Shown: positions 1 to 64,000 of the stretch, in pieces | Position numbering within the stretch: the stretch's first letter is position 1 | Layout of the letters: each line of letters begins with the position of its first letter | Assembly: GCA_025362495.1 (NCBI GenBank) | Contig: JANYGI010000059.1 | Span: forward strand, 1 to 64,000 | Length of the DNA stretch: 64,000 nt | Source of the DNA: Byssovorax sp. | Lineage (GTDB): Bacteria > Myxococcota_A > Polyangia > Polyangiales > Polyangiaceae | Direction of reading: 5' to 3' | Notes under the pieces: model-generated | The model's input: only the letters and a program-made list of their open reading frames with translations | Told to the model about the DNA's origin: nothing | Database searches by the model: none | Position numbers and translations under genes: made by a program

Positions 1-3000
1 TGCCGAAAGTCTTCGCGATGTACACCTTGCCGCTCGGGTCGTGGAACTCGATGCGGTTGTTGAAGCCGGGGTCGCTGTCAGCGCCGAGCTCCCAGAGGTG
101 CATGTTGTCGAGCCAGTACTGCTGAGCGTTCTCGGGCAGGTACTGCAAGGTCATCGCGATCAGGAACTTCTGCTGCTCCCAGCCAACCTGGGGATCGAGG
201 ATCGCGGTGTTCTGCGGGGCCTTCGGGTTGAGGGCGCCGCTGGTCGGGTCGTCGTAGCGGCTGCAGACCGTGCTGCCGTCCGCGGGGAAGCACGACTCGG
301 GACCGGCGACCGGCCACCAGCTCGTCCAGCCGATACCCTGCGAGGGGTACTTCTTGCCGTCGGGATCGACGCCGGTGTAACCCGTGTCGAGGAGCGGCTT
401 GTTGTTGGTGTCGGCCGCGAGGCGAGCGCCCTTGATCTCGTCGTCGCCCGTGAGGTTGTTGCCGAGCCAGCGGCGGTAACCCTCGGGGAAGAGGTCGGCG
501 ATCGAGACGGCGCGGTAGCGGCCGTCGAGGTAGTCGCGACGAGCTTCGCTGATGAAGTTGTCGACCGACTCGGCCATCAGCATCGGGTTGTAGACCTTGT
601 CGTAGTAGTCACCCGCGTTGATGTTGTACGCCGTGTTGTACTCGCCCTTGTCCTTGGCGAGCGCGTTCTCGAGCGGCTTGCCGCCGAAGGCGACGTTGCC
701 GTAGTAGCCGGTCGCGCCGTTCGGGATCATGAACGACACCGCGCCGGGCTGCGAGAGGATGTCCGTCTGCGAGCGGTACACCTTGTCGCCGGTGTTCTTC
801 TGGTGCGGGCCCGGCTCGGGGCGCTGCTCCATGCGGGCGATGTGATCGAACGCGATGCCCGAAGCGAGGATGTTCTCCGGGAAGTTGGAGTGCGCGATCG
901 CGGGCCAGTTGGCGTCGTAGTCGAAGCCGGCCTCGAGGGCGTAGTCCTTGTAGATGTTGACGAGGAGGCTCAGGCCCTTCGCGCCGTCACGCATCTTCTC
1001 GTTGTAGCGCTGCAGCGTGCGGTTCGACGCGGCGCGGACGCTGAAGTCCGTCTTGTTGCGGCGGTAGTTGTAGAAGATGTGCGCGACCTCTTGCTGCGTG
1101 ATGAGGAAGTCGAACAGCTCGTACGGGTCGGCGCCGTTGTCGTGGCGGTAAACGCTGAGGTTACCGAGGTCGGCCCAGGTGTCCGTCGCGAAGCCGTAGG
1201 GCACGCGAATGCGACCGGCGGGATCGACAGCCGCGCTGCCGCGGTAGAAGTTCGAGCCGGACTCGGCCGCGGTCGGGAAGTGCAGCTGGCTGTAGTTGAC
1301 GTAGTCGACCTGCTGCTCGACGCACTTCGTGTACTTGCCGTCGACCTTGACGATGTGACCGTCGAGGGTGGGGTGCCAGACGCCGTCGCGCGCGTCGTTC
1401 CAGGCGGCGGGCTTGAAGTTGTCGGGGACGACCTCGGTGCAGTTCGAGATGAGGTCGTAGTTGCCCTGGAGCTTCGTGTAGTGGATCGGGTTGCCGTTGA
1501 TCTCCGGCTGGAGGCCGGTGATCCCACCGAAGTTGTCGGTGAGGCTGCTGAGGATGCCCTTGGCGCGGCCCTTGATCTTCGTCGTGCCCGGCGGCTTGAC
1601 GTTGTAGCTCGGGTCGGTGAAGACCGCGGTCACGTCGCCGTAGAACATCTTGGCGGCCGCGTAGTCGTAGGCGCCGATGCCGACGAGGTCCTGCGTGGTC
1701 TCACCCGCGTAGTCCATGACGGACGACTGCATGAACATCCAGATCAGGTTGGAGCGCTCTTCCTCCGAGACCGGATCGTAGTAGCGGGGCCCGATGCACT
1801 TGTCGCCGTCGGTCGTCGCCGTCGTGCAGAGCGTCTTCGGGTCGTCCTTGCCAGCGGCGGTGACGCCGGTGACGGTGCCGTTCTTCGTGCGGAGCTGCCA
1901 GTACTGCGGGCGGTAGCCCCAGGCATCGTAGGAGCTGACGAAGTTGTGGCGGAGGCCGATGGAGTGACCCATCTCGTGGACGATGACGGCGTACTGCGCG
2001 CGCTGCGCAATGAAGTTCCGCATCTTCTCGCCACGCGCGAACTGCGTGGTCTTGTCGTCGGCCGGGTTGAACTTGCCGAACTTCTCCTCGAGCACGTCGG
2101 CGAGGCCGGTGACCGAGAAGGGCGCGGGCGCCTCCTGAAGGATGCAGGCGCCGCGCTCGGCGAGGGCCATCTCCTTGAAGGTGCGGATGTTACGCTGCAG
2201 CGACGGGTTGGCGCCGCGGAGCGGGGAGACCGCGTTCTTGACGAAGTCCGCAGTGACGGGGAGCCCAGCGGCGTTGCCGGCCTCCATCATCGCGTGCGTC
2301 ATCAGCTCGGCTTCCATCGGCGAGTCGAGCGCGTGCATGCGGCGCGCGTCGTAGATCTGGCTCATGACGCCGGGCTCGTTCGCGTCGGCGCGGAACGACT
2401 GGACCGTGTTCTTCACCTTGAGGGCGAGCGCCTGGAGCTCGGGGCTGTTCGCGAGCTTCTCGCCGGCAGCGTCGTAGGTCTTCGAATCGACGCCGGCGAA
2501 GCCGGCCATGCGCTTCTTGACCTCGTCCGCGTCCATCGACGGGAGCGAGCTGTTGCCGCCCGCCGAGCGGTTGGCGTTGACCCAGTCACGAACGTACGAG
2601 CCGTCGGTGACGTCGGCCGTCGAGAGCTCGCCCTTGATGTAGCGCGAGGTGTCGACGACGCCCTGGCTCCAGAGGTCGTTCACGTGCGTCCACACGTTGA
2701 TCGACGCCTGGATCTTCTCGCCGGTGAGCGGGTCGGTCGCGTCCGTCATGATGCCCCAGGGAGAGGGCGTCTGCGGGCTGATGATGCCGTTGACCTGGTG
2801 GTAACGGAGGTCGCCGAGGCGAACGTTGAGGACCGGCTTCTCCTCGGTGCCGATGCACTTGGAGAGGATGTCGGCGTCGCCGTTGCCGTTCTTCGCCTGC
2901 TTGTCGCGCTCGGTGCCGCACATCGCGGCGGTGACGCCCGCCGGGAGGCGGTTGTCGGCCGGCGCGCAGTCGGTGGGATCGTTGGCCTCGACCGGGCTGT

Positions 3001-4540
3001 GGCAGAGCACGACCATCTCGCGCATCTTGGCGATGGCGATGATGCCGGGGCCGAAGCCGCGCTGCGCGCCGACCTTGTCAGCGACGTCCTCGCACTTCTC
3101 GCCCTTGTAGGCCAGGCCGTGGCGGCAGTCGTCGACCTCGCGCGCGAGCTGGGTCGCGTCCTCGTTGTCGCTCATCTGGCCGGTGTACATTGGGTACTTG
3201 CCCGAGCAGTCGGTGGCCGTGCCGCCGACGCGAACGCACTCGGTGTAGCGCGACGTCATGACGGCGCCGCGGAGGGCGACGTCCCACTCGTGAGCGGCCC
3301 ACGACGTACCGTCGAAGAACGTCGGGTTCGAGCCGTTCGAGTAGTACCAGACGACCGGCTTCTCTTTGCGCTGGGCGAAGGGAAGCGTGCACTTCTGGGC
3401 GAACTCGTCGCACTTGGAGCCGCCGCCGACCGAGGCGCACTCGTCTTCGGTGCCGTCCTTGTCGTCGTCGCGGTGAACGTCGGCGCCGATCGGCGTCGTC
3501 TCGGGGGTGAAGCACTTCGTCTCACCCGTCATCGCCGTCGCGTCTTTGTACGCGTGGCTGCGCTCCCAGATGTTGTAGCGCGCGATGAAGCGGTGCCACT
3601 TGTCGTCGGACATGCCGTAGTTACGGGCGTAGCCCTTGCGGTCCTCGGTGAACGCGCCGTAGGCCTGGAAGCGGTAGCCGTCCCAGTCCTGGGCCTCGTA
3701 GTCCGTGTTCTCGACGCGGCGGAACGACTGGCGGAGCGTGAGCTCGACCGGGTCGCAGGAGCCGGCCGGAGCCGAGCCGCTGAGCGCGTCGTTGTCGAGG
3801 AAGCAAGCGGGGAAGCTGCCGCCGCCCCACGCCGCCGGGAGGTCGATGATGCCGGGCTTCGCGAACGCCTTGTTGGTGACGTCGAAGTAGCCCGTGGCCG
3901 CGTCGAAGTGCGGCGCGTCGGGATCGGCCGGGTTGTTGACGTAGTACGCGAGCGACTCGTACTTGATGCCGCCGAAGAGGCCCATCAGCGAGAGCGTGTC
4001 GAAGTCGTAGGCGTCGGTCGCGAGGTTGCGCGACCAGTCGACGCGCATGTACTCGCGCTGATCCCAGGTGCGATCGCTGGTGTTCTCGACGATCACGTTC
4101 GACTCTTCGCCCGTGGTCGGGTTGTAGTCGCGGCGGATGTCGAAGTGGTTCGTGATCGGGTACGCGTAGGCGATCACGCCGTCGCTCGACGACTTGCCCG
4201 TGCCCTTGCCGTCGCTACCGTCGATGCGCTCGTAGCTGATGCGACCGATGAGCATGTCCTGCTGGATGTGCCAGCGGATGCGGCTCACGGGCTGCGCGTA
4301 CGTCGACGTGAACAGGCCGTCCTGCCCGGCGCCGTAGCCCACGTCGACGACGGTGCCGCGAGCGTAGAACTCGGGGTTATCCGAGTCGTCGTTGAGCTTC
4401 ATGCCGACGAAGAACGACTTCGCCAGGGCATCGGCTTGCACTCGGCTGATCGGCGCCCGCTCTTGAGCGCACCCGACGGTACCCCCCGCGGAGAGGCCGA
4501 TCAGGCCTACCAGTAACGATCCTATCCACGTGCGTCTCAT
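1..4540 (-). CDS. Secreted Met-zincin zinc metalloprotease lipoprotein (3' end outside window)
   Basis: At least 1513 codons are present and no stop is reached before the left edge, so the C-terminus is missing. The ATG at 4540 has GGAGGA seven bases upstream. The N-terminus is a lipoprotein signal ending at Cys24 (context TVGC), so the protein is probably exported and membrane-anchored. The catalytic site is HEMGHSIGLRHNF (residues about 855-867), the HExxHxxGxxH zinc motif of metzincins, followed about 87 residues later by the Met-turn SVMDYA (Met942). The extended HNF tail and the large size match the DUF4953/DUF5117 'Met-zincin' family known from Bacteroidota and myxobacteria. A Cys-rich stretch precedes the catalytic domain. 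Likely role: extracellular or periplasmic protein degradation (inference). The gene stands alone, upstream of hisD on the same strand with a 183-bp gap. Confidence 0.9.
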   Translation of the reverse strand, partial: MRRTWIGSLLVGLIGLSAGGTVGCAQERAPISRVQADALAKSFFVGMKLNDDSDNPEFYARGTVVDVGYGAGQDGLFTSTYAQPVSRIRWHIQQDMLIGRISYERIDGSDGKGTGKSSSDGVIAYAYPITNHFDIRRDYNPTTGEESNVIVENTSDRTWDQREYMRVDWSRNLATDAYDFDTLSLMGLFGGIKYESLAYYVNNPADPDAPHFDAATGYFDVTNKAFAKPGIIDLPAAWGGGSFPACFLDNDALSGSAPAGSCDPVELTLRQSFRRVENTDYEAQDWDGYRFQAYGAFTEDRKGYARNYGMSDDKWHRFIARYNIWERSHAYKDATAMTGETKCFTPETTPIGADVHRDDDKDGTEDECASVGGGSKCDEFAQKCTLPFAQRKEKPVVWYYSNGSNPTFFDGTSWAAHEWDVALRGAVMTSRYTECVRVGGTATDCSGKYPMYTGQMSDNEDATQLAREVDDCRHGLAYKGEKCEDVADKVGAQRGFGPGIIAIAKMREMVVLCHSPVEANDPTDCAPADNRLPAGVTAAMCGTERDKQAKNGNGDADILSKCIGTEEKPVLNVRLGDLRYHQVNGIISPQTPSPWGIMTDATDPLTGEKIQASINVWTHVNDLWSQGVVDTSRYIKGELSTADVTDGSYVRDWVNANRSAGGNSSLPSMDADEVKKRMAGFAGVDSKTYDAAGEKLANSPELQALALKVKNTVQSFRADANEPGVMSQIYDARRMHALDSPMEAELMTHAMMEAGNAAGLPVTADFVKNAVSPLRGANPSLQRNIRTFKEMALAERGACILQEAPAPFSVTGLADVLEEKFGKFNPADDKTTQFARGEKMRNFIAQRAQYAVIVHEMGHSIGLRHNFVSSYDAWGYRPQYWQLRTKNGTVTGVTAAGKDDPKTLCTTATTDGDKCIGPRYYDPVSEEERSNLIWMFMQSSVMDYAGETTQDLVGIGAYDYAAAKMFYGDVTAVFTDPSYNVKPPGTTKIKGRAKGILSSLTDNFGGITGLQPEINGNPIHYTKLQGNYDLISNCTEVVPDNFKPAAWNDARDGVWHPTLDGHIVKVDGKYTKCVEQQVDYVNYSQLHFPTAAESGSNFYRGSAAVDPAGRIRVPYGFATDTWADLGNLSVYRHDNGADPYELFDFLITQQEVAHIFYNYRRNKTDFSVRAASNRTLQRYNEKMRDGAKGLSLLVNIYKDYALEAGFDYDANWPAIAHSNFPENILASGIAFDHIARMEQRPEPGPHQKNTGDKVYRSQTDILSQPGAVSFMIPNGATGYYGNVAFGGKPLENALAKDKGEYNTAYNINAGDYYDKVYNPMLMAESVDNFISEARRDYLDGRYRAVSIADLFPEGYRRWLGNNLTGDDEIKGARLAADTNNKPLLDTGYTGVDPDGKKYPSQGIGWTSWWPVAGPESCFPADGSTVCSRYDDPTSGALNPKAPQNTAILDPQVGWEQQKFLIAMTLQYLPENAQQYWLDNMHLWELGADSDPGFNNRIEFHDPSGKVYIAKTFG

Positions 4541-4723
4541 CGGAGAGTCCTCCTTACAATGCCAACCCGAAGTTCAGCGGAGACCGCGCGTCGCTTGTCG
4601 CAATGCGCACGGTCAAAAACTTGGTGCTGCCGCAGTTTCAACTGAAGCAAGCAGTGAGCCAAAAATGAAAGTTAATGATTCCGGTAGCTTGTGGCCAGCG
4701 TGCGGCCCGTGCAGCGCCTCCCG
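4541..4723. other. Intergenic region upstream of the metalloprotease
   Basis: Between hisD (stop at 4724) and the metalloprotease start. It contains an island much more A+T-rich than its surroundings (about 4610-4690), the likely promoter region for the leftward metalloprotease gene. I could not fix -35/-10 boxes with confidence. Confidence 0.4.
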
Positions 4724-6079
4724 TTAGGCCTTTGACTCCGTTCGGGGGGCTGTTTCGTTAACGGCCGCCGCGGCGGCAAGTCGGATCTCCACTGCCTGCG
4801 CGTGGGCGTCCAGCCCTTCCGCGCGAGCGAGGGCGACGATCGAGGGCCCATGCTGGGCGATCGCCGCGGGGGAGTAGCGAATGAGGCTGGTGCGCGCGAG
4901 GAAGTCGTAGACGCCGAGCGGGGAGCCGAAGCGCGCGCCGCCGCCCGTCGGGAGGACGTGCGAGGGACCGGCGAGGTAATCGCCGGCCGCGACCGGGGTC
5001 GAGGCGCCGACCAGCAGCGCGCCCGCCACGGTGATCGCGTCGGCCGCCGCCGCCGGATCGGCCATGTGGACGGCGACGTGCTCCGCGCCGATCGCCGAGG
5101 CCAGCGCGAGCAGCCGCGCCCGATCGGGGACGACGAGGGCCATGCCGTTCGCGGCGAGCGCCGCCGTGATGATCCGCGGCCGCGAGAGCGCGGCGAGCTG
5201 GATCGCGATCTGGGCGTTCACCGCCGCGGCCAGCGCCGCCGACGTCGTCAGCAGGATCGCGTAGGCCGCCTCGTCGTGCTCGGCCTGCGAGAGGAGGTCG
5301 GCCGCGACGAGCGCGGGATCGGCCGTGTCGTCGGCGACGACGAGGATCTCGCTCGGGCCGGCGATGCTGTCGATGTCGACGTCGCCGTAGACGAGGCGCT
5401 TGGCGCAGGCGACGTAGGCGTTGCCGGGGCCAACGATCTTGTCGACGCGCGGCAGCGACGCCGTGCCGTAGGCCAGCGCCGCGATCGCGTGGGCGCCGCC
5501 CGCGTCCAGGATCGAGCTGACCCCTGCGAGGTGCGCCGCGGCGAGCAGGCTGTCGTTCGGGTTCGGCGTGGCGAGGACGATGTCCTTCACGCCGGCGACC
5601 TGCGCGGGGATCGCCGTCATCAGCACGCTCGACGGGTAGCGGGCCTTGCCGCCGGGCGCGTACACGCCGACCCGCGAGACCGGGCGCACCCGCATGCCGA
5701 GGACGATGCCGTCTTCTTCGTACTCGAAGCCGACCGAGCGCTGCCGCTCGTGATACCGACGGATGCGATCGGCCGCGAGCTCGAGCCCCGCGCGAACCGC
5801 CGGATCGAGCCGGGCGAGCGCGCCCGCGCCGTCGTAGTCGTGGAGCACGAGCGCCGTGACCGAGCGCTTCTCGAACGCCTCGATGCAGGCCATCACGCCG
5901 GCGTCGCCCTCGCGGCGGACGCGAGCGAGGATGTCGCGGACCGCGGGCGCGACCGCTTCGAGGTCGTCGGCGCCGCGGGTCCGCAGCCGCAGCAGAGCGG
6001 CGTCGAACTCCGGAGAGGCTTCTGAAAGGACGGGTAGCGAAGGGATCATGCAGGTCGCGAGCGCCGCTGCCCTTACCAT
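4724..6079 (-). CDS. hisD: Histidinol dehydrogenase
   Basis: 451 aa, close to the usual length of about 430. HisD is a zinc enzyme oxidising L-histidinol to L-histidine in two NAD+-dependent steps, the last steps of histidine biosynthesis, in the cytoplasm. Family landmarks seen in order: GPGNAYVACAKR, DIDSIAGPSEILVVAD, SQAEHDEAA (Gln/His zinc-ligand segment), GAEHVAVHM (Glu-His catalytic pair), AGDYLAGPSHVLPTGGGARF (Asp ligand region) and a late GLDAHAQAVEIR (His ligand). Residue 11 is also Met (position 6049, MIPSLPVLSE). Neither start has a good Shine-Dalgarno, and the shorter product fits the family N-terminus better. No other his gene lies nearby, so the pathway is scattered, as is common in myxobacteria. 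Confidence 0.96.
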   Translation of the reverse strand: MVRAAALATCMIPSLPVLSEASPEFDAALLRLRTRGADDLEAVAPAVRDILARVRREGDAGVMACIEAFEKRSVTALVLHDYDGAGALARLDPAVRAGLELAADRIRRYHERQRSVGFEYEEDGIVLGMRVRPVSRVGVYAPGGKARYPSSVLMTAIPAQVAGVKDIVLATPNPNDSLLAAAHLAGVSSILDAGGAHAIAALAYGTASLPRVDKIVGPGNAYVACAKRLVYGDVDIDSIAGPSEILVVADDTADPALVAADLLSQAEHDEAAYAILLTTSAALAAAVNAQIAIQLAALSRPRIITAALAANGMALVVPDRARLLALASAIGAEHVAVHMADPAAAADAITVAGALLVGASTPVAAGDYLAGPSHVLPTGGGARFGSPLGVYDFLARTSLIRYSPAAIAQHGPSIVALARAEGLDAHAQAVEIRLAAAAAVNETAPRTESKA

Positions 6080-6200
6080 GAGTCGCGGGCCGGCGGAATC
6101 GTGTTATCAGCGGCGGCGTGCGGCGCATCGCGTCGTCGGTCCTCGTTGCTGCAACAGGACGGGTTGGCCTCACCCCGCGGATGTGCGCTACGGTCGCGCC

Positions 6201-7187
6201 ATGCGCCTCGGCTCGATCCTCGCTGTCGCCTCCATCGCCCTCGGCGCTCCGCTCCTGCTCACGGGATGCCCGGAGAACGCGTGTTTTCTCAAGATCTGCA
6301 ACGGCCCCAACTGCCGCTGCTCGATCTCCGGCTGCGGCGCGGGCGCGGCGTTCGACACCCGCACCAACCGCTGCCGCTGCACCGTCGGCCATTTCTCCGT
6401 CGCGGGTCAATGCCTCACGCCGCAGGAGGCCAACGCGTACTGCGGCCTCGCGCATCACTGGGAGAACAACGGCTGCACGCTCGATCGGTGCCGCCCCGGC
6501 GACGAGCTCGATCTCAGCACCGGCCTCTGCATCCCGCACGATCAGGTGAACCAGGTCGGCGCGGGGATCGGCGTCCAGGTCGGTCAGGGCCAGCAGCTCG
6601 GCTGTCCTGCGGGGCAGAAGCTGATCATCGACGGCAAGACGGCGGCCTGCGTGCCTCTCTCGCAGACGTGCGCGCGCGACGAGACGTGGACGGGCCAGGC
6701 CTGCGTGAAGGTCGCGCAGTGCCCGACCGGCGCGATCTGGGACACGGCCACCGCGCAGTGCGTGCAGTACGCGCAGGGCGCCAGCGGCGACGGGCTCAGC
6801 GTCAACGTGGCCACCTGGGCCACGTCGAACTTCGGTCCGCAGGGCGGCGCGGGGACGCCGGCGTTCTGCGGCTCGTTCTCGAAGAAGCCGTGGAGCTTCG
6901 GCGTCTCCGAGGGCTCGTCGGCGATGGTCCGCGTCCAGGTCAATCTCTCGTTCCCGGACGGCGAGATCGCCAAGGGCGTCTCCCAGACGATCACCGTGTT
7001 CGACAACAGCGGTAATCCCGTGCCGGCCAAGGGCGCGGCCGAGGTCGACGCGTCGGCGAAGAGCACCCTCGCCCCGCTCGTTCAGGGCGGCGGAAAGGCC
7101 TCGGCCGGCACGGCGACGACGATGGTGAAATGCCCCGTCGTCAACGCCGCCAAGCCGCAGTCGGTCCCGGTGACGGGCGGTATCTAG
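6201..7187 (+). CDS. Cys-rich outer-surface lipoprotein, function unknown
   Basis: 328 aa from the ATG at 6201, chosen because it begins a lipoprotein signal (lipobox LLTGC, Cys23); the frame is open further upstream but non-coding in character. Residues about 24-190 are rich in cysteines arranged like EGF/TIL-type small modules (repeated CPxGxxWDxxxxxCV patterns, for example CPTGAIWDTATAQCV), suggesting disulfide-bonded repeats. The C-terminal third has few Cys and looks beta-rich. It is divergent from hisD. No enzymatic motif was recognised, so a surface or adhesion role is only a guess. Confidence 0.75.
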   Translation: MRLGSILAVASIALGAPLLLTGCPENACFLKICNGPNCRCSISGCGAGAAFDTRTNRCRCTVGHFSVAGQCLTPQEANAYCGLAHHWENNGCTLDRCRPGDELDLSTGLCIPHDQVNQVGAGIGVQVGQGQQLGCPAGQKLIIDGKTAACVPLSQTCARDETWTGQACVKVAQCPTGAIWDTATAQCVQYAQGASGDGLSVNVATWATSNFGPQGGAGTPAFCGSFSKKPWSFGVSEGSSAMVRVQVNLSFPDGEIAKGVSQTITVFDNSGNPVPAKGAAEVDASAKSTLAPLVQGGGKASAGTATTMVKCPVVNAAKPQSVPVTGGI

Positions 7188-7223
7188 CCAGGAGCAGACA
7201 GGCAATCGAGGAGCATGGCGATC

Positions 7224-7706
7224 ATGAAGCGTGAAGTGTGGAGTGTCCTCGGGCTGGCCGCGGCGTCGCTGGTGCTCGGGGCGTGCGCCGCCGACGGCAC
7301 CACGGGAGGCCTCGTCTCCGGGGCGACGGTGCATGTCACTCTGAACGAGTGGACCATCACCCCGGACCGGACCACGGCGCCCGCGGGCAGCATCACCGTC
7401 ATCGCCGACAACAAGGGCGCGGACGTCCACGATCTCGTCCTGATCGAGACCGATCTCGCGCCCGGTTCCCTCCCGGTCACGGCCGCGGGCGACGTCGATC
7501 TCAAGGGCGCCGGCGTCCTCGTCCTCTCGACGGTCGCCGACGTCGCGCCGGGCGGGACGGGGCAATTCCGGCTCGATGACTCGACGCCCGGCGCCTATGT
7601 CTTCGTCTCCACGGTCGCCACGTCGAACGGCAAGACCGTGGGTCACCCGTACGCCAAGGGGATGTTTCACGCCTTCACCATCACCGAGGCGCCGGGGCAG
7701 GAGTGA
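7224..7706 (+). CDS. Cupredoxin-like lipoprotein lacking the copper-ligand Cys
   Basis: 160 aa from the ATG at 7224. An ATG nine bases earlier (7215) is only one base from GAGGAG (7208-7213), whereas 7224 is ten bases away, so the later start is preferred. Lipoprotein signal with lipobox LGAC (Cys21). The mature part has the cupredoxin pattern: His69 in VHDLVLIE, then the C-terminal GAYVFVSTVA ... GHPYAKGMFHAFTI segment with His141 and Met147. In the blue-copper family the Tyr-x-x-x-Cys position carries the copper-ligating Cys; here codon TCC gives Ser129. A classic type 1 copper site is therefore unlikely. Probably periplasmic or outer-membrane anchored. It is 36 bp downstream of the Cys-rich lipoprotein and may be co-transcribed with it. 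Confidence 0.8.
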   Translation: MKREVWSVLGLAAASLVLGACAADGTTGGLVSGATVHVTLNEWTITPDRTTAPAGSITVIADNKGADVHDLVLIETDLAPGSLPVTAAGDVDLKGAGVLVLSTVADVAPGGTGQFRLDDSTPGAYVFVSTVATSNGKTVGHPYAKGMFHAFTITEAPGQE

Positions 7707-7771
7707 CCGGGGTGCCGGCGTGATATCCTGTCTCGACTCGCCTGCTCACGCTCTGCTTCTCTCCTGACTCG

Positions 7772-8848
7772 ATGCGTTCACGCCCTCACCTGCCGCGCTT
7801 CTTCCGGCGGTCGCGCTCCCCGGCGGCGGCCGTCGTCGCCGCCTTTGGAGCTGCGCTGTCGCTCGGGCGCTTCGCCGCGGCGGGGCCGGGCGCGCCTGCG
7901 GCGGCCGAGTCCATCGTCGTGCAGGAGAGCGCGTGCTTCGATCGCGCCGAGCTCGGCGCGGAGGTCGATCGCTACCTCGAGCATCCGGTGGGCTCCGCGG
8001 CGAGCGTCACCGTCCGCGATGGCGCCGATCGTCTGGTGATCGAGGCCGCGAGCGGCTCTGTCGCCAAGGACGTCGCGGGGTGGAGCTGCAAGCAGCGGCT
8101 GGACTTCGCCGCCGTCAGCGTCTCGATCATCCTCGGCGGCGACTACACTCCTCGCGTCGCCGACGCCGACGCCGGCCCGATCGACGCGGCCGCGCTCCTC
8201 GACGCGGGCCTCGTCGCGCCGCCTCCGGCTCCGCCGAGCGCCGCCCCGACTCCCACGCTCCCGGCGGCGTGGCGGCCGCGCGTGGAGATCTCCGCGCAGG
8301 GAGGTGCCTTGTTCGACGTCCTGCCCCGCCCGGCCGCGGGGATCGCGCTCAGCGCCGATCGCACCCTCTTGGGTCCGCTCGATCTCCACGCCTCGCTCCT
8401 GCTCACCTCGTCGGTGGCCGCCCCGTTTCGCGCGGCGTACGCCGAGACGAGCCTCCTCGCGGGCCTGATCGAAGGCTGCCTCGCGCGGGGCGAAGCGCTG
8501 CGGCTCCGCCTCTGCGCGGGGCTCGCGGCAGGGCGACTCGGCGTGACGTGGGCGGGCCTCACCCCCGGCTCGACGCCGAGCCCCTGGGTCGCCGGCGCGG
8601 GGCGCTTCGACGCTCACGTCGTGGTCAGTCGACAGGTGAGCTTCGCCGCCAACCTCGACGTGTTCTTACCGATCGGACAGCAGCGGATCGACCTCGTCGA
8701 TCCCACCCTCTGCCCCGGCAAGGTGGCGAGTGGGTTCATCCCGGTTTGCAACGCGCTGACGCCGTTCTCACCGGGCCGCGTCGTCGAGAGTCACTCTCTC
8801 TCGGCCGCGGGGTTGATGGTCAGCGTGGGGCCCGTGCTCCGCTTCTGA
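7772..8848 (+). CDS. Putative exported protein with C-terminal outer-membrane beta-barrel-like domain
   Basis: 358 aa. The N-terminus has a long Arg-rich n-region followed by a hydrophobic stretch (residues about 18-37), an export signal. Residues about 45-125 form a small domain with two Cys. A Pro/Ala-rich linker (about 150-165) leads to a C-terminal region of alternating hydrophobic strands ending in GPVLRF, a terminal Phe consistent with an outer-membrane beta-barrel targeting signal. This architecture recurs in myxobacterial hypothetical proteins. The function is unknown. The gene ends directly against the stop codon of the convergent gene. Confidence 0.7.
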   Translation: MRSRPHLPRFFRRSRSPAAAVVAAFGAALSLGRFAAAGPGAPAAAESIVVQESACFDRAELGAEVDRYLEHPVGSAASVTVRDGADRLVIEAASGSVAKDVAGWSCKQRLDFAAVSVSIILGGDYTPRVADADAGPIDAAALLDAGLVAPPPAPPSAAPTPTLPAAWRPRVEISAQGGALFDVLPRPAAGIALSADRTLLGPLDLHASLLLTSSVAAPFRAAYAETSLLAGLIEGCLARGEALRLRLCAGLAAGRLGVTWAGLTPGSTPSPWVAGAGRFDAHVVVSRQVSFAANLDVFLPIGQQRIDLVDPTLCPGKVASGFIPVCNALTPFSPGRVVESHSLSAAGLMVSVGPVLRF

Positions 8849-9355
8849 TCAGCGCTTGATCCGCGTGGTCTCGCGGGTGGCCTTGCGCGCCAGGCGATCT
8901 TCGAGCGAGCGAGCCAGAAGGCAGTCTCCGCAGGGGCAGACGCAGCCGCGACGATCCGAGTGCTCGCGCGGCGCGGCGTGCTGCGGCGAGCTCGCGCACC
9001 GCTCGCGGCTGCAGTGGCCGCCGGGCGTGCGGATCAGGCGAGCGTCGGAGCTCTCGATCCAGGACTCGACCGTCGCTCCGTCGCGCCTCAACACCACCAC
9101 GAGGGAGCACAACACCTCCAGGAGCTCGGGATCGAGCCGGAGCACGTCGGCGAAGGGCAACGACCCCGAGCGGCTCCAGATGGCCCAGGCCGCGCGGAAG
9201 ATCGTCCGCTGCTCGGGCGAGAGCGCCGCGGCCCCGGCCTCGAGAAGCTCGACTGCGCGGTCGGTCGGGCCCTCGTTGTTCCAGAGGTCGTCGAGGCCCA
9301 CCCGCGCGAGGAGCACGCGGAGAGCGCGGCAAGTCTGAGCGTCAGAGCGGATCAT
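8849..9355 (-). CDS. Hypothetical protein with C-terminal Cys cluster
   Basis: 168 aa. The ATG at 9355 has AAAGGAGG six bases upstream, one of the best ribosome-binding sites in the window, which supports a real gene. The N-terminal 100 residues look helical. The C-terminal part carries HCSRERC and RGCVCPCGDC, a possible metal-binding cluster. The stop is immediately adjacent to the stop of the convergent gene ending at 8848. No family was recognised. Confidence 0.65.
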   Translation of the reverse strand: MIRSDAQTCRALRVLLARVGLDDLWNNEGPTDRAVELLEAGAAALSPEQRTIFRAAWAIWSRSGSLPFADVLRLDPELLEVLCSLVVVLRRDGATVESWIESSDARLIRTPGGHCSRERCASSPQHAAPREHSDRRGCVCPCGDCLLARSLEDRLARKATRETTRIKR

Positions 9356-9483
9356 TGCGCCTCCTTTGCGGGCGTGGCCCGGCGCGGAGGAGCCCCCGCC
9401 ACCGCGCGCGCCGCCCGTCGTACCACAAAGGCGAACCTGAGTTGCCCTGTCCGCTGCCCCGGGATCGGCCTATGCTCCGGCCG

Positions 9484-10470
9484 ATGGACGCGATGAACCA
9501 GAGCGCGCCGGAGCAGGCGTTCCTCGCCGCGCAACGGCGGGTGACGCGGCTCGACGACGCCGAGATCGACGCGCACCTCGCGCTGGCGTTCTCGCGCGAG
9601 CACTGGGCGGCGATCGCACCCGGCCTCTCGATCGACGGCCCGCTCGAAGGGGCAGCGGCGCTGGAGGCCCGGCCCATCGACGGGGCCGAGCGCGCCCGGC
9701 TCCTCCAGCGCTTGGCGAAAGAGGGGTGGTTCCGCGCCGAGCCAGTCTTCGACGCCCGGGTGATCGAGCGCCTGCGATCGGCCGTCGCCGAGCTCGTGGC
9801 CCGCGGCTGGCCGCCGGTCTTCGTCTATGTGTACGACGAGCTCTGGCAGATCCTCCGGACTCCCTCGCTCCGAGCATTCCTGTCCTCGGCGCTGGGCCCG
9901 GGATATCGCCTCAGCCCGCGCGTGTGGGCCTTTCACGTCCCCGCCCGGCCCGGCGCCGCGGGCTGGCCGCCGCACGTCGACGGCGGCGCCGGGACGCACA
10001 CCACCGATCGAATGACGCTCTGGATCCCGCTCGGCGACGCCACGCTGGAGAATGGCTGCATGGTCGTCGTGCCGAAAGACCGCCTCCCCGACACGGCCCC
10101 TGACGCCTTTGCCAACGACATGAGCCGTCTCTCCCCCGCGACCTGGAGAGCGATGCTCCAGGGCAGCCGCGCCTTGCCCGCGCGCGCCGGCTCGGTGCTG
10201 GGCTGGGACTTCCAGGTGATCCACTGGAGCAGCGTCGTCGGCGACGCCGAGTCACCGCGGGTGAGCCTCGCCGTCGAGGCCTTTGGCGAGACCATCGTCC
10301 CCACGCCGAGCGAGGAGCCTTTGCTCGATCCGGGCGCCCTCCCGCCGCTGCGCGAGCGGCTCCGCGCCATCGCGCGAGGGGTCCTGTCGTACGAGCGCTT
10401 CGAGCCCGAGATGCTCCGCTTCACGGGGCTCGCGCGCCGGCTCCTGGCCGCGATCGACGCGGGCGGCTGA
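9484..10470 (+). CDS. Phytanoyl-CoA dioxygenase (PhyH)-like Fe(II)/2-oxoglutarate oxygenase
   Basis: About 328 aa. Three in-frame ATGs lie close together (9472, 9484, 9493) with no strong ribosome-binding site, so the exact start is uncertain. The double-stranded beta-helix signature is visible: WPPHVDGG supplies the HxD iron pair, DRMTLWIPLGDATLENGCMVVVP is the typical PhyH core strand, VIHWSS supplies the distal His, and PRVSLAVEA the 2-oxoglutarate-binding Arg. The family hydroxylates acyl-CoAs or small metabolites; the substrate cannot be read from sequence. The gene is divergent from the Cys-cluster protein. Confidence 0.85.
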   Translation: MDAMNQSAPEQAFLAAQRRVTRLDDAEIDAHLALAFSREHWAAIAPGLSIDGPLEGAAALEARPIDGAERARLLQRLAKEGWFRAEPVFDARVIERLRSAVAELVARGWPPVFVYVYDELWQILRTPSLRAFLSSALGPGYRLSPRVWAFHVPARPGAAGWPPHVDGGAGTHTTDRMTLWIPLGDATLENGCMVVVPKDRLPDTAPDAFANDMSRLSPATWRAMLQGSRALPARAGSVLGWDFQVIHWSSVVGDAESPRVSLAVEAFGETIVPTPSEEPLLDPGALPPLRERLRAIARGVLSYERFEPEMLRFTGLARRLLAAIDAGG

Positions 10471-10513
10471 GCGTGCGCTGGCGGCCCTGACGCACCGGCA
10501 GAAGATCGAGTCG

Positions 10514-10642
10514 ATGTCGCCGCTCGACGCCAGCCTCGCCGTCGACATGCTGATCTCGATGGGGCGGTATCGCGACGCGCTCGGGCTGGCGAGCGAGCGG
10601 TCCGGGAGCGCCGAGCGCGCCGTCGCCGATGCGTGCGCGTGA
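10514..10642 (+). CDS. Possible small protein (42 aa)
   Basis: A short frame with coding-like composition: MSPLDASLAVDMLISM followed by GRYRDALGLASERSG, resembling a TPR-like amphipathic helix pair. The frame is open back to within the preceding dioxygenase gene but has no obvious ribosome-binding site. It could be a small protein or the remnant of a larger gene. The convergent 84-aa gene ends six bases after it. Confidence 0.3.
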   Translation: MSPLDASLAVDMLISMGRYRDALGLASERSGSAERAVADACA

Positions 10643-10648
10643 CGCCGC

Positions 10649-10903
10649 TCAGCGCCGCTCGGGCGGCAGCTCTTCGGTGACCTCGTCCTCGGCCTCGCTG
10701 GCCTGGAGCTGGTGGAAAATCTGGGCGAGGGCCTCGCAGCACAGCCGCTCGATCACCGAGCCGTCCTCCGCCGCCTCGAACTGCGGCGGCACGTTGTGCA
10801 CGGGGCAGCGGACGTCGGCGTACTTCGAGGCCATGTCGAGCTCGATTTTTCCCGCCATCTCGCTCTGCTCGGTGATGTCCTCGTCGCTGTCGTCGTTGTC
10901 CAT
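10649..10903 (-). CDS. Small acidic protein, function unknown
   Basis: 84 aa from the ATG at 10903 (MDNDDSDEDITEQSEM); the open frame extends upstream but turns Arg-rich and non-coding. It is very acidic at both ends. The middle has RCPVHNVPPQFE and RLCCEALAQIF, so Cys/His could bind metal or form disulfides. No signal peptide, so probably cytoplasmic. No family recognised. Confidence 0.6.
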   Translation of the reverse strand: MDNDDSDEDITEQSEMAGKIELDMASKYADVRCPVHNVPPQFEAAEDGSVIERLCCEALAQIFHQLQASEAEDEVTEELPPERR

Positions 10904-11048
10904 GGGCGCGACCCTAGCACTCGTCGGACGCGCCGACTCGCTCCTCGCCGCATGTCGACGCTCGTCACGGTGTTCACGGCGAGGTCGGCCGCGGTGATAG
11001 CCTCGGGCGCTCCGCGGTGCGCCGCGGCAGATCGGGAGAGCGCGCGCC

Positions 11049-12080
11049 ATGAGTGAGCAAGATCAGAACCCGTACGCCCCGCCGATCGACGCGCCCGAGG
11101 CGCCGACGTCGTCCCCGCGCCCCCGGAACGTCGATGTCGCGACGACGGGGCAGCGCGTGGCCGGCGCGTTCCTCATCGCCAACGCGCTGTTCGTCTTCAT
11201 CGAGGCGGCGATCACCACCACCACGCCCGGGTCCGCGGACGCCACGCCGGGAGGGGCGATCGTGCCGGCGATGATCGATCTCGGCATCGGCGTCTCGCTG
11301 CTCTCGGGTAGCGCCAAGGCGCTGAAATGGGCGCTCGTGCGCGTCGCGCTCGGCGTCGTCCTCTGGACCGGGGTGCAGGCCTCGCGCGGCGAGTGGGTGG
11401 TGATGGCGATGCAGCTCGTGCTCGGCGCCGCGTTCCTGCTGCTCCTGATCGGCGAAGCGGGCCGAGCGCGCATCGCCGCGGGCGCCTCGGCGTTCGGCGT
11501 CTACGCGCTGGTGTCGCTGCTCGGCATCGTCTCGATCGTCGGCGGCGTGAACCCGCTCGCCGGTGTCACCGGCGCGCTCCGCACCGATCTCGATCCCGTC
11601 CCCGGCCACGTGCTCACCGGCGTGATGACGCGCTACACCGTGACGACGCCCGACGACCACTGGCTCGTGCGCAAGGCCGAGGCCGCGAAGAAGGACAACG
11701 CGCTCGTCGATCGCTGGCTGGTGCGCCCCGACAAGGACGCTCACCTGCTGATCCTCGTCGAGGATCTCGGCGGCGCGAACCTCCCCGTCGGCGCCTACGC
11801 CGACGCGGTCCTCGACGGCGCGAAGAAGGTCCAGAAAGACGTTGCGGTCCTCGAACGCCACCCGCTCTCGGGGCACCTCGACGACGGGGTCTTTCTCCAC
11901 ACGACCTCGACGCTGAACGGCCTCAGCCTCGAGTACTACTACGCGGTGATCTCCGAGGGCGGGCACCTCTACCAGCTCATCACCTTCGCGATGCGGGCGG
12001 CCTTCCCGCCGCTCGCGGCCGACTTCCGCGGGATGATCGACTCGTTCCACGCGCCCCCGGCGGCCCCGGCGCTCCCGTGA
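11049..12080 (+). CDS. Integral membrane protein with soluble C-terminal domain
   Basis: 343 aa; the ATG at 11049 has GGGAG upstream at about eight bases. The N-terminus is Pro-rich and cytoplasmic-like (NPYAPP...). Four hydrophobic segments follow (about 38-55, 75-90, 97-113, 120-137, with a further one near 150-170). The C-terminal half (about 190-335) is soluble and mixed alpha/beta, containing a segment on tolerated charge changes and MRAAFPPLAADFRGMIDSF, similar in layout to Mog1/PsbP-like lipid-facing domains (weak inference). It is 25 bp upstream of the TauE/SafE gene and may be co-transcribed. Confidence 0.65.
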   Translation: MSEQDQNPYAPPIDAPEAPTSSPRPRNVDVATTGQRVAGAFLIANALFVFIEAAITTTTPGSADATPGGAIVPAMIDLGIGVSLLSGSAKALKWALVRVALGVVLWTGVQASRGEWVVMAMQLVLGAAFLLLLIGEAGRARIAAGASAFGVYALVSLLGIVSIVGGVNPLAGVTGALRTDLDPVPGHVLTGVMTRYTVTTPDDHWLVRKAEAAKKDNALVDRWLVRPDKDAHLLILVEDLGGANLPVGAYADAVLDGAKKVQKDVAVLERHPLSGHLDDGVFLHTTSTLNGLSLEYYYAVISEGGHLYQLITFAMRAAFPPLAADFRGMIDSFHAPPAAPALP

Positions 12081-12105
12081 GCCGCGGTGCTACGCTCGCC
12101 GCCTC

Positions 12106-12621
12106 ATGGACAAGCTCATGCTCGCGTTCCTGGCGACGGGCCTCGTCGTCGGAGCCATCAGCGGCGTGCTCGGGATCGGCGGCGCGGTGCTGCTCGTGCC
12201 GATCCTCGTGCTCGGGTTCGGCTTCTCGCAGGGGCGCGCGCAGGGGACGTCGATCGGCGCGCTGATCCCGCCGATCGGCATCTTCGCCGCGATCCACTAC
12301 CACCGGAGCGGCCTCCTCGACGTCCGCGCCGCGCTGCTGATCGCCCTCGGCTTCGTCTTCGGCGCGCTCTTCGGCGCCATGCTCGTGCCGCACATCCCGC
12401 AGGCCTGGCTCAAGCGGATCTTCGCGACGCTGCTCGTCTACGTGGCCGCGCAGCTGGTCTTCGCCGATCCCACCAAGCGCGTCGGCGCCGTGCTCCCCGG
12501 CTTCCTCGCCGCGTCGGCGCTGTGGATCGTTTACTTCGTACGCAAAGCCCTGGGCAAGCGGCCGCCTCCGCCGCGCCCGCGGCCGCCACCGCCGCAACCC
12601 GACACCGAGTACTTCATCTGA
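12106..12621 (+). CDS. TauE/SafE family permease, short form
   Basis: 171 aa. The first 60 residues match the TauE/SafE signature: GLVVGAISGVLGIGGAVLLVPILVL, then the QGTSIGALIPPIGIFAAIHYHRSG segment. About four membrane spans are present, roughly one half of the usual eight-span protein, as in small members of the family. The family exports or imports small sulfur-containing anions such as sulfite or sulfoacetate; the substrate here is unknown. The C-terminus is a Pro/Arg-rich tail. It lies between a membrane protein and the CLC gene with gaps of 25 and 18 bp. Confidence 0.85.
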   Translation: MDKLMLAFLATGLVVGAISGVLGIGGAVLLVPILVLGFGFSQGRAQGTSIGALIPPIGIFAAIHYHRSGLLDVRAALLIALGFVFGALFGAMLVPHIPQAWLKRIFATLLVYVAAQLVFADPTKRVGAVLPGFLAASALWIVYFVRKALGKRPPPPRPRPPPPQPDTEYFI

Positions 12622-12639
12622 CCGATCGAAGGGCGCCGC

Positions 12640-13962
12640 GTGGACGACGAGATCGCTGAGGCCGAGGCCCCCTCGCCGGAAGGGTGGCGCGCCCGCGCGA
12701 AGCGCCACGCCGGGACGATGCTGCAGTGGCTCGGCCTGGGCTCGCTCGTCGGCGTCGCCTGCGGCGTGGCCTCCGCGATCTTCCTCCACGCGCTCGACTT
12801 CGCGACGCGCTTCCGCAACGCGCACGAGCCCATCGTTCACGCGCTCCCGGTCGCGGGCCTCGTCATCGGCGCGCTCTACGCGCGCTTCGGCGCGTCGATC
12901 AAGGGCGGCAACAACCTCGTCATCGACACCGTGCACGACGACAGCGCGCAGCTCCCGCTCCGCATGGGGCCGATGGTCCTCGTCGGCACGGTGCTGACGC
13001 ACCTCTTCGGCGGCAGCGCCGGGCGCGAGGGCACCGCCGTGCAGATGGGCGCGAGCCTCGCCGATCTGATCGCGCACCGCTGGAACGTCGACAAGGAGAC
13101 GCGCCGTCGCGTCCTCGCCGCGGGGATCGCCGGCGGCTTCGGCTCGGTCTTCGGCACCCCGATCGCCGGCGCGATCTTCGGCCTCGAGGTCGTGAGCGTC
13201 GGGCGCATGGAGTACGACGCGCTTTTCCCCGCGCTGGTGGCGTCGCTCGTCGGCGATCTCGTCACGCGCTCGCTCGGCGTCGTCCACGCGGCCTATCCCG
13301 CGCCCGCGGCGCTCGGCCTCACGCCGCTCCTGCTCGGCAAATGGGCTGTATTTGCGCTCGCGGTCGCGCTGACGAGCATCGTCTTCGTCGAGCTCACCCA
13401 CCGCTTGAAGAAGCTCCTCGAGCGCCGCGTGCCGAGCCTCGCGCTGCGGATGGCCCTCGGCGGGGTCGCGGTGATCGCCCTCTGGAAGCTCGTCGGCACG
13501 AGCGACTACCTCGGCCTCGGCGTGCCGATGATCCTGCGCTCGTTCACCGATCCCGCGCTGCCGCTGTACGCGTTCGCCGCCAAGCTGGTGTTCACCTCGG
13601 TCACGCTGGCCTCGGGCTTCCTCGGCGGGGAGGTGACGCCGCTCTTCTTCGTCGGCGCGGCGCTCGGCAACGCGCTCGGTCGCGCCCTCGGGATCCCGAT
13701 CGGGCTCGCGGCGGGCGTGGGGCTCGCGGCGCTCTTCGCGGCCGCGGCGAACACCCCGATCGCCCTCTCGATCATGGCGATCGAGCTCCTCGGCGCGAGC
13801 GTCGTACCGCACGTGGTGATCGTGTCGGTGCTGGCGTACCTCGTCTCCGGTCACCGCGGGATTTACCCGGCGCAGCGGCTCTTCCGGAGGAAATCGGGCG
13901 AGCGCCTCGCGAGGCCGATCGCGCTCCGCGAGTACCCGCCGACAAACCCGGAACAGCGCTGA
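12640..13962 (+). CDS. CLC-family anion/proton antiporter, fluoride (CLC-F)-like
   Basis: 440 aa from a GTG at 12640 with AAGGG six bases upstream; about ten or more membrane helices. CLC hallmarks: GGSAGREGTAVQMGASLAD with gating Glu130, and GGEVTPLFFVGAALGN near the C-terminus. The first selectivity motif, GSGIP in chloride CLCs, is replaced by KGGNNLVID, and the gating motif is GREGT rather than GREGP. From memory these variants, and the C-terminal HRGIYPAQ, are typical of the riboswitch-linked CLC-F fluoride exporters rather than EriC. Chloride transport remains possible. No fluoride riboswitch is seen; the gene is too close (18 bp) to its neighbour to have its own leader. Confidence 0.85.
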   Translation: MDDEIAEAEAPSPEGWRARAKRHAGTMLQWLGLGSLVGVACGVASAIFLHALDFATRFRNAHEPIVHALPVAGLVIGALYARFGASIKGGNNLVIDTVHDDSAQLPLRMGPMVLVGTVLTHLFGGSAGREGTAVQMGASLADLIAHRWNVDKETRRRVLAAGIAGGFGSVFGTPIAGAIFGLEVVSVGRMEYDALFPALVASLVGDLVTRSLGVVHAAYPAPAALGLTPLLLGKWAVFALAVALTSIVFVELTHRLKKLLERRVPSLALRMALGGVAVIALWKLVGTSDYLGLGVPMILRSFTDPALPLYAFAAKLVFTSVTLASGFLGGEVTPLFFVGAALGNALGRALGIPIGLAAGVGLAALFAAAANTPIALSIMAIELLGASVVPHVVIVSVLAYLVSGHRGIYPAQRLFRRKSGERLARPIALREYPPTNPEQR

Positions 13963-13984
13963 TTCGTCGGGTATAGTTGCGCCG

Positions 13985-14809
13985 ATGGTATCGCATCGAT
14001 CCGGCCTCGTCGGCGTCGCGCTCCTCTCGGTCGCGTCCATCGCGTCCGTCGCGTTGACGCCGGGCTGCAAGCGCCCCGGCGAGCACGGCGCCGCAGAGCC
14101 GCTCAAGGTCGCCGCGGCGTCGGACCTCGCGTTCGCGTTCCCCGACGTCGGCGCGGCCTTCGAGAAGGCCACCGGCACGCCGGTGACGTTCTCGTTCGGC
14201 TCGACGGGCCTCCTCGCGCGCCAGATCGCCGAGGGTGCTCCGTTCGATGTCTTCGCCGCCGCCAACGTCAGCTTCGCCGACGACGTCGTGAAGCAGGGCG
14301 CGTGCTTCGCCGATTCGAAGGCGCTCTACGGCCGCGGCCGGATCGCGCTGTGGTCGCGCAAGGGCGCGCCGCTGCCGGCCTCGCTCGACGAGCTGCGCGA
14401 CGCGAAATACCGCAAGATCGCCATCGCCAACCCCGAGCACGCGCCCTACGGAACGGCTGCAAAACAAGCCCTGATCAAGGCCGGCGTCTGGGACGCGATC
14501 CAGGATCGCGTCGTCTACGGCGAGAACATCCAGCAGACGCTCCAGTTCGCGCAGTCCGGCAACGCCGAGGTCGCGCTGGTCGCGCTGGCCCTCGCGCTCG
14601 TGACGGAGGGCGGCTACTCGGCCGTCGATCCCGCGCTCCACGATCCGCTCGATCAGGCGCTCGTGGTCTGCAAGGGCGCGGGCGGCAAATCGCTGCACGA
14701 GCCGGCCGCGCGGCAGTTCACGGCCTTCGTCAACTCCGACGCCGGGCGGGTGATCATGAAGCGCCACGGGTTCCTCCTCCCCGGCGAGTCGTTCGCGCAG
14801 GCCCGGTAG
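13985..14809 (+). CDS. modA: Molybdate ABC transporter, substrate-binding lipoprotein
   Basis: 274 aa. ModA captures molybdate (or tungstate) outside the inner membrane and delivers it to ModB. A hydrophobic signal ends at a lipobox-like TPGC (about residue 28). The mature start KVAAASDLAFAFPDVGAAFEKATG and GSTGLLARQIAEGAPFDVFAAAN are diagnostic of ModA, as is NPEHAPYGTAAKQAL followed by ENIQQTLQFAQSGNAEVALVALAL. The length matches the family. It is the first gene of modABC and starts 22 bp after the CLC gene. Confidence 0.95.
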   Translation: MVSHRSGLVGVALLSVASIASVALTPGCKRPGEHGAAEPLKVAAASDLAFAFPDVGAAFEKATGTPVTFSFGSTGLLARQIAEGAPFDVFAAANVSFADDVVKQGACFADSKALYGRGRIALWSRKGAPLPASLDELRDAKYRKIAIANPEHAPYGTAAKQALIKAGVWDAIQDRVVYGENIQQTLQFAQSGNAEVALVALALALVTEGGYSAVDPALHDPLDQALVVCKGAGGKSLHEPAARQFTAFVNSDAGRVIMKRHGFLLPGESFAQAR

Positions 14810-14814
14810 GGCGC

Positions 14815-15471
14815 GTGGCCTCCGCGCCGCTCCTGCTCTCGTTCGAGGTCGCGATCGCGGCGACGATCATCGCGGCGATCGTCGGCGTCGCGCTCGCGGC
14901 GTGGCTCGCGAACAGCCGCTTCCCGGGGCGGGATCTCGTCGACGTGCTCCTGACGGCGCCGATGGTCCTGCCGCCGACGGTGCTCGGGTATTACCTGCTG
15001 GTGTCCATCGGTCGCAACAGCCTGATCGGCGCGGCGTTCGAACACGTCACGGGCTCGACCATCGTCTTCACGCGCACCGGCGCGATCGTCGCGGCCACGG
15101 TCGGCGCGATCCCGATCGTCGTGAAATCGAGCCGGGCCGCGCTCGAGGGCGTCGATCCGATCCTGATCCACGCGGCGCGCACGCTCGGCGCGACGCCGGC
15201 GCGCGCGTTCCTCACGGTGCAGCTCCCGCTGGCCATGCGCGGGATCACCGCGGCGCTGATGCTGGCCTTCGCGCGATCGCTCGGCGATTTCGGCGTCACG
15301 CTGATGATCGCCGGCGACATCCCCGGCGAGACGCAGACGGCCTCGCTGGCGATCTACGACGCCATCCAGGCGCACCGCGACGCCGACGCGCTGGGCCTTG
15401 CCGCGGTGCTGACGGCCATCGCCGTGACGATGCTCTACGGCGCCAACCGCCTCGCGGCGCCGCGCGCATGA
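14815..15471 (+). CDS. modB: Molybdate ABC transporter, permease subunit
   Basis: 218 aa from the GTG at 14815, five bases after the modA stop; the frame is open further upstream inside modA but only the part from here is ModB. Five membrane spans and the ABC-permease EAA loop (AARTLGATPARAFLTVQLPLA) that contacts the ATPase. The segment LTAPMVLPPTVLGYYLL is characteristic of ModB. The stop overlaps the modC start (ATGA), indicating translational coupling. Confidence 0.95.
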   Translation: MASAPLLLSFEVAIAATIIAAIVGVALAAWLANSRFPGRDLVDVLLTAPMVLPPTVLGYYLLVSIGRNSLIGAAFEHVTGSTIVFTRTGAIVAATVGAIPIVVKSSRAALEGVDPILIHAARTLGATPARAFLTVQLPLAMRGITAALMLAFARSLGDFGVTLMIAGDIPGETQTASLAIYDAIQAHRDADALGLAAVLTAIAVTMLYGANRLAAPRA

Positions 15472-16178
15472 CGTCGCGCGCCAGCCTCGCCGCCCAGCTC
15501 CGCGTCGATCGTCGCGGCGGCTTCGCGCTCGACGTGGCCTTCGAGGCGCCGCCGGGGATCACCATCCTCTTCGGCCCCTCGGGCGCGGGGAAGAGCACGA
15601 TCCTCGGCGCGATCGCCGGCCTGATCACCCCGACGAGCGGCCGCGTCGCGCTCGGCGACGACGTCTGGCTCGACACGAGCGCGGCGATCGATCGCCCGAT
15701 CCACCGGCGCAAGGTGGCCTTCGTGTTCCAGTCGCTGGCGCTCTTCCCGCACCTGTCGGCGATCGACAACGTGATCTACGGGATGGATCGCGCCCTGAAA
15801 TCAGGGCAAAAGCGCGCGAGGGCCGCGGCGCTGCTCGCGCGCCTCCGCGTCGGCCACCTCGCCGCGCGACGGCCGCCGACGTTCTCCGGCGGCGAAGCGC
15901 AGCGCGTGGCCCTGGCGCGGGCCTTCGCGATGGATCCGCGCATCGTGCTCTTCGACGAGCCCTTCTCGGCCATGGACCGCGAGCTCCGCCGCGAGCTCCA
16001 CCGCGATCTGCGCGCCTTCGTCGCCGAGCTGGGCGTGCCGATGATCCACGTCACGCACGACCGCGACGAGGCGCGCGCCCTCGGCGATCGGGTGATCCTC
16101 CTCCAGAAGGGCCGGATCGCCGCGGTGGGATCCGTCGACGAGCTCTTGCCCGCCGAGCCGCGCGAGGACGTCAGTTGA
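15468..16178 (+). CDS. modC: Molybdate ABC transporter, ATPase subunit (short form)
   Basis: 236 aa. Walker A GPSGAGKS (36-43), Q-loop VFQSLALFPHLSAIDN, ABC signature TFSGGEAQRVALARA, Walker B IVLFDEPFSAMD and H-loop VTHDRDEA are all present, so the ATPase core is intact. Typical ModC proteins are about 350 aa and carry a C-terminal molybdate-binding (Mop/TOBE) domain; this one stops just after the nucleotide-binding domain. Feedback by molybdate through ModC is therefore unlikely. The start overlaps the modB stop (ATGA); the 3' end overlaps the convergent downstream gene by 8 bp. Confidence 0.93.
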   Translation: MTSRASLAAQLRVDRRGGFALDVAFEAPPGITILFGPSGAGKSTILGAIAGLITPTSGRVALGDDVWLDTSAAIDRPIHRRKVAFVFQSLALFPHLSAIDNVIYGMDRALKSGQKRARAAALLARLRVGHLAARRPPTFSGGEAQRVALARAFAMDPRIVLFDEPFSAMDRELRRELHRDLRAFVAELGVPMIHVTHDRDEARALGDRVILLQKGRIAAVGSVDELLPAEPREDVS

Positions 16179-16575
16179 GCGTGAAGCTCTTGCCGGTCGG
16201 CAGCGTCGTCAGCGAAAACCGCGCGATCTGGCTCGGTCCGCCGTCCACCGAGCCAAAGGCGGCGAGCCCCTTCTCCAGGTCTTCGAAGTAGAAGACACAC
16301 CCGAAGTGGCGGCCGAACATGAAGCCTCCATGAATCAGCTTCTGCTCCGGCAAGCGCAGGAGCAGGGGTTGCGCTATCGAGGCCCGGTTGCCGAGCATCT
16401 GCCCGCCGATCTTCTCGAGCACGGCGACGAACGTCGGATCGTCGAGCTCGGCGCCGAGCGTGAGCATCTCCTGGTTCTCCCCGAAGCTGTCCATGAAGTA
16501 GGCGTAGACCTGGAAGAAGTCGGTCGCTTCGACGAGCAGGCGCCTGAGGTCCACGAGCTTTCCGAGGTCCACCAT
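16171..16575 (-). CDS. Hypothetical protein
   Basis: 134 aa from the ATG at 16575. The composition is that of a small soluble globular protein: an N-terminal helix pair (LRRLLVEATDFFQVYAYFMD), then beta-rich segments (FMFGRHFGCVFYFEDLEKGLAAF, IARFSLTTLP). No signal peptide or known motif. Tail-to-tail with modC, overlapping it by 8 bp. No clear ribosome-binding site. It could be a small regulatory or chaperone-like protein; not assigned. Confidence 0.6.
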   Translation of the reverse strand: MVDLGKLVDLRRLLVEATDFFQVYAYFMDSFGENQEMLTLGAELDDPTFVAVLEKIGGQMLGNRASIAQPLLLRLPEQKLIHGGFMFGRHFGCVFYFEDLEKGLAAFGSVDGGPSQIARFSLTTLPTGKSFTLN

Positions 16576-16624
16576 GAGCGCGGGAGTACCACGGATCCGC
16601 GGAGGGCGAGAGTGGTCAGGCGCT

Positions 16625-17104
16625 TCAGGTCGCCTTGTCGAGGGGGAGGGAGCCAAAGCGCTTCTCGTACTCGGCGAGCTGCGACATCGGATCGAAGAGG
16701 TAATAGTGCGTGACCCGGAGGAGCTTGCTGTAAACGCGCATCTTCTCGCCCCGATCGACAGCCTCGGTCGACGGCGAGAGCAGCTCGATGACGACGTCCG
16801 GCGTACGGCCGTTCTCGCCCCAGACCACCCACGATTTGCGCTCGCGGCGCACGGTGTCGAGGACGACGAAGACATCGGGCCCGCGGAAGTCGTTCTTCTT
16901 CGCCTGGAGCTCGCTGAAGTAGACGAACATGTTGCCGCCGACCTAGACGTCGTCGCGGTCGCGCCAGGCGTCGTCGAGGGAGTCGATGAGGACGTTCATC
17001 TGCTTGCGATGACGGTCGGAGTACATCGAGCCGTCGTCGCAGAGCAGCTCGTCCTCGCTGGGCGGCGGAGGAGGGGCGTAGCCGTCGAACGACGCGTAGG
17101 ACAT
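16625..17104 (-). pseudogene. Uma2-family endonuclease gene broken by an in-frame amber codon and shortened
   Basis: Reading from the ATG at 17104 gives 53 codons (MSYASFDGYAPPPPP... ...DSLDDAWRDRDDV), then TAG at 16943-16945, then the same frame continues as VGGNMFVYFSELQAKKNDFRGPDVFVVLD, which is the Uma2/DUF820 core. The second part has the family landmarks GPDVFVV, TPDVVIELLSPSTEAVDRGEKM and HYYLFDP. After LAEYEKRFGSLPLDKAT it stops at 16625, where Uma2 proteins normally continue for about 50-70 more residues. The gene therefore has both a nonsense codon and a short C-terminus. Uma2 proteins are PD-(D/E)xK nucleases abundant in myxobacteria and cyanobacteria. Restart at the internal ATG (16930) is possible but would lack the N-terminal third. 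Confidence 0.85.
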
Positions 17105-17168
17105 GGGCGGGAGAGTAGCGCCTCGGCGGCGCGGGGAGGGGAGCTTCGCCGAGGCGCGGAGGTCGGCG

Positions 17169-18107
17169 TTACTTCTTCTTGGTCTTCTTCGACTTGCCCG
17201 CCGCCTTCGGATCCAGCTCCTTCGCGGCTTGCACGGCGGCCTGCGCCGAGAGCTCGGCTTCGTCCGACTTCTTCTTCAAGGCCGCAGCCTCCAGCAGCGC
17301 CGCCTCCGCGGTCTTCAGTTGCTCGGCATGCGCCGTCTCCTTGCTCTGGAGATCGTCCCGCTGCTTCGTCGACGCAGCGAGCTGCTCCTGGAGGCTCTTG
17401 ACCTCGGCGTCGGCCTCTTCGAGCGTCACCGGCGCTACCGCCTGCGTCGCGGGGCCGCGCTGGAAGAACGACTCCGCATAACCGCTGACGAGGCCGAGCT
17501 CCGGGTGATCGTGGACGAGCGCCTTGAGAGCGCCGTAGATCTTCGCGCAGAGCGAGTTGAACTTGTCGAAGATCTTCTTGCGCTCGCCGCCGAGGCGGAA
17601 GGCGTCGCGCGCTGCCACCGCGTCGGCGAGCGTCTTCTCGGCGGCAATGCCCGCGTCGACGGCAGCGACCACCGTCGCGACGAGCCCGACGAGCTCCGGC
17701 TGCTCGGCCTTGGCCAGGAGAGCAGGCCAGGTCTTCATCGCGGTCAATTGCGTCGATAACCTCGGCCTTTCGAAGACCGAAGGGCTCTCGGTGCCGAAGT
17801 AGAGCTTGTGAAGGGGCAGCGTGAGATCCGGCTTTCGGCCCTTGTGAATGGCGATCTTCAGGAGGCCAGAGGCTCCATCGAGCCCGCGATCGGCCGCCGT
17901 GGCGCCGGCCTGGGCGATGGTGATCGCCTCTTCGAGCTCCAGCTCCTTCGCGGCGACGGGGTTCCAGTCGCTCCGGAGCGCTTTGACGGGGGCGAGGAAC
18001 GAAGCCGCGTGGGGATCGCTGGTGACGCGGGCGAGGAGGAAGGTGATCAAATTGCGGAGAAGCTCGAGCGGCACTTTCGTGCCGTCGGGAGTGTAAATGC
18101 TTGCCAT
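17169..18107 (-). CDS. Hypothetical protein with C-terminal coiled coil and Lys-rich tail
   Basis: 312 aa from the ATG at 18107 (MASIYTPDGTKVPLELL). Residues 1-200 look alpha-helical and soluble. Residues about 225-290 form an Ala/Glu/Lys/Gln-rich heptad-like coiled coil (EEADAEVKSLQEQLAASTKQ). The last dozen residues are KAAGKSKKTKKK, a strongly basic tail that could bind nucleic acid or an acidic partner. No signal peptide. The upstream region carries a 41-bp tandem repeat. No family recognised. Confidence 0.7.
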   Translation of the reverse strand: MASIYTPDGTKVPLELLRNLITFLLARVTSDPHAASFLAPVKALRSDWNPVAAKELELEEAITIAQAGATAADRGLDGASGLLKIAIHKGRKPDLTLPLHKLYFGTESPSVFERPRLSTQLTAMKTWPALLAKAEQPELVGLVATVVAAVDAGIAAEKTLADAVAARDAFRLGGERKKIFDKFNSLCAKIYGALKALVHDHPELGLVSGYAESFFQRGPATQAVAPVTLEEADAEVKSLQEQLAASTKQRDDLQSKETAHAEQLKTAEAALLEAAALKKKSDEAELSAQAAVQAAKELDPKAAGKSKKTKKK

Positions 18108-18645
18108 GAACGGAAAGTTATCCTGGATATTTCCTGATTTGAAAGGAATTTTTGGAATTTTGACGGCCGACGCGCTTCGGGATCTGGAGGGGCGTCGGGC
18201 GTCGCGGTTTTCGGAATTCTGGATCCCGCGGCCTGTCGGGCGTCGTGGATTCCAGAATTCTGGATCCGGCGGCGCCATGGGCGTCACGGTTTTGAGTTTT
18301 CTGGATCCGGCGGCGCGTCGAACGTGACGGTGCGCGCGGCATCGGATCGTGTGGGGCTCGGGCGGTGGAGGTAGCCGCGACGCCGAGCGCTGCGAGACGG
18401 CGACGTTCACGGTTGGCGCGACGGCGAGTCCCGCGCGGCTGTGGTCGTCATGGATCCGTGAGCGACGCTCCCGGCTCTGTCCTCGTGCTCGCGGATGTGT
18501 CTTGCGCCATGAGCGGGAGATGGATGATCTCGAAGCGCGCTTTGCCGACCTCGAGCGCCGGATGCGTGACAGCGGCTGATGCCCTCGGGGCCGGCAGCGC
18601 TCCTGCTCCCTCGCGGGGGCCTGTCCGAAGAGGCTTGGCCGCCCT
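18108..18645. other. Gene-poor region with tandem repeat and a short coding relic
   Basis: 538 bp between two leftward genes. It holds the 41-bp tandem repeat (separate entry). At 18520-18579 (+) a short frame reads MDDLEARFADLERRMRDSG, which looks like the start of a coiled-coil protein but ends after 19 residues, so it may be a gene relic. The 18320-18510 part shows nothing I can name. Confidence 0.45.
18197..18319. repeat. 41-bp tandem repeat, three full units
   Basis: Three consecutive units of exactly 41 bp begin at 18197, 18238 and 18279. Each has the form GGGCGTC-n2-GG-n9-TTCTGGATCC followed by a GCGGC-type end. A degenerate unit precedes them (about 18156-18196), and a partial one (GAACGTGACGGT) follows at 18320. 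Unit 2 contains the perfect palindrome CCAGAATTCTGG. 41 is not a multiple of three, so this is not a protein repeat. It lies 90-210 bp upstream of the leftward gene starting at 18107. Confidence 0.85.
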
Positions 18646-19050
18646 TCAACTGGCGTTCAATCGCGCGAGCACCACGCCGGGCGCGTCGGCCTGCTGCACC
18701 AGGTACACGCCGGGGACCGGGGGCGAGAAGCGGAGCTCGGTGCCGTCGATCCCTGTCTTTCCCTTGAAAGGCACGTCGACCGTGGTGACGGGGCTCCCGT
18801 CCGGCGCGCTGATCCGCGCCCGCGGCGGACCGAGACCGACGAGCCGGATCGTCACCGGCGCGCCGACGGTGACGAGAAAGGCCGCGGGCGGCGGCTGCGG
18901 GCGCCCGCTCATCACCGCTATTTCGACGATCTTCGCCACGGGCTCACTCACGCTGCTGACAGGCGCCAGCGTGGCGGTCGAGCCATTCCCGCAGCCTGCT
19001 GCCGCGCAGAGCAGGACCGCCATCGCGCCGCACCCTCGGATTCGAGTCAT
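18646..19050 (-). CDS. Small lipoprotein, function unknown
   Basis: 134 aa from the ATG at 19050, which has GGAGG ten bases upstream. Signal with lipobox AAGC (Cys20). The mature part is a single beta-rich domain (PAAFLVTVGAPVTIRLVGLG ... GIDGTELRFSPPVPGVYLVQ) resembling an Ig-like or PPC-type sandwich. The same frame is open through the pseudokinase upstream, but the signal peptide and ribosome-binding site show that this is a separate gene. Confidence 0.7.
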   Translation of the reverse strand: MTRIRGCGAMAVLLCAAAGCGNGSTATLAPVSSVSEPVAKIVEIAVMSGRPQPPPAAFLVTVGAPVTIRLVGLGPPRARISAPDGSPVTTVDVPFKGKTGIDGTELRFSPPVPGVYLVQQADAPGVVLARLNAS

Positions 19051-19157
19051 TCGGTTCCAGCCTCCGGCGACGGAAGCCGCGTCGCTGTGATGATATTCCC
19101 CGGAGCCGCGCCGGCGCTCGGAGCATCTGGATCGGAGAGCCGGCCGGGTCCCGCGAG

Positions 19158-20043
19158 TCACTGCGGCGGAGTCGGGGTTACCCGTCCACGAAACCAGACG
19201 GCGAGCATCGTCGCCGTGAGCACCAGGTTGCTCGCGGTCATCAGGTAGTAACGCCATGCCGGGTGGATGGAGCAGGTAGATGTCAGTCCGCGTCGAGGGG
19301 GCCTCTCCGCCCAGCATCTCGGGCGCCATGTCCGCCGGAGTCCCGGCGATCCCGACCGCGGCCTCGGCGCGCGGCAAACGGGTCTCGTCGGGGCGCAGGC
19401 TGACGGCGATACCCCAGTCGAGGACGTAGACCTCGCCGAACTCGCCCACCATCACGTTCTCGGGCTTGAGATCGCGGTGGACGAGCGCCCGGCTGTGGGC
19501 GAACTCGATGGCTCGCGCCACCTGGAGGAGCACCCGCAGGTTCCACTCCAGCAGATCGTGCGCGCCGAACCGCCGCTCGACCTCGCCGCCGTCGCGCATC
19601 AATCGCGACCAGTCGATCCCGTCGATGCGCTTGAGGACGATCACGGGGGCGCCGTCGCCGTCGAGCCCGAGATCGTGGACCGGTACGATGTTCGGGTGCT
19701 CCAGAGTGCCAGTCACCCAGCCCTCTTGCAGGAGCTTCAGGGCCTCGCCGCCGCTGCGGTGATCGGGCCGCAGCGTCTTGATGGCGACGTCGCGATCGAG
19801 CGCCGTCTGCTTGCCCGATCGAACGACGCCCATGCCTCCCTGGCCCAGCGTCGCGCCGAACACCAGGCGCGCCGAGGGCGAGAGCGGATCGCTGGTGAGG
19901 CCGTGGACCTCGCCGACGGCCGCGAGCGCGCGCTGCCCCGTGGTGCCGAGGCTGGGCGTCGCGGGGACGATCGTGCCGCGCGGGCGCTGCTTCGAGGGAA
20001 CGTCACGTTGCTGGTGGGCGAGACGGGCCGCGATCGTGGACAA
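19158..20043 (-). pseudogene. Ser/Thr protein kinase with internal deletion and frameshift
   Basis: The 5' part encodes a kinase domain: glycine loop LGQGGMGVV, VAIKTL lysine, HRDLKPENVMV catalytic loop, DWG in place of DFG, and MAPEML. It breaks off right after TDIYLL, where LGA/LYE and the rest of the C-lobe should follow. In the next frame (from about 19260) the DNA reads IHPAWRYYLMTASNLVL then TATMLAVWFRGRVTPTPPQ and stops at 19158, which looks like the C-terminal membrane anchor of the same kinase. So the middle of the gene is gone and the ends are out of frame. The only available start is a TTG at 20043, just after an in-frame stop, so the 5' end may be lost too. GTPADMAPE carries Asp where Tyr is usual. 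Confidence 0.8.
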
Positions 20044-21202
20044 CCGGCTCGATCTGTCGGCGCAGCGCTACAAGCCTCGGTTTTATGAGTCTGCCTCGGC
20101 GTCACCCGAGGAGAAATTCGCGGAGCTCTCGGTGGTGCAGTGGTCGTTCGGGCGCGGAATGGACGCGTTGTCGGCGAGCCTGCTTGGCGACGCGCTCCCG
20201 CGTGGCTGGAGCGAAAGCGCTCGCCATGCGAAGCTGGGAGATCTGGTCGATTTTGTTCAAGGGAAGACCCCCTCGACGACGGAGCTGTCTTACTGGGGCG
20301 ACGGGTTCCCATGGGTGTCGCCCAAGGATATGTATATGGACGACGGGCTCACGTGTCTCAGTTACCTTGGCCCGCTCCGCTCGTATCCTCCGCGCCATAT
20401 GGCTTTCGCCGTGCAAGACGACACCAATTGGGCCGCGGGGGGCGGCCGCGCGTGGGACCAGATGCGCAAGAGCAAGAGCCTTCGCGACGAGGTGAACACG
20501 TGGTTGGGTTCCAAGGAGCGCTTGCAGACGCCTTGTCGGCTCGCCCTGCAGCGCTTCGTCGCGCCGACCACGGCACGGAGCGCGATCCGCGCCGGGATCG
20601 ACGAGATCCTCGGCAACTTGAAGGACCGGGACGAAGACTCTGGAGATGACGCAGGACAGGCCGAAACCGCATCACTGGAGCGGTTCGATCGCGACGCGTT
20701 CATCAAGCTCATGACCGAGAAGCTTCTCCACGACCACGACATCGAGGGGGACGACGATCTGGTCCTCGTCGATCTACGGACCGACACCACCGTCAGCCAC
20801 CGCGACGTCGGTATCGGCATCAGCCAGGTCTTGCCGGTGCTCGTCGAGGCCTACGGCAACGAAAATCGGCTCGTGGCGATAGAGCAGCCCGAGATCCACC
20901 TTCACCCCCGCCTCCAGGCGGAGCTCGGCGATGTGTTCATCGAATCGGCGCTCGGGGAGCGCAAGAACAGGTTCTTGCTGGAGACCCACAGCGAGCACTT
21001 GCTCCTGCGGATCATGAGGCGAATGCGAGAGACCGCGGAAGGTAGGGTGGAAGAGGGTAAATACGCGGTTCGTCCTGACGACGTCATGGTGCTGTATGTC
21101 GAGCCCGACGGGACGCGCAGCATCGTTCGTCAGATGCCGCTCAACGAGCGAGATTTGCGACGACGAAGGCACCGAATGCTCTCACGACGTGGACGCGGAT
21201 AG
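20030..21202 (+). pseudogene. Mosaic ORF: HsdS-like specificity head joined to C-terminal half of a DUF3696-type ATPase
   Basis: One open frame with coding character from about 20030. Three pieces are visible. NRLDLSAQRYKPRFYES (20040-20095) resembles the end of a type I methylase or specificity protein. From the ATG at 20159, LPRGWSESARHAKLGDLVDF ... GKTPSTTELSYWGDG and FPWVSPKDMYMDDG match the start of an HsdS target-recognition domain. At about 20350 it switches to LSYLGPLRSYPPRHMAF, which belongs to an AAA ATPase of the DUF3696 (OLD-like) type, continuing through GIGISQVLPVLVEAY, Walker B LVAIEQPEIHLHP and LETHSEHLLLRIMRR. No Walker A exists, so the ATPase cannot be active. After MPLNER the sequence degenerates into Arg-rich residues to the stop at 21202. 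Confidence 0.75.
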
Positions 21203-21504
21203 GGCGAGCGGATTGTGACGATGTCTTGCGCGATTTTGAGCCCGGCGTGCGCCGGGAGCCGCGGCACACGTTCATCGTGCGGTGACGAGCACGGCTGGCG
21301 CCCATCACGCCGGCCGACGCAGCCAAGCAGCCTCTCCTGATTACTCCCGGATTTGTCAGAATAACGTACGGCAGCTGTCGATAGTGCGGTCTGTCGAAGC
21401 TCGCGCCCAAGCGTCTGAGCGCATATCCAGACGTCTGTGATCGAATTCACTTGAACGATGGAATGCACTGGACGGTCCAGGGCTGCATTCGTAGACGGCG
21501 ACGC
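21203..21504. other. Intergenic stretch downstream of the mosaic ORF
   Basis: 302 bp. A compact hairpin GCCCGGCG-TG-CGCCGGG lies near 21240-21256. A region of lower G+C near 21335-21450 probably contains the promoter of the lipoprotein gene starting at 21505. No convincing gene; short frames on the minus strand lack family features. Confidence 0.4.
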
Positions 21505-22134
21505 ATGCGAATCGTCATCCTGATGGCGCTCGGGGGGCTCGCGCTCTCCGGGTGCAAGGCCGCCGCTGACGACGACATGAGCCCGCCCGCGAGCGAAGTA
21601 GCGAGCGACACGACGGCTGAAGACTGGCACTTTCGCTACGACGAGACGCGCGCGGAGGTCACGGCGCGGCGCGGCGAAGCCGTGCTGGTCTATCCACTGC
21701 GGGAGATGGGTTCGCAAGGCGACGAGCTCCGTCTGCTGTTCCGCGGGTACGATGGCGTATCGTGGACGATCCCGCCCGCCAGCGCCGATGCAGAAGGCCA
21801 GGAAGAAGACGCGCTGATCAATGTGCCTTATCCGCCGGGCGTGAGCACGCCCCCGATCCATGGGCCCGGTGGCGGACAGAGCGGCTATACGGGGCATGGC
21901 AGGCCACCCGGCATCGATCGGGCGACCTGGGGACGCATGTGCCTGTTCGCCTCCATCTGGGCTGCCACGTTGACGTGCGCCGCGGCGACGACCTCGTGCG
22001 TCGCGGGCTCGTTCATCACCATTGGAGGGCTCGCGATCCCCTGTACGCTGATGACCGCGCTCGCGTGCGCTTCGACGACCGGAGCGATCAGCCTCGCAGC
22101 CCTCGACTGTCCCAGCACCGCGAGGGGCAAGTGA
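21505..22134 (+). CDS. Lipoprotein with Cys-rich hydrophobic C-terminus
   Basis: 209 aa from the ATG at 21505, chosen because it starts a lipoprotein signal (lipobox ALSGC). Residues about 20-135 are polar and acidic, with a beta-like domain and a Gly/Pro-rich linker (YPPGVSTPPIHGPGGGQSG). Residues about 150-205 are hydrophobic with six regularly spaced cysteines (CLFASIW, LTCAAATTSC, AIPC, LACAS, ALDC), an unusual segment that could form a disulfide-bonded membrane hairpin. The next gene begins two bases after the stop, so the two are probably co-translated. No family recognised. Confidence 0.65.
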   Translation: MRIVILMALGGLALSGCKAAADDDMSPPASEVASDTTAEDWHFRYDETRAEVTARRGEAVLVYPLREMGSQGDELRLLFRGYDGVSWTIPPASADAEGQEEDALINVPYPPGVSTPPIHGPGGGQSGYTGHGRPPGIDRATWGRMCLFASIWAATLTCAAATTSCVAGSFITIGGLAIPCTLMTALACASTTGAISLAALDCPSTARGK

Positions 22135-22136
22135 GG

Positions 22137-22325
22137 ATGCCCCCGCGAGTGCCGCGCTCCTGGGCCTACTGGACTGTGCTTCTGATCGTGACGCTGCTCG
22201 CCGCCGTACCGCCGTATCTGATGATGGTTCATTTCGAGGGAGTCCCCGGCACGCGGCTCGTAGCGACGCTGTTCGCCTTCGTGCCCGGCCTGGTGGCGAT
22301 CACGCTGCTCGCCAGATTGCGCTGA
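22137..22325 (+). CDS. Small two-TM membrane protein
   Basis: 62 aa from the ATG at 22137, two bases after the lipoprotein stop, with GAGGGG nine bases upstream inside the preceding gene. Two membrane spans (about 11-30 and 42-60) separated by MVHFEGVPGTRL; an Arg at each end. Probably an inner-membrane partner of the lipoprotein. Nothing in the sequence names a function. Confidence 0.6.
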   Translation: MPPRVPRSWAYWTVLLIVTLLAAVPPYLMMVHFEGVPGTRLVATLFAFVPGLVAITLLARLR

Positions 22326-22434
22326 CGGGGGCGCGGTCGCGGCGACGCGGCGCGGAGCTAGCAGCGCTGGCGCCGACGATCGATGCTGCGCGCGTGCGCG
22401 AGCGAGCTTTCGTACCCGCGCTCCCGGAGATCCG

Positions 22435-24117
22435 ATGCCGACCCAGTCCCCTCGTCCCTGGTCCGCGACCGCGCGCGTCGCCGGGATCGCCTTGATCGCG
22501 GGCGCGATCACCCAGCTCATCGTCGTCTCCTCGGCCCGCGCGAAGGGCGACGCGCTCGAGCTGGGCAAGCCGATCCAGCGCGCGATCGGTCAGGGCGAGA
22601 CCCACGTGTACGAGGTCTTCGTCCCGCCGGATCGGCTGGTGAACGGCGTGGTCGATCAGCGCGGCATCGACGTGATGGTGCGCCTCGTCGATCCGAGCGG
22701 GGCCCTCGTCGCCACGCTCGACAGCCCCAACGGCAAGGTCGGGCCCGAGCCGTGGACGATCGACGGCAAGACGCCGGGCGCGTGGCGGATCGAGATCGCG
22801 CCCTTCCCCGGAGAGAAAATCGCGGGGCGCTACGAGGCGCGCATCGACGAGATCATCACCACCGACGAGCGCGACGAGCGCCTGGCGAAGCAGCGCTACG
22901 CGAGCCCGCGGATCCAGCGTCTGTGGCGCGAGCAGCGCACGCAAGGAGCCGCGGCGATCGATCGCTTCGCGAAGGAGCTCGATGGCCACGCGCCGCTCGT
23001 GGAGCCGGTGGAAGGCGACGCGCGCGGCGACGTCCTGATCACGTTCGCGCGGCGAATCAAGCCCGAGACGCGCTACGTCGGGCTGTTCGGCGCGCCGTCG
23101 CCGACCGGGTTCGAGGTGGAGCTCACGCGCTTCGAGGGCTCCGATCTCGCGCTGGTCACCCTCCGCACGCCGAAGGACGCGCGCTTCACCTACCGCTTTC
23201 GCGCGGGCGATCCGCCGAACCCGACCGCGAAGCCGGAGTACGCCGAGGCGCTCGACCGGGCCGCCGAGCCCGACGCCTGGAACCCGCAGCGCTTCGCCGA
23301 TCTCTCGTTCGTCGAGCTGCCCGGAGCGCCGCCCCAGACCCTCGCGCAGCCGGTGCCCGACGTGCCCGCGGGGACGCGCGTCGAGCGGACGATCCACAGC
23401 GCGATCCTCGGCGAAGATCGCCAGGTCGGCGTCTACCTCCCGCCCGGGTTCGACGCGGCGCGAGGCCCGTACCCGTACGTGATCGTGTTCGATGGCGACG
23501 GCTTCGTGCGCGCGCCGCAGGAGCACTTCACGACCCCGACGATCCTCGACAACCTCCTCGCGCAGAAGAAGCTCCCGCCGACCATCGGCGTGTTCGTCTA
23601 CCAGGGCACGACGCGCTCGCGCGATCTGCCGATGTCGGCGCCCTTCAGCGATTTCCTCGCCACCGAGCTCGCTCCGTTCCTGCGCCGCGAGTACCGCGCG
23701 TCGACCGATCCCCATGCCGCCACGCTCGCGGGCTTCAGCTTCGGCGGCCTCTGCGCGGCGTACACCGCGTTCCATCACCCGGACGTCTTCGGCAACGCGC
23801 TCTCGCAGTCGGGATCGTTCTGGTTCTCGCCTGGAGCGCTCGAGGCCAAGAGCCCCTTCGCCGTCGACACCGGCGCGCTCATGAAGGAGATCATCGCGGC
23901 GAAGACGGCCCCGGTGCGGGTGTGGATGGAGGTCGGCCTCTTCGAGGGCGGAGGCGCCATCCCCGGCATGAACCAGGTCGCCCAGAACCGGCACCTGCGC
24001 GACGTGCTGCTCGCGAAGGGCTATCGCGTCAGCTACCACGAGTACGCGGGTGGCCACGACTACGCGAGCTGGCGCGGCAGCGTCGCCGACGGCCTGCTCG
24101 AGCTCGCGCAGCCCTGA
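22435..24117 (+). CDS. Enterochelin esterase (Fes/IroD)-like exported alpha/beta hydrolase
   Basis: 560 aa; GGAG five bases before the ATG. A signal peptide ends near SARA (about residue 36). Residues about 40-140 form a PPC-like beta domain (THVYEVFVPPDRLVNGVVDQ ...). The C-terminal half is the esterase-D type hydrolase: VYLPPGFDAARGPYPYVIVFDGDGF, nucleophile motif GFSFGG (Ser435), and GGHDYASWRG with His541. Fes cleaves the ester backbone of catecholate siderophores, but Fes is cytoplasmic whereas this one is exported, so a periplasmic (IroE-like) or carbohydrate-ester role is equally possible. It stands alone. Confidence 0.85.
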   Translation: MPTQSPRPWSATARVAGIALIAGAITQLIVVSSARAKGDALELGKPIQRAIGQGETHVYEVFVPPDRLVNGVVDQRGIDVMVRLVDPSGALVATLDSPNGKVGPEPWTIDGKTPGAWRIEIAPFPGEKIAGRYEARIDEIITTDERDERLAKQRYASPRIQRLWREQRTQGAAAIDRFAKELDGHAPLVEPVEGDARGDVLITFARRIKPETRYVGLFGAPSPTGFEVELTRFEGSDLALVTLRTPKDARFTYRFRAGDPPNPTAKPEYAEALDRAAEPDAWNPQRFADLSFVELPGAPPQTLAQPVPDVPAGTRVERTIHSAILGEDRQVGVYLPPGFDAARGPYPYVIVFDGDGFVRAPQEHFTTPTILDNLLAQKKLPPTIGVFVYQGTTRSRDLPMSAPFSDFLATELAPFLRREYRASTDPHAATLAGFSFGGLCAAYTAFHHPDVFGNALSQSGSFWFSPGALEAKSPFAVDTGALMKEIIAAKTAPVRVWMEVGLFEGGGAIPGMNQVAQNRHLRDVLLAKGYRVSYHEYAGGHDYASWRGSVADGLLELAQP

Positions 24118-24138
24118 GCCTGAGCCGGTCGATCGGGC

Positions 24139-24167
24139 TTGACGATGGTTAACAACTTCGTTAACTA
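24139..24167 (+). promoter_or_regulatory. Promoter with overlapping GTTAAC operator
   Basis: TTGACG (24139-24144) and TAACTA (24162-24167) are separated by 17 bp, a plausible sigma-70-type promoter. Two copies of the palindrome GTTAAC (24148-24153 and 24160-24165) sit in the spacer and over the -10, six bases apart. The A+T-rich block stands out from its surroundings. It lies 67 bp upstream of the VOC-ArsR-SRPBCC operon, so it is the likely autoregulatory ArsR operator. Confidence 0.6.
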
Positions 24168-24233
24168 TTGCGCCGATTCGCCATTCAATTCGCGTCGCGA
24201 TCCTTCGCGGCGCCGACCACGAGGAGCGCTCTC

Positions 24234-24659
24234 ATGAAGCAGACCCCGAAGGGCTGGCCGCGCCTGACGTCCGCCCTGTTCTACGAAGACGCCGGCGCCG
24301 CGATCACCTGGATTTGCAAGGTATTCGGCCTCCAGATCCGCTTGAAGATCGACGGCGAAAATGGAGCGATCATCCACTCCGAGCTCGAGTACGGCGAGGC
24401 GCTGCTCATGGTCTCCAGCGTCTCGAAGGAGAAGCGCCACGCCAGCCCGCGCAGCTTCGGCGGCGCCAACACCCAGAGCATCATGCTCTTCGTCGACGAC
24501 GTCGACGCGCACTGCGCCCACGCGCGCGAGATGGGCGCGACGATCATCGTCGAGCCGAAGACCGAGGACTACGGCGAGGACTACTGGGCCGACCGCTGCT
24601 ACCAGGCCGAGGATCTCGAGGGGCACCTCTGGTGGTTCTGCCAGCGGATGCGCGGCTGA
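24234..24659 (+). CDS. VOC-family (glyoxalase/bleomycin-resistance) protein
   Basis: 141 aa from the ATG at 24234, with GAGGAG eight bases upstream; the frame is open further upstream without coding character. Two beta-alpha-beta-beta-beta modules are visible: PRLTSALFYEDAGAAITWIC with FGLQIRLK, and SIMLFVDDVDAHCAHAREMGATI, with late DRCYQAEDLEGHLWWFCQ. This is the PhnB/YCII-like branch commonly paired with ArsR and SRPBCC genes. It may bind a small molecule; no substrate can be read. First gene of a three-gene operon (13 bp to the next). Confidence 0.88.
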   Translation: MKQTPKGWPRLTSALFYEDAGAAITWICKVFGLQIRLKIDGENGAIIHSELEYGEALLMVSSVSKEKRHASPRSFGGANTQSIMLFVDDVDAHCAHAREMGATIIVEPKTEDYGEDYWADRCYQAEDLEGHLWWFCQRMRG

Positions 24660-24672
24660 CGCGGAGCCGCCC

Positions 24673-25059
24673 ATGAGCCTCTCCGAGATCGATCGCACGC
24701 TGGCGGCGCTGGCCGATCCGACGCGCCGCCGCGTCGTCGATCTGCTGCGGAAGAAGCCTCGACGCGCCGGCGATCTCGCCGCCGCGTTCGAGATGAGCGC
24801 CCCGGCGATGAGCCGCCACCTGCGCGTGCTGCGGCAGAGCGGCCTCGTCGAGGAAGAGGCCCTCGACGAGGACGCGCGCGTGCGGGTCTACCAGCTCCGG
24901 CCCGAGCGCTTCGCCGCGATGCGCGGCTGGCTCGACGAGGTCGAGGGCTACTGGAACGATCAGCTCGCCGCGTTCAAGGCCCAGGCCGAGCGCCGCAAGA
25001 AAGACAAGAGCGCCACCGCCGGGATCGTCGCGCGTCCGGCTGCGAAGAGGCGATCGTGA
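24673..25059 (+). CDS. ArsR-family transcriptional regulator
   Basis: 128 aa. A winged-helix DNA-binding domain spans residues about 5-95: LAALADPTRRRVVDLLRKKPRRAGDLAAAF, then recognition helix MSAPAMSRHLRVLRQSGLVEEE and wing ARVRVYQLRPERF. No ArsR metal-binding Cys box, which places it with the metal-independent ArsR group linked to SRPBCC genes. Ends in a basic tail. Likely represses its own operon through the GTTAAC site at 24148-24165. Its stop overlaps the GTG start of the next gene. Confidence 0.92.
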   Translation: MSLSEIDRTLAALADPTRRRVVDLLRKKPRRAGDLAAAFEMSAPAMSRHLRVLRQSGLVEEEALDEDARVRVYQLRPERFAAMRGWLDEVEGYWNDQLAAFKAQAERRKKDKSATAGIVARPAAKRRS

Positions 25060-25541
25060 CGCCGGGCGATCGCGCCCGCGCGTCGACGTTCGTCGCCGTC
25101 GATCCGCTCGACGCCTTCACGGTCTTCACCGAGGAGACCGATCTCTGGTGGCGCCGCGGCCCTCGCTTCCGTTTCGGCGGAAAACGAAGGGGAACATTGA
25201 CGTTCGAACCCGGCCCCGGCGGTCGCCTCTTCGAGGCCTTCTCCGACGCCCCCTGCGACGTCTTCGAAGTCGGCCGCGTCCTCGTGTGGGAGCCGGGCGC
25301 GCGCCTCGTCCTCGAGTGGCGCCTGACCAACTTCGCCCCCGGCGAGCGCACCGAAGTCGAGGTCCTCTTCGAGCCCCAGCCCGGCGGCACCCTCGTCACC
25401 GTCGAGCACCGAGGATGGTCCTCCCTCCCCGAAAATCACCCCGCCCGCCACGGCGAGCCCGCGCCCACGCTCATCGCCAGGATCGGCACCTGGTGGGGCG
25501 CCCTCCTCCTCGAAATGCGCACCCAAGCCCTCTCCCGCTAA
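25056..25541 (+). CDS. SRPBCC (AHSA1-like) domain protein
   Basis: 161 aa from the GTG at 25056, overlapping the ArsR stop by four bases (GTGA). The AHSA1/START-like fold is seen in DPLDAFTVFTEETDLWW, GRLFEAFSDAPCDVFEVGRVLVWEPGARLVLEW, EVEVLFEPQPGGTLVTVEHRGW and a final amphipathic helix. Such proteins bind hydrophobic ligands or act as Hsp90 co-chaperone-like domains. Co-expressed with ArsR and the VOC protein, it may sequester the same ligand. Confidence 0.88.
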   Translation: MTPGDRARASTFVAVDPLDAFTVFTEETDLWWRRGPRFRFGGKRRGTLTFEPGPGGRLFEAFSDAPCDVFEVGRVLVWEPGARLVLEWRLTNFAPGERTEVEVLFEPQPGGTLVTVEHRGWSSLPENHPARHGEPAPTLIARIGTWWGALLLEMRTQALSR

Positions 25542-25553
25542 CCCCCTTCCGAA

Positions 25554-25604
25554 AGCCAACCCCCCTCCGCAACCAACTCCCCTCCGCAACCAACTCCCCT
25601 CCGC
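25554..25604. repeat. 17-bp tandem repeat (three copies)
   Basis: The unit AACCAACTCCCCTCCGC occurs twice exactly (25571-25587, 25588-25604) and once degenerate just before. It lies directly after the SRPBCC stop codon and before the inverted-repeat element. Confidence 0.75.
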
Positions 25605-25619
25605 AGCGATGACGCCGCC

Positions 25620-25742
25620 GTAGCCGGAGGCGATTTTCGCCGAGCCGTGCGCGCGGCCAAGGCGGAGGAGGAGCCGTACGCAAGTACGGTGACGACGACA
25701 ACGCCGGCCCCGCCCACGGCTCGGCGAAAAGCGCACGGCTAC
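25620..25742. repeat. Long imperfect inverted repeat with inner GNRA-loop hairpin
   Basis: Outer arms 25620-25649 and 25715-25742 pair over about 26 of 28-30 bases (common core TTTTCGCCGAGCCGTG, ends GTAGCCG/CGGCTAC). Inside lies CCGTAC-GCAA-GTACGG (25674-25689), a perfect 6-bp stem closed by a GNRA tetraloop. The right arm covers the stop codon of the leftward gene ending at 25739. It sits between two convergent genes, so it may act as a bidirectional terminator or be a dispersed palindromic repeat. Confidence 0.8.
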
Positions 25743-27043
25743 TTGACGTGGACCATGGCGCGCCAGGCGTGCGCCGTGTTCGCGTCGAGCTGCGCGAGCA
25801 GCGAGTAGTGGTAGTCGGTCGCGTGCTTCGCGGTCGCGGCGACGGTGATGCTCATCGTCACCTTGTCGCCGTTCTTGCAAGTGTCCTTGTCGAAGCTGAA
25901 CTGGAGCGTCTTCTTGCCGAAGGCCTGCGCGACGAGCGTCATGTCGGTGGGCAGCGGGCCGAACGAGTAGCAGTCGACCTCGGTCGAGACGGTGTCGCCC
26001 GGGTTGGCCTTCAGCGTCCCGGTGACGATGCCGGCGTTGAAGTACGGCAGCGGCGCGCCCATGACGGGATCGGGCACGGGCACGCAGGGCTGGTTGCCCT
26101 CGGCCGCGTTGGGGTTGTTCCACACGCGCGTGAGCGACCAGCCGTTCTCGACGACGCCGCTGACGCCGGCGCACATGTCGCCGTCCTCGCCGCCGAGCGT
26201 CGTCCAGGGGCTCGGCTTCACGTACACGTACGCGGGCTGGCCGGCGATCGGGTGCGGATCGGTGGCGGCTTCGGTGAACTCGTGGCTCGCGGTCTCGGTG
26301 ACGTTGTCGATGTCGCCGCACTGCCCGATGACGGCGTACGCCGCGGGGATCAGGCCCGTCGGCGTCGTGGCGTTGATCGAGCTGTGGTAGCCGAGGAACT
26401 CCTGGCAGAGCGAGCCGCCGCCCTGGTTCGGATCGAAGGTGACCGTCGTCGAGCTCTGGAAGTAGAGCGCGTAGATCGTCTGATCGGTCGGCGCGGGCAG
26501 CGTGCCGTCGGTGATCCGATCCTGGAGCCAGGTCTCGAGCTCGCCGGCCGTCATCGTCGCCGGCGGCGCGGCGGCGATCAGGACGTTGCCGCCGCTCGTC
26601 GCGGCGCCGACGCCGTAGCTGGCGTGCACCGTCGACCACCACGTGAGGCCGCCGACCTCCGCGTCGAACTGCTGCTCCTTGTCCTGGAGCGGATCGCCGG
26701 GGAACGTGACGGTGATGATCACCGGCGCCTTGAGCACCGCGCCGCCGTTGTTCGGGATCTGCGGCATGCTCGGGTGCGGAGCGGGGTAGGGGATGTCCGC
26801 GCTGCCGCCGGCGCCGCTGGTGCTGCTGCTGCTGCTGCCATCGCCGCCGACGCCGGCCGTCGCGGTGCTCCCGACGGTGCTGCCGCCGCCGACGCCCGCG
26901 CTCGTCGTGGTCGCGCTGCTCGTCGCGCTCGCGCCCGACGCGGTGCGCGCGTCTTCGACGTTCGAGCTGCACGCGCCGACGAGCGCGCCGGTGGCGAGGA
27001 GGACGGTGAGCGAGAGAGAGCCGAGGCCGAAGGATGCGCGCAT
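25739..27043 (-). CDS. Secreted lipoprotein with SHExxE motif
   Basis: 434 aa from the ATG at 27043. Lipoprotein signal with lipobox VGAC (Cys25). Residues 26-85 are a Ser/Thr/Gly linker typical of myxobacterial surface proteins. The folded part starts near APVIITVTFPGDPL and contains VTETASHEFTEAATDPHP (His254), followed by GEDGDMCAGV. SHExxExxTDP resembles the putative zinc site in bacterial EXORDIUM-like proteins and some metalloproteases (family resemblance from memory). The C-terminal 130 residues form a beta-rich PPC-like domain. Stands alone; its stop lies inside the inverted repeat. Function unproven. Confidence 0.75.
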   Translation of the reverse strand: MRASFGLGSLSLTVLLATGALVGACSSNVEDARTASGASATSSATTTSAGVGGGSTVGSTATAGVGGDGSSSSSTSGAGGSADIPYPAPHPSMPQIPNNGGAVLKAPVIITVTFPGDPLQDKEQQFDAEVGGLTWWSTVHASYGVGAATSGGNVLIAAAPPATMTAGELETWLQDRITDGTLPAPTDQTIYALYFQSSTTVTFDPNQGGGSLCQEFLGYHSSINATTPTGLIPAAYAVIGQCGDIDNVTETASHEFTEAATDPHPIAGQPAYVYVKPSPWTTLGGEDGDMCAGVSGVVENGWSLTRVWNNPNAAEGNQPCVPVPDPVMGAPLPYFNAGIVTGTLKANPGDTVSTEVDCYSFGPLPTDMTLVAQAFGKKTLQFSFDKDTCKNGDKVTMSITVAATAKHATDYHYSLLAQLDANTAHAWRAMVHVK

Positions 27044-27153
27044 GGGTTGGTCCCATACGCCTGACTCGAGTCGATCAAAAGAGCGGTTCGCGTCCGAACG
27101 ACTCATTTCCCGCGGGGATCTGTAGAATTCCAGCCGAACGGGGACGCTGGTGA

Positions 27154-29007
27154 CTACCGTGACAGCGTGTTGACGAGGCGGGCCACCGCCAGCGAACGGA
27201 GACCGCGGCACTCGGTGACCGTCGAGCCCGAGGTGGTGAAATTCTCGTTGGTGGGCTCGATCTTGGCGAGGTCGACGGAGAGGCGCTTGGCGTCGCCGCG
27301 GGCGCGGAGCGGGGCGCCGCCAGCGCTCGTCCACGACTCCTGGCAGGTATTGCGCGAGGCGGGCGTGTACGTCTTCCCGAGGGGCGGGATGGGGCGAATG
27401 CGATCCTCGACGGCGAAGACGTCCGGCTCGGGCGTGTCGCGCAGGGTGAAGCGCGCCTCGCCCGCGAGGTAACCCTGCGGCTCGAACTGCGACGGCGTGC
27501 GGACGCGGAACTCGAGCACGTCTCCGACGAGCACGGCGTCGAGGTCCTTGCCGTTGACGCTCCACGGACCGTCGAGCAGCTCGATTCCCGTCTTCGCGGG
27601 CGGGATCGGCGTGGCCGCCGACGCGGTGGTGGTGGTCGTCGTGATGGCGGACGGGTGCGCGCCCGGGTGGCTCTCGACGCCCTTGTGCGGCGGCGTCGGC
27701 CCGACGCCCGGGATGACGCCGAGCGTGATCACCGCCACCGCGCCGCCGGCGACGACGACGAGCCCGAGCACGGCGAACAGGCCTCCGCGGCCCTTCGATG
27801 GTGCGGCGGCCGCGACGATCGCCTCGCCCTGACCGGTGGCGCCGGGGGCCCTGCTCTTCGTGACGCGGGCCGGGGCCTCGAGGTGATCGCCGGTCGACGC
27901 GAGGGCCGCGGCGACGATCTCGATCGGCGCGAGCGGCGACTCGGGGATCGTCTTCGTGCGCGCCGGCCGCGCCCCGAGGTGATCGATCGCGGCGATCAGC
28001 TCTTCGCAGCTCTGGAAGCGCTGGCCGCGGTCCTTGGCGCAGGCCTTCTGGATCAAGTCGTCGACGGCGACGGGGACGTCGGGACGCTTCATGGAGGCCC
28101 GCGGCATCGGCTCCTCCGCGTGCTTGCGCATGATCTCGTATTCGCTCTCGGCGTCGAAGGGGACCTCGCCCACGAGCATCTGGTAGAGCACGATCCCGAG
28201 CGCGTAGATGTCGACCCGCTTGTCGAGATCGCGCCGGCCGGTGACCTGCTCGGGCGACATGTACCAGAGCGATCCGAGGATGCCCTTCGTCTGCTCGCGC
28301 GAGACGTCGCTCTGGACCTTGGAGATGCCGAAGTCGGTGACCTTGGCCATCCCGTCCTTGCGGCGGATGAGCACGTTCGCGGGCTTCATGTCGCGGTGGA
28401 TCACGCCCTCTTGATGGGCGGCGGCGAGGCCCGCGGCGATCTGGCGGAGCGTGGCGAGCGCCTCGTCGACGGGCATGTGCTCGTGACGCGCCACGTAGCC
28501 GGCGATCTTCGTCTCGAGGCTCTCGCCGTCGATGTACTGCATCACCAGCCAGAGGCTCTGCCCGTCGACGACCACCGAGCGGAGATGGACCACGTTGGGG
28601 TGATCGATCTGCGCGAGGGCGCGCCCCTCGGCGAGGGTGCGCTGCCGGACGTCGGCGCGGTGCGCGAGCTCGCTGCGGATGGCCTTGACCACGACGTCGA
28701 GCCCGGTGTGGATGTCGCGCGCGAGGTAGACGACGCCCATGCCGCCCTCGCCGAGGACGCGCACCACGGCGTACTTCTGATCGATGAGCGTGCCTGTCGG
28801 CAGCGGCCCGCGCGACTTGACGAGCGGCGCGCCGATCGGCGGCCCCGCGAGCGGATGCGGAGGCGCGGCCGGCGGAGGCTGCGCCGCCATCGAGCCGGTG
28901 AGCGGGCTGCCCGGTACCGTGCCGTGCGAGGCGAGACCCGACCCGCAGCCGCCGCAGAACACGGCGCCGTCAGGAGAGCTAGATCCGCATTTGGGGCAGT
29001 TCACCAC
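27154..29007 (-). CDS. Zn-ribbon Ser/Thr protein kinase with single TM and periplasmic domain
   Basis: 617 aa from a GTG. A zinc ribbon opens the protein (Cys4, Cys7, Cys18, Cys21). The kinase domain (about 75-350) is complete: LGEGGMGVVYLARD, VVVKAI, HRDMKPANVLI, DFGISK, GSLWYMSPEQ, DIYALGIVLYQMLVG, QRFQSCEEL. A Pro/Ala linker, one hydrophobic segment (GLFAVLGLVVVAGGAVAVITLGVI, about 418-440) and a Thr-rich linker lead to a C-terminal domain of about 140 residues with two or three Cys, presumably periplasmic and sensory. Monocistronic. Typical eukaryotic-like kinase of myxobacteria. Confidence 0.92.
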   Translation of the reverse strand: MVNCPKCGSSSPDGAVFCGGCGSGLASHGTVPGSPLTGSMAAQPPPAAPPHPLAGPPIGAPLVKSRGPLPTGTLIDQKYAVVRVLGEGGMGVVYLARDIHTGLDVVVKAIRSELAHRADVRQRTLAEGRALAQIDHPNVVHLRSVVVDGQSLWLVMQYIDGESLETKIAGYVARHEHMPVDEALATLRQIAAGLAAAHQEGVIHRDMKPANVLIRRKDGMAKVTDFGISKVQSDVSREQTKGILGSLWYMSPEQVTGRRDLDKRVDIYALGIVLYQMLVGEVPFDAESEYEIMRKHAEEPMPRASMKRPDVPVAVDDLIQKACAKDRGQRFQSCEELIAAIDHLGARPARTKTIPESPLAPIEIVAAALASTGDHLEAPARVTKSRAPGATGQGEAIVAAAAPSKGRGGLFAVLGLVVVAGGAVAVITLGVIPGVGPTPPHKGVESHPGAHPSAITTTTTTASAATPIPPAKTGIELLDGPWSVNGKDLDAVLVGDVLEFRVRTPSQFEPQGYLAGEARFTLRDTPEPDVFAVEDRIRPIPPLGKTYTPASRNTCQESWTSAGGAPLRARGDAKRLSVDLAKIEPTNENFTTSGSTVTECRGLRSLAVARLVNTLSR

Positions 29008-29063
29008 GCGAGGTTTCGCCTTCGATTCACGGTAAAATCAAGCGTGCTCGGCCCGCTCGCGGA

Positions 29064-29657
29064 TCACGTCCAGTGACCGGCTCGGAGCGCCGCGGAGTCG
29101 ATCGTCTTCACCTTCGGCGCCAGCTGCTCGCGGAAGATGGCCTCGTCTTCGTCGTCCATCACGCCGTCGCCGAAGCCCAGCGCGACTTCCATCGCCGTCG
29201 CCAGGAGGCGGAGGAGCTGCTGGAAGCTCGAGGCGCAGAGCGTGGGCTTCAGCGTCTCGGTACCCATCATGCAGGTGAACACCGGGCAGTCGCCCTCGGC
29301 GTCGAGCCTGGAGGTGTCGAGGAAGTAGGGATCGCCGAGCAGCGCGCTGCGACCGATGACGATCCAGCTCTTGCGCCAGGCGCCGCGGGGGGTGACGCCG
29401 TCCGTCGCCGTCTGTCCGTTCTGCTCGGCCGCGAGCCGGGAGGCTGGGAACAACCGGACGCGCTCGACCGGGGTCACCGTCTCGACCTCGACTGGATCCG
29501 CGGCCTGGAGGAACCCGCTGTAGCGAGGGGGGAGCTGCAGCGTCTTCTTCAGCTCGGCAAGGAGGGCTGGCTCCGCTTTTCCAAAGCGCGCCTCGATGCC
29601 TCGTCGGGTGAAGATTTCCTGGAGCAACGACACCGACTCGGCAAGGTCGCTATCCAC
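29064..29657 (-). CDS. SUKH (SMI1/KNR4)-like protein
   Basis: 197 aa from a GTG at 29657; AAGGAAGG lies upstream. The SUKH pattern is visible: an early ELKKTLQLPPRYSGFLQAA (the family's Pro-x-x-Tyr/Phe-x-x-Phe/Leu step), WIVIGRSALLGDPYFLDTS (the G-x-x-x-x-G-D/Y strand) and FQQLLRLLA near the end. SUKH proteins often serve as immunity proteins against contact-dependent toxins, but housekeeping members exist. No toxin gene is adjacent. Ends in an acidic helix (MDDEDEAIFREQL). Confidence 0.75.
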   Translation of the reverse strand: MDSDLAESVSLLQEIFTRRGIEARFGKAEPALLAELKKTLQLPPRYSGFLQAADPVEVETVTPVERVRLFPASRLAAEQNGQTATDGVTPRGAWRKSWIVIGRSALLGDPYFLDTSRLDAEGDCPVFTCMMGTETLKPTLCASSFQQLLRLLATAMEVALGFGDGVMDDEDEAIFREQLAPKVKTIDSAALRAGHWT

Positions 29658-29853
29658 CGAACGTGTTCCTTCCTTGATAGATCATCGCCGGGTCGGACGA
29701 CGCCGGCGATCTGGGGTGCGCGCCGCGGGCAACGAGCCATGCGCCATGTGCGATGGCCTCGGCCCGGCGTCTTCGCCCTTCCGATGCGCCCGCGTCAACC
29801 AAAAGCGCCGGAGGCTTACCCCGCCTGGGGGCAGGTAGTGTAACAGAAAAACG

Positions 29854-30669
29854 ATGGTCGACGTCGCGTATGCTGAGAGCCGGTTCAGGGCCCCCGAGAT
29901 CGCGCACAAGTACGGCGCCGCGGTGCACCTCCTCGACGATCCGCTGGGGTGGTCCTTGCTCGCGCGGGCGTGCTCGCCCGAGACGGGGCAGCCGGACGTC
30001 GGGCGGCTGATCAAGACGATCTACGAGATGCTCGCGCGCACCGTCCTGGCGGCCGAGTTCCCGCGCGCCCGGGTCGACGTGCCCACGCGGATGATCTCGT
30101 TGCACCCCGAGGCCGTGTACCGCGGGCAGGCGCTCTCGCGCGCCACCAAGGCCGTCACGGTCGGGATCGCCCGCGCGGGGACGATGCCCTCGCAGGTCGT
30201 CTACGAGCTGATGAACGAGGTGCTCGATCCGGCCCTCGTGCGCCAGGATCACCTGTTCATGAGCCGCCAGGTCAACGAGCAGGGCGAGGTCATCGGCGCC
30301 ACGTGGCACGACGCGAAGATCGGGCGCGACGTCGGCGATCGCGTGGTGCTCTTCCCCGATCCGATGGGCGCGACGGGCTCGTCGATGGTCAGCGCCGTCG
30401 ACTACTACCGGACCAAGCTCGAGGGCACGCCGTCGAAGTGCATCGCGCTCCACCTCGTCGTCACGCCCGAGTACATTCGCCGCGTGCAGGAGGCGCACCC
30501 CGATCTCGTGGTGTACTCGATGCGCCTCGATCGCGGCCTGTCGAGCGACCGCGCGCTCAAGACGATCCCGGGCACGCACTGGGACGAGGAGCGCGGGCTC
30601 AACGCCACGCAGTACATCGTGCCGGGGGCCGGCGGCGTCGGCGAGATCCTCAACAACGCCTGGGTGTAG
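29854..30669 (+). CDS. Uracil phosphoribosyltransferase-like protein
   Basis: 271 aa, longer than Upp (about 208). The PRPP-binding loop VVLFPDPMGATGSSMVSAVDYY is clear. Preceding strands match the UPRTase fold (VGIARAGTMPSQVVYELMNEV, RDVGDRVVLF). The uracil-binding tail GDxxDRxFG of Upp is replaced by PGAGGVGEILNNAWV. UPRTase converts uracil and PRPP to UMP; the altered tail suggests a different base or a diverged function. Followed 15 bp later by an App1-like gene, probably an operon. Confidence 0.82.
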   Translation: MVDVAYAESRFRAPEIAHKYGAAVHLLDDPLGWSLLARACSPETGQPDVGRLIKTIYEMLARTVLAAEFPRARVDVPTRMISLHPEAVYRGQALSRATKAVTVGIARAGTMPSQVVYELMNEVLDPALVRQDHLFMSRQVNEQGEVIGATWHDAKIGRDVGDRVVLFPDPMGATGSSMVSAVDYYRTKLEGTPSKCIALHLVVTPEYIRRVQEAHPDLVVYSMRLDRGLSSDRALKTIPGTHWDEERGLNATQYIVPGAGGVGEILNNAWV

Positions 30670-30684
30670 GCTGCGCCGCGCGCC

Positions 30685-31728
30685 ATGACGTCCTCGATGC
30701 CCGCCGAGCCTTCGCCCATCCCGCGGCTCATCGCCCGGTGGGACCTCGACAAGACCTACCTGCGCACCGATTTCGACACGGTCCGCGATCTGGTGCGCAC
30801 GGCGATCGAGCGGCCGGATCAGAAGCGGACCGTGCCCGGCGCGGCGGCGCTGCTGCGCGAGCTCGGCCGCGCGAACGTGGAGATCCACATCCTCTCGGGG
30901 AGCCCCGAGCAGCTGCGATCGCGGATCGAGCAGAAGCTGCGGCTCGACGGCGCTCGCTGGGCGTCGCTGACGCTCAAGCCCAACCTGACGAACCTGCTGC
31001 GGCTGCGCTTCCGCGCGCTGCGCGGGCAGCTCGGCTACAAGCTGCCCTCGCTGCTGCAGCGCCGCTGCGAGCTCCACCACCAGCGCGACGCGTCGGGTGC
31101 GCTGGTGCGCGAGGTGCTGCTCGGCGACGACGCCGAGGCCGACGCGTTCGTGTACTCGCTCTTCGCCGACATCTGCGCGGGCGTCGTCGACGGCGACTTG
31201 CTCGCGGAGATCATGCGCCGCGGCGGGGCCTACGAGGACACCATCCTCGATGCGCGTCGCTACGCTGGCTACGTCGAGAAAGGCGCCGTCGTCGGGCGGA
31301 TCTTGATCCACCTCGATCGGCAGTCGTCACCGTCGGACTTCCGCGTGTTCGGGCCGCGCGTCGTGCCGTTCTACAACTACCTCCAGGCGGCCTTCGTGCT
31401 GCACGAGGACGGCAGCATACCGGCGCGCGCGGTGCTGAAGGTCGCCCAGGATCTCGCCTACGCGCACAACTTCGACAGCGGCGCGCTGGCGCGGAGCTAC
31501 CTCGATCTGTCGCGCCGCGGCCACGTCACGGGCCGCGGGATCCCCGAGCTGTCGGAGGCCTTCGCCGAGATGACGCGCGGGAGGCCCGCAGGCGCGAGCG
31601 CGATCGCCGCCGTGATCGGCGAGCTCGAGAAGATGCTCCCCGATCTGCAGCCGCCGCTGGTGCGCGAGGCCGCGAAGATCGATTACCTCGCGCTCGCGGC
31701 GATCCACAACAAGCGCACCAAGCACTGA
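30685..31728 (+). CDS. App1/DUF2183-like HAD-type phosphatase domain protein
   Basis: 347 aa. WDLDKTYLRTDF has the acidic DxDxT signature of HAD-type phosphatases and of the App1 (DUF2183) phosphatidate-phosphatase catalytic domain. It is followed by HILSGSPEQLRSRIEQKL (conserved Ser-containing strand/helix) and a downstream LKPNLTNLLRLRFRALRGQLGYKL segment (Lys-rich motif II). The C-terminal half is helical and unique. No signal peptide or TM. Pairing with a UPRTase-like gene is unexplained. A phosphatase acting on a lipid or nucleotide is the best guess. Confidence 0.75.
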   Translation: MTSSMPAEPSPIPRLIARWDLDKTYLRTDFDTVRDLVRTAIERPDQKRTVPGAAALLRELGRANVEIHILSGSPEQLRSRIEQKLRLDGARWASLTLKPNLTNLLRLRFRALRGQLGYKLPSLLQRRCELHHQRDASGALVREVLLGDDAEADAFVYSLFADICAGVVDGDLLAEIMRRGGAYEDTILDARRYAGYVEKGAVVGRILIHLDRQSSPSDFRVFGPRVVPFYNYLQAAFVLHEDGSIPARAVLKVAQDLAYAHNFDSGALARSYLDLSRRGHVTGRGIPELSEAFAEMTRGRPAGASAIAAVIGELEKMLPDLQPPLVREAAKIDYLALAAIHNKRTKH

Positions 31729-31753
31729 CTCGGACCCGGAGTCGGAATAATCA

Positions 31754-31862
31754 CAGGGAGGCGAGGAGACGGGGAGGTCGGAGGAAGAAGGAGATTTGAG
31801 GCTCCAGATCTCGGACCAGAATTTCTCGTTTGGTCCGGCCTCCTCGCCTCCCCGCCTCCCTG
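31754..31862. terminator. Bidirectional terminator-like nested inverted repeat
   Basis: Arms 31754-31777 and 31839-31862 pair over about 20 of 24 positions (CAGGGAGGCG ... at the outer end). An inner stem CGGACCA/TGGTCCG (31812-31818 with 31831-31837) encloses a 12-base loop. It lies between the convergent App1-like gene (ends 31728) and the kinase gene (ends 31895), fitting a shared terminator. No long T-run. Confidence 0.6.
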
Positions 31863-31894
31863 TTCAATCTCCGGATCTCGCCGCTGGTCCTGCT

Positions 31895-34702
31895 TCAGCG
31901 GTTGGTCCACTCGCGGCGCATTGATTCGAGCGAGAGAACGAGGTCGTTCGCGGCGGCGAGCTTGGCGAGGTCGAGGGCCTCGCGGAGGTAGACGGTGGCC
32001 TCGCCGGAGCGGTCGCGCTCGCGGGCGACGACGGCGAGCGAGCCGAGGACGAGGGCGCGATCGGGGCCGCTCGGGCCGGCGAGATCGAGGGCCTCGCGGA
32101 GGATGCCGTCGGCGTCCGTCATGTCGCCGGCGCGGGCGAGGGCCTCGCCGAGCTTGCGGCTGAAGATCAGGACGGCGCGCATCGGATCGTCGAGCTCACC
32201 GCGGAAGATTTCGCGGCGCGCGAGGTCGAGGCCGCGGCGGAGCGCGAGCACGCAGCCCTGCTGATCGCCGCGCGACGCCGAGCGATCGGCGACCTGCTCG
32301 AGGAGCATCAGCGCCTCGAACGAGCTCTGCGCGTGGTAGGCGTGGAGCGCGCGGACCTCGACCGGGAGGGGCAGCGGATCGCCGCCGAGGTCGAGCGGGG
32401 CCTTGGCGTGGAGATCGCGGCGCACGGCGGCGGGGATCGCCGCGAGCGTCACGTCGCGCACGAGCGGGTGCGTGGTGCTGATGCCGCCCGGGCGCTCCTC
32501 GACGAGCCCCGCGACGGCGAGCGTGGTGAGGAGCTCGTCGATGCCCTGGATCTCGGGGAGCAGCGCGCGGAGGCTGCTCTGATCGGCGGCGTCGCCGATG
32601 ACCGCGAGGGCCTGGAGCGTGCGGCGCGCGTCGATGGGCAAGCGCTCGATGCGCAGCGCGATGAGATCGGCCATGCGCGCCGGCGCGTCGCTCCCGCCCT
32701 CGATGTTGAAGCGGATCAGCTGGTCGATGTAGAGCGGCGGCACCGTGGGCACCGTGGCCTCGCGACCGCCGCTGCCCTTGCCGTCGGCGCCGAGCTTGCC
32801 CGCGACGCTGCGGTGCGGGCGCGGCGAGCTCGATCGGCCGAGCGGCCCCTGGCTGTCGACGAGCGCGACGCCCTTCACGAGCGACGCCGCGACCGACGTG
32901 GGCAGGCCTTGCAGCGGGTGCTCGAGGCCGCGCCAGTCGGGCTCGAAGCCCGGCGTGTGCGTGGCGACGATGAGCATCGCGGCGAGCGGCGGCTCGGCGA
33001 TCACGTCGGCGAAGGCGGCGCGGCTCGATCCGTCGACCGCGTGGAGATCGTCGATCGCCAGGATCACCCGGTGGCGGCGCGCGTTCTGGTGAGCGCGGGT
33101 CATGGCCCAGCGCAGCGCTTCGGCGGCGATGAAGCGGCGGTCTTCGGGCGAGAGGCTGCCGGCGGCGGGGCGCGACCAGAAGTGGCGCTGCGTGGCGTTG
33201 CGGCTGCCGACCGAGAAGAGATCGGAGAGGCCGCGTCGAGCCTCGGGCGTGGCGCCCGCCCAGTCGGTGGGGCCGCCGCCGTTGGCGGGGAGGCCGGCGA
33301 GCTCGATGATCGCGCGGCGCAGGGTGTAGTCGCCGACCTCGGCCCACCAGGGATCCGGGCCCGTCTGCACGACGACGTCGCCCGCGGCGGCGGCGAGGCG
33401 GAGAAACTCCTTCAAAAGACGGGTTTTCCCGACGCCGTGATCGCCGACGATGCGCACCGCGGCGAGCGATCCGTTCACGTCCTGACGGCAGGTCTCGAGC
33501 CACTCCAGATCGTCTTCGCGGGCCGTGAAGGGGACGGGGAGGCGCGGTAGGCTCGACAGGCGCTGGCGACCGCCGCGGATCGCCGCGACGGCGCCGCGTG
33601 ACGGGGGCGCCGCGCTCGGGAGGGCGATGCGCGCGCCGCAGTCGCCGCAGAACTTCTGCCCGCGCGGGACGATCGCGCGGCACGCGGCGCAGATGACGCC
33701 GGCCTCGGCGGTGGTGAAGCGGCCCGACGCGCCCTCGGTCGCGACCATCGATCCGCGGAGCGCCGCGGCGAACTCGTCGGCGCTCTGGAAGCGGCGGATC
33801 GCGTCCTTCTGGAGGGCCTTCATCGTGATCTCGACGAGGCCTTCGGGGATGTCGCGCTCGGGGGCGATCACGCTCGGATCGGGGGCCGGGAGCGAGAGGT
33901 GCATCAGCACGACCTGCGTCGGCGAGTCGGCCTCGAAGGGCAGGCGCCCCGCGAGGAGCTGGAAGAGGATCACGCCGACGGCGTAGAGATCGGTGCGCGC
34001 GTCGATCGGATCGCCGCGGCCCTGCTCGGGCGCCATGTAGTCGGGCGTGCCGCAGACGATGCCGGGGCTCGTGACGTTGGTGGCGCTGACCTCGGCCTTC
34101 ATCTTCGCGAGGCCGAAGTCGACGACCTTCACGAAGTCGCCGCCGGATCGCATCGGCTCGAGGACGATGTTCTCGGGCTTCAGATCGCGGTGAACGATGT
34201 CGAGGTGGTGGGCCTCGGCGAGCGCCGCGAGCACCTGGCAGAGGATGTCGACGATGCGCTTGAAGGGCAGCGGCCCCTCTTCGTAGACGACGCGGGCGAG
34301 GTCCTTCCCGCGGAGGAACTCCATCACCAGGTAGAGCTGCGTGCCGCTCTTGCCGAAGTCGATCACGCCGACGGAGTTCGGGTGATTGAGGCGGCTCGAG
34401 GCGCGAGCCTCGGTGATGAAGCGGACCGACGCGCTCTCGTCGCCGAGGAGGTGCGGGTGGATGATCTTCACCGCGACCGTGCGGCCGAGGGCTTTTTGCT
34501 CGGCGCGGTAGACGCGGCCCATGCCGCCCACGCCGACGAGCTCGAGGATCCCGTAGCCGCCGGGGAGCGTCGTTCCGATCATCGGATCGTCGGTTCGACG
34601 GTTCAGCTCGGCGACGGGGAAGCCGCAAACCGGGCAGAACTTGTGAGCTGAGGCGCACAAGTTGCCGCACTGCGGGCACACGATATCCGGCACAGCGAGC
34701 AC
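31895..34702 (-). CDS. Ser/Thr protein kinase fused to AAA-type ATPase and TPR-like module
   Basis: 935 aa from a GTG at 34702. Architecture: N-terminal zinc ribbon (Cys9, 12, 23, 26); kinase domain (about 43-315) with VGVGGMGRVYRAEQ, VAVKII, HRDLKPENIVL, DFGLAK, GTPDYMAPEQ and DLYAVGVILFQLLAG; second Cys-rich ribbon (CAACRAIVPRGQKFCGDCG); then an ORC/STAND-like ATPase with Walker A VGDHGVGKTRLL and Walker B VILAIDDLHAVDGS; and a C-terminal helical repeat region (EEALMLLEQVADRSASRGD ... GILREALDLA) like TPRs. This is the kinase-plus-adenylyl-cyclase-like-ATPase pattern found in large myxobacterial regulators. The ATPase part probably oligomerises in response to a signal. Confidence 0.9.
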   Translation of the reverse strand: MLAVPDIVCPQCGNLCASAHKFCPVCGFPVAELNRRTDDPMIGTTLPGGYGILELVGVGGMGRVYRAEQKALGRTVAVKIIHPHLLGDESASVRFITEARASSRLNHPNSVGVIDFGKSGTQLYLVMEFLRGKDLARVVYEEGPLPFKRIVDILCQVLAALAEAHHLDIVHRDLKPENIVLEPMRSGGDFVKVVDFGLAKMKAEVSATNVTSPGIVCGTPDYMAPEQGRGDPIDARTDLYAVGVILFQLLAGRLPFEADSPTQVVLMHLSLPAPDPSVIAPERDIPEGLVEITMKALQKDAIRRFQSADEFAAALRGSMVATEGASGRFTTAEAGVICAACRAIVPRGQKFCGDCGARIALPSAAPPSRGAVAAIRGGRQRLSSLPRLPVPFTAREDDLEWLETCRQDVNGSLAAVRIVGDHGVGKTRLLKEFLRLAAAAGDVVVQTGPDPWWAEVGDYTLRRAIIELAGLPANGGGPTDWAGATPEARRGLSDLFSVGSRNATQRHFWSRPAAGSLSPEDRRFIAAEALRWAMTRAHQNARRHRVILAIDDLHAVDGSSRAAFADVIAEPPLAAMLIVATHTPGFEPDWRGLEHPLQGLPTSVAASLVKGVALVDSQGPLGRSSSPRPHRSVAGKLGADGKGSGGREATVPTVPPLYIDQLIRFNIEGGSDAPARMADLIALRIERLPIDARRTLQALAVIGDAADQSSLRALLPEIQGIDELLTTLAVAGLVEERPGGISTTHPLVRDVTLAAIPAAVRRDLHAKAPLDLGGDPLPLPVEVRALHAYHAQSSFEALMLLEQVADRSASRGDQQGCVLALRRGLDLARREIFRGELDDPMRAVLIFSRKLGEALARAGDMTDADGILREALDLAGPSGPDRALVLGSLAVVARERDRSGEATVYLREALDLAKLAAANDLVLSLESMRREWTNR

Positions 34703-34843
34703 CCTATCACGGGTCGGTACCGACTTGCAGGCCCCCGTCTACGTTCGTCTTTCGACCCCGGGCGGCTCAAGTTACCGGGGGCATCTGCCGACAACGGGGG
34801 AGCACGTCCACGTCGACCTGACTTGGGCTACCCTTCGCCCCTC

Positions 34844-35998
34844 ATGGCCACCCCTCGACTGCGTCTCGGGCAGCTGCTCGTCGACGCCAAGCTCATCACC
34901 GAACAGGCCTTGCAAGAGGTCCTCGGACGGCAAGGAGCGGACTCGCGCCGGCTCGGCGTGCTGCTCGTCGAGGGTGGGTACATCAACGAGACGCAGCTGA
35001 CGCAGATCCTCAGCCACCAGCTCAGCGTGCCCTGGGTCTCGCTGCTGCACATCGAGTTCTCGCGGCAGCTCTTGAACCTCGTGCCCCACGACGTGGCCGA
35101 CCGATTTTGCCTGGTGCCGATCTACGTGCGCCACGTTCGTCACCAGGGCGACACGCTCTACGTCGCGATGGACGATCCGACGAACGAAGACGGGCTCGCC
35201 GCCTGCCGCGAGCACGCCGGGCTCCCGGTGCGCGCGATGATCGCGCCGCCGCTCGACATTCGCAACGCGATCCGCGTGTACTACGGCAGCTCGGGGCGGC
35301 CTCCGGCGCTGACGTCGTCGGCCACGCAGGAGGCGACCACGACGCCCGCGCCGGCGCGAGCCGCGAAGGCGAAGGCGCCGATCGAGGTGGCGGCGCCGGT
35401 CGCGGTCGCGGCCCCCGTCGAGATCGAGATCGAGCCTGCCGCGCCGGTGTCGTCGCGCAAAGCGGCGGCGCTCGAGGAGCGGATCGACGCGATGCTCAGC
35501 GCCGAAGCGCAGGCCGCGCGCGACGAGTCGCCCGTGATCGAGGCGACCGAGATCATCCTCGGCGACGTCAACGCCCGCGCGCGCGCCGAGCGCCTCCGGG
35601 CCATCGTCGACGCTCCGCCGCCGAGCGAGCGCGAGGTCGAGAGCATCCCGCGCCCGCGCGGGCGCGCCCCGCGGATGGTCGCGCTGACGCTCCTCGACGG
35701 GACCACGATCCCGCTGCCGGCGAAGCGTCGCGCGCGCTCCGAGCCCGCCGCCGAGGTCGAAGCGCCGCGGCCGGCGCCGCTGCGATCCGATCCGCCGGGC
35801 CCGGACGAAGCCCAGGGCCTCACCGCGCGCGATCTCGTCGTCGCGCTGCGCGCCGTCGCGCAGGGCGCCGACGGCAGCGAGGTCCTCGGCACCAACGAGC
35901 GCTGGGAGGCGATGTTCGCCGCGCTGCTCTCGCTGATGCTGAAGAAGCACCTGATCGCCGACTGGGAGTTCGTCGAGGAGCTCAAGAACCTGAAGTGA
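34844..35998 (+). CDS. MshEN/GspE N-terminal domain protein without ATPase
   Basis: 384 aa from the ATG at 34844. Residues 1-150 match the type II secretion/pilus ATPase N-terminal domain (MshEN): RLGQLLVDAKLITEQALQEVL, LLVEGGYINETQLTQILSHQ, VPWVSLLHIEF and DTLYVAMDDPTNEDGLAA. This fold binds c-di-GMP in some ATPases. The rest is a Pro/Ala/Glu linker and a short C-terminal region; no Walker A or B. So it is a stand-alone receptor-type domain, possibly a c-di-GMP- or motility-linked adaptor. It is divergent from the large kinase. Confidence 0.82.
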   Translation: MATPRLRLGQLLVDAKLITEQALQEVLGRQGADSRRLGVLLVEGGYINETQLTQILSHQLSVPWVSLLHIEFSRQLLNLVPHDVADRFCLVPIYVRHVRHQGDTLYVAMDDPTNEDGLAACREHAGLPVRAMIAPPLDIRNAIRVYYGSSGRPPALTSSATQEATTTPAPARAAKAKAPIEVAAPVAVAAPVEIEIEPAAPVSSRKAAALEERIDAMLSAEAQAARDESPVIEATEIILGDVNARARAERLRAIVDAPPPSEREVESIPRPRGRAPRMVALTLLDGTTIPLPAKRRARSEPAAEVEAPRPAPLRSDPPGPDEAQGLTARDLVVALRAVAQGADGSEVLGTNERWEAMFAALLSLMLKKHLIADWEFVEELKNLK

Positions 35999-36029
35999 TG
36001 GCCGCGCCGCGCTGCCCTTCGCCCCGGCG

Positions 36030-36638
36030 CTAGCCGCGCGCTGCGCGCCACGAGACGGCGAAGCGCACGCGGTTGCGGCGGCCGTTCGCCACGACCTCGG
36101 GCGCGCCGAAGCTGCCGCGGACCGAGCACATGTCGAAGATCAGATCGAGCCCTCCGACCGTGGCGATCGACGGCCCGAGCGGCACATCGACGAGCCCCGC
36201 GTACTCGATCTCGAACGCGCCCGACGTCTCCGACTCGGCCTGGTAGTGGAAGTTGACGCCGCGGGACGTGGTCCCGGCGACGCGCCCGAGCTTCGACAGC
36301 AGCGTCGCCGGTGAGACGCCGAAGACCCGGAGCACGCTCTCCGCGGCCCCGCGGAGCAGCGGCGTCACGCCGCGCTCGATCGACTGGCGGTTGAGCCGCC
36401 GGAGCAGGTCGGCGCCGTGGAGCAGCAGGATCGCTTCGAAGATCTCGTTGAGCACGCGCCCGTCGACCCACTCGGTCGCGAGCGGGGGATCACGCAGCAT
36501 CCTGCAGGCCGCCGGCGACACGGAAGCCGCGATCCCGTCGAGCAGCCGGTGCTCGCTGAGGGTCGCGGCCAGGCTTCGCACGACGGAGCCCTTCGTCTCG
36601 ACGGACGGGCTCGACGGCGGCGCCATGGAGGTGGTCAT
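36030..36638 (-). CDS. Hypothetical protein, possibly TIGR02265/DUF2378-like
   Basis: 202 aa from the ATG at 36638 (another ATG follows at 36626). Mostly helical N-terminal half (DGRVLNEIFEAILLLHGADLL) and a beta-rich C-terminal half ending in RRNRVRFAVSWRAARG. The layout (about 200 residues, late EIEYAGLVDVP strand) is reminiscent of the Myxococcus paralogous family TIGR02265, but no diagnostic motif is certain. Soluble; convergent with the MshEN gene, 31 bp between the stops. Confidence 0.6.
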   Translation of the reverse strand: MTTSMAPPSSPSVETKGSVVRSLAATLSEHRLLDGIAASVSPAACRMLRDPPLATEWVDGRVLNEIFEAILLLHGADLLRRLNRQSIERGVTPLLRGAAESVLRVFGVSPATLLSKLGRVAGTTSRGVNFHYQAESETSGAFEIEYAGLVDVPLGPSIATVGGLDLIFDMCSVRGSFGAPEVVANGRRNRVRFAVSWRAARG

Positions 36639-36714
36639 CGTCGGACAGTAGCCTGTGCGCGGTCACGTGGAAACGCCGCCTCGCCGACCTTGTGCGCGGC
36701 CTCACCGCTGCTGA

Positions 36715-37809
36715 TCAGCGCTTCGCCGCGAGGCAGCCGGCGCGCGTGAGCGGCGCGAGCACGGCGCCGAGGTCGCGCTGCTGTGGCTCGCGAAACGAGG
36801 CGGGCCCGAGGCCGCGGAGCGCGCCGACGAAGCGCGGGAAGCTGCCCCCGCAGGCTGCGAGCAGCGCCGCGAGCTCGTCGCGACCGGCGTCGTAGGTGTC
36901 GAACTGGCCGAGCGTGGCGTTGGTGATCGGGCGACGAGCGCGCACGTCGCGCGCGAGCGCCGCGAGGATCGTCGCCTTCTCGGCGAGCTTCTCGGCGCGA
37001 GGAAGCTTGCCCGCATAGAGCGCCTCGAGCCGCACGTACGCCGCGCGCATCTTCTTGCCGCGCGCCGCCTGATCGTCCTGCGCCGCGAGGAAGGCGCGCT
37101 TCTCCGGCGACGTGGATCCGAGCGCTTCGTCGAGGTAGGCCTCGGCCAGGTGATCGCCGACGAAGTCAGCGGCGCTCTCGTCGAAGAGCGACTGCCCCTT
37201 CACGTAGAGCGTCGCGTGGAACGACTCGTGGAGCACCACGTCGGCGAGCTCGCCCAGGGCCTCGTCGCCGTCGGCGATCATCGACGAGAGCACGGGATCG
37301 GCGAACCAGCCGAGCGTCGAGTACGCGCTGGCGCCGCGCAGATCGACGTCCCAGCCCGCGCCGCGGAGGCTCAGCGCGAGATCGCGCGCGTCGTCGCGAT
37401 CGAAGAAGCCGAGGTAAGGCACGCTCCCGACGATCGGAAAGCTCCAGGTGCGGTTGCGAAAGCCAAGCGGCTCGGCGGCGTTCACCACCCAGACGGCGAC
37501 GGGGCGCCCGAGATCGGCGTAGGTGCCGTAGTTGCTCGTGGGCGTCAGGCCGTGCCGCTCGCCGAAGCGCTTGATTTCGTCGACGCGCCCGAGAAGTTTC
37601 TTCAGTCGCGGCGCCGTCCGCCGATCCTGGACCACGTCGTCGATGTCCCGCCGTGCCTCGAGCAGATCCAGCTGCCCGAAGCCCGCCTGCGCGAGGTAGC
37701 CCGCCGTACTGCAGCCGGTGAGGGCTGGCAGCGCCGCGACCGTCAGGAGCGCAACGATCCGCGCGAGCACGCCATGAAAGTGACCGCGTTGCCGCGAGGT
37801 CGAGGGCAT
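36715..37809 (-). CDS. Aminopeptidase-like lipoprotein (PF10023-type)
   Basis: 364 aa from the ATG at 37809; the frame extends upstream but without coding character. Lipoprotein signal with lipobox LTGC. The zinc motif VLHESFHATLYVKG (HExxH) is followed about 12 residues later by FDESAADFVGDHLA, giving the third Glu/Asp ligand expected for this family of predicted aminopeptidases. ASAYSTLGWFADPVLS is also characteristic. Probably a periplasmic membrane-bound peptidase. Divergent from the MopE-like gene. Confidence 0.85.
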   Translation of the reverse strand: MPSTSRQRGHFHGVLARIVALLTVAALPALTGCSTAGYLAQAGFGQLDLLEARRDIDDVVQDRRTAPRLKKLLGRVDEIKRFGERHGLTPTSNYGTYADLGRPVAVWVVNAAEPLGFRNRTWSFPIVGSVPYLGFFDRDDARDLALSLRGAGWDVDLRGASAYSTLGWFADPVLSSMIADGDEALGELADVVLHESFHATLYVKGQSLFDESAADFVGDHLAEAYLDEALGSTSPEKRAFLAAQDDQAARGKKMRAAYVRLEALYAGKLPRAEKLAEKATILAALARDVRARRPITNATLGQFDTYDAGRDELAALLAACGGSFPRFVGALRGLGPASFREPQQRDLGAVLAPLTRAGCLAAKR

Positions 37810-38022
37810 CGGGCGAGCTTTTACTCCGCGCGCGGCGCCGCTGCACGCCGCGTGATTGGCGCGCCGCGCTGTCGCCGGAGGGGCGTGGGGGTAGGAGCAA
37901 GCGCCCACGCAACCACGCATTTATCGCAAGGGGCGCCTCGCAGAACACTTCCAAACAAACCGTCCCTGCCGCTATGTTGAAATCAGCAGCCATTGTCGGC
38001 TGCGTGCAATCAGGAGGCTCCT

Positions 38023-41817
<3,795 letters not shown>

Positions 41818-41827
41818 TCCACGAACG

Positions 41828-41846
41828 GGGGGGCGCCTCACGCCCC
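41828..41846 (+). terminator. Hairpin after the MopE-like gene
   Basis: GGGGGCG-CCTCA-CGCCCCC, a strong 7-bp G:C stem with a 5-base loop, begins about 10 bases after the stop codon at 41817. There is no T-run, so its activity is uncertain. Confidence 0.5.
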
Positions 41847-41874
41847 CACGCTCGCGCCCTCCTCGCGAGCGAAC

Positions 41875-41916
41875 CAAAAAAGCGAGGCGCGCGGCCGGAT
41901 CGGCCCGCGCGCCTCG
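41875..41916 (-). terminator. Rho-independent terminator for the leftward kinase gene
   Basis: On the minus strand a 14-bp stem (CGAGGCGCGC...GGCC paired across a GATCC loop; arms 41902-41916 and 41883-41896) is followed within two bases by CTTTTTT (complement of the A-run at 41876-41881). It lies 24 bp downstream of the kinase stop at 41940. A classical terminator. Confidence 0.75.
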
Positions 41917-41939
41917 AACCTCCCCGGACTCCAGAAACG

Positions 41940-43001
41940 CTACGGAACGAGGGTGCGCAGGTAGCGCGCCGTCGTCTTCGACATCGGGTTCTGCGGCGTG
42001 TACACGTCGGGCTCGATCCGCAGCGGCGCGAACGTCGGCTCGCCCGCGCGCATCCCGAGCAGGCGCTCCACGTCCTCGAGCACCTCGTCCATCGACGAGT
42101 AGCGGTTGCCCGGCACCTTGCGCATCGCCGAGAGGATCAGCTCTTCGATCCGCGAATCGAGATCGGGCCGCAGCGATCGTGGCGATCGCGGCGCGACGTA
42201 GAGGTGCTGCGCCACCAGCAGCGGATCGCTGGGCGAGTCGAACGGCAGCTTCCCGGTGAGCATCCGGAACATCATCACGCCGAGCGCATAGATGTCGGTG
42301 CGACCGTCGAGCGGATCGGCCAGCGCTTGCTCCGGCGCCATGTACGGCAGCGTCCCCAGCGTGAGGCCGACCTGCGTCACGGGCCCCTCGCGCAGCTTCG
42401 CCATGCCGAAGTCCATCACCTTGACGCGCGGCTCGCCCCCGGGATTGTCGAGGAGGAACACGTTGTCCGGCTTGACGTCGCGGTGGATGATCCCCGCCGC
42501 GTGCACGGCCGCGAGCGCCGACGCGACCTGGCGGATCACCGAGAGCGCGAAGGCCTCCGGGAGCGCGCGCTCGCGCCGCACCCGCTCGCCCAGCGACTCG
42601 CCCACGAGCAGCTCGATCACGAGGAACGGCGACCCGTCCTTGCGGTGCCCCGCGTCGAGCACCCTGGCGATGTTGGGGTGGCCGATCTCGGCGGCGACGT
42701 CGATCTCGCGGAGGAAGCGCTCGCGCGTCACCCGATCGCCGGCGTGCTCGCGGCCGAGGATCTTCAGCGCGACGCGGGCCCTGGTCTTCGCGTCCTCGGC
42801 CAGGTACACGCGCGCCATCCCGCCCTGCCCGAGGAACCCGCAGATCACCCAGCGCCCATCGACGACGGCGCCGAGCTCCTGCGTCGGCTTCACCACGACG
42901 TACGGCGCGGGGTTCTCGGGAGGGTCGACGAGCTTCGTGCCGTCCTCCGGGCAGAACCGCTGCGTGTCGTCGTAGCCGCGCTGGCACCGGGGGCAGAGCA
43001 T
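41940..43001 (-). CDS. Ser/Thr protein kinase with N-terminal zinc-ribbon-like motif
   Basis: 353 aa. It opens with LCPRCQRGYDDTQRFCPEDG (Cys3, Cys6, Cys17; the fourth position is Asp, as in many myxobacterial kinases). The full kinase domain follows (about 50-320): LGQGGMARVYLAED, VALKIL, HRDVKPDNVFL, DFGMAK, GTLPYMAPEQ, DIYALGVMMFRMLTG, NRYSSMDEVLEDVERL. No TM segment, so probably cytoplasmic; the C-terminus is a short tail. Has GGAG close to the ATG, and its own terminator. Confidence 0.9.
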   Translation of the reverse strand: MLCPRCQRGYDDTQRFCPEDGTKLVDPPENPAPYVVVKPTQELGAVVDGRWVICGFLGQGGMARVYLAEDAKTRARVALKILGREHAGDRVTRERFLREIDVAAEIGHPNIARVLDAGHRKDGSPFLVIELLVGESLGERVRRERALPEAFALSVIRQVASALAAVHAAGIIHRDVKPDNVFLLDNPGGEPRVKVMDFGMAKLREGPVTQVGLTLGTLPYMAPEQALADPLDGRTDIYALGVMMFRMLTGKLPFDSPSDPLLVAQHLYVAPRSPRSLRPDLDSRIEELILSAMRKVPGNRYSSMDEVLEDVERLLGMRAGEPTFAPLRIEPDVYTPQNPMSKTTARYLRTLVP

Positions 43002-43109
43002 GATCTCCGCCTAGAATGCGCGTAGGTCGGCGCTCGCTCAAGCAAAGGCAGCGCCCAGGGCAACCATTTGTCGTGCGTCCGCCCCGCTTCTTTGGCATGC
43101 CTGGGGCCC

Positions 43110-45050
43110 ATGGGCGGCCTTCCTCGAGCCCGGTATCGCTGGCTTCCGCGCGCCCTCGGGCCCGCGCTGGGCCTCGCCGCGCTCGCGGGCGGCTGCCATC
43201 ACGCGGCCCCGGGCGCCTCGGTCGACGGCGGCCCCACCGTCGCCGGGGATGGCGGCGAGGACCTCACCGCAGCGAGCGCCGTCGCTCCCGCCGACAGCGC
43301 CGCGCCGGCTGCGAGCGCGCCCGCCACCAGCCCGCCCAGCGACAAGCCCCTCCTCGGCGTCACGGCCTTCGTCGCCACCGTCTACAAAGAGCCGCGCGAC
43401 TCTTCGAAGAAGCTCGGTTACCTCCGCGTCGGCACCCACGTCGTCCGCTCGGCCGAGCCCGCGGGCAAATCCGGGTGCGCGGGCGGCTGGTACGAGATCC
43501 AGCCGCGCGGCTTCGTCTGCGCCGGAGAAGACGCCACGACCGACATGGATCACCCGATCCTCAAGGCCGCGTCGCACGTCGCCAACTTGAAGACGGCGCT
43601 CCCGTTCCACTACGCCTTCGTGCGCGCGGTGCTCCCGCTCTACATCCGCGTGCCCACCTCGGCCGAGCAGTTCAAGTCGGAGATGGATCTCCAGAAGCAC
43701 CTCGACTGGTTCAAGGACAACCGCGACGAGGTCTCGAAGGTGATCCTCGGCGCCAACGACGTCGCCATCGACGATCGCGGCGTGCCCGTCCCCGACAAGA
43801 AGCTCGGCGAGCTCGGCCTCACCAAGAACTCGCAAGAGGTCGGCATTGGCGCGCTCCTCGGCGGCGAGACCGACACCGATCCCGCGCCCTTCTGGCTCGA
43901 CGGCGGCAAGCGATCGATCCCCAACATCAGCGATTACAAGACCAAGGGCTTCGAGATCTTCGCCGACCGCGCCCGCCGTCACACCGGCCTCTCGCTGATC
44001 GGATCGTTCTCGGGCGGGCCCGACTCGCTCGATCGTCGCTTCGCGATCACCGCCGATCTCCGCCTCGCGCCCGCCAGCAAGCTCAAGCCCGACTCGGGCT
44101 CGCCGTGGCACGGCCTCGAGCTCACCGACGCCTTCACGCTGCCGCTGGCGTTCGTGCGATCGCAGGGCGCGCACAGCTACAAGATCGCTCACGGCAAGAT
44201 CGTGCAGGGCGACGCCATCGATCACCGCGCCGCGGTCGCGCTCACCGGGACCAAGCGCACCGTCGACGGCGTGAAGTACTACCGCACCACCGACAAGCGC
44301 TGGCTCAACCAGCAAGACGTCGGGCTCGCCGTGCAGCCCGCGACGTGGCCCGACGACGCCGAGAAGGGCAAGAAGTGGATCGAGATTTCGATCACCAACC
44401 AGACCCTCGTGCTGTGGGAGGGGAAGAAGCCCGTCTACGCCACGCTCGTCTCCACGGGGCAGGCCGGCCTCGATGATCCGAAGAAGACGACGGCGACGAT
44501 CCGCGGCAGCTTCCACATCCGCAACAAGCACGTCTCGGCGATGATGGACTCGAACGAGTCGTCCGCGGTCGGCGGCCACGCCAACACCTCGGCCGTCTCG
44601 GCGGCGGCGCCCGACAGCGGCGATCGCGAGCCCGGCGAAGGCGACGGCAAGACCAAATCGAAGACGGCCGCGAAGGACAAGGGCAAGCCCGAGAAGGGCG
44701 CCAAGGGCGGCAAGGGGAAGGCCGACGCCAAGGCCAAGAGCGGCCCCGGCGAGAAGGTCATCCCCACGCGCGGCGACGGCGTCTACGGCGTCACGCGGCG
44801 CCGCGGCGAGGGCACCTTCCAGCTCAAGGACGTGCCGTACATCCAGTACTTCGAGAGCGGCTACGCCCTCCACGCGGCCTACTGGCACGACGTCTTCGGC
44901 ACGCCGCGCAGCCACGGCTGCGTCAACCTCGCGCCCGTCGACGCGCACCGGATTTTCATGTGGACCGATCCGCCGGTGCCCGAAGGATGGCACTCGGTCA
45001 CCTCGGGCGAAGACATGGGCGAGGGCTCCGCGGTGATCATCCACGAGTGA
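43110..45050 (+). CDS. L,D-transpeptidase (YkuD) lipoprotein with Lys-rich insert
   Basis: 646 aa from the ATG at 43110. Lipoprotein signal (LAGGC), Ala/Pro/Ser-rich spacer, a large N-terminal region of unknown fold (about 95-410), then the YkuD domain: KWIEISITNQTLVLWEGKKPVYATLVSTG, GSFHIRNKHVSAMMD and the catalytic SHGCVNLAPVDAHRIF (Cys604). Between the first strands and the catalytic motif lies a low-complexity stretch of about 55 residues (about 494-548; KSKTAAKDKGKPEKGAK-like) inside the domain. L,D-transpeptidases make 3-3 peptidoglycan cross-links or attach lipoproteins to the wall. The insert could contact anionic wall polymers. Divergent from the kinase. Confidence 0.88.
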   Translation: MGGLPRARYRWLPRALGPALGLAALAGGCHHAAPGASVDGGPTVAGDGGEDLTAASAVAPADSAAPAASAPATSPPSDKPLLGVTAFVATVYKEPRDSSKKLGYLRVGTHVVRSAEPAGKSGCAGGWYEIQPRGFVCAGEDATTDMDHPILKAASHVANLKTALPFHYAFVRAVLPLYIRVPTSAEQFKSEMDLQKHLDWFKDNRDEVSKVILGANDVAIDDRGVPVPDKKLGELGLTKNSQEVGIGALLGGETDTDPAPFWLDGGKRSIPNISDYKTKGFEIFADRARRHTGLSLIGSFSGGPDSLDRRFAITADLRLAPASKLKPDSGSPWHGLELTDAFTLPLAFVRSQGAHSYKIAHGKIVQGDAIDHRAAVALTGTKRTVDGVKYYRTTDKRWLNQQDVGLAVQPATWPDDAEKGKKWIEISITNQTLVLWEGKKPVYATLVSTGQAGLDDPKKTTATIRGSFHIRNKHVSAMMDSNESSAVGGHANTSAVSAAAPDSGDREPGEGDGKTKSKTAAKDKGKPEKGAKGGKGKADAKAKSGPGEKVIPTRGDGVYGVTRRRGEGTFQLKDVPYIQYFESGYALHAAYWHDVFGTPRSHGCVNLAPVDAHRIFMWTDPPVPEGWHSVTSGEDMGEGSAVIIHE

Positions 45051-45107
45051 CGCGCGCCTCGGCCTGCTGTCGGCAGCGGGCTCGCCCGATCGGCCCGATT
45101 TGATCCG

Positions 45108-45125
45108 CGCGCGCTCCGGCGCGCG
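45108..45125 (+). other. Short GC-rich hairpin in 45051-45219
   Basis: CGCGCGC-TCCG-GCGCGCG, a perfect 7-bp stem with a UNCG-type tetraloop, in the 169-bp gap after the L,D-transpeptidase. Possible terminator; no T-run follows. Confidence 0.4.
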
Positions 45126-45219
45126 TCGCTCGGCTTCATCCACTGATCGTCGAGCCTTCGCGCGGCGCGTGGATTCGCGTACCATCTCCGGGGCTTTTCC
45201 AGCCTTGGAGATAGACACC

Positions 45220-47070
45220 GTGAAGCAACCCGCACCCCGCGTTTCCAAGGAGCTGCGGCTCCTCACCGGCCTCGTCGTCGCCGTCGCCGTCGCGCCCTTC
45301 GCGTGCAGCGCCACGAAAACCACCGGCGGCGCGACGAGCACCGCGTCGGGAGGCGGGTCGCCGAGCGGCCCCGGCGTCGGAGGCGCCGGCATGGGCGGCC
45401 ACGGCGGCGACGATCCGATCCTCACCGGCGTCGGAGGCGGCAACAACGGCTGCGACGTCCACTGCTCGGCCGACCTCCACGACGTCCTCGACTGCAACCA
45501 GAACCTCATCAAGAGCTGCCCCGCCGATCAGGGCTGCGGCCCCGGCGGCGCCTGCGTCGCGCCGTGCGACAGCGCCAAGGTCAACGGCAGCACCATCGGC
45601 TGCGACTTCTACAGCGTCGTCCCCGGGCCCGAGTACGAGACGCGCGGCTCCTGCTTCGCGGCGCTGCTCGCCAACACCTGGTCGTCGCCGATCACCATCA
45701 CGGCCGACTACGGCGGCAAGCCCCTCGACGTCTCCAGCATGGCGCGCACGCCGATGGGAACGGGCCAGTCCATCAGCTACGTCCCGCTCAGCAATGGCCA
45801 GCTCGCGCCGGGCCAGATTGCCATTCTGTTCCTCTCGGCCGCGCCGTCGGGCGACATCTATTACGTTGGCTGCCCGGGCGGGGTGAACCCCGGTATCACC
45901 ACCGATCCCGCCGTCGACAAGACCGGCCTCGGCAACGCCTTCCACATCACCGCGAGCGCTCCCGTCATCGCCTACGACATCTACCCGTACGGCGGCGCGG
46001 CGAGCTTCGTCTCCAGCGCGACCCTGCTCGTCCCGACGCCCGCCTGGGGCACCAACTACATCGCGGCCGACGCCTACCCGGCCGATCCCAACCTCAACTT
46101 CGTCAACGGTAACCCCTTCATCCAGATCGTCGCGGCCGAGGACGGCACCACCGTCACCATCAGCCCCACGGCGGCGATCGACGGCGGCGGCGGCGTCAAC
46201 GGCACGGGCCAGGGCCAGCCGCAGACGTACCCCATGAGCAAGGGGCAAGTGATGCAGTTCCTCCAGTCTGCCGAGCTCTCGGGCAGCCCGATCAGCTCCA
46301 ACAAACCGATCAGCGTGTGGGGCGGCAACGCCTGCATGAACATCCCTGTCGGCGTCGGCGCCTGCGACTCGGCCCATCAGCAGCTCTTGCCCGTCTCGGC
46401 GCTCGGCAGCCAGTACCTCGGCGTGCGCTACCGGGACCGCACCGCGGGCGCCGGCGAGAACCCGCCGTGGACGCTGATCGGCGCCGTCAACGGCACCAAC
46501 CTCACCTACGATCCCGCCCCGCCGCCCGGCGCGCCGCTGCTGATCAACAGCGGGCAGACGCTGACGTTCAACGCCACCGACGCCTTCTCGGTCACCAGCC
46601 AGGACGCGATGCACCCGTTCTACATGTCGGGGCACATGACCGGCGCGCTGGCGATCGCCAACAATGGCAACGACGACGGAGACCCGGAGTACGTCAACGT
46701 CGTCCCGCCCGAGCAGTACCTCTCGCAGTACCTCTTCCTCACCGATCCGACCTACCGCAACACCCACCTCGTCTTCACGCGCAAGCAGGGCGCCGACAAG
46801 ACGTTCAAGGACGTCAACCTCGACTGCGTCGGCAAACTCACCGGCTGGCAGCCGGTCGGCACGCAGGGCAAATTCGAGTACACTCGCGTCGATCTCGTCC
46901 TCGACGGCAACCCCAACGGCAACTGCAACAACGGGGTTCACACCGCCAAGAGCGACGTGCCCTTCGGCCTCACCGTCTGGGGCTGGGACACCACCGTCAG
47001 CTACGCTTACCCGGCCGGGATGAGCGTTCAGCCCATCAACACCGTCGTCGTCCCCCCGACGCCCAAGTGA
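45220..47070 (+). CDS. IgGFc-binding-domain lipoprotein
   Basis: 616 aa from the GTG at 45220, with GGAG nine bases upstream; the frame is open further upstream but not coding-like. Lipoprotein signal with lipobox PFAC. Ser/Gly linker, a small Cys-rich domain (CDVHCSADLHDVLDCNQ ... CGPGGACVAPC), then the large IgGFc-binding N-terminal-like domain: FYSVVPGPEYE, NAFHITASAPVIAYDIYPYGGAASFVSSATLL, FIQIVAAEDGTTVTISP, SNKPISVWGGNACMNIPVG and LPVSALGSQYLGVRYRDR. The eukaryotic namesakes are mucus proteins; in myxobacteria these are predicted surface or adhesion proteins. Cys pairs suggest disulfides. Confidence 0.85.
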   Translation: MKQPAPRVSKELRLLTGLVVAVAVAPFACSATKTTGGATSTASGGGSPSGPGVGGAGMGGHGGDDPILTGVGGGNNGCDVHCSADLHDVLDCNQNLIKSCPADQGCGPGGACVAPCDSAKVNGSTIGCDFYSVVPGPEYETRGSCFAALLANTWSSPITITADYGGKPLDVSSMARTPMGTGQSISYVPLSNGQLAPGQIAILFLSAAPSGDIYYVGCPGGVNPGITTDPAVDKTGLGNAFHITASAPVIAYDIYPYGGAASFVSSATLLVPTPAWGTNYIAADAYPADPNLNFVNGNPFIQIVAAEDGTTVTISPTAAIDGGGGVNGTGQGQPQTYPMSKGQVMQFLQSAELSGSPISSNKPISVWGGNACMNIPVGVGACDSAHQQLLPVSALGSQYLGVRYRDRTAGAGENPPWTLIGAVNGTNLTYDPAPPPGAPLLINSGQTLTFNATDAFSVTSQDAMHPFYMSGHMTGALAIANNGNDDGDPEYVNVVPPEQYLSQYLFLTDPTYRNTHLVFTRKQGADKTFKDVNLDCVGKLTGWQPVGTQGKFEYTRVDLVLDGNPNGNCNNGVHTAKSDVPFGLTVWGWDTTVSYAYPAGMSVQPINTVVVPPTPK

Positions 47071-47418
47071 CGCTCTGACGGCGAACGCGGCGGCGACTCG
47101 GGCCTTCCCGGGGCGCCGCCGCGGCTCACCTCCGCCGGCGCAGCGATCGGCGGAGTCCCGAGACAGGCGGCGCGGGCAGGGCGCCCCGGCCGCGACGGTT
47201 TCACACTCCCCATCTCGAGAGGCCGAGATCCTGCGCGCGGCCGAGCGCCGCCGAGCGTGCCAGTCGAGCCGCCGCGCGCTCTTCCGTCCACGACTGGCGT
47301 TCACTCCGTCCCCGACTCACCGGCGTCGGAGCACCTGTGATTCCCCGAGCCGTGATCCCCGATCCTCCCGATAATGGCAAGGTGTTCTGTGCGTCAGCGT
47401 GCGGCTATGGTTCGACCC
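47071..47418. other. Intergenic region before the glucan phosphorylase gene
   Basis: 348 bp. Near its start is a 9-bp perfect stem, GCGGCGGCG (47087-47095) with CGCCGCCGC (47114-47122), a plausible terminator for the IgGFc-type gene although no T-run follows. The rest probably holds the promoter of the phosphorylase; no boxes could be assigned confidently and no gene is seen. Confidence 0.4.
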
Positions 47419-50010
47419 ATGGTCACTTTGCATCGTTACGAGGTCCTGCCCTCGATCCCGCCGCCGCTCGCGCCGCTCGTCGCGATCGCCCACAACCTCT
47501 GGTGGTCGTGGAACGAGGCGGCCCGCGCCCTCTTCCGTCGCATCGATCCGTCCCTGCACGCGCGCGTCGCCGAGAACCCGCTCGCCGTCCTCGCGCAGGC
47601 CTCCCAGGCCCGCCTCGACGAGCTCGCGGCGGATCCGGGCTACCTCGCCGAGCTCGCGGCCGTCGGCGCCGATCTGCAAGCCTACCTCGGCCGCGAGAGC
47701 TGGTTCGACCGCACCTTCAAGCAGCCGGGAAAGGCCCTCGCCACCGCGCGGATTGGCTACTTCTCGATGGAGTTCGGCGTCCACGAGTGCCTCCCCGTGT
47801 ACTCCGGCGGCCTCGGCGTCCTCGCGGGCGATCACCTCAAGAGCGCCAGTGATCTCGGTCTCCCGCTCACCGGCGTCGGACTCGCCTTCTCCCAGGGGTA
47901 TTTCCGCCAGGCCCTCGACGCCGAGGGCGTGCAGCACGAGCGTTATCCCGAGAACGACTGGCACGATCTCCCGGTCACCCTCGTCACCGATGCTCACGGC
48001 GTCCGCGTCCTCGTCGAGATCACGCTCCCGGCGCCGGGCGCCGGGCCCGCGACGACGCGCGCCGTGACGATCCAGGCCTTCCGCGTCGACGTCGGCCGCG
48101 TTCAGCTCTTCCTGCTCGACGCCAACCTGCCCGAGAACGTGCCTGAAGATCGCGCCCTCACCAACACGCTCTACGGGGGCGATCGCAACCACCGCATTCG
48201 CCAGGAGATCCTCCTCGGTATCGGCGGCCTCCGCCTCCTCGACGCTGTCGGGCGGCACCCCAGCGTCTGTCACATGAACGAAGGCCACTCGGCCTTCCTG
48301 GCGATCGAGCGCGTGCGTCAGCTCATGATCGACAACGGCGCTCCGCTCGACGTCGCGCTCGAGGCGGCCGCGGCTGGCAACGTGTTCACCACCCACACGC
48401 CGGTCCCCGCGGGCAACGACGCCTTCCCGCACGACATGATCGCTCCCTACCTGCCGGTCCTCGGCGCGGGGCTCGGCCTCACGGCGGACGAGGTGATGCG
48501 CCTCGGCCGCGTCAACCCCGCTGAAACGCAAGGCGGCGAGTTTTCCATGCCTATCCTCGCCATCCGCATGGCCGATCGCTACAACGGCGTGAGCGAGCTC
48601 CACGGCCGCGAGGCGCGGGCGATGTGGCGTGTCCTCTGGCCGGGCCTCCCCGAGCACGAGGTCCCGATTGGCTCCATCACCAACGGAGTCCATCTCGGCA
48701 CCTGGATCGCCTCCGAGGTCGCCGCCCTCTACGAAAAATGCTTTGGCGCAGGCTGGATCGAGCGCGGCGCCGACAAGGCGATGTGGGCGAAGATCGCCGG
48801 TGTACCGGACGAGGAGCTCTGGGCCGTCCACGAACGCGCCCGCGCCCGCCTCGTCGCCGAGATCCCCGAGCGCCTCCGCGCCATGGCCGAGCGCAAAGGG
48901 TTCCCCGTCGATCCTCGCCTGACGGGCGTCCTCGATCCGAAGGCCCTCACCATCGGCTTCGCGCGGCGCTTCGCCACCTACAAGCGCGGTACGCTGCTGC
49001 TCCGCGACGCCGAGCGCTTCCGCCGGATCGTCGCCAGCGCCGATCGCCCGGTGCAGCTGGTCTTCGCGGGGAAATCACACCCGCAGGACTGGGGCGGTAA
49101 AGAGCTGATCCGCGACATCTTCCGCGCCTCGCGCAGCGACGCCTTCCGCGGCAAGGTCCTCTTCCTCGAGGACTACGATCTCAACGTCGCTCGCTCGCTC
49201 GTGGCCGGCTGTGACGTCTGGCTCAACACCCCTCGTCGGCCCCTCGAGGCCAGCGGCACGAGCGGGATGAAGGCCTGTCTCAACGGCGGCCTCCACGCCA
49301 GCATCCTCGACGGCTGGTGGGCCGAGGCCTACCAGGGCGACAACGGCTTCGCCATCGGCCACGGCGAAGAGTACGCCGACACCGAGCACGGCGACAGGGT
49401 CGAGGCCCAGGCCCTCTATCGGCTCCTCGAAGACGACATCGTCCCGCTCTTCTACGACCGCGACGCCGCGGGCCTCCCGCGCGGCTGGATCGCCCGGATG
49501 AAGCGCAGCATCGCCGGGGTCGCCCCCTTCTTCAACACCACCCGGATGGTCGAGGAGTACGCGACGACTCTGTACGAGCCGGCGGCCCTCCGCTGGCAGG
49601 CGATGACGGGAGAGGGCCTGTCCCGCGCCGCCGCGCTCGCGGCGTGGCGCGATCAAATCACGGCAGCATGGCCTGCCGTGAAAATCGCCAGGGTGACCGA
49701 GCGCGGCGGCCCGAAGCTCGTGGCCGGCCAGGAGCTGGGCGTCTCGGCCGACGTGATCCTGGGCGCCCTCGGCCCCGGTGACGTGATCGTCGAGGCCTAT
49801 TTCGGCAAGCTGCGCGGCGCGCAAACGCTCCACGAGGGCGCGACTCGCGAGCTCACGTGCGCCGGTGAGCAAGGCGCCGGACAGTGGCGCTTCGAGGGGA
49901 CTATCCCCGCGGGCGAGACGGGCGGCTTCGCCTTCGCGGTCCGCGTCCTCCCCCGCAACGAGGCACTCGCCGGCCGCTTCGCCTCACGCTTGCTCTCCTG
50001 GCAGGAGTGA
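47419..50010 (+). CDS. glgP: Alpha-glucan (glycogen/maltodextrin) phosphorylase
   Basis: About 863 aa; ATGs at 47407 and 47419 are both possible and neither has a good ribosome-binding site. GT35 family, phosphorolysis of alpha-1,4-glucans to glucose-1-phosphate. N-terminal DUF3417-type region (LRVxHNLWWSW pattern: VAIAHNLWWSWNEAARALF), then IGYFSMEFGVHECLPVYSGGLGVLAGDHLKSASDLG, HMNEGHSAF, FTTHTPVPAGND and the PLP-binding EASGTSGMKACLNGG (Lys618). This is the MalP-like short form typical of thermophiles and actinobacteria. Monocistronic; gene symbol by function. Confidence 0.93.
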   Translation: MVTLHRYEVLPSIPPPLAPLVAIAHNLWWSWNEAARALFRRIDPSLHARVAENPLAVLAQASQARLDELAADPGYLAELAAVGADLQAYLGRESWFDRTFKQPGKALATARIGYFSMEFGVHECLPVYSGGLGVLAGDHLKSASDLGLPLTGVGLAFSQGYFRQALDAEGVQHERYPENDWHDLPVTLVTDAHGVRVLVEITLPAPGAGPATTRAVTIQAFRVDVGRVQLFLLDANLPENVPEDRALTNTLYGGDRNHRIRQEILLGIGGLRLLDAVGRHPSVCHMNEGHSAFLAIERVRQLMIDNGAPLDVALEAAAAGNVFTTHTPVPAGNDAFPHDMIAPYLPVLGAGLGLTADEVMRLGRVNPAETQGGEFSMPILAIRMADRYNGVSELHGREARAMWRVLWPGLPEHEVPIGSITNGVHLGTWIASEVAALYEKCFGAGWIERGADKAMWAKIAGVPDEELWAVHERARARLVAEIPERLRAMAERKGFPVDPRLTGVLDPKALTIGFARRFATYKRGTLLLRDAERFRRIVASADRPVQLVFAGKSHPQDWGGKELIRDIFRASRSDAFRGKVLFLEDYDLNVARSLVAGCDVWLNTPRRPLEASGTSGMKACLNGGLHASILDGWWAEAYQGDNGFAIGHGEEYADTEHGDRVEAQALYRLLEDDIVPLFYDRDAAGLPRGWIARMKRSIAGVAPFFNTTRMVEEYATTLYEPAALRWQAMTGEGLSRAAALAAWRDQITAAWPAVKIARVTERGGPKLVAGQELGVSADVILGALGPGDVIVEAYFGKLRGAQTLHEGATRELTCAGEQGAGQWRFEGTIPAGETGGFAFAVRVLPRNEALAGRFASRLLSWQE

Positions 50011-50082
50011 GCTCGCCGAGGGAGCCTGTCGCGGGACAGGCTCTCTCCGCCCACGAGGCTCGACGGCTCTCCTGGATCTCGC

Positions 50083-50964
50083 TCAGGCCGTCGGCGACAG
50101 CTCCAGCCAGAACGGGGTGTCGTTGCAGCCGGCGGTGACCCACGAGAGCTCGAGATCGGCGAAGGCCCGATCGAAGCGCTCGTGGCCCACGAGCTGCGCA
50201 AACTCGAGCTGTTCGGCCATGAGCGCTGCTTTCACCGACGGTAGCAGCGCCCGGGCCGCGGACAGGCCGGCGCCGCCGAGCTGCGCGCGGCAATAGGTCA
50301 CGTGCCCGACCTCGTCGATCATGATCTGGTGCAGGAGCGTGGACAGGCGCTCCCACAGGCGGGGCTCGTGGCCAAACAGCTCTCGCCCGGTATCGAGGAG
50401 CAGTCGAAAGATGACCACCGCCACCAGCTCCGAGCAGAGGATCAGCGGCAGCGCCACCCGATGCGGCAGCCGGACCATCGCGTGCACCAGGAGGCGCGTG
50501 GCGAGGTCGGGCTCGCGGACGGTGATCTCCAGGTCGAAGCAGCGGAGGACGTCGAGCAGGATCCGGGTGTGATAGACCTCCTGCATATCGACGTACGCCT
50601 GGGTGTTGGCCCGATCGCCGTCGAGGATGCCATTGACGACGATATGCACTTCCATCCCGAAGTGCTCGGTGCGGTTCGCCTTGGCCACGGCGAGGAGCCA
50701 GAGCATGTCCCGCGAGAGCCCGGCGTCGGGCCTGGACGCGTCGTGGTTGCGACGGAAGAGCGGCCGATCGAGGGGAAGCTCGCTGCGAACCGGATCCCTG
50801 GCGAGGCCCTCGAAGAAGGGCTCCCGCCGGGCGAGGCTGCGCGAGGAGAAGTCGAGCCGACCCTCCCGCCGCTTGAGGTACTCGAGGTAGTCGGCCGCCG
50901 CTGAAGCCCGCTGGGACGGTGCAAGGGGCGTGAAGAGCGACTCGGCGGTGGGCGAGAGTTTCAT
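50083..50964 (-). CDS. Ferritin-like di-iron protein of the sterol-type operon
   Basis: 293 aa. Two ExxH motifs (QEVYH: Glu129/His132; DEVGH: Glu218/His221) and two further helix glutamates (Glu100 in RTEHFGMEVH, Glu179 in LCSELVAVV) give the four-helix, two-ExxH pattern of a carboxylate-bridged di-iron site, as in AurF-like N-oxygenases and other ferritin-like oxidases. No signal or TM anchor, though helix 165-190 is hydrophobic. It starts inside the stop codon of the upstream SDR gene (TGATG), so it is translationally coupled. Likely an O2-using oxidase or hydroxylase acting on the product of the two upstream enzymes (inference). Confidence 0.78.
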   Translation of the reverse strand: MKLSPTAESLFTPLAPSQRASAAADYLEYLKRREGRLDFSSRSLARREPFFEGLARDPVRSELPLDRPLFRRNHDASRPDAGLSRDMLWLLAVAKANRTEHFGMEVHIVVNGILDGDRANTQAYVDMQEVYHTRILLDVLRCFDLEITVREPDLATRLLVHAMVRLPHRVALPLILCSELVAVVIFRLLLDTGRELFGHEPRLWERLSTLLHQIMIDEVGHVTYCRAQLGGAGLSAARALLPSVKAALMAEQLEFAQLVGHERFDRAFADLELSWVTAGCNDTPFWLELSPTA

Positions 50965-51995
50965 CAGGAGGGATCTCGGGTGAAAGGCGTCTTGGCGGGC
51001 GTCGGGAGGCCGCGAAGCCAGGTGAGCGTGCGTGAATACGCTTCCTCGGCGCTAACGATTGGCTGGTAGCCGAAGTCGCGAGTCGCCGCCGCGTGGGTGA
51101 ACCAGAAGTCGCGGCAGGTCGCGGCCACGGTGTACCGCGTGATGACCGGTCCGGTGCGGATCCAGCGGCTGAACAGCCCGTACCCGGCCTCGACGCCGTG
51201 GGCCACCGCCCACGCCACCGGGCCCGGGAGCGCCATCCGGCGGCGGATGCCGAGCGCTTTCAGATAGGGCTCGACGAAATCGAAGAAGTTCGTGGGCTCG
51301 TGGTCAGTCACGAAGTAGGCCCTTCCGCACACCGGCGCGCCGGGCCCGAGGGCCTCGGCCGCGAGGACGTGGGCGTGCGCGACGTTGTCCACGTAGACAT
51401 GAGAGAAGCGGGCCCGACCATCGCCCATCGGGATGAACCCGAGAGCGCGCACGTGCTGGAGGAGGACCGGGAAACGGTTGCGATCGTGGGGCCCGAAGAT
51501 CCCCGCGGCGCGGAGCGAGACAGTGTTCATTCCACCCTCGCCGTCGGCGCTCCGGACCATCTGCTCGGCCTCGGCCTTGGTGCGCCCGTAGTCGTCCAGG
51601 AACCGGCTCGGGTACGGCAAAGACTCGTCCCCCGCCGCGATGCCGGCGCCGGAGAAGACCACGTCGATGCTGCTCGTGAACACGAACCGCGGGACGCGCT
51701 CCGCCTTGCCGGCCGCGAGCATCGCGGCCGTACCACCCACGTTGACAGCCTCCATCCGCGCGACGTGCGCCGGGTGCTGCGACACGATGGCGACCGTGTG
51801 AAAGATGGTGTCCACTCCAGCGCAGGCTTCGCGGGCAGCGACAGGGTCGGTCACGTCGCCGACCCGGCTGTCGACGCGCGCGTCGGGGTGAGCGACGAGG
51901 TCGAGGACCCGCACCCGCCAGCCGGCGGCGAGGAGCGCGTCCACCAGCGCGCGCCCGGTCAACCCCAGGCCTCCGGTCACGAGAGCCAGCCTCAT
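50964..51995 (-). CDS. 3beta-hydroxysteroid dehydrogenase/isomerase-type SDR
   Basis: 343 aa. Extended SDR: Rossmann motif TGGLGLTGRALVDALL (7-22), VLDLVAHPDARV acidic loop, FTSSIDVVFSG active-site Ser, and catalytic YGRTK (Tyr136, Lys140). The later SHVYVDNVAHAHVLAAEAL and RAYFVTDHEPTNFFDFVEPYL are characteristic of the 3beta-HSD / NSDHL (sterol-4-alpha-carboxylate 3-dehydrogenase) branch. Its start overlaps the stop of the Rieske gene by four bases. In bacteria that demethylate sterols at C-4 an enzyme of this type (SdmB) oxidises the 3-OH and allows decarboxylation; this is a possible role here. Confidence 0.85.
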   Translation of the reverse strand: MRLALVTGGLGLTGRALVDALLAAGWRVRVLDLVAHPDARVDSRVGDVTDPVAAREACAGVDTIFHTVAIVSQHPAHVARMEAVNVGGTAAMLAAGKAERVPRFVFTSSIDVVFSGAGIAAGDESLPYPSRFLDDYGRTKAEAEQMVRSADGEGGMNTVSLRAAGIFGPHDRNRFPVLLQHVRALGFIPMGDGRARFSHVYVDNVAHAHVLAAEALGPGAPVCGRAYFVTDHEPTNFFDFVEPYLKALGIRRRMALPGPVAWAVAHGVEAGYGLFSRWIRTGPVITRYTVAATCRDFWFTHAAATRDFGYQPIVSAEEAYSRTLTWLRGLPTPAKTPFTRDPS

Positions 51996-53020
51996 CCCGC
52001 GGCCATCCGGGCCTCGACGCGGGGATAGAAGCGCTTCGCCCAGGACCGGTACCGGCCAATCTCGCCGTCCGCCGCCGTGAGCCTGGGCCGGTCGAGGTAC
52101 TGCCGGTTTCGCCAGATCTGGATATCGGCGTCGACGTCGACGGCGACGGCGTTGACGAAGGAGCGTTTGGCAAGCCACGTGGCGCCGGGCACGGGCAAGC
52201 GGGCCATGTGAACGCTCAGGAGGAGCGTCACCTCGCCTCGCTCCCGGGGAGTGACGCTCTCGATGACGAAGGTGTTGATGTCGATCCCGATCTTCGGGAG
52301 ACGCATGACGGTGTGGATGGTCTGCAGGCCCATCCCGTACGCGCTCGCCGTGATGGTGCCCGACAGCGATTGGCCCGGGACGCCGAAGCGGGCTGTCGGG
52401 GTGGTGGCGCGGAGGCGGGTGGTGAGGCCGTGCTCGGTGTACGAGGTCTCGCTGTCCCCGACCGTGGACATGCCGTGGATGTACTGAAAATGGCCAGCAT
52501 CGACGGCGTTCTCGATCACGTCCTGAGGGTGTGACGGGAAGGTGCGGACGAGGCGCTCGGACGTGGGCCACTTCAGGCCGGGGTCGAGGAGGGTGCCTGG
52601 AAGCTCCCACGTCGGGGCCGAGTCGTCGGACGAATACCAGATCCAGATACGGTCGTGCACCTCCCGTGTCGCCCAGCTCCGCAGCGGCTTGCCGACCGGC
52701 AATTTCCGCGCGCCCGGGGCCGCGGTACATCGCCCGTCTCCCGAGAAGCGCCAGCCGTGGAAGGGACACACCACCTCTCCGCCGACGACCGCGCCCCCGT
52801 GCCCGAGGTGCGCGCCGAGGTGGGGACAATGGGCATCCAGCACGCGCACGGACCGGTCGGCTCCGCGAAAGACGACGAAATCCCTTCCAAACGCCCGGGC
52901 CGGCGTCGCGACGGCCGGGTTGACGTCGTTCGCCCAGCAGAGCGCGTACCAGCTGTCCGGAAAGGGTGGGAAGGGGAATCGGAGGAGGTTTGAGTGGTTC
53001 ATTGCTGTGAGCGCGAACAT
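51992..53020 (-). CDS. Rieske [2Fe-2S] oxygenase, sterol/steroid type
   Basis: 342 aa (or 336 from the Met at 53002). N-terminal Rieske domain with CPHLGAHLGHGG (Cys65, His67) and CPFHGWRF (Cys85, His88). Mononuclear iron site ENAVDAGHFQYIHGM (Asn171, Asp174, His177, His182). The DAHCPHLGAHL ... VVCPFHGW spacing and the C-terminal half resemble DAF-36/Neverland cholesterol desaturases, KshA, and the C-4 demethylase SdmA. First gene of a tight operon (Rieske-SDR-di-iron). Substrate is inferred to be a sterol or triterpenoid. Electron donors (ferredoxin reductase) are not encoded nearby. Confidence 0.87.
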   Translation of the reverse strand: MFALTAMNHSNLLRFPFPPFPDSWYALCWANDVNPAVATPARAFGRDFVVFRGADRSVRVLDAHCPHLGAHLGHGGAVVGGEVVCPFHGWRFSGDGRCTAAPGARKLPVGKPLRSWATREVHDRIWIWYSSDDSAPTWELPGTLLDPGLKWPTSERLVRTFPSHPQDVIENAVDAGHFQYIHGMSTVGDSETSYTEHGLTTRLRATTPTARFGVPGQSLSGTITASAYGMGLQTIHTVMRLPKIGIDINTFVIESVTPRERGEVTLLLSVHMARLPVPGATWLAKRSFVNAVAVDVDADIQIWRNRQYLDRPRLTAADGEIGRYRSWAKRFYPRVEARMAAG

Positions 53021-53197
53021 CCCCCACCATCGCTCTTACAGGGAAAGCTGAACCACGTCAACGGGTTACGGGCGGTGGGCTCGCATGCCCCGCCCGGCGT
53101 CGAGCAGCGCCACGAACCCCGACACCATCGCGTCGACGCACAGGCACATCAGGAAACGGGCCTCGCGTCAGGCCCGTTCTACCTGGACCGACGCCGC

Positions 53198-56100
53198 TCA
53201 CTCCTGGGACTGCGGCTCTCCGCCGAGGCGCGTGGGCACCTTCACGGGCTCTCGCTTCGACAGGGACTCTCCGGCGAGCAGGACGACGCGGACCTGGTGC
53301 TCGCGGCCGTCGTCGACGAGCGCGACGCGCCCATCGGCCACGATCTCCCCGTCGAGCTCGACGCGACAAGGTGCCTTCGAGAGGCCCTGAGGGTTCTCGA
53401 CCACGATGTGGAACGTCGTCGCGCCGTGGCGATACTCGACCTCGTAGCGGCGCCAGGCCTTGGGGATGCACGGGGCGAAGCGGAGCTTGCCGCCGTCGAG
53501 CTGGACACCCACGATATCGCCGAGCGCGATCCGGTACATCCACGCGGCAGAGCCGGTGTACCAGGTCCAGCCTCCGCGTCCCACGTTGCCAGGCCCGGCG
53601 TAGACGTCGGCGGCGACCACGTACGGCTCCACGGCGTACCGACGCATCGTCTCCGGCGTCGAAGCGTGGTTCACCGGAGCTAGCATGCTCAGCATCTCCG
53701 CAGCTCGGTCGCCATCACCGGCGAGGGCCGTCGCCAGCGCCGACCAGAGGACACCGTGCGTGTACTGCCCGCCATTCTCGCGGACCCCGGGGGGATACGC
53801 GCGGATGTAGCCGGGATCGTTGCCGATCCCCGTGAAGGGCGGTGAGAAGAGCAGCATGATGCCATCTTCCTTCCGCACCAACAGATCCTCGGCGCGCTGG
53901 TTGGCGCGGACGGCGCGGGCGGGATCGCCGACTCCGGCGATGACGGCCCACGACTGGGCGATGGCGTCGATAGAGCACTCGACGCTCTCGCGCGCGCCGA
54001 CCGGCGAGCCGTCGTCGAAGTAAGCGCGCTTGTACCACTCGCCGTCCCAGCCGCCGTCCTCGATTGCCGCGGTCAATCGGACCACCTCGGCGGCGCAGCG
54101 CGCGACGCGGGCGCCGTCGCCCTTGGCCTGCGCGAGAGGGGCGAAGTCGCGGAGCGTCTTCGCGAGGAACCACGCGAGCCAGACGCTCTCGCCGAGGCCG
54201 CCCTCGCCGATGCGGTTCATACCGTCGTTCCAGTCGCCGGCGCGCATCAGCGGGAGGCCGTGGCGACCGGACGTCGTGCCGGCGTCGAGGGCGCGCGTGC
54301 AGTGCTCGTAGAGCGAGGCGACCTCGGCGGACCGCGCGGGCGCCGCGAAGACGTCGTGCTCGCCCTCGTTCAGCTCGCGCTGATCGAGGAACGCGAGCGG
54401 TTCGTCGAGGATGCCTGTATCGCCCGTGGCGCGGACGTACTCGGCCGTGACGTACGGGAGCCACAGCAGATCATCGGAGCAGCGGGTGCGCACGCCTTGA
54501 CCCGATTCGGCGTGCCACCAGTGCTGGACATCGCCCTTGACGAACTGCCTCTCTGCCGAGCGGAGGATGTGCGCCCGCGCCAGGCTCGGCTCCGCGTGGA
54601 GCAGCGCCATCACATCCTGAAGCTGATCGCGGAAGCCGTAGGCGCCGCCCGACTGGTAGAAGGCCGAGCGCGCCCACAGGCGCGAGCTCAGGGCCTGGTA
54701 GAGCAGCCAGCGATTGAGCAGCAGATCGAGATCGGCGTTGGGCGTCTTCACCGTCACGGTCCCGAGCAAGCGATCCCAGGTGGCTCTGGCCGCGCCGAGC
54801 GAGGCCTCGACGCGGGCCGAGCTGGCGTAGTCGGCGCAGAGCTGCTGCGCGTGCTCCAGCGTCGTTCCCTCGCCGAGCACGAACGAGATCTCCACCGTGG
54901 CTCCGGGCTCGATCGACACCGGCACCAGCAGCGCGCCTCCGGGATCGAAGCCGGCCCCGGTGCGCCCCGAGAGGGCGACTCGATCGAGCGCCGCGGGGCG
55001 CGCCCGCGAGCCGCTGCGGCCGAAGATCTCCTCGCGATCAGCCGTGAAGCTGCTCACTGGCGCTGTCGCGAAGAAGAACGCGCGGTGCTCGGGGAAGACC
55101 GAGAAGGGGTTCCACGCCATCAGCGCATGACGGGCGTCGTCCCACGCGGTCACCACCGTGAGGCGGCTCTTCTCGCGCGAGCCCCCGAGGACCCACTCCA
55201 CCGTTCCGACGACCGCGAGCGTCCGACGCGCGGGCCCGCGGTTGGTGAGACGGAGTCGGCAGACCTTCACGGGATCGCTGGAGTCGACGAAGACACAGAG
55301 CTCGTGCTCGAGGCCGCCGCGGCTGTGCCGGAAGAGCGTGTATCCCTGGCCATGCCGGACTTCATGGGGGCGATCGACGCCGGCGGGCGCCGGCGTGGCC
55401 GACCAGACCGAGCCGTCGTCCTCGTCGCGCAGGTAGATGGCCTCGCCGGAAGGATCGGTGACGGGATCGTTGCTCCACGGGGTGAGCCGGTGACTCTGAC
55501 TGTTCCCCGACCAGGTGACCATCGATCCGCTCTCGGAGACGACGCAGCCGAAGGATGGATTGGCGATGACGTTGCACCACGGAGCCGGGGTGTGCGCGCC
55601 CGGCCCGGTCGAGATCACGTATTCGTGGCCATCGGCGCGGAAGCCGCCGAGCCCGTTGCCGAAGAGCAGGGCCTCGGGGGCCGTCGGCGGCAGCTCGGCG
55701 CGGATCACCGTATCACGGGCGGGCAACTGCGGGGGCAGCGCCGGCCCGGCCGCCGCGGCGCTGCGGAGCTGTCGCCCGAGCGAGCCGTGCGAGGCGACCA
55801 GCACGACCCGCGCGGCGCCGAGGATCAACACCTGAGCATTTGCGTCGAGCTGCTCGGCGCGCCGCACGAACACGCCCCCTCGCTGATCGAGCTGCCCTTG
55901 CGCGGGGCTCGTGGCGATCTGGGCGAGGATGGCCTCCTGGAGAGGCTGGTTGTAGCCGGCGGGCTCCTCGTTGAGGATCACCAGATCGATAGCCACCCCG
56001 TTGAGGCGCCAGTACTCGTGGGCGAGCAAGAGCTCGCGGCACAGCTCGACGAACTCGGGCTCGTCGACGCGGAGCAGCAGTATCGGGAGATCGCCCGAGA

Positions 56101-59100
56101 TCCCGTGGGACCAGAGCGCGTCGCGGGTGCTGCCGTGAACGGCGGCGGAGCCGGCGCGCGAGCGGAGCTCCGGTACGGGGAACAGCAGCGCCGAGAGCAG
56201 CTTCTGTGAGCGCTCGGCCTGCACGCCCGTCATCCCCAGGTGCTTGAGCTCGACGCGGGCGTCGGCCCAGCCGAGCTCGAACGTCCGGGCGATGCTGGGA
56301 GGAGCGCTGTAGATCTCGAGCAGCTCGAGGGCCACCTCGCGGCTCGGCGCGAGGGCGGTGAAGACGGCGATCCGGGCTCGTTTTCCTGGCTGCAGCGTCA
56401 CGCGACGCCGGAGCACGAGCGCGGGATCCAGCACCGCTCCCGTGGTGCCCGACAGGGCCTCACGGCTGGTGAGCGCCAGCGGCAGAGCGAGCGTGTTGCC
56501 CCGGCCGACGAAGCTCGCGCGCGAGCACTCGAACTCGAAATCGGTCCACTCGGCATCCTCGCTGGTGAGGGTCTGCACGACCCACGTCGCCTCCTCTTTC
56601 GGAGCGCGCGGGACGCGCCTCGCCATCAGCGCGCCGCGGTCGGGCAGGGCCTCGGTCACGACGAACATGCCGCTGAAGGCGCGGTGAGCGACGTCGGCGT
56701 TCCGGTCGGCGAGGACGACCTCGGTATAGGTGGTGAGCTCGATCGTGTGCGGCGTGGTGCCGTGGTTGGTCAGCGTGACGCGGCGGACCTCGGCCGGGTG
56801 CTCGGGCGAGACGCCAATCTCGGTCACCGTCTCGATGTCTCCGTCGCGGCGGTGGAACTCGACCCGATCGTTGGAGAACGCTGCGTTGTACTGATCCGGC
56901 TTCCGCCGCGTCGGCAGGTACGCCGAAGACCACACCTCGCCGCTCTCGACCTCGCGCAGATAGAGGAAGATCCCGCCGGCCTCGAGCGCGGTGTCCTCGC
57001 GAAAGCGGTGCACGTCGAGGCCACGCCAGGTCATGAACCCCGTCCCCGCGGCGGTGACCAGCGTCGAGAGCTCGCCATGGCCGAGCAGGTGAGCGCGGAG
57101 CGGGCCAGTCGCGGCCAGGCCCACATGCTCCATCACGTCGAGATCGGTGTCGGCCGTCGACGCCGCCGGCGACGAGACCGCGGCGCGGAGATCGACGAAC
57201 GGCGTCCCCACGGGCACGCGCTCTTCCAGCAGCAGCTCGCTCGCCTGGATCCGCGGATCGGCGTGGAACCGCCGCTGCATCGGGCCGCCGCAGAGCACGT
57301 TGTCGAGCGCCACCAGCGTCATCCCCTGGTGGTGCGCCATGAAGGCCTTGACCACGACGCCCTTGCGCCCGGCGGGCACCCGGCTCGGCGTGTAATCGAT
57401 GGACTCGTAGAATCCAAAGCCACCTTCAAGGCCATCTCCGGCGAGGGCGCGCAGGTTCCGGGCGGCCAGCTCGGGGCGGATCAGCGCCGCGAGCGCGGTG
57501 GCGTAAGGCGCCACCACCAGATCATCGGCGAGCCCGGCCTTGAGCCCCAGCCCCGGGACCCCGAAGGCCCGGTACTGGTAGGTCATGGAGAGATCCATGG
57601 TGTTGTACGCCGACTCGGAGATGCCCCAAGGCACCTCGCTCTTCTCGCCATAGGCGCGCTGGGCCGAGACGACGGAGTCGCAGGTCTCGTCGAGCAGGGT
57701 GTTCTCGTAGGTGCGCGTGACGAGCAAGGGCATCAGGTACTCGAACATCGAGCCGCTCCACGAGAGGAGGATGCTGCCCGAGGGCAGCTCGGCGCGCGGG
57801 CGCGAGAGGCGGAACCAGTGCTCCTGCGGGACATCCCCCTTCGAGACGGCGATCAGGCTCGCCAGGCGCGCCTCCGAGGCGAGCAGATCGTAATACGAGG
57901 CGTCGAGCCGCGCCCCGCCGACGTTGTAGCCAATCGAGAAGAGCGCCCGCTCCTCGTCGTAAAGGAACTTGAAGCTCATGGCGTCGGCGAGAGCGCCGGC
58001 GCGCGCCCCGAGCCGGTGGAGCTCGAACTGAAGGGTGGCACAGGCACCTTGCGCCTGGACGAGGCGCGGGCGCAGCGTCGCCAGAAAGGCAGCTCCGATC
58101 GCGCGATCGGCGTCGCTCACCGCGGGCGAGGAGCGGAGTGACTCTTCGAGCGGCACGAGGCGGGTGAGCGCGACAGAGGTCGCCTCGGCCAGCGTCGTCG
58201 GCGTCCACGCCGCGGAGAGGCCATGAGCGATCTCGCGCCAGGCAGGCTCCAGAGGGCCTGTGGAGAGCACCTGCGGCACCGCGGCGAGGCTCTCTGCGAA
58301 GGGGGCGAGGGCGCGGACCTCATCGAGCCACGCGCCGAGCCCGCGGCGCGTCAGCTCGGCCCACGAGCCAACCCCGTAGCGAGGCCCACGGGGCCGTGGA
58401 TCCGCGGCGATCGTGCCGATCGCGCCCGCAGCCGTCGTGAGCCCGACGAGGGTCGTGAACGTCGTCGCCCAGTCGCGCCCGAGCTGTGCGCGGGCCACCG
58501 TCAACGCGGCTCGCAGCGCGGCGCGCTCGGCCGTCATCGAGGGAGTGCGCCCGGACGCCGCGCCGATCTCGGCGGCGAGCAGATCGAGGTTGTCAATCGC
58601 GGCGTCGATGGCGCTCTCGCCCAGCAGTGGAGTCGTGGTGGCCTCGGCGCAGGCCGAGCGCACCGTCCACAGATAGGCCGCGAGGTTGCCGCTGTCGACG
58701 GTGGAGACGTAGCGCGGATCCAGCGGCCGGAGCGTCGTCGTCTCGTACCAGTTGAGGACGTGCCCTTCGCGCTTCTCCAGCGCCTCGATCGTCGTCAGCG
58801 TCGCGCCGAGGCGCTCGGTCACGTCGCAGAGGGTGGTGAAGCCGAAGTCCCGGGCCGCGATGACGGAGAGCAGGTAAAGCCCGATGTTGGTCGGCGAGGT
58901 GCGATGAGCGACGACGGCGCGGGGATCTTCCTGGAAGTTGTCCGGAGGGAGCCAGTGGTCCTCGGCAGTCACGAACGTCTCGAAGAAGTACCAGGTCTTG
59001 CGGGCCAGGAGGCGGAGCTCGCGGCGATCCTCGACCGAGAGCGGCGACGAGCGATCGCGCGGCGGGATGGGTCGACTGAGGCGCTGCGCGACGAGCGGAG

Positions 59101-62089
59101 CGGCCGCCCACAGGAGCAGGAGCGGAGCCGCGAAGGGCAGCGCCGCGGGCGCCGCGAAGCCGACGAGGACGCCGGCGCCGACCGAGAGCGCCGAGCCCAC
59201 CAGCATGCGCGAATCGACGCCGGAGCGGCCCTTGGCCCGCTTTCGTTCGGCCTCGCTCGTCGTCGTCCACTCCAGGAGCTGCTCCTTCGAGACGAAGAGG
59301 CGATGGAGCGTGCGGCCGATGGCGTCGACCATGATCATCGCCTGATCGAGGAGGAAGACGACCCTGAGCCCCGCTTGCAGGAGGTTGGTCTGCACCTGAC
59401 CGCCGAGCGTGCTCAGGCGCGAGGGCGAGCCGTCGCGGCGCGAGCGCGTGAGGCCCATGACCAGCCAGCCGAAGAGGGGAGTCACCAGGACTCCTCCGAG
59501 CGTCGCCGTGGCCACCACGGCCGAGGACGGACCGCCGAACCAGCCCAGCGTGAGCAGAGCGATCAGGCTGGGTGGCACCACGCTGCGACGGAGGTTGTCG
59601 AAGAGCTTCCAGCGGTCCACGACCGACAGATCGTTGCGCCGCCGGCCTTCGCCGCTCACGGGCACGTGGAGCGCGAGCCACTCGACGAGCTGCCAGTCGC
59701 CGCGGATCCACCGGTGTTGACGACCGGCGACGACCGAGTACGACGCGGGCTGATCGTCGATCAGCTCGATGTCGGTGGCCAGCGCCGTCCGCGCGAAGAT
59801 ACCCTCGAACAGATCGTGGCTGAGGAGGCGATTCTCGGGTACGCGCCCGTCGAGCGCCGCCGCGAAGGCGTCGACGTCGTAGATGGCCTTGCCGACGTAC
59901 GAGCCTTCGCCGAAGAGGTCTTGATAGACGTCGGAAACGGCGGTCGTGTAGGGATCGATCCCCGCCGGGCCGGCCATGATCCGCGCAAAGAGCGAGCGCC
60001 GCGCGCTGACGGGCTCGGTCCCGACGCGCGGCTGGATGACGCCATAACCCTCGACGATGCGGCCAGTCCGTGGATCGATCCGCGGGCGATTCAGCGGGTG
60101 CGCCATCGTCGCCACCAGGCGACGGGCCGTCTCGCGCGGGAGCTGCGTGTCGGCGTCGAGCGTGATCACGTAGCGAAAGCTGCGGAGGAGCTCGGGAGAG
60201 GCGGTGACGTCGGTGAACGTCGTGTCGCCCTCGCCGCGGAGCAAGCGATTCAGCTCCTCCAGCTTGCCTCGCTTGCGCTCCCAGCCCATCCACACGCTCT
60301 GAGCGGGGTTGTGGACGCGGCGGCGGTGGAGCAGCAGATAGCGATCATCGTGGCCGCCCGGGCGGCGCCGGTTGAGATCGGCGATACCCTCTCTGGCGAG
60401 CGCGAGCAGAACGCTGTCGCTGGCGTGCTCCTCGGCCGAATGGTCGGTGAAATCGGTGATCAGGGCGAAGCTGAGGTTCTCGTCGGCGTTGGCCAGCGAT
60501 CGGATCTCGAGATCGGCCAGCAAACGCTTCACGCCGGCCTCGCTGTCGAGCAAGGCAGGCACGGCGACCAGCGTGCGGTGCTCGGCCGGGATCCCCTTCG
60601 GAAACTCCAGCTTGGCGAGGAGCCGGGGCGGCAGCAGCGCCGTGACGACGCCATTGACCACCGTGAGCGCCATCTCGCTCGCGGGCAGGGCGGAGAGCAC
60701 CCCGAGCGCGGTGAGCAGGCCTTTGCCGGCGGCGCTGCGCGAGCGGGCCCCGAGCACCGCGCCGGCGACGAGGCCGGTGGTGACGACGCCGACCGAGCCC
60801 AGGTACGTGGCCGTCGGGTGGCGGAGGACGAACCGCGAGAGCCGCTCGCGCAGGCGAGGGCGGTAGCCAAAGCGCGCTTCCAGCTCGGCGCGCCCGGCGT
60901 CGATGAGATAATAGCCGACGTGGGCGTGGCCGACGTTCTCGGCGTCGCGCCGGTGCGCGGCCTCGGCGAGCGTTATCGCCATCTCGGCGATCGAGTGCTC
61001 GTCACCGGTGCTGCGACGGGCGATGTCCTCCACGGCGTGCCGGTAGCGATCGCGGGACTTCGAGTCGGTCGCGCCGTAGGCCTTCACCGGATCTCGCTGC
61101 AAGATCGCTTCGACGGCGCTGGTGTTCTCGAAGAACTTGTTCCAGTCGAGCGCGCCGATGGCCCGCATGCTGGTGATGGCGTTGCCGACCGAGACCTGAT
61201 CGGCGGCCTGGCGGAGGTGCTGGCGGCGCGTCAGCTCCTCGGGCGAGAGGCCTAGGCGCGCGCTCTGCACGGCCACCCAGTCGATCGCCACGCCGATGGG
61301 CGCGTCGTGCTCGTGGAGGCGGCGGAGTAGCTGCACCAGGAACTGCGGTGTCGAGGGGATCCCCTCGCGCTCGATCGCTTCGAGCACGTCACCCATCCTG
61401 GAGGAGTGGTGTCCGGGGGCGAGGAGCTTGGCGGCCCACTGGTCGGCGCGCGCCCGATCCTTGCTGCTGGCCTCCGACGCCGCGAGCGCTCCCACCGTGA
61501 GGAGCAGGCCGAGACGGAGCATGATCGGGATCGCCCACAGCTCACCGATCGTCAGGGTCCGCGCCGTCTGGTAGGCGAGGACGTACCGCGTCAGCAGCGG
61601 CAGATCGAGGCGAGCGTCGGTGTGACGAAGGTAATCGAGGCAGAGGCCGTAAACGCACGGATACCCCGCCATCACCCCCGTCGAGATGCGAGGGAGCTTG
61701 GCGAGGTAACCGGCGGGCAAATCCTCCTCGATCTCGCGGAGCTGCTCCTCGACGACGTGGGAGTTGTCGAGGAGCCACTCCTCCGCGGGGGAGAGCTCGC
61801 GCCGCGTGGGGGCGCCCCGCTCGAGGATTCGATAGGCGTGGTGGACGCGATCGCGCGCGGCCGTGAATCGCTCGCGGAGCGGCCCGGGGGTGACGTCGCG
61901 CGACGGCGCGCCCTGGGCTCTGGCGATCTCCACCGCGTGCTCTTCGAGGCGCTCTGCGGTGCAGAGATCGCCCCGGAGCCAGGCCGGATCATCCCACGCT
62001 ATATCGCGTGACACCCCTGGACAGTCGAGGCCTGCAGCGCTGGCGGGAGGCCGATCGGAGGTGCGGGTGGAGTCCGGCGGAGCGCTCAC
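53198..62089 (-). CDS. Cyclic beta-1,2-glucan synthase (NdvB/ChvB-like)
   Basis: 2963 aa from a GTG at 62089, within the usual 2800-2900 range. N-terminal region with TM helices, a GT84-type glycosyltransferase part (YVITLDADTQLPRETARRLVATMAHP, about 643; IRGDWQLVEWL), several membrane spans (about 800-960), and a repeated GH94-type half: MSFKFLYDEERALFSIGYN, GSMFEYLMPLLV, NGLGGFRADGHEYVISTG and the catalytic GDWNDGMNRIGEGG (about 2616). Makes cyclic or long beta-1,2-glucan by initiation, elongation and phosphorolysis-type cyclisation. Cys and export signals are absent, so the active part faces the cytosol. Coupled to the upstream zinc-finger gene by a GTGA overlap. Confidence 0.95.
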   Translation of the reverse strand: MSAPPDSTRTSDRPPASAAGLDCPGVSRDIAWDDPAWLRGDLCTAERLEEHAVEIARAQGAPSRDVTPGPLRERFTAARDRVHHAYRILERGAPTRRELSPAEEWLLDNSHVVEEQLREIEEDLPAGYLAKLPRISTGVMAGYPCVYGLCLDYLRHTDARLDLPLLTRYVLAYQTARTLTIGELWAIPIMLRLGLLLTVGALAASEASSKDRARADQWAAKLLAPGHHSSRMGDVLEAIEREGIPSTPQFLVQLLRRLHEHDAPIGVAIDWVAVQSARLGLSPEELTRRQHLRQAADQVSVGNAITSMRAIGALDWNKFFENTSAVEAILQRDPVKAYGATDSKSRDRYRHAVEDIARRSTGDEHSIAEMAITLAEAAHRRDAENVGHAHVGYYLIDAGRAELEARFGYRPRLRERLSRFVLRHPTATYLGSVGVVTTGLVAGAVLGARSRSAAGKGLLTALGVLSALPASEMALTVVNGVVTALLPPRLLAKLEFPKGIPAEHRTLVAVPALLDSEAGVKRLLADLEIRSLANADENLSFALITDFTDHSAEEHASDSVLLALAREGIADLNRRRPGGHDDRYLLLHRRRVHNPAQSVWMGWERKRGKLEELNRLLRGEGDTTFTDVTASPELLRSFRYVITLDADTQLPRETARRLVATMAHPLNRPRIDPRTGRIVEGYGVIQPRVGTEPVSARRSLFARIMAGPAGIDPYTTAVSDVYQDLFGEGSYVGKAIYDVDAFAAALDGRVPENRLLSHDLFEGIFARTALATDIELIDDQPASYSVVAGRQHRWIRGDWQLVEWLALHVPVSGEGRRRNDLSVVDRWKLFDNLRRSVVPPSLIALLTLGWFGGPSSAVVATATLGGVLVTPLFGWLVMGLTRSRRDGSPSRLSTLGGQVQTNLLQAGLRVVFLLDQAMIMVDAIGRTLHRLFVSKEQLLEWTTTSEAERKRAKGRSGVDSRMLVGSALSVGAGVLVGFAAPAALPFAAPLLLLWAAAPLVAQRLSRPIPPRDRSSPLSVEDRRELRLLARKTWYFFETFVTAEDHWLPPDNFQEDPRAVVAHRTSPTNIGLYLLSVIAARDFGFTTLCDVTERLGATLTTIEALEKREGHVLNWYETTTLRPLDPRYVSTVDSGNLAAYLWTVRSACAEATTTPLLGESAIDAAIDNLDLLAAEIGAASGRTPSMTAERAALRAALTVARAQLGRDWATTFTTLVGLTTAAGAIGTIAADPRPRGPRYGVGSWAELTRRGLGAWLDEVRALAPFAESLAAVPQVLSTGPLEPAWREIAHGLSAAWTPTTLAEATSVALTRLVPLEESLRSSPAVSDADRAIGAAFLATLRPRLVQAQGACATLQFELHRLGARAGALADAMSFKFLYDEERALFSIGYNVGGARLDASYYDLLASEARLASLIAVSKGDVPQEHWFRLSRPRAELPSGSILLSWSGSMFEYLMPLLVTRTYENTLLDETCDSVVSAQRAYGEKSEVPWGISESAYNTMDLSMTYQYRAFGVPGLGLKAGLADDLVVAPYATALAALIRPELAARNLRALAGDGLEGGFGFYESIDYTPSRVPAGRKGVVVKAFMAHHQGMTLVALDNVLCGGPMQRRFHADPRIQASELLLEERVPVGTPFVDLRAAVSSPAASTADTDLDVMEHVGLAATGPLRAHLLGHGELSTLVTAAGTGFMTWRGLDVHRFREDTALEAGGIFLYLREVESGEVWSSAYLPTRRKPDQYNAAFSNDRVEFHRRDGDIETVTEIGVSPEHPAEVRRVTLTNHGTTPHTIELTTYTEVVLADRNADVAHRAFSGMFVVTEALPDRGALMARRVPRAPKEEATWVVQTLTSEDAEWTDFEFECSRASFVGRGNTLALPLALTSREALSGTTGAVLDPALVLRRRVTLQPGKRARIAVFTALAPSREVALELLEIYSAPPSIARTFELGWADARVELKHLGMTGVQAERSQKLLSALLFPVPELRSRAGSAAVHGSTRDALWSHGISGDLPILLLRVDEPEFVELCRELLLAHEYWRLNGVAIDLVILNEEPAGYNQPLQEAILAQIATSPAQGQLDQRGGVFVRRAEQLDANAQVLILGAARVVLVASHGSLGRQLRSAAAAGPALPPQLPARDTVIRAELPPTAPEALLFGNGLGGFRADGHEYVISTGPGAHTPAPWCNVIANPSFGCVVSESGSMVTWSGNSQSHRLTPWSNDPVTDPSGEAIYLRDEDDGSVWSATPAPAGVDRPHEVRHGQGYTLFRHSRGGLEHELCVFVDSSDPVKVCRLRLTNRGPARRTLAVVGTVEWVLGGSREKSRLTVVTAWDDARHALMAWNPFSVFPEHRAFFFATAPVSSFTADREEIFGRSGSRARPAALDRVALSGRTGAGFDPGGALLVPVSIEPGATVEISFVLGEGTTLEHAQQLCADYASSARVEASLGAARATWDRLLGTVTVKTPNADLDLLLNRWLLYQALSSRLWARSAFYQSGGAYGFRDQLQDVMALLHAEPSLARAHILRSAERQFVKGDVQHWWHAESGQGVRTRCSDDLLWLPYVTAEYVRATGDTGILDEPLAFLDQRELNEGEHDVFAAPARSAEVASLYEHCTRALDAGTTSGRHGLPLMRAGDWNDGMNRIGEGGLGESVWLAWFLAKTLRDFAPLAQAKGDGARVARCAAEVVRLTAAIEDGGWDGEWYKRAYFDDGSPVGARESVECSIDAIAQSWAVIAGVGDPARAVRANQRAEDLLVRKEDGIMLLFSPPFTGIGNDPGYIRAYPPGVRENGGQYTHGVLWSALATALAGDGDRAAEMLSMLAPVNHASTPETMRRYAVEPYVVAADVYAGPGNVGRGGWTWYTGSAAWMYRIALGDIVGVQLDGGKLRFAPCIPKAWRRYEVEYRHGATTFHIVVENPQGLSKAPCRVELDGEIVADGRVALVDDGREHQVRVVLLAGESLSKREPVKVPTRLGGEPQSQE

Positions 62090-62373
62090 AGTATCGAGCC
62101 GGACCGGGGCGAGCGCCCGTTGTTGTTATTCTCAGCCCGGATGGCGAGGATTCCGGCGTGAGCGCGGGTGGCCGCGTGCTCGGCGCGCTCGACGCGGTGA
62201 AGCCACGCGCCGCTGGTCAGCGGCCAGTCCGAGGGGTGGCGCGCACAGCACACGAAGATCCCCTCGAGATCACGATGGCATTCCTCGGCAGAGTGACAGA
62301 TCGGGCAGGGATGTTTGGACGAAACGAGCTTCCACTCCGCCTCCTGCGATTGCGACCGCGCTGCGTACGACAT
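62086..62373 (-). CDS. Small CHC2-like zinc-finger protein
   Basis: 95 aa from the ATG at 62373, with GAGGAG four bases upstream. Cys/His pattern HPCPICHSAEEC ... FVCCARHPSDW (Cys23, Cys26, Cys32, Cys42, Cys43) resembles the first half of the CHC2 zinc ribbon found in DnaG/phage primases. The C-terminal 40 residues (VERAEHAATRAHAGILAIRA) are helical. Its stop overlaps the GTG start of the cyclic glucan synthase, so the pair is translationally coupled. There is no primase domain; function unknown. Confidence 0.68.
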   Translation of the reverse strand: MSYAARSQSQEAEWKLVSSKHPCPICHSAEECHRDLEGIFVCCARHPSDWPLTSGAWLHRVERAEHAATRAHAGILAIRAENNNNGRSPRSGSIL

Positions 62374-62736
62374 GGGACTCCTCGGCTGGCTCGTTGACAA
62401 TTATCCGCGCTCACTGGCTTCACGCGGGGCGCGAGACTGGAAATCACGCAAAAGCGCGACCCTCGGTCCGGCATCTCGAACGCCCCTCAGCAGTGACCGT
62501 GCCACCATGGCTGAAGCCGACTTCCTGAGGAAGCACCGTCGTCAACATCCGTCAGAATTGCGCGCCGGCGAACTTCGAGTCACGCCGTTGCCCCAGTGAG
62601 GCGGATTGCCACCACCCGACGAAGCCGGCGAGCGAGGCATGATGGAACAGCGCGCCACCGGGACGCGCGCGCTCGACGCCCCGGTCGGGCGGCGATGACG
62701 TTCTTCCCGCCGCTGCGGATCGAGTAGGGTGCGCGC
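62374..62736. other. Intergenic region upstream of the zinc-finger/NdvB unit
   Basis: 363 bp between the leftward zinc-finger gene and the rightward macro-domain gene, so a divergent promoter region. Short frames here (for example 62506-62598, starting MAEADFLRKHRRQH) have no family features and look like noise or relics. No structured RNA seen. Confidence 0.4.
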
Positions 62737-63198
62737 GTGCCGACGATCTTCACCAAAGGCGATCTCCTCAACACCGAAGGCTTGCGCGCCCACGCTCACG
62801 CCTGCAATTGCGCCGGGACCATGGACGCCGGGGTCTCCGCCGCGTTCAAGAAGCGCTGGCCGGCGATGGCTGCGGCCTACGCGCAGCGCTGCGCGGAGCG
62901 CAAAATCAAGCTCGGCGATGTGTTCGCCTGGAGCGAAGGGCTGGAGACCGTGTACTGCCTGGCGATCCAGGAGACGGCCGCAAAGAAGGCGAACATGCCG
63001 GCCCTCGAGCAGGCGCTGAACGCGATGGTCGAGCTCGCGACGAAGGCCAAGATCGAGCAGATCGGGCTGCCGCGCCTCGGCGCCGGCACGGCCGCGCTCG
63101 ATCCGCTGCGGGTCAAGCGGGTCCTCACCCAGGTCGGTGAGGGCGCGGCCGTCACGCTCGTGGTGTACGAGCAGTTCGTGCGCGCAAAGACGGCCTGA
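62737..63198 (+). CDS. Macro-domain protein (DarG/ADP-ribose-binding type)
   Basis: 153 aa from a GTG. The macro domain begins at once: FTKGDLLNTEGLRAHAHACNCAGTMDAGVSAAFKKRWPAM, with the catalytic-type Asn-Cys-Ala-Gly loop; GLPRLGAGTAALDPLRVKRVL forms the second substrate-binding loop. Macro domains of this type bind ADP-ribose and can remove it from DNA or protein (DarG). No DarT toxin is adjacent, so it may be an orphan or a housekeeping hydrolase. Ends nine bases before the convergent amidase stop. Confidence 0.85.
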   Translation: MPTIFTKGDLLNTEGLRAHAHACNCAGTMDAGVSAAFKKRWPAMAAAYAQRCAERKIKLGDVFAWSEGLETVYCLAIQETAAKKANMPALEQALNAMVELATKAKIEQIGLPRLGAGTAALDPLRVKRVLTQVGEGAAVTLVVYEQFVRAKTA

Positions 63199-63207
63199 GC
63201 GTTCGTC

Positions 63208-64000
63208 TCACCGCGCGCGCGGTGCGGGCGGCGCGAGATCGATCGTCGCGAGGAATCGCGGCTTGATCCGGCGCTTCGTCGCCTGTTCGTAGGCGAACGC
63301 CACGCGGAGGATCATGGCCTCGGCGTAGGGGCCGGCGAAGAACGAGATCCCGATCGGCAGGCCATCGCGCGCGCCCGCGGGCACGGTGATGCTCGGGCAG
63401 CCCGCGACCGCGGCGGGCGTCGAGCTGCTCCCCGTGAAGCTGTCGCCGTTGACGAGATCGCTGAGCCACGCGGGGCCGCCCGTCGGCGCGACGAGCACGT
63501 CGAGGTGCTCGCGCGCCATCGCCGCCACGATGCCCTCGTCGCGCGCGATCCGCCGGCACGTCGCCAGGGCCTCGCGGTACGCGGGCGCGTCGAGGCCGCC
63601 CTTCGTCAGCGCCTGCTCGAAGAGCTCTTGCCCGAACCAGCGCAGCTCGTCCGCCGCGTGCTCGCGATTGAAGCGCACCAGATCGTCCAGCGTGCGCGCC
63701 GCGATGCCGGGGCCGCGCCCCGCGAGGTACGTCGCCATGTCGGCCTTGAGCTCGGTCAGCAGCACCTCGAGCTCGGGATCGTCGAGCTTCGACATCGGCC
63801 CGAGATCCACGGGATCCACGATCACCGCGCCCAGCCTGCGCAGCTCCTCGATAGCCTCGTCGAAGATCGCCGTCACCGCCTTGCCGAGGTTGCCCCACGC
63901 GCGCACGACGCCGACGCGACGCCCGCGCGCGCCGTTGCGATCGAGCGCTCGCAGATAGGTGTCGGCCGCGAGCGCGGGCTGCCCGCTCGTGGCGGGATCG
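63208..64000 (-). CDS. Amidase (amidase-signature family), C-terminal part
   Basis: The 5' end lies outside the window. The visible 264 codons are open to the right edge. The protein continues from DPATSGQPALAADTYLRALD with GARGRRVGVVRAWGN (start of the second half of amidases), then VLLTELKADMATYLAGRG, LDVLVAPTGGPAWLSD and PAAVAGCPSITVPAGARDGLPIGISFFAGPYAEAMILRVAFAYEQAT, the diagnostic amidase C-terminal region. The Ser-cisSer-Lys triad is in the missing part. Substrate unknown. Confidence 0.85.
   Translation of the reverse strand, partial: DPATSGQPALAADTYLRALDRNGARGRRVGVVRAWGNLGKAVTAIFDEAIEELRRLGAVIVDPVDLGPMSKLDDPELEVLLTELKADMATYLAGRGPGIAARTLDDLVRFNREHAADELRWFGQELFEQALTKGGLDAPAYREALATCRRIARDEGIVAAMAREHLDVLVAPTGGPAWLSDLVNGDSFTGSSSTPAAVAGCPSITVPAGARDGLPIGISFFAGPYAEAMILRVAFAYEQATKRRIKPRFLATIDLAPPAPRAR

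Follow-up and report, generated by a model that had tools for sequence, protein, structure and literature searches.

Three overlapping genes at positions 50083 to 53020 of the window, the 64,000-nucleotide stretch of Byssovorax sp. DNA analyzed here, encode a Rieske oxygenase, a short-chain dehydrogenase/reductase (SDR) and a dimetal-carboxylate protein. In our estimate, the chances are about even that they form one small operon that oxidatively modifies a hydrophobic polycyclic lipid, either steroid-like or terpenoid, separately from the SdmAB genes of the host. Myxobacteria make sterols, and the enzymes that tailor them have not been identified (PMC10152446, PMC12004948). With its small size, its recurrence, two oxygen-activating enzymes of different kinds and an NSDHL-like dehydrogenase, the operon is a candidate for this role, although the unit is also present in a genome that lacks a sterol cyclase. 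The main interest lies in the third protein, the entry point to an unnamed dimetal family that has members in Myxococcota, in dozens of mycobacterial species and in some archaeal MAGs, and that in mycobacteria is paired with a TetR regulator.

Results

Organization of the operon

As originally noted, the genes overlap and read leftward on the minus strand, from 53020 to 50083. The gene for a KshA_C-type Rieske non-heme iron oxygenase (P0001, 51992..53020, 342 aa) is followed by that for an extended, 3beta-HSD/NSDHL/OleD-like SDR (P0002, 50964..51995, 343 aa) and by that for a putative ferritin-superfamily dimetal-carboxylate protein with an R2/R2lox-like fold, from an unnamed family (P0003, 50083..50964, 293 aa). 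The Rieske stop and the SDR start share a 4-bp ATGA overlap (51992..51995, minus strand), an arrangement of translational coupling, and the SDR stop and the start of the third gene meet in a TGATG junction (50962..50966, minus strand). GC content at codon positions 1/2/3 is 0.64/0.53/0.87 in the Rieske gene, 0.70/0.53/0.88 in the SDR gene and 0.72/0.44/0.89 in the third gene. Differences from the orthologues at L061, a locus of an uncultured Myxococcales MAG, fall heavily on third positions, with per-position values of 0.27/0.24/0.58 for the SDR and 0.28/0.14/0.51 for the third gene. By codon-position GC and these third-position-biased differences, all three genes are coding. A promoter and terminator scan gave no signal above chance. 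The neighboring genes are unrelated to the three: a convergent 878-aa ORF, which we take from its translation, judged by eye, to resemble glycogen phosphorylase, and a 2963-aa ORF, which on the same basis presumably resembles cyclic beta-glucan synthase.

The Rieske and SDR proteins

The first protein contains the Pfam Rieske (70.4 bits, cut-off 20.3) and KshA_C (91.2 bits, cut-off 23.3) domains, which place it in the KshA_C group. Its [2Fe-2S] motifs are complete (C65-P-H67 and C85-P-F-H88), and so is the mononuclear iron motif, D174-x2-H177-x4-H182, with a further Asp later in the chain, within DVDADIQIW (about 295-299). The nearest relatives of known structure are KshA chains (4qdc and 4qdf, E 3e-36). 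In our tree, the protein pairs with a 57% identical orthologue from G011, a 64% complete MAG (support 100/100), and the L061 Rieske protein, just 35% identical, is sister to this pair with weak support (83/78). KshA proper is a separate clade (100/100) that excludes the window protein, ~27% identical to KshA, and SdmA is remote. The Rieske protein had been described as being in the style of DAF-36, KshA and SdmA. The KshA_C domain bears out the family that contains KshA, and the SdmA part fails, with a low score on the SdmA model (53.6 bits) and no VanA_C domain. Two further KshA_C Rieske genes are found on host contigs C173 and C56 (L025 and L026).

The second protein matches Pfam 3Beta_HSD with 194 bits (gathering score 22) and has a GxxGxxG motif, GGLGLTG from residue 8, and a YxxxK motif, Y136-x3-K140. 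Its nearest solved relative is human NSDHL (6jkg, E 1e-30, 34% identity over 234 residues). Domain, motif and nearest structure thus agree on the 3beta-HSD/NSDHL-type SDR that was expected. The best NCBIfam model is OleD, and the score of 187 bits is far under the cut-off of 580, which places the protein outside OleD. An SDR tree is split with 100/99 support, with the window protein and its 64% identical L061 orthologue, whose gene adjoins the Rieske gene there, on the NSDHL side and SdmB on the other.

These affinities bear on the possibility that the operon degrades imported steroids, with the SDR oxidizing the 3beta-hydroxyl and the Rieske protein acting as a KshA-like 9alpha-hydroxylase. 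The KshA_C domain, the proximity to KshA among solved structures, the 3Beta_HSD domain and the location of a third-gene relative near KstD and KshA in M. triplex are all in line with such a pathway. The separate clade of KshA proper and the low identity to it argue in the other direction. So does a search with NF009479 (PRK12845), a model that we take to represent the 3-ketosteroid dehydrogenase KstD: it scored 1056 bits in M. triplex, whereas the genomes of the host, L061 and G011 yielded no KstD-like gene. Actinobacterial-type degradation of the steroid ring (9,10-seco opening) is therefore disfavored in these genomes, and the window Rieske protein, outside the KshA clade in a host lacking a KstD-like gene, does not qualify as KshA proper. 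We consider steroid degradation by the operon unlikely.

The host has separate SdmAB-like genes

The Rieske and SDR proteins were originally proposed to be an SdmAB-like pair for C-4 demethylation of sterols, in a window with no oxidosqualene cyclase. The cyclase does lie outside the window, and it is not missing from the genome. A compact sterol cluster on host contig C31 (L024:6370-13457) consists of a squalene/phytoene synthase-type gene, squalene epoxidase, SdmB-like and SdmA-like genes and an oxidosqualene cyclase, so that the genome check suggested at the time returned both squalene monooxygenase and cyclase. The cyclase scores 842 bits with osq_cycl versus 230 with hopene cyclase, and it is the only cyclase-family gene found in the host genome search.

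A host with an oxidosqualene cyclase, the combination of a Rieske oxygenase with a 3beta-HSD-like SDR and the closeness of the SDR to NSDHL, the eukaryotic counterpart, would all suit an SdmAB-type demethylase joined by an extra enzyme. The NCBIfam models point elsewhere. The C31 gene scores 399 bits with SdmA (NF052579), against 53.6 bits for the window Rieske protein, over residues 23-182 only (curated cut-off 600), and with SdmB (NF052578) the scores are 335 bits for the C31 gene and 65 bits for the window SDR. The catalytic domain is VanA_C in the C31 SdmA-like protein and KshA_C in the window protein. The expected grouping with SdmA and SdmB is also absent from the trees, where the SDR stands apart from SdmB and the Rieske protein far from SdmA. 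In addition, one genome that carries the unit is 95% complete and lacks squalene and oxidosqualene cyclases alike. We thus rejected the window pair as SdmA and SdmB on model scores, the SDR clade and the host's own SdmAB-like genes on C31, and regard an SdmAB-type demethylase with an added enzyme as very improbable. SdmC was considered as well for the SDR. Its published identity to SdmB is 51% (PMC10202945); the window SDR reaches 30% with the host SdmB-like protein, and we rejected SdmC on this ground.

The third protein carries a full set of dimetal ligands

The third protein has no match in Pfam, NCBIfam or PDB sequences. Residues E100, E129-x2-H132, E179 and E218-x2-H221 are invariant in 38 relatives, and these six ligands make up a full carboxylate dimetal set, beyond two ExxH motifs. 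The earlier description as a two-ExxH ferritin-like protein was right about the motifs and the ferritin-superfamily bundle and too narrow about the ligands. An AlphaFold2 model of the protein is a helical bundle (pLDDT 94), and the model and the ligand order (E, ExxH, E, ExxH) together place it among the ferritin-superfamily dimetal carboxylate oxidases. VIA-align comparisons with R2lox and ribonucleotide reductase R2 gave Z scores of 13-14.3 and rmsd values of 3.3-4.4 over 209-233 residues, with no sequence match to R2, and no PDB entry was matched by Foldseek below E 0.2. With R2lox and R2 as its nearest relatives by VIA-align and a Foldseek E-value of at least 0.2, we classify the modeled protein as a diverged dimetal-carboxylate protein. 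The N-oxygenase AurF (PF11583) was tried and rejected, as the protein gave no match and one of ten relatives gave a sub-threshold score (13.7 versus 29.6 bits).

The unit recurs in rearranged forms

At L061, the Rieske and SDR genes share an ATGA overlap, and a third gene encoding a protein 67% identical to that of the window lies tail-to-tail with them within 10 bp. This genome is 95% complete with 1% contamination, figures taken from entry G200, which we equated with L061's G184 by shared contig and coordinates. It has no match to the oxidosqualene cyclase model, a model that also detects the squalene-hopene cyclase of B. subtilis. In G011, an SDR gene precedes the Rieske gene with an ATGA overlap, in reverse order relative to the window. 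This SDR is a different one of the NSDHL/OleD type (37%), and the third gene (67% identical) is on another contig, adjoining a gene for an SRPBCC protein. Recurrence of the three-gene unit is thus seen in L061, where all three genes are together, and in part in G011. The two arrangements indicate that the linkage outlives changes in order, orientation and SDR. The 35% identity of the L061 Rieske protein and the 37% identity of the G011 SDR show the unit to be a mosaic and not a set of three orthologues. The third gene, predicted to be an added partner outside the SdmAB pair, proved to be a conserved one that recurs with Rieske and SDR genes in other genomes. In the set of 184 genomes from the order, just the host and G011 have close matches to the Rieske protein, and the same two are alone in closely matching the third protein. 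The other KshA_C genes that we retrieved all lack an SDR gene of this kind within 1.5 kb.

An alignment search of 84,980 species genomes yielded 76 loci of the third-gene family, whereas a single third-protein query against genome contigs gave no match. The family is widespread and unnamed in the main databases. Members are present in 30 of the 379 genomes of the phylum, in dozens of mycobacterial species and in some archaeal MAGs. Of the mycobacterial loci (L073-L112, e.g. L084:7378-8816), at least 31 have the family gene directly 3' of one encoding a TetR/ScbR-like regulator. One mycobacterial group has the relative adjoining acyl-CoA dehydrogenase, thiolase and lipase genes, and the relative in M. 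triplex lies beside acyl-CoA dehydrogenase/thiolase genes, ~17 kb from KstD and KshA. A distant relative adjoins an SDR gene at L066. The majority of the distant relatives, among them those from mycobacteria, Woesearchaeota and many Myxococcota, have no adjoining Rieske or SDR gene, and many family members have unrelated neighbors. Presence of the family has no significant tie to oxidosqualene cyclase within the order (6/11 versus 46/173, Fisher p 0.08). Relatives with 36-43% identity occur on Woesearchaeota/Nanoarchaeota MAG contigs (L064, L068, L069 and L087), at two of which (L064 and L068) the gene is right 3' of a gene of methionyl-tRNA synthetase size, the domain having been checked in L064 alone.

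At two further loci (L115:2135-5866 and L116:7995-11786), genes for a diverged third-protein relative, an SdmB-like SDR, a P450 and an SRPBCC protein (Polyketide_cyc2) have overlapping ends, and the top-scoring models for the P450 are those of biosynthetic P450s. This operon is possibly a related oxidation module. It bears on another explanation, that the window operon tailors a non-steroid metabolite such as a carotenoid, another terpenoid, a polyketide or a long-chain beta-hydroxy acid, with an OleD-like SDR. The biosynthetic affinity of the P450 and the cyclase-free L061 genome are consistent with this idea, as is the fact that OleD outranks the other NCBIfam models for the SDR, albeit with a score far under the cut-off. 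To our knowledge, however, the characterized enzymes of the KshA/Neverland Rieske group (KshA and Neverland/DAF-36) all act on steroids. We judge a non-steroid substrate somewhat unlikely, with a better case than steroid degradation.

Discussion

On our best reading, the unit is a mobile module that oxidizes a polycyclic lipid, steroid-like or otherwise, which we put forward as the candidate substrate class. The three enzymes probably act together on a steroid-like lipid. The KshA/Neverland-type Rieske oxygenase would oxidize a ring or methyl carbon, drawing electrons from a reductase whose gene lies elsewhere. The NAD(P)-dependent SDR could interconvert a hydroxyl and a ketone at a neighboring position, perhaps with decarboxylation. 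Both NSDHL and OleD act on beta-hydroxy or beta-keto acids, suggesting that the SDR may oxidize a hydroxyl beside a carboxyl made by an oxygenase. The R2/R2lox-like dimetal protein might then perform a second O2-dependent two-electron oxidation of the same molecule. The original prediction of a related oxidation is plausible in the form of a recurring steroid- or terpenoid-oxidizing unit with a dimetal partner; its SdmAB part is not retained.

Steroids are favored as a class because the Rieske family that contains KshA clusters with Neverland (PMC4064121). Given the cyclase-free L061 genome, a sterol made by the cell itself is not required as substrate, which may be an imported steroid, a tailored sterol or another terpenoid. 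A hopanoid, named earlier as an alternative, is unlikely in the host, since the only cyclase gene found there is an oxidosqualene cyclase and L061 has none. A broader proposal, which we offer tentatively and hold to be less likely than not true in full, is that the undescribed dimetal-carboxylate oxidase family, the KshA/Neverland-type Rieske protein and the NSDHL-like SDR constitute a new two-oxygenase route of steroid or polycyclic lipid oxidation in Myxococcota, with the mycobacterial family members serving steroid or lipid metabolism under the TetR regulator.

Several known systems are close to the operon. R2lox, ribonucleotide reductase R2, AurF and COQ7 share the ferritin-superfamily bundle and the E, ExxH, E, ExxH ligands with the third protein (VIA-align Z ~14 to R2lox and R2). 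They differ from it in sequence, with ~10% identity and no significant Foldseek E-value, and it belongs to no Pfam or NCBIfam family. The sterol C-4 demethylases SdmA and SdmB likewise combine a Rieske oxygenase with a 3beta-HSD-like extended SDR; in contrast to them, the operon has a KshA_C catalytic domain, an SDR of another clade and an extra dimetal enzyme, and SdmAB-like genes are found elsewhere in the host. The 3-ketosteroid 9alpha-hydroxylase KshA has the same Rieske and KshA_C domains and is the closest enzyme among solved structures, but the window protein is outside its clade and its host has no KstD. For the cholesterol 7-desaturase Neverland/DAF-36, kinship is based on domain content and the published clustering (PMC4064121). 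The extended SDRs NSDHL and OleD have the 3Beta_HSD domain and the NAD(P) and YxxxK motifs in common with the window SDR, which scores far below the OleD cut-off and, unlike those systems, is encoded together with a Rieske oxygenase and a dimetal protein.
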